From Pseudomonadota bacterium (GTDB lineage Bacteria; Desulfobacterota; Anaeroferrophillalia; Anaeroferrophillales; Anaeroferrophillaceae), in NCBI GenBank assembly GCA_011042595.1, contig DQWO01000097.1:1-11496 (forward strand): a DNA stretch of 11,496 nt, given 5' to 3'. The position numbers were made by a program, and so were the translations under genes. The notes below the pieces were generated by a model. That model made no database searches and was not told where the DNA came from. It saw only the letters and a list, made by a program, of their open reading frames with translations. Positions within the stretch are counted from its first letter, which is position 1, and every line of letters starts with the position of its first letter. Of the stretch, positions 1 to 11,496 are shown in pieces.

Positions 1-48
1 ACTAAAAATATTACTCATCAGACACAGTACCTGCCACCACTTTTTTCC

Positions 49-77
49 TTGACAAAATGTAATCGATAATGTTTTAT
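49..77 (+). promoter_or_regulatory. Candidate sigma-70-type promoter for the marR-activator pair
   Basis: A perfect -35 hexamer TTGACA lies at 49-54. It is followed after 17 bases by TTTTAT at 72-77, a 4-of-6 match to the -10 consensus. This would start transcription near 84, leaving a leader of roughly 70 bases before the MarR start codon at 157. The -10 half is weak, so the assignment rests mainly on the -35 box and spacing. A small inverted repeat (ATAC, 5 bases, GTAT at 99-111) lies just downstream, where an autoregulatory MarR operator could sit, but arms of 4 bases are too short to claim as a site. Confidence 0.4.
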
Positions 78-156
78 TCACGCAAGTAGTTTGTGTGCAT
101 ACTATATGTATAGGTACTGATAAGGCAGGCTTCAAAAAAATAACGGAGATCTCTCC

Positions 157-573
157 ATGCTTTTTCAGGAAGGTATCTGTTTTTCACTAATCAAAGTTTC
201 CCGGCAGGTGACCCGGACATACCGGGAACGCCTTACTCAATACGGTCTCTCTCAGCCCCAGTTCTTTTTATTGATCGCCCTCTACGAGGAGGACAACATT
301 CTGATTACCCGGCTCGCGGAGAAAGTTGCCTTGGACAAATCCACTCTGACCGGAATTCTGGATCGGCTTGAACGGAATCAGCTCGTAATCCGCCAGGCTA
401 ACCCTAACGACCGTCGGGCACTTTATGTCCGGCTAACAGAGCGGTCGCGGTCATTACGGGGGGCTCTTACTCATATTTACGATACTGCAAATCAGCATTT
501 TCTTTCACAACTAACAGATCATGAACGTAAAGTTTTTGATGAAATTTTACATAAACTGGGGCGTTGCAGGTGA
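157..573 (+). CDS. MarR-family transcriptional regulator
   Basis: This 138-residue protein has the size and layout of a MarR winged-helix dimer. Residues about 1-35 form the N-terminal dimerisation helix. The helix-turn-helix covers about 48-75, with the recognition segment LDKSTLTGILDRLERNQLV typical of the family. The wing follows with the hallmark NPNDRRALYVRLTE near 82-95, and a C-terminal dimerisation helix ends the protein. MarR proteins usually repress nearby or own genes and release DNA on binding a small ligand, often an aromatic or CoA compound. The ATG at 157 is supported by GGAGA at 145-149, 7 bases upstream. The sigma-54 activator gene starts 42 bases after the stop on the same strand, so the two are probably co-transcribed. 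A role in sensing a pathway substrate or its CoA thioester is inference. Confidence 0.9.
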   Translation: MLFQEGICFSLIKVSRQVTRTYRERLTQYGLSQPQFFLLIALYEEDNILITRLAEKVALDKSTLTGILDRLERNQLVIRQANPNDRRALYVRLTERSRSLRGALTHIYDTANQHFLSQLTDHERKVFDEILHKLGRCR

Positions 574-615
574 TGTTTTCCGGGTTTATTCCAAACAGGT
601 TGAAAAATCATATAC

Positions 616-1734
616 ATGACAAGAGTGTCAACAACAAGGCCTGAGATTGAAGGCCAAATTATCAGATCAGAACTCGCCTTTTCTGAAGAGTCTGTAGATT
701 CATATTTCGATAAACAACGACTGTTATCAGAAAGTCTAAGTTCTGAGTTTGGCAATTTAAAAGGTGAAGATCCTGCATTTAAGATCGCCCTTCTTAATGC
801 CCAGAAAGCGGCTGGAACCAACTTGCCGGTATTGATTATAGGTGAGACCGGCACGGGTAAGGAGTTTCTCGCGCGGGCAATTCATTTTGTGAGTCAGCGC
901 GGGAAAATGCCCTTTGTTGACATAAACTGCGCGGCCATACCGGATGATCTCTTTGAAAGTGAGTTGTTTGGGTATGAAAGAGGAGCTTTTACCGGGGCTC
1001 GACCGGAGGGCCGGAAGGGTCTTTTTGAACAAGCCCACAGAGGAAGCCTCTTCATGGATGAAATAGGCGATGCATCCCTTCAAAGCCAGGCAAAGATCCT
1101 CCGGGTTCTCCAGGAAGGTCGTTTTAAAAAGATCGGCGGCTTAAAGATTGTCCAAGTGGATGTCCGACTTATTTCCGCCACCAACAAGAACTTGACCGAT
1201 CACATTCTTCATAAGCACTTTCGTGACGATCTATTCTATCGCATCAATACCATAACTATCAACCTGCCCCCCCTAAGGCTGCGGAAAAAAGATATTCCCA
1301 TATTGGTAGACCATTTTCTGACAGAGTATACTTCGGCTCAGGGACAAAATTTGATTTTCACTCCTGAATCCATGGAACTATTGAAATCTTATGAGTGGCC
1401 GGGTAATGTTCGGGAGTTGAAGGGAGTGGTGGACTATGCGGCCACCATGGCTACGAGTTCTCTACTTACACCCAATTCGCTGCCAAGTTTTCTAAAAGTT
1501 CAGGGGAAATCCAAACCGCCTGAAGCATTGACTGATTCCATCGCTACGGAAAGTGGTAATCTACTTAACTCGGTACTCAGACAAGTAGAGGAAAATGTAA
1601 TCAGAAAGGTACTGGAAAGATCAAAAACTAAAACAGAAGCTATTAAGATTCTGGGCATCAGCAGAAGAACTTTTTACAAGAAAATAGAACAATACAAACT
1701 GATGGATAGAATAAAAATGAATTCACAGGATTAA
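616..1734 (+). CDS. Sigma-54-dependent enhancer-binding transcriptional activator (AAA+ and Fis-type HTH)
   Basis: The protein is a bacterial enhancer-binding activator that would remodel sigma-54 RNA polymerase using ATP. The AAA+ domain spans about 48-290. It has Walker A GETGTGKE at 76-83, the sigma-54 contact loop GAFTGA intact at 123-128, Walker B LFMDEI at 145-150, arginine-finger region FRDDLFYRI at 202-210 and sensor II WPGNVREL at 261-268. A Fis-type helix-turn-helix lies at about 326-360 (TEAIKILGISRRTFYKKI). The first 48 residues show no receiver, PAS, GAF or other sensor, and at 372 residues the protein is shorter than most family members, so activity may be controlled by expression or a partner. 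The ATG at 616 has no clear ribosome binding site; the in-frame GTG at 625 is an alternative. Its likely target is the sigma-54 promoter of the minus-strand operon (9346-9361); this link is inference. Confidence 0.93.
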   Translation: MTRVSTTRPEIEGQIIRSELAFSEESVDSYFDKQRLLSESLSSEFGNLKGEDPAFKIALLNAQKAAGTNLPVLIIGETGTGKEFLARAIHFVSQRGKMPFVDINCAAIPDDLFESELFGYERGAFTGARPEGRKGLFEQAHRGSLFMDEIGDASLQSQAKILRVLQEGRFKKIGGLKIVQVDVRLISATNKNLTDHILHKHFRDDLFYRINTITINLPPLRLRKKDIPILVDHFLTEYTSAQGQNLIFTPESMELLKSYEWPGNVRELKGVVDYAATMATSSLLTPNSLPSFLKVQGKSKPPEALTDSIATESGNLLNSVLRQVEENVIRKVLERSKTKTEAIKILGISRRTFYKKIEQYKLMDRIKMNSQD

Positions 1735-1749
1735 GCGCGGGCAAACTCA

Positions 1750-1781
1750 CCTCGCCATCCCTTTAACCAGGGATGGCGAGG
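1750..1781. other. Strong 13-bp hairpin between convergent genes
   Basis: Bases 1750-1762 (CCTCGCCATCCCT) pair perfectly with 1769-1781 across a 6-base loop TTAACC. The hairpin sits between the stop of the activator gene (1734) and the stop of the minus-strand hydratase gene (1822). Neither strand has a T-run after the stem, so it is not a canonical intrinsic terminator. It could mark or protect the 3' end of the long minus-strand operon mRNA, or help terminate in both directions. Confidence 0.55.
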
Positions 1782-1815
1782 TACTGAAATTCCAACGATT
1801 GTAAGAGGAGTTAAT

Positions 1816-1847
1816 AACGCATCAATCAAAAACAGGGATGCGTTTTT
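1816..1847 (+). terminator. Probable intrinsic terminator of the marR-activator transcript
   Basis: AACGCATC at 1816-1823 pairs with GATGCGTT at 1837-1844 over a 13-base loop, and five T residues run through 1843-1847. Read on the plus strand this is a stem followed by a T-run, as expected downstream of the activator gene that ends at 1734. It overlaps the last codons of the convergent minus-strand gene, whose stop is at 1824-1822. The loop is rather long and the stem only 8 bp, so strength is uncertain. Confidence 0.5.
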
Positions 1848-2598
1848 CCTTAAAAGCCAACATTCCCTCTCGGGCCTCTTCCGTACCCCAAAACAAAGTA
1901 AGCATTTCCACACCCATTTCAGCGCTGGAAGAGAGCGTATCATAGTAAATATTATGCATTTTCTTTCCTAGCGTAATCGCTGTAGGACTTTTTTCAATAA
2001 TTTTCTGAGCCCATTTTTCTGCTTCCGCATCAAGGTCTTCGGGAGCTACAACCTTGTTGATCCAACCCATATCTTCGGCTTCACTAGCCTTGTAGAGATC
2101 ACAAAAGTAGGTAATCTCCCGGGAACGTTTTTCTCCTACAAGTATTTGCAGATTTTGCGGAACCCCAAAGGCCGGTATTGAACCTACGCGTGGCCCGGCC
2201 TGACCGAACTTGGCCCTTTCTGAGGCGATAGTAAGATCACAGGCTATATTTACCTCGTTACCTCCACCCACACAAGCCCCATGTACAGCGGCAATTATCG
2301 GTTTTGAAATGCCCCTTAAAGTATCAATCATCTCTTTGAAATTCACAAGATAGGCACGGCGTTCAGCAGCACACCCGTTTGTCAATTCCAGCAATTCCTC
2401 CAAATCACCTCCCGCACACCAGGCCTTGCCGGCCCCTTTAAGGATGACTACCCTCACCAGGGGATCAAGATCAGCTCTTTTTAAACCCGCAATCAAATCT
2501 CTGACTAATTGAAGATTTAAAGCATTGAAAACCTCCGGACGATTGAGTGTAATAGTGCAAACTTGTTCTTTCACATCATAAATAATTGTCGATTCCAT
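1822..2598 (-). CDS. Crotonase-superfamily enoyl-CoA hydratase/hydrolase, MenB/BadI-like
   Basis: This is a single-domain crotonase of 258 residues (MESTIIYDVKEQ start). The first oxyanion-hole segment WCAGGD is near 60-65. The second, GACVGGGNEVNIACDLTIAS near 107-126, carries a Glu (115) at the position of the first hydratase catalytic Glu. The second hydratase Glu is absent: the segment FGQAGPRVGS near 131-140 has Gly there, as in naphthoyl-CoA synthase MenB and the ring-opening hydrolase BadI. The C-terminal FKEKRIPVF also resembles MenB/BadI. It could hydrate an enoyl-CoA or open a cyclic or beta-keto acyl-CoA. I prefer the ATG at 2598: GAGG lies 8 bases upstream, whereas the in-frame GTG at 2607 overlaps that site. 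It is the last gene of the minus-strand cluster, 83 bases after ACAD1. Family is certain; reaction is not. Confidence 0.88.
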   Translation of the reverse strand: MESTIIYDVKEQVCTITLNRPEVFNALNLQLVRDLIAGLKRADLDPLVRVVILKGAGKAWCAGGDLEELLELTNGCAAERRAYLVNFKEMIDTLRGISKPIIAAVHGACVGGGNEVNIACDLTIASERAKFGQAGPRVGSIPAFGVPQNLQILVGEKRSREITYFCDLYKASEAEDMGWINKVVAPEDLDAEAEKWAQKIIEKSPTAITLGKKMHNIYYDTLSSSAEMGVEMLTLFWGTEEAREGMLAFKEKRIPVFD

Positions 2599-2681
2599 AA
2601 ATATCACCTCTCAGATGGTTAAAACTCATTATAAATTGACCTTCTATTTATTGGTCGATTACCGATGGATCATGACCGGAA

Positions 2682-3833
2682 TCAAGAAAGTAGATTCTTG
2701 GCCACAATAACTCTTTGGATCTGATTGGAACCGTCGAACACTTGAATCATCTTCGCATCACGCATCATCCTTTCTACAGGATATTCCTTCATAACCCCAT
2801 AGCCACCCAGAAGTTGCACCGCATCGGTTGTCACTCGCATGGCGACATCGGAAGCGAAGCATTTAGTTGATGAAACCAGACTGCCTCGCAACTTATTGTC
2901 TTCTGATCCGGAATCCATTAAGGCTGTGGTTCGATAAAGAAGCGATCTCGCCGCTTCTGTCTGAATAGCCATATCAGCAAGCATAAATCTTATGGCCTGA
3001 AGTTTGCTGATCGGAGCACCAAACTGAACCCTCTCCTTGGCATAATTAGCCGCATAATCGAGTGCTCCCTGAGCTATACCGACAGCCATGGCACCCGGAC
3101 CATAAGAGCGCATATCGGCCCCTCCTGAAACCAGAACATCCCAGCCTTTTCCAGGTTCACCAATTATATTAGCCTTGGGAACTCTGGCATCCTCAAAGAT
3201 TATTTCCGCCATATCCGAACCCCGCAACCCCAGCTTATCTTCATGTTTACCTACCTTAAATCCGGGTGTGTTCCGGGTATCCACAACAATTGCGGATAAA
3301 CCTTTATGCCTTTCGCCCTCGCCGGTACGTACAAAAACCAGCACAAAATCGGCAATATCTCCGTTCGTCACAAAAATTTTAGTACCGTTAATTATGTAAT
3401 CATCACCATCCAGCACGGCTTTTGTTTGAATTGAAGCCGATTCCGAACCAAAATTTGGTTCCGTCAGGGAAAAGGCGTTTACCTTGTCACCGGAAGACAT
3501 TTTTTTAAAGAATTTATCTTGCAGCTCTGTACTTCCCCATTGTTTCAATATCTGGATGAGCGACTGGGTTACAAACACAATCATAGCCGCAGAGGCATCC
3601 ACTTTGGCCAGCTCTTCTACAGCCATGGCAATCGTTGTGTAAGATGCTCCGATTCCACCATAGGCCTCAGGGACGCCCATCTTCAAAAGACCATTTTGAG
3701 CTAACAGCTTGACCATTTCAGGTGATGAATGGCCGGCAGCATCTGCATCCTCACTTAAAGGAGAAATCTTATCTTTAGCCAACTTTCCAATCATCGCTTT
3801 AATCATTTTTTGTTCATCACTAAAAACTAACAT
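2682..3833 (-). CDS. Acyl-CoA dehydrogenase (ACAD1) with Asp at the catalytic-base position
   Basis: A full-length 383-residue FAD-dependent acyl-CoA dehydrogenase that would oxidise an acyl-CoA to the 2-enoyl-CoA and pass electrons to an electron-transfer flavoprotein. The N-terminal helical domain covers about 1-120. The middle beta-domain carries FSLTEPNFGSES at 121-132 and YIINGTKIFVTNG at 146-158. The C-terminal helical domain has RVQFGAPISKLQAIRFMLAD at 268-287 and LLGGYGVMKEYPVERMMRDA at 341-360. The usual catalytic motif Y-E-G-T-N-Q-I reads F-D-G-S-N-Q-I here, so the base would be Asp367 instead of Glu. Start ATG at 3833 is preceded by GAGAGG at a good distance. It lies 27 bases after HBD1 and upstream of the crotonase gene, in one transcript. 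Substrate cannot be read from sequence; the Asp hints at a non-standard acyl group. Confidence 0.93.
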   Translation of the reverse strand: MLVFSDEQKMIKAMIGKLAKDKISPLSEDADAAGHSSPEMVKLLAQNGLLKMGVPEAYGGIGASYTTIAMAVEELAKVDASAAMIVFVTQSLIQILKQWGSTELQDKFFKKMSSGDKVNAFSLTEPNFGSESASIQTKAVLDGDDYIINGTKIFVTNGDIADFVLVFVRTGEGERHKGLSAIVVDTRNTPGFKVGKHEDKLGLRGSDMAEIIFEDARVPKANIIGEPGKGWDVLVSGGADMRSYGPGAMAVGIAQGALDYAANYAKERVQFGAPISKLQAIRFMLADMAIQTEAARSLLYRTTALMDSGSEDNKLRGSLVSSTKCFASDVAMRVTTDAVQLLGGYGVMKEYPVERMMRDAKMIQVFDGSNQIQRVIVAKNLLS

Positions 3834-3860
3834 TTCAAACCTCTCGTTGATAATTTTATG

Positions 3861-4718
3861 TCATTTGTGGTTGTAACTATAAACCCCTTGACCACTCTTT
3901 CTACCCAAATGACCTGCTTTGACAAGCTTCACTAGCAAGGGGCAAGGTCGATATTTATCACCCAATTCCTGGTGAAATGTCTTCATGCAGGCTAAAAGGA
4001 TATCCAGGCCAAAAGCATCTGCGGCAGCCAGCGGACCTAAAGGAAAACCTAAACCTTTCACACAACTTCTGTCGATCTCTTCGGCTGTAGCAATACTTGT
4101 CTCAAGTGCGAAAAAAGCCTCATTAACCATAGGCAAGTAAAGCCGGTTGATAACAAATCCCGGAAAGTCAGCAACGGTTACAGTTTCCTTGCCGCACTTG
4201 GTCAAGAAGTCGATGACTGTATTATGAGTCGCATCAGAGGTGACCGGGCCTCTGACAACTTCGACCATCGGGGTTAACGCTGCCGGAATCAAAAAGTGGG
4301 TGCCGAGGCACTGTTGTGGACGATTGGTGGCCGCAGCAAGCTCCGCAACCCAGAGGGTCGAAGTGTTACTGGCTAGAATCGTCTTTGAGGGACTGGTTTT
4401 ATCCAGTTTCCGAAAAATATTCTTTTTAACTTCCACATCTTCAAACACTGCTTCAATTACCAAATCGACATCCTCCACAGCCTCTTCAATCATGGTACCG
4501 CTGGTCATATGCGACAAGATCTTTTCACTTGATTCCCGGCCTATCTTACCCTTTTTCTCTTGTCCTTTAAAAAATTTCCGGATGCTGTTCATTCCATTTT
4601 CCACCTGAATGGAATTGACATCTACCATTGCCGTTTGAAAACCTCCACGGGCACAAACAATTCCGATCTGACTCCCCATAGTTCCCATTCCGATAACTGC
4701 TACTTTTTTGATCTCCAT
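3861..4718 (-). CDS. 3-hydroxyacyl-CoA dehydrogenase (HBD1)
   Basis: This 285-residue NAD(P)-dependent dehydrogenase would convert a 3-hydroxyacyl-CoA to the 3-ketoacyl-CoA. The N-terminal Rossmann fold has VAVIGMGTMGSQIG at 6-19 and an acidic VD at 32-33 after the second strand, favouring NAD. The catalytic set is present: Ser117/Asn118 in ASNTST, His141, Glu153 in MVEVV and Asn191 in PGFVINR. The C-terminal dimerisation domain ends with GHLGRKSGQGVYSY. The motif that is usually HFFNP reads HFLIP, so the Asn is lost. Two adjacent ATGs lie at 4721 and 4718. GGAGG at 4730-4726 is 4 bases from the first and 7 from the second, so I choose 4718. The longer in-frame start at 4766 lies inside the upstream repeat and is unlikely. 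A 250-base structured region separates it from ACAD2. Confidence 0.92.
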   Translation of the reverse strand: MEIKKVAVIGMGTMGSQIGIVCARGGFQTAMVDVNSIQVENGMNSIRKFFKGQEKKGKIGRESSEKILSHMTSGTMIEEAVEDVDLVIEAVFEDVEVKKNIFRKLDKTSPSKTILASNTSTLWVAELAAATNRPQQCLGTHFLIPAALTPMVEVVRGPVTSDATHNTVIDFLTKCGKETVTVADFPGFVINRLYLPMVNEAFFALETSIATAEEIDRSCVKGLGFPLGPLAAADAFGLDILLACMKTFHQELGDKYRPCPLLVKLVKAGHLGRKSGQGVYSYNHK

Positions 4719-4972
4719 CATAGAACCTCCGTATTTATAAAACCTAAGGCGGGCTAACGCCCGCAACCCAAATTAAGGTGTCAGGATGTTCCGGCATGGC
4801 TCTCGCTCATTCTCGCCGGCCGTCCATGTCCGGCTTCCGAGGCGTCCGCTGCGAATCACATCATGTGATTCGTTCGGCGGCCAATACCGCTATGAGCCAA
4901 GCCCGAACATCCTGAATATATTCCCGACAATTTCTTGTTTTTTACGACAGCCTTTCAGGAGTAAGGTACTAA
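4704..4972 (-). repeat. Structured inverted-repeat copy A, intra-operon, includes HBD1 leader
   Basis: Read on the minus strand, this 269-base block aligns almost end to end with plus-strand 9630-9925, so the two are inverted copies. It begins at the stop of ACAD2 (TTAG at 4972-4969), runs through the block TAAAAAACAAGAAATTGTCG, a 135-base hairpin-rich core (4781-4915), a small GCGGGC-GTTA-GCCCGC hairpin near 4744-4759 and TTTTATAAATACGGAGG. It ends inside the first codons of HBD1. Compared with copy B it lacks a 28-base stretch after the CTGTC motif. As it lies within the operon it should be transcribed, and it supplies the HBD1 ribosome binding site. Confidence 0.88.
4781..4915 (-). other. 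Hairpin-rich core of repeat copy A; candidate structured RNA
   Basis: Outer arms 4781-4802 and 4894-4915 are 22 bases each and complementary at 20 positions. Inside, CGAATCACA at 4852-4860 pairs with TGTGATTCG at 4864-4872 around a 3-base loop, and GCCGG at 4815-4819 pairs with CCGGC at 4830-4834. The conserved single-stranded-looking pieces between stems (CATAGCGG, CGAGAATGAGC, GCCTCGG on the minus strand) match copy B, while stem sequences differ but still pair. That pattern is typical of a folded RNA or a hairpin-bearing mobile repeat. I do not recognise a named RNA family. It could attenuate, process or stabilise the operon mRNA between ACAD2 and HBD1. Confidence 0.6.
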
Positions 4973-6111
4973 CCAAGTGTTTCTTTGGCAATAACAAGAC
5001 GTTGTATTTCAGAAGTGCCTTCGGTAATTGTAAATAATCTACCGTCACGCCAGAGCCTTTGAATTGGATATTCCTTCATATATCCATAACCGCCATGTAT
5101 CTGCATAGAATCAGCAAGGATTTTCTGAAGCACTTCCGAGGTAAAAAGCTTGACCATAGAAGACTCTTTACGAACCTTTTGTCCCTGATCATACATGCGG
5201 GCAACCCGGAAAGTATAGGAACGCATAATATCGATATTCATCGCTATTTCAGCTAGTTTGAATCTGGTTGCCTGAAATTTAATAATGGGTTTTCCAAATT
5301 GAATCCTCTCCCGGGCATAATCAACACTCAGATCATAGGCTGCCTGGGCCACGCCGGTACAACGGCTACCGTAGGTTATACGTCCCTGGGTAAGGGTGTC
5401 GGCAATCATATCAAACCCTCCTCCCTCTTGTTCACCAATTAAATTTTCGGCGGGCACCCGGCAATCCTCAAAAACCAATTCCCCGGTCTCAATAGAACAG
5501 TTCCCGACTTTATCCAGCTTCCGAGGAACCGAGAATCCCTCCATTCCCTTTTCGACAATAAAAAGGCTGATCCCGGTCCCCCGTTTGTTGATATCTGTAT
5601 AGGCCGCCACAACCACAAAGTCACATATCGGCCCATTGGTAATAAAGGTCTTGGTCCCGTTAATAATGTAGTTGCCTCCGTCACGCACAGCTCGAGTTTT
5701 TATTGATGCGGCATCGGAACCGGAATTAGGTTCGGTCAGGGCAAAAGCACCTATTTTTTCCCCTTTGATTGCGGGAATAAGGTATCTATTTTTTTGCTCC
5801 TCTGTGCCAAATTTAAAGATGGGCTGAGTACTAAGGCCTCCCTGAACCATAAGTGATGCGGCAATCCCACAGTTTACTTTATTGAGTTCTTCGGTCATGA
5901 TACAATCCATGACCTTATCACCACCGCCACCACCCAGCTCCACCGGGTAGCGGGGACATAAAAAACCCAGTAATCCCATCTTTTTGAAAAGCTGTTTTGG
6001 AAAAATATTATTCTCTTCAGCCTCGTCTACCAGCGGCATGATCTCTTTTTGGGCAAAGTTACTGATAGCTTCCTTGAAAAGTACTTGTTCTTCAGTTAAC
6101 TCAAAATTCAT
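4969..6111 (-). CDS. Acyl-CoA dehydrogenase (ACAD2)
   Basis: A complete 380-residue acyl-CoA dehydrogenase. It has the N-terminal helical domain (about 1-115), a beta-domain with [15 protein letters not shown] near 123-137 and [13 protein letters not shown] near 147-159, and a C-terminal domain with [10 protein letters not shown] and [19 protein letters not shown]. The catalytic motif is canonical: TEGTSEIQR near 363-371, with Glu364 as the base, unlike ACAD1. It would introduce a 2,3-double bond into an acyl-CoA, with electrons going to an electron-transfer flavoprotein not encoded here. Its ATG at 6111 lies 2 bases after the stop of the lyase-like gene, and its AGGAGG ribosome binding site is inside the end of that gene, indicating translational coupling. 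Unusual is a run of five Gly in the N-terminal domain ([10 protein letters not shown]). Its stop overlaps the start of repeat copy A. Confidence 0.94.
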
Positions 6112-6113
6112 TC

Positions 6114-7073
6114 TCAGATTCCTCCTGTTGGGTTAGTTAGCTTTAATTTTTTGGGAGCATTAAAAACCCGATCAGTACGGCCGGTTTTAAGGATGTGACC
6201 GGTCAACTCTTTCCCAACTATTTTTTCGGCTGTGGCGACACAATCAAGAAGGCGATCCAAGTCGACCCCAGTCTTGACCCCCATGGATTCAAACATATTA
6301 ACCAGGTCTTCCGTGGGAATGTTCCAAGTTGCCACCTGTTGTTCAGGAGCCCCGAATGGCAAGACACTCATCCCGCCTACAGCGGTATCAAAAATCCTTA
6401 TTCCAGCGTCAAAGGCAGCCATGGCATTGGCCATTCCCATACCCCGGTTGTCATGAAAATGAACTGCGAGATCAGACTTTAAGTCCATTTTCAATAAAGG
6501 CAAAAGTAGTTTCTTGACCTGGACCGGGGTAGCCATGCCGGTACTGTCGACAAATGAAATCTCATTCACGCTCATAAAATCCAATCTGGCTACAAGTTCT
6601 TCAACCTGACAGGCAGAAACCGGCCCCGCATAAGGACAGCCGAAGGCGGTCAGGATATAGGCCCTGACGCCTTTCCCCTGTTCTCGGGCCACATTTATTA
6701 TTGCAGGTATAACTTTATTCATCATAGTCCTTAATGAATATCCAAGGGCCACTTGATTAAACAGGTCACTGGCCGCAACCAGTATCAAAATATCATCAAT
6801 GTCTGTGAGCATGGCCCTGCGACAAGCTACCTCATTAGGGGTAATACCCACATATGAAGTTCCCAACCTTTTCGGCAGCTGCTTAATGACAGCTTCAGCA
6901 TCCTCAATCCGGGGTATAAATCGGGGATGGACAAAAGATACGGCCTCAATTTTTTTAACACCAGCTGCTGATAAAGCATCAATAAAAGAGACCTTCTCTT
7001 CTATTGACACATCATTTGCAGCTAACCTCATACCATCCCTGGGGGCACATTCAACAATTGCAATTTCAGTCAT
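6114..7073 (-). CDS. HMG-CoA lyase-like DRE-TIM protein lacking the catalytic Cys
   Basis: The 319-residue protein has the TIM-barrel fold of hydroxymethylglutaryl-CoA lyases. Metal and active-site residues of the family are visible: Arg12-Asp13 in APRDGM, Glu43 in IEAVSFV, Cys146 in FGCPYAG, Asp176 in SFVDSTGM, and His205/His207 in AVHFHDN. However, the glycine-rich loop that carries the catalytic cysteine in true HMG-CoA lyases (GGCPYA) reads SVLPFGA here, so Leu238 replaces the Cys. The following Asn segment (GASGN) is also changed to GAPEQQ. Known HMG-CoA lyase splits HMG-CoA to acetyl-CoA and acetoacetate; with these changes another CoA-thioester cleavage or condensation is more likely. 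ATG at 7073 has GGGG 7 bases upstream. The gene lies 24 bases after thiolase and 2 before ACAD2, tightly within the operon. Family confident, reaction unknown. Confidence 0.88.
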   Translation of the reverse strand: MTEIAIVECAPRDGMRLAANDVSIEEKVSFIDALSAAGVKKIEAVSFVHPRFIPRIEDAEAVIKQLPKRLGTSYVGITPNEVACRRAMLTDIDDILILVAASDLFNQVALGYSLRTMMNKVIPAIINVAREQGKGVRAYILTAFGCPYAGPVSACQVEELVARLDFMSVNEISFVDSTGMATPVQVKKLLLPLLKMDLKSDLAVHFHDNRGMGMANAMAAFDAGIRIFDTAVGGMSVLPFGAPEQQVATWNIPTEDLVNMFESMGVKTGVDLDRLLDCVATAEKIVGKELTGHILKTGRTDRVFNAPKKLKLTNPTGGI

Positions 7074-7097
7074 TATACTTCCCCATTGAGATAACCA

Positions 7098-8360
7098 TTA
7101 GATTCTTTCGAACACAGCCGCGATTCCAAGTCCACCACCACCGCAGATGGTCTCCAAACCGAAACGATGTTGACACCTTTTCATCTCATGAAGCAGTGTA
7201 ACCATTCGCATAGCACCGGTAGCGCCAATCGGATGACCAAGAGAGATGCCGGAACCATTGATATTGACTTTTTCGACAAAATCCTCATCTTTAATCTTCA
7301 TCAATCTTGCGTCGGCTAAAGCCTGAACCGCAAAAGCCTCTTGAATTTCGAAAAGATCGATTTCGTCTATGGTAATATCTGCCTTCTTGAGTGCTTTCTC
7401 TACCGATGACGGCACTGCCGGATAAGTGAGGGTTGGATCAGCCCCAGCCACAGCACATGACCTGAAGTAGGCCAACGGTTCCAAACCCAGCTCCTGGGCT
7501 TTTTCTTTGCTCATTAAAACCACGGCTGCCGCGCCATCGTTCTCCGTCGACGAATTACCAGCCGTACAGACACCGCCGGGATATACCGGTAATAGCCGGG
7601 CAAGTTTTTCTAAAGAAATATTCCGGCGAGGGGTTTCATCTTCAGCAAAAATTAACGGTTCACCTTTTTTTTGGGGAATCGGAACCGAGACAATTTCATC
7701 TTTAAATTTACCTGAATCAATTGCAGCTATGGCTTTGAGGTGGCTGTTATAGGACCATTCGTCAGCCTCACGCCGCGAAATATTCTCGTTTTTAGCCGCC
7801 GCCTCAGCCCAAGTCATCATGGAATTTAATTCCCCACATCTTTCAATTGGTTGAGACATAACCCGAGCCCGTTGTATTCTATCGTAGATGGGTAAACCCC
7901 ACATGGAAAGCGCGCCATGCCCCTTAGGCATAACACCCCATTTGTCGTCAACCTTGCCGCCCAAACCCCACTTTATATGTCCTGGGATATAAAGTTCGGC
8001 CTGACTCAGGCTGTCCATCCCGCCGGCTACCACAATATCGGCGTTGTCGGTCTGAATTTTCATAACACCGAAGAATATGGCGTCCATACCCGAACAACAC
8101 CTGCGATCCAAAGTTACTCCAGGAACTTCATAGGGCCATCCCGCCTCCAGCAAAGCCATACGTGCGGCATTTGCACATTCACCATTCTGATAAGACTGGC
8201 CCATAATCACATCGTCTACAAGTTCAGGTTCTATTTTTGCTTTTTTAAGGACTTCGCTCAAAACCAGACTACCCAATTTGTACACGGGGATATCACGGAG
8301 GGTCCCACCATATCCCCCAATCGGGGTACGCATACCACTGACAATAACCACTTCTTTCAT
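7098..8360 (-). CDS. Acetyl-CoA acyltransferase (thiolase) with enlarged loop region
   Basis: A 420-residue thiolase for the last beta-oxidation step, CoA-dependent cleavage of a 3-ketoacyl-CoA. The nucleophilic Cys88 is in LDRRCCSGMDAI, the QEAFAVQ motif (usually NEAFA) is at 340-346, the active-site His375 is in GISLGHPIGATGA, and the proton-shuttle Cys406 is in ETICGGGGLG. All catalytic positions are thus intact. The protein is some 20-30 residues longer than usual thiolases, the extra length lying in the substrate-covering loop domain at about 140-190. The family motif M-G-M-T-A-E there reads S-M-M-T-W-A-E. The ATG at 8360 has AGGAGG 7 bases upstream. It is second in the operon, 58 bases after HBD2 and 24 before the lyase-like gene. 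The altered loop suggests an acyl group other than a simple straight chain, by inference. Confidence 0.94.
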   Translation of the reverse strand: MKEVVIVSGMRTPIGGYGGTLRDIPVYKLGSLVLSEVLKKAKIEPELVDDVIMGQSYQNGECANAARMALLEAGWPYEVPGVTLDRRCCSGMDAIFFGVMKIQTDNADIVVAGGMDSLSQAELYIPGHIKWGLGGKVDDKWGVMPKGHGALSMWGLPIYDRIQRARVMSQPIERCGELNSMMTWAEAAAKNENISRREADEWSYNSHLKAIAAIDSGKFKDEIVSVPIPQKKGEPLIFAEDETPRRNISLEKLARLLPVYPGGVCTAGNSSTENDGAAAVVLMSKEKAQELGLEPLAYFRSCAVAGADPTLTYPAVPSSVEKALKKADITIDEIDLFEIQEAFAVQALADARLMKIKDEDFVEKVNINGSGISLGHPIGATGAMRMVTLLHEMKRCQHRFGLETICGGGGLGIAAVFERI

Positions 8361-8418
8361 TACTCGACCTCCTGATTAAAAAATTGGTTAATAATCCGCT
8401 TTTTTTGACCTTTCCTGT

Positions 8419-9285
8419 TTAACTGATTTTCTTCTTGCTGTAGACATACCAACCATGACCGGTCTTGCGCCCTAACTGGCCCGCCTTTACCTTACGTCTC
8501 AATAATTGCGGGGGATAATAACGGATATCCTGACTCTCTTCATAAATTGCACTCAGACCGTTGAAGGAAACATCCAGGCCCACCATGTCACCGGTCTCAA
8601 AAGGGCCCATCTTTCTGCCAAAACCCAGCTTAACCCCAGTATCTATCTCTTCAACTGTTCCAACACCCTGTTCCAGTAAACGAATAGCTTCAACATAGCC
8701 CACTAAATTGATCCGGTTCAGCAAAAACCCCGGGACATCACTTTCAACACGAACGGATTCTTTCCCCAATTTTTTAACAAACTCAACACCTGTCTGCATG
8801 GTCTCTTCCGAGGTATTCATTCCCTTGATAACCTCTACGACCTGCATCATGGGAACCGGACTAAAAAAATGGAGACCCAGCACCTTTTCCGGACGATTCG
8901 TAACTGCCGCAAGTTCAGTTGTAGGTATGGCGGAACTATTGCTGGCTAAATAAGCATCCGGCCTACAGACTTCATCAAGTTTTTTAAAGATCTTCTGTTT
9001 TAAATCCAACCGCTCAAAAACAGCTTCAATTGCGAGATCAACCTCGTTAGCTCTGGAAAAGTCCGTAGCCGTTTGAATGCGTCCTAATATAGAATTCTTG
9101 TCTTCAGATAGTTTTCCTTTCTCAATCAGCTTGCCTACCGACCAAGCGATATTTTCCATTCCCCGATTCAGGGCCTTTTGCTCAACGTCATTTATAATCA
9201 CCTGAATTCCGGACTGGGCACAGACCTGGGCAATCCCGCAGCCCATCAATCCCCCACCGACAATAAAAACCTTACTAATTTCCAT
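8419..9285 (-). CDS. 3-hydroxyacyl-CoA dehydrogenase (HBD2), first gene of the operon
   Basis: A 288-residue 3-hydroxyacyl-CoA dehydrogenase with an N-terminal NAD-binding Rossmann fold (VFIVGGGLMGCGIA at 6-19, Asp33 after strand 2). Catalytic residues are present: Ser115-Asn116 in ASNSSAI, His139 in HFFSP, Glu151 in VVEVI and Asn190 in PGFLLNR. The C-terminal domain has KMGPFETGDMVGLDV and ends GQLGRKTGHGWYVY. It is a paralogue of HBD1 but clearly diverged from it, suggesting two different hydroxyacyl-CoA intermediates in the pathway. The start ATG at 9285 is preceded by GGAGG at 9297-9293, 7 bases away. It is promoter-proximal: a sigma-54 promoter lies about 60-75 bases upstream. The very basic tail (SKKKIS) is normal for the family. 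Confidence 0.94.
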   Translation of the reverse strand: MEISKVFIVGGGLMGCGIAQVCAQSGIQVIINDVEQKALNRGMENIAWSVGKLIEKGKLSEDKNSILGRIQTATDFSRANEVDLAIEAVFERLDLKQKIFKKLDEVCRPDAYLASNSSAIPTTELAAVTNRPEKVLGLHFFSPVPMMQVVEVIKGMNTSEETMQTGVEFVKKLGKESVRVESDVPGFLLNRINLVGYVEAIRLLEQGVGTVEEIDTGVKLGFGRKMGPFETGDMVGLDVSFNGLSAIYEESQDIRYYPPQLLRRKVKAGQLGRKTGHGWYVYSKKKIS

Positions 9286-9345
9286 TGTGAAACCTCCATC
9301 AAGACGAAATTTTATCTGATTTACCTAAATCTATCCAAATATCTT

Positions 9346-9361
9346 AGCAACAAATAAGCCA
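9346..9361 (-). promoter_or_regulatory. Sigma-54 (-24/-12) promoter of the catabolic operon
   Basis: On the minus strand, TGGCTTATTTGTTGCT (9361 down to 9346) matches the sigma-54 consensus TGGCAC-N5-TTGCW at the key TGGC and TTGCT blocks with exact GG-N10-GC spacing. Transcription would start near 9335, giving a leader of about 50 bases before HBD2. Two palindromic sites lie 70-250 bases farther upstream, where activator sites are expected, and an enhancer-binding protein gene is in the same window. Confidence 0.75.
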
Positions 9362-9432
9362 TATAGATAAGCATCTGTTTTTATAGTGTTTTTCGAAAAA
9401 TATAAGTCCGTAAAAAAAATCAAGCCGAAATG

Positions 9433-9448
9433 TGTTTATTTAGTAGAC
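9433..9448. promoter_or_regulatory. Candidate upstream activator site 1
   Basis: TGTTTATTTAGTAGAC matches site 2 (9579-9594) at 13 of 16 positions. Its centre lies about 105 bases upstream of the predicted sigma-54 start near 9335. The right half GTAGAC is perfect; the left half is degenerate, so it could be a weaker site. Binding by the activator at 616-1734 is inference. Confidence 0.45.
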
Positions 9449-9578
9449 ACGGAGAGTGCCACAGAAAAAGATATGGGGGGAGGGTGGTGAAATCAAATAA
9501 CTGGCTGAAAAACAGCGCAAACGCCCTTCTCACGCCCTAATTATGTATTTACATCTAATTTCCCATCTCCATCACTGT

Positions 9579-9594
9579 TGTCTACATAGTAGAC
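9579..9594. promoter_or_regulatory. Candidate upstream activator site 2 (perfect palindrome)
   Basis: GTCTACATAGTAGAC at 9580-9594 is a perfect inverted repeat of 6-base arms around a 3-base centre. It lies about 250 bases upstream of the predicted sigma-54 start and shares sequence with site 1, 146 bases away. Fis-type DNA-binding domains of sigma-54 activators bind such dyads as dimers. A lone GTAGAC half-site also occurs at 9935-9940, which may be chance. Confidence 0.5.
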
Positions 9595-9713
9595 GAACAC
9601 CCTCCTGACTGGTCTGAAGATGAGGTTCTTTAGTGCCTTACGCCCGAAAGGCTGTCACTCTTTTCAGTACTCCCTTGAGGGGTGTAAAAAACAAGAAATT
9701 GTCGGAAATACAT

Positions 9714-9848
9714 CCAGGATGTTCGGGCTTGACTCATAGCGGCATTGGGTGCCGAACGAATCACCACGACGGTGATTCGCGGCACACACCTCGGAGTGGC
9801 ACACGATGTGCCGCGAGAATGAGCAAGAGCCATGCCGGAACATCCTGA
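9714..9848 (+). other. Hairpin-rich core of repeat copy B; candidate structured RNA
   Basis: Outer arms 9714-9735 and 9827-9848 are complementary at 18 of 22 positions. A long inner hairpin pairs GTGCCG (9749-9754) plus CGAATCACC (9757-9765) with GGTGATTCG (9771-9779) plus CGGCAC (9780-9785), leaving a 2-base bulge and a 5-base loop. A second hairpin pairs 9796-9803 with 9807-9814 around CGA. The same architecture in copy A uses different stem bases, for example the A-T pair next to the first loop in A is C-G here. Core length is 135 bases in both copies. Whether copy B is transcribed is unknown. Confidence 0.6.
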
Positions 9849-9897
9849 TACCTTAATTTTGGTTACGGGTGTCAAGCCCGCCTTGGGTTTTATAAAT

Positions 9898-9925
9898 ACG
9901 GAGGTTTTATGATGTAATCAAAAAA
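9898..9925 (+). pseudogene. Relic of a duplicated HBD1 start (RBS, ATG ATG, then stop)
   Basis: ACGGAGG and ATGATG at 9909-9914 reproduce the HBD1 leader and double start at 4732-4716. The third codon is TAA (9915-9917), and one base is missing relative to HBD1, after which only the ATCAAAAAA string still matches. No hydroxyacyl-CoA dehydrogenase sequence follows. This is best read as the surviving 5' edge of a duplicated gene or of a repeat that copied the gene edge. Confidence 0.6.
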
Positions 9926-10020
9926 TTATCGACGGTAGACGGATGGTCATAGTGGTTTTCTCCTGTGGGTTTGTGGTTGCCGGTTGGTTGCTACCGAATT
10001 TAATGTGCTTAACTTTCTGC

Positions 10021-10047
10021 TTGACATCCATATTATGCTGTTATAAA
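10021..10047 (+). promoter_or_regulatory. Candidate sigma-70-type promoter of the tetR gene
   Basis: A perfect TTGACA (10021-10026) is followed by TATAAA (10042-10047), a 5-of-6 match, with a slightly short 15-base spacer. It lies 39 bases before the TetR start codon and runs directly into an inverted repeat. The short spacing would fit a weak or regulated promoter. Confidence 0.55.
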
Positions 10048-10067
10048 AAGTGAATCGTACGTCACTT
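10048..10067. promoter_or_regulatory. Candidate TetR operator
   Basis: AAGTGAATCGTACGTCACTT has perfect 6-base arms AAGTGA/TCACTT around 8 bases that contain the palindrome CGTACG. It sits immediately after the -10 box and before the TetR ribosome binding site, the usual place for an autoregulatory operator of a TetR-family repressor. Confidence 0.55.
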
Positions 10068-10085
10068 TATGAAACGGAGGGGTAA

Positions 10086-10712
10086 ATGATAGAAAAGGAA
10101 AAATTACCACGTCGGGACCGAGATAAACTCAGGCAGCGCCAGGAGATGCTTGGGGCCGCCCTGACGCTTTTTTCGGAAAAGGGCTACCATAACGTCTCTA
10201 TGCAGGAGATTGCGGAGACCGCCGAGTTTGCTATCGGAACTCTCTACAAGTTTTTTAAAAACAAGGAGGATCTTTACAAATCTCTTATTCTTGAACAGGC
10301 TGACAAATTTCATGTGGCCCTCAGGAAGGCCCTGACTGAAACCGATGATGAGATTGAAAAACTGAGAAATTACGTGCGGACTAAAGGTGCGGTCTTTATG
10401 GGAAACACTCCTATTATTCGTCTCTACTTTGCTGAAACCCGGGGCGCGAGTTTTAATATCAAGGCTGGCCTTGATGATGAACTTCGGGAACAATACAGCC
10501 TGATTTTACAAAGTCTTGCTAAAATCTTTGCGGATGGAATAAAAAAGGGACGGTTTCAGAATATTGCTAAGCCGTACCACCTCGCGGTCGCGCTTGATAG
10601 CCTCAGCAACGCCTTTCTTAATCTTTGGCTTGAAGCTCCCGAGCAACATCCCTATCCGCAGGATCCGGATGAAATCCTGAATATCCTTTTCAAAGGGCTG
10701 ATCCCTTCGTGA
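10086..10712 (+). CDS. TetR/AcrR-family transcriptional regulator
   Basis: The 208-residue protein has the TetR architecture. The N-terminal helix-turn-helix lies at about 18-65: LGAALTLFSEKGYHNVSMQE, then an AETAEFAIGTLYKFFKNKED recognition region. An all-helical ligand-binding and dimerisation domain fills the rest. Such regulators repress adjacent efflux or metabolic genes and are released by a small hydrophobic ligand. Start ATG at 10086 has GGAGGGG immediately upstream. A candidate operator overlaps its promoter region. The membrane fusion protein gene begins 73 bases after its stop on the same strand, the standard arrangement for a local efflux repressor. A secondary role on the divergent catabolic operon is possible, since that operon starts 800 bases away, but no matching operator is seen there. 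Confidence 0.92.
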   Translation: MIEKEKLPRRDRDKLRQRQEMLGAALTLFSEKGYHNVSMQEIAETAEFAIGTLYKFFKNKEDLYKSLILEQADKFHVALRKALTETDDEIEKLRNYVRTKGAVFMGNTPIIRLYFAETRGASFNIKAGLDDELREQYSLILQSLAKIFADGIKKGRFQNIAKPYHLAVALDSLSNAFLNLWLEAPEQHPYPQDPDEILNILFKGLIPS

Positions 10713-10785
10713 TTTAGCGTTGATTTTTTTGCACTATAAACCAAGTTTTTAATAAGTTTTTTAATGATTATCAGGAGAACATTAA

Positions 10786-11496
10786 ATGCATTTTAATCGA
10801 ATGGTACCCAAGTTTCTCAAATTGAGCATTTTGCTGGCGCTTCTCTCGGCAGGTCTTCTCTTCACGGGGTGCGAGCGGAAACAGCAGGCGCCGCCGCCGC
10901 GTTCCTTACCCCAGGTCACAACCATGACGGTAAAAACCCAAAAGGTCGTATTGACTACTGAATTACCGGGACGCACGGCGGCTTTCAGAGTTGCTGAAAT
11001 CCGGCCCCAGGTCAGCGGGTTGATTCTGAAACGCCTATTTACGGAAGGTTCGGATGTCAAGGCCGGTCAAGTGCTTTATCAGATCGATCCGGCTCCTTTT
11101 CAGGCAACTCTCAATAATTCTCTGGCAGCTCTGGGCCGGGCTGAGGCCACGCTCCCTTCGATCAAGGCCCGAGCTGAACGTTACCGGGATCTGCTGGCGG
11201 ACAAAGCGGTAAGCCAGCAGGAGTATGATGACGCGGCTGCCGCCCTGATTCAGGTTGAGGCCGATATTCGCTATTATCAAGCTACCCTGGAAACAGCACG
11301 AATTAATCTTGGCTACACCAAAGTAACGGCTCCGATCTCCGGCCGTATCGGCAGATCCCGGGTTACTGAAGGAGCTATTGTTACGGCGTATCAGCCGCTA
11401 GCTCTGGCCACGATTCAACAGCTCGACCCGATCTATGTAGACGTCCCCCAATCCACTACTGAATTGCTTTACTTACAGCGCCGCTTGCAGGATGGC
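10786..11496 (+). CDS. RND efflux periplasmic adaptor (membrane fusion) lipoprotein, 3' truncated by window
   Basis: An open frame of 237 codons runs from ATG 10786 to the window edge with no stop. AGGAG lies 8 bases upstream of the start. The N-terminus is a lipoprotein signal: basic residues, hydrophobic stretch LSILLALLSAGLLF and lipobox F-T-G-C with Cys29. Then comes the AcrA/MexA order of parts: LPGRTAAFRVAEIRPQVSG and GSDVKAGQVLYQIDP (first lipoyl half, about 60-100), a coiled-coil hairpin (about 101-165, with LADKAVSQQEYDDAAAAL), the second lipoyl half (NLGYTKVTAPISGRIG), and the beta-barrel start (LDPIYVDVPQS). It would link an inner-membrane RND pump to an outer-membrane channel, anchored by lipid in the periplasmic leaflet. 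Family length is nearly 400 residues, so about 60 percent is present. Pump genes should follow beyond the window. Confidence 0.94.
   Translation, partial: MHFNRMVPKFLKLSILLALLSAGLLFTGCERKQQAPPPRSLPQVTTMTVKTQKVVLTTELPGRTAAFRVAEIRPQVSGLILKRLFTEGSDVKAGQVLYQIDPAPFQATLNNSLAALGRAEATLPSIKARAERYRDLLADKAVSQQEYDDAAAALIQVEADIRYYQATLETARINLGYTKVTAPISGRIGRSRVTEGAIVTAYQPLALATIQQLDPIYVDVPQSTTELLYLQRRLQDG

Follow-up and report, generated by a model that had tools for sequence, protein, structure and literature searches.

What is the structured repeat that occurs twice in this 11,496-nt stretch of DNA (the window)? From the letters alone, a first-pass annotation had described two inverted copies, A (minus strand, 4972-4704) and B (plus strand, 9630-9925), of a core whose stems differ in sequence and stay paired, and had proposed a structured non-coding RNA, an mRNA processing element or a hairpin-carrying non-autonomous mobile repeat. 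An inverted-repeat search and alignment confirm this description of both copies, which form inverted-repeat pairs 81, 78, 51 and 27 nt long with 83-91% complementarity, and each core has the claimed length of 135 nt (Table 1). At the P2 tip, A indeed closes a 3-nt loop with an A-T pair and B a 5-nt loop with a C-G pair; the P3 hairpins have different letters in the two copies and remain paired, save for one mismatch in A; and the connecting pieces are well kept across 55 copies, best of all AGCGG and GAGAATGAG. The folds of all four strands of A and B are much more stable than those of dinucleotide shuffles (z -6.4 to -7.0; none of 200 shuffles equals them), so that the two sequences by themselves are insufficient to tell the strand. 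Protein coding of the cores was rejected on the 2-nt indels between A and B inside them.

Table 1. Features of the two repeat copies in the window
Feature	Position	Strand	Basis
Copy A, whole type-F1 element, 225 nt (short left end), final TTAG at 4747-4744	4744..4968	-	End comparison of 28 F1 copies with defined right end; one empty site of another copy in a relative
Copy A, target TTAG	4969..4972	-	Sequence and ORF table; TTAG there in 25/27 F1 copies with both ends
Copy A, three-way-junction core, 135 nt	4781..4915	-	Folding; 122.3 bits (model R1)
Copy A, hairpin P2 (CGAATCACA/TGTGATTCG)	4843..4883	-	
Copy A, hairpin P3, CTC/GAG base	4812..4841	-	
Copy B, target TTAG	9630..9633	+	F1 end comparison
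Copy B, whole type-F1 element, 253 nt, right end TTGG	9634..9886	+	F1 end comparison
Copy B, three-way-junction core, 135 nt; P1 arms 9716-9735 and 9827-9846	9714..9848	+	Folding; 157.8 bits (model R1)
Copy B, hairpin P2	9746..9788	+	
Copy B, hairpin P3, CTC/GAG base, GGA bulge	9790..9817	+	
Post-element sequence at B matching the downstream flank of A	9887..9925	+	Alignment; inverted repeat I3

Outside their cores, A and B are copies of one mobile element of about 225-253 nt: each is an insertion of a short non-autonomous element, here called type F1, that belongs to a high-copy family. F1 has no terminal inverted repeat; its copies follow immediately 3' of TTAG, and their own last four letters are TTAG or TTGG. 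Among the 28 copies with an N-TT[A/G]G right end, the only kind admitted by the end script (three more matches have no such end), 20 end in TTAG and 8 in TTGG. The left TTAG is found in 25 of 27 copies, and all 8 TTGG-ended copies have it, so the right four letters are part of F1 and do not represent a duplication. The hairpin GCGGGC/GCCCGC or a variant, which the script required, is present at the right end of the 28 copies; a left hairpin or palindrome region is absent in 15 of them, across six genomes or records. One empty site (L098 empty, L181 filled) displays insertion 3' of the fixed short target without duplication, as is expected of IS200/IS605-like elements. Copy A itself offers no empty site, because five relatives have nothing closely matching the window operon (44% identity at best, for one gene). 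The TAG of its target is the stop codon of an acyl-CoA dehydrogenase gene (4969-6111, minus). Past its element end, B also shares some 40-60 nt with the downstream flank of A, of which the part matched in Table 1 is the ribosome-binding site and first codons of a 3-hydroxyacyl-CoA dehydrogenase gene; 3' transduction or duplication are possible origins. An integron attC site was set aside by reasoning, as the base before the left TTAG is not fixed and the window copies lie outside a cassette array.

Copy A lies between these two dehydrogenase genes in sense orientation, a position that would suit an mRNA processing or stability element between operon genes, as the annotation had offered. However, copies between co-directional genes are about equally sense and antisense: 15 versus 17 in the genome of the window (G000, 82% complete), 14 versus 8 in G001, 3 versus 1 in G002, 5 versus 6 in G004 and 9 versus 8 in other families. 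Moreover, the neighbouring genes are diverse; no shared partner emerged from 56 scanned ORFs, and among the 25 neighbour-gene families listed none occurs in more than 3 of the 56. A function in mRNA processing or stability is thus highly improbable, and this proposal of the annotation is not supported.

The annotation had made its reading depend on further copies, and the own genome contains 118 covariance-model matches at E<=1e-3, part of which may be antisense readings or contig-end pieces. The exact pattern AACGAATCACN{0,12}GTGATTCG matches there 78 times (77 places, one read on both strands), and its reversed control 0 times. Covariance-model matches number 127, 53, 28 and 5 in four genomes of family members, with none in G003, one of five members. 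Beyond the family, two further families of the phylum have multi-copy matches, in three genomes altogether, and a third has a single match. A distant blastn search with core B against plasmid and phage collections returned nothing, nor did the exact pattern in viral contigs. That no named family is recognisable holds for Rfam (0 matches at E<=1 for the window and 8 loci of distant or related copies), and no published description of the repeat was found by title or abstract start in the literature searched.

The same core is also present in a second type of element, F2/F3, which has inverted repeats CTCAACTTTCTGA..TCAGAAAGTTGAG (TIRs) and 6-7 bp target duplications, is mostly 213-217 bp long, contains no gene and reaches high copy; in other families of the phylum the flanking sequences differ again. 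In contigs of G000, 20 TIR pairs were found with one core in each, the script leaving 44 single TIR matches unpaired. An exact 5-8 bp flanking repeat borders 37 of 62 TIR pairs (<=2 mismatches, one right end counted twice), comprising 22 of 7 bp and 13 of 6 bp, where shuffled partners would yield about 0.5. Clean empty sites were seen at 4 of 6 loci read. At the TIR-type sites L022/L180 and L080/L141 the empty genome has one diverged counterpart of the target, and L058/L171 involves one TIR-type insertion and one other insertion. Inspection by eye revealed no pre-existing stem where the F1, TIR-type and L171 insertions are lacking. Empty sites, target duplications and ends together bear out the suggestion of a hairpin-carrying non-autonomous mobile repeat.

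We favour, with slightly better than even confidence, a model in which a structured core module travels inside unrelated non-autonomous elements and is recognised as a folded single strand by a trans-acting factor. The recognised strand could be RNA or single-stranded DNA, and the factor would be supplied in trans by the host or by mobile machinery; elements with a functional core would be those that persist and spread. Neither element type has the core as its outer end, so the core's part in movement is something that we infer.

What supports a selected fold? The 135-nt core is a three-way junction consisting of a closing stem, P1, and the hairpins P2 and P3. In 56 distinct sequences 95.0% of 2419 cells are paired and 41 of 46 pairs have two-sided changes. 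The covariation score is 0.575 versus 0.163 (sd 0.007) for shuffles, and sliding by 1-3 columns gives at most 0.099; in alignment A3, two of five covariation measures are less sharply above the shuffles (14/500 for two-sided-change pairs, 164/500 for further pair types). The unpaired motifs CGG..T, CCTCG.AG, CA..A.G and GAGAATGAG include letters fixed at >=90% in 57 sequences from four families. Cross-family covariation and fixed unpaired motifs support the annotation's claim of a fold under selection. Some of the pairing could nevertheless come from one arm having been copied from the other, and a quite improbable explanation attributes the pairing to mutation, with arm-to-arm template switching and gene conversion homogenising the copies. 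All 7 private two-sided changes form standard pairs, as arm copying would yield, and the arms in G004 are locus-specific and often perfect. Imperfect pairs, counted as distinct events, favour G-U over A-C (67 versus 43, p 0.028), an excess that is weak and disappears when cells are counted (39 versus 42 in G000, 37 versus 38 in G001). This mutational explanation is countered by the unpaired junction letters, which arm copying cannot keep. The G-U excess hints weakly that the folding strand is the one read here, and is only suggestive of its transcription; the structured non-coding RNA offered by the annotation is a candidate reading.

Does the core outlast the elements that brought it? An alternative to the travelling module, which we regard as rather unlikely, is that the core came by transposition and now persists at many individual sites because it serves the host, either as RNA or as an orientation-independent DNA hairpin. 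Core identity is high where the element ends have decayed: its mean is 0.977 in G001 (8 copies) and 0.948 in G000 (10 copies) at flank identity 0.7-0.8, and in G002 0.958 at 0.6-0.7 (6 copies) and 0.964 below 0.6 (7 copies), where flank identity equals the background level. The decayed cores in these genomes are, however, under-sampled, because copies were chosen by model rank or exact hairpin: in G001 and G002 mostly the best-ranked model matches were taken, and in G000 mostly contigs with an exact hairpin match. In G000, moreover, core identity falls along with flank decay from 0.973 to 0.915, with single copies down to 0.74. A relic without left arm, common to G000 and G001, differs at 3 of 78 nt plus a 2-nt gap in the core and at 12 of 219 nt in the flank; at this one locus a dead core is apparently no better kept than its own flank, which is in keeping with maintenance elsewhere. 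The private two-sided changes also accord with a host function. Against it, elements found by their TIRs include some with deleted or truncated cores, private one-sided transitions are weakly biased to G-U (18 versus 10), and gene conversion between copies may have contributed.

Maintenance by the host is also favoured by G004, whose copies have no TIR and no shared flank and fit better as old residents than as active elements, a point against the travelling module. In 22 copies the outer stems differ (43% mean arm identity) yet each is still paired, and the apical part is far less variable. Independently of the model alignment, and in support of the fold too, the two arms of a locus pair with each other at -39.7 kcal/mol and with arms taken from different loci at -19.5 (22 of 23 copies). 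Taken more broadly, we tentatively propose, with well under even confidence, an unnamed class of structured nucleic acid across the phylum, a module in unrelated non-autonomous transposons that is recognised by its junction motifs and not by its stems, that remains, facing either way, at dozens of positions in each genome and whose outer stem drifts with pairing kept, as in G004. An origin of the locus-specific stems by insertion at the hairpin tip was considered and rejected: the arm consensus AAGCTGTCRG has 30 matches versus 12 in the control, and of the 17 of these loci that were read, all with a plus-strand match, 3 are core copies and 14 have neither a core nearby nor an evident palindrome family. 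Among G004 loci with homologous flanks in the fetched G000 contigs, 3 of 6 show an element or a relic at the matching gap (first 111 rows compared); as these contigs were mostly picked for their elements, no claim of orthologous retention between genera is made.

Which machinery could move these elements? No autonomous partner was found, which counts against the travelling module. The 82% complete G000 yielded no Y1 transposase. G001 has 8 Y1 matches (7 over the cut-off) and G002 has 1, and at the 8 of these 9 loci compared there is no F1 end, F2 element or core. As to a full transposon with F2/F3 ends, the one trace seen is a broken ORF behind two TIR copies at locus L292 of G001; its two pieces match no Pfam or NCBIfam family above chance and nothing in plasmids.

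Definitions of small mobile repeats usually rest on the ends. The best conserved part here is an internal folded core that recurs with different ends in four bacterial families, with fixed unpaired letters and free stems. Such a conserved internal core points to a trans-acting partner, and offers a direct way to test for structured cargo in bacterial mini-transposons, cargo that aids their survival or has been taken over by the host. F2/F3 has the terminal inverted repeats and target site duplications that define MITEs and resembles them in its 6-7 bp duplications, small gene-less size and high copy number, but differs by the conserved three-way-junction core, common to an element type with other ends. 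F1 resembles PATEs, non-autonomous IS200/IS605-like elements, in having no terminal inverted repeat, a fixed tetranucleotide target without duplication and a palindrome close to the right end, matched in some copies by one close to the left, as far as the available part of PMC3119063 describes them; it differs in that the left palindrome region is often absent (15 of 28), in its conserved core, which has no counterpart in that part, and in that no Y1 gene with F1 ends was found in G000 or at the G001 and G002 loci compared. ERIC/RU elements are alike in size, intergenic site and MITE-like nature, whereas the portion of PMC2759123 at hand makes no mention of cross-family covariation or a core common to two element types, and by this description they are set apart. 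Like REPINs and REPs with RAYT, as outlined in the accessible part of PMC3116915, the repeat is extragenic, high-copy, palindromic and non-autonomous. REPs, in the corresponding part of PMC3733652, are palindromes of 20-40 bp, whereas the core here is a branched fold of 135 nt with fixed junction motifs inside larger elements, and the repeat does not show the REPIN arrangement of paired 20-40 nt REP palindromes beside a RAYT, the 8 Y1 loci compared having no core and no F1 or F2 element. In G001, palindromes are nested inside the core, labelled here as 'REP-like'.

Our analysis confirms and widens the first-pass observation of two inverted, structured copies: copies A and B (see table) are members of a small mobile element family, whose conserved, covarying and branched core recurs in more than one element type and in several bacterial families. 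As described in the first pass, the copies are similar in inverted orientation, and each has a 135-nt core with its arms and hairpins. The host genome, G000, comprises 1.85 Mb in 370 contigs and is 82% complete, the window being its contig C15.

Copies A and B and related features of the window; gene names come from reading of translations, without a family scan
Feature	Position	Strand	Core	Surroundings or content
Copy A	4972-4704	minus	4781-4915	between acyl-CoA dehydrogenase gene and 3-hydroxyacyl-CoA dehydrogenase gene
Copy B	9630-9925	plus	9714-9848	between second 3-hydroxyacyl-CoA dehydrogenase-type gene (minus) and TetR-type gene (plus)
Downstream flank of A	4743-4704			shared with B
Right of the end of B	9887-9925			shared with A
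Operon-like run	1822-9285			fatty-acid degradation genes: enoyl-CoA hydratase, acyl-CoA dehydrogenases, hydroxyacyl-CoA dehydrogenases, lyase, thiolase

The core was drawn by hand as a three-way junction of a closing stem (P1) and two hairpins (P2 and P3), and scored on 32 copies from G000 against 500 shuffles and slid versions. In this drawing 96.9% of cells are paired, a level that none of the 500 shuffles attains (shuffled 92.6), with the slid versions at 44.7 or less; the covariation score is 0.150 (shuffled 0.076, again with 0 of 500 as large). Two counts separate less sharply: 14 of the 500 shuffles reach the 9 pairs that change on both sides, and 164 reach the 25 further pair types. Distant copies are a stronger test of the fold. 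Loci fetched from genomes hit in the phylum-wide search (below) hold 21 matches to R1, a covariance model built from 32 copies; their P1, P2 and P3 sequences are mostly unlike those of the window, yet paired, and the junction letters are the same. In a wide alignment of 57 sequences (56 distinct, 39 sources), which we chose among those fetched and which, being fitted to the model, leans towards it, 95.0% of 2419 cells pair (shuffled 72.2), and both partners differ in 530 cells (shuffled 131). The proposal that the stems vary while staying paired is borne out here, with two-sided change at 41 of 46 pairs (shuffled 28.3) and a covariation score of 0.575 (shuffled 0.163, slid at most 0.099). Letters kept at 90% or more across all rows are CGG..T in the joining segment J1/2, CCTCG.AG ahead of P3, CA..A.G at the tip of P3 and GAGAATGAG in J3/1. 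Folding z-scores are -6.9 to -11.9 for four copies, from the family member G004 and from G252, G304 and G209 of other families.

A duplex test in G004 is independent of the alignment. The 22-nt left arms have a mean identity of 43% there (22 of 23 copies), and pair at a mean of -39.7 kcal/mol with their own partner as against -19.5 with arms of other loci; in G000 and its relatives G001 and G002 the arms are 85-89% identical and the own-versus-other difference is 1.4 to 4.2 kcal/mol. No terminal inverted repeat (TIR) and no common flank was found for the G004 copies, except that a further locus, L315, has an F2-like right flank (F2 being a TIR type, see below). The arms share a weak consensus, AAGCTGTCRGGG...GGTTC. 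Since two unusual copies, L171:7836 (G001) and L307 (G002), have similar arms, we infer that the G004 stems diverged from one shared stem while staying paired, rather than coming from the target.

How widespread is the core? The core of B gives at least 40 strong matches among 166 candidates in G000, and the exact P2-hairpin pattern 78 matches at 77 places (control 0); 98 copies keep 60 nt or more of the core in the 570 kb made up by the window and 80 contigs, and many contig ends coincide with a copy. The covariance-model search of host and relatives proposed in the first-pass annotation returned further copies: at E≤1e-3, among up to 150 candidates scored per genome and including some antisense readings and contig-end pieces, at least 118 in G000, at least 127 in G001, 53 in G002, 28 in G004 and 5 in G005, with none in the family member G003 and none in 16 genomes of the order's other family. 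Full lists at E≤0.01 hold 57 matches in G002 (53 places after dropping 4 antisense readings) and 30 in G004 (29 places). Phylum-wide (395 genomes, strict filters, E≤1e-6, up to 8 candidates scored per genome), nine genomes matched, five of them from the family itself and four from three further families (G209 and G252, of one genus, plus G304 and G363). Named genomes, scanned with an exact pattern, gave 44 stretches, of which 27 lie in GMC6.concoct.48_sub, 3 in WB1_Bin_44 and the remaining 14 in other organisms. When the 17 stretches outside GMC6.concoct.48_sub were searched with R1, cores were confirmed in WB1_Bin_44, the Desulfobulbaceae isolates AUK272 and bin10054, and Desulfobacca sp. 4484_104; R1 found no core in the stretches of 11 other organisms, which are taken as chance matches.

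The core is carried by distinct element types. Copies A and B are both of type F1, which lacks inverted terminal repeats; an F1 element starts just after a TTAG with sequence like TGCCTTACTCCTGAAAGGCTGTC and ends in GCGGGC-loop-GCCCGC-N-TTRG. A 26-nt stretch including the left hairpin is missing in 15 of the 28 F1 copies whose right end is defined (six genomes or records). In F2 and F3 the same core is flanked by terminal repeats CTCAACTTTCTGA / TCAGAAAGTTGAG, the length being mostly 213-217 bp (20 pairs, range 174-236). By eye, homology between F1 and F2/F3 reaches ~10-15 nt outside the core on each side. Core subtype mostly tracks element type in G000; the exceptions, A (F1 ends, F2-like core) and L077 (F3 left end, F1 right end), indicate that cores or ends have been exchanged.

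Both types bear marks of insertion. Loci of G000, G001 and G002 yield 62 TIR pairs when up to 2 mismatches are allowed at each end (one right end enters twice). An exact flanking repeat of 5-8 bp accompanies 37 of these pairs (7 bp in 22, 6 bp in 13, 5 and 8 bp in one each), as against ~0.5 for shuffled partners. Clean empty sites were seen at four of six homologous loci read between genomes; the other two, L030/L184 and L048/L188, were left out for extra rearrangement. L022/L180 and L080/L141 are of TIR type, with one diverged target counterpart in the empty genome, and L058/L171 has one TIR-type insertion and a nearby one with other flanks. L098/L181 is F1: TTTTAG followed directly by TTC when empty becomes TTTAG-element-TTC when filled. 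The F1 end pattern gave 31 matches, 28 with the right end in the form the script required. The right four letters of these are TTAG in 20 and TTGG in 8; the left flank is TTAG in 25 of the 27 copies having one, including all 8 that end in TTGG. The left four letters are therefore target and the right four the element's own, as in IS200/IS605-like insertion. For its TTAG, copy A made use of the stop codon of the acyl-CoA dehydrogenase gene.

What might the core do? Most likely, it would act as a folded single strand recognised by a putative trans-acting factor; the main rival is retention of the core by the host. A simple ORF finder places 16 of 148 copies within an ORF of at least 100 aa; the remainder fall outside, with the neighbouring ORFs 41-84 nt away at the median. 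Among copies between same-strand genes, sense and antisense are about equally common: 15 versus 17 in G000 (69 copies), 14 versus 8 in G001 (35), 3 versus 1 in G002 (21), 5 versus 6 in G004 (23) and 9 versus 8 in other families, where 19 of 21 copies have a neighbour on each side. The families of 56 neighbouring ORFs scanned are ordinary and diverse.

Core and flank identity were compared for 57 of 69 G000, 34 of 35 G001 and 14 of 21 G002 copies, those with too short a flank being dropped. Across flank classes >0.9, 0.8-0.9, 0.7-0.8, 0.6-0.7 and <0.6, mean core identity is 0.973, 0.945, 0.948, 0.916 and 0.915 in G000 and 0.969, 0.978, 0.977, 0.987 and 0.925 in G001; in G002 it is 0.969 (0.8-0.9, n=1), 0.958 (0.6-0.7) and 0.964 (<0.6). 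Background flank identity has a mean of 0.449 and a 95th percentile of 0.608, so the lowest class may contain copies of other types. High core identity at decayed flanks favours constraint on the core or homogenisation, though the copies were partly picked by the core itself, which counts against this reading. A relic common to G000 and G001, without the left arm, has 3 differences in 78 nt of core, plus a 2-nt gap, and 12 in 219 nt of flank; at this one locus a dead core thus looks unprotected. Private changes in copies of the G000 genus (2537 cells) comprise 28 one-sided transitions (18 G-U, 10 A-C), 6 transversions and 7 two-sided changes, all to standard pairs. Distinct G-U events exceed A-C events by 67 to 43 (113 copies, p 0.028) and 49 to 30 (wider set, p 0.042), but a count of cells shows no such excess in G000 (39 versus 42) or G001 (37 versus 38); these data weakly support the strand as read.

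Several further features were observed. Seven fetched places in G002 (L298-L304), mostly with F1 flanks, hold a ~97-nt core subtype, a deletion having joined part of P2 to part of P3. Many TIR elements read in 20 G001 loci (L278-L297) hold short palindromes of REP-like kind (GGGGACAG..CTGTCCCC among others), which sit in differing combinations at recurrent loop positions within the core. Y1 transposase matches in G001 number 8. At its locus L292 (2221-2848), a broken ORF lies behind two tandem TIR copies and may be what is left of the parent transposase; the pieces of this ORF matched no Pfam or NCBIfam family above chance. By eye, apparent terminal repeats differ in distant copies (CGTCAAAGTC..GACTTTGACG; AACCTGAATTGAGC..; L335-L338 of G209, L328-L333 of G304). 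In the window, one gene of the operon-like run has a closest counterpart 44% identical among five relatives compared. Copies A and B share ~40-60 nt beyond the element end, start codon included, despite cores of different subtype, which looks like transduction of flanking DNA or segment duplication.
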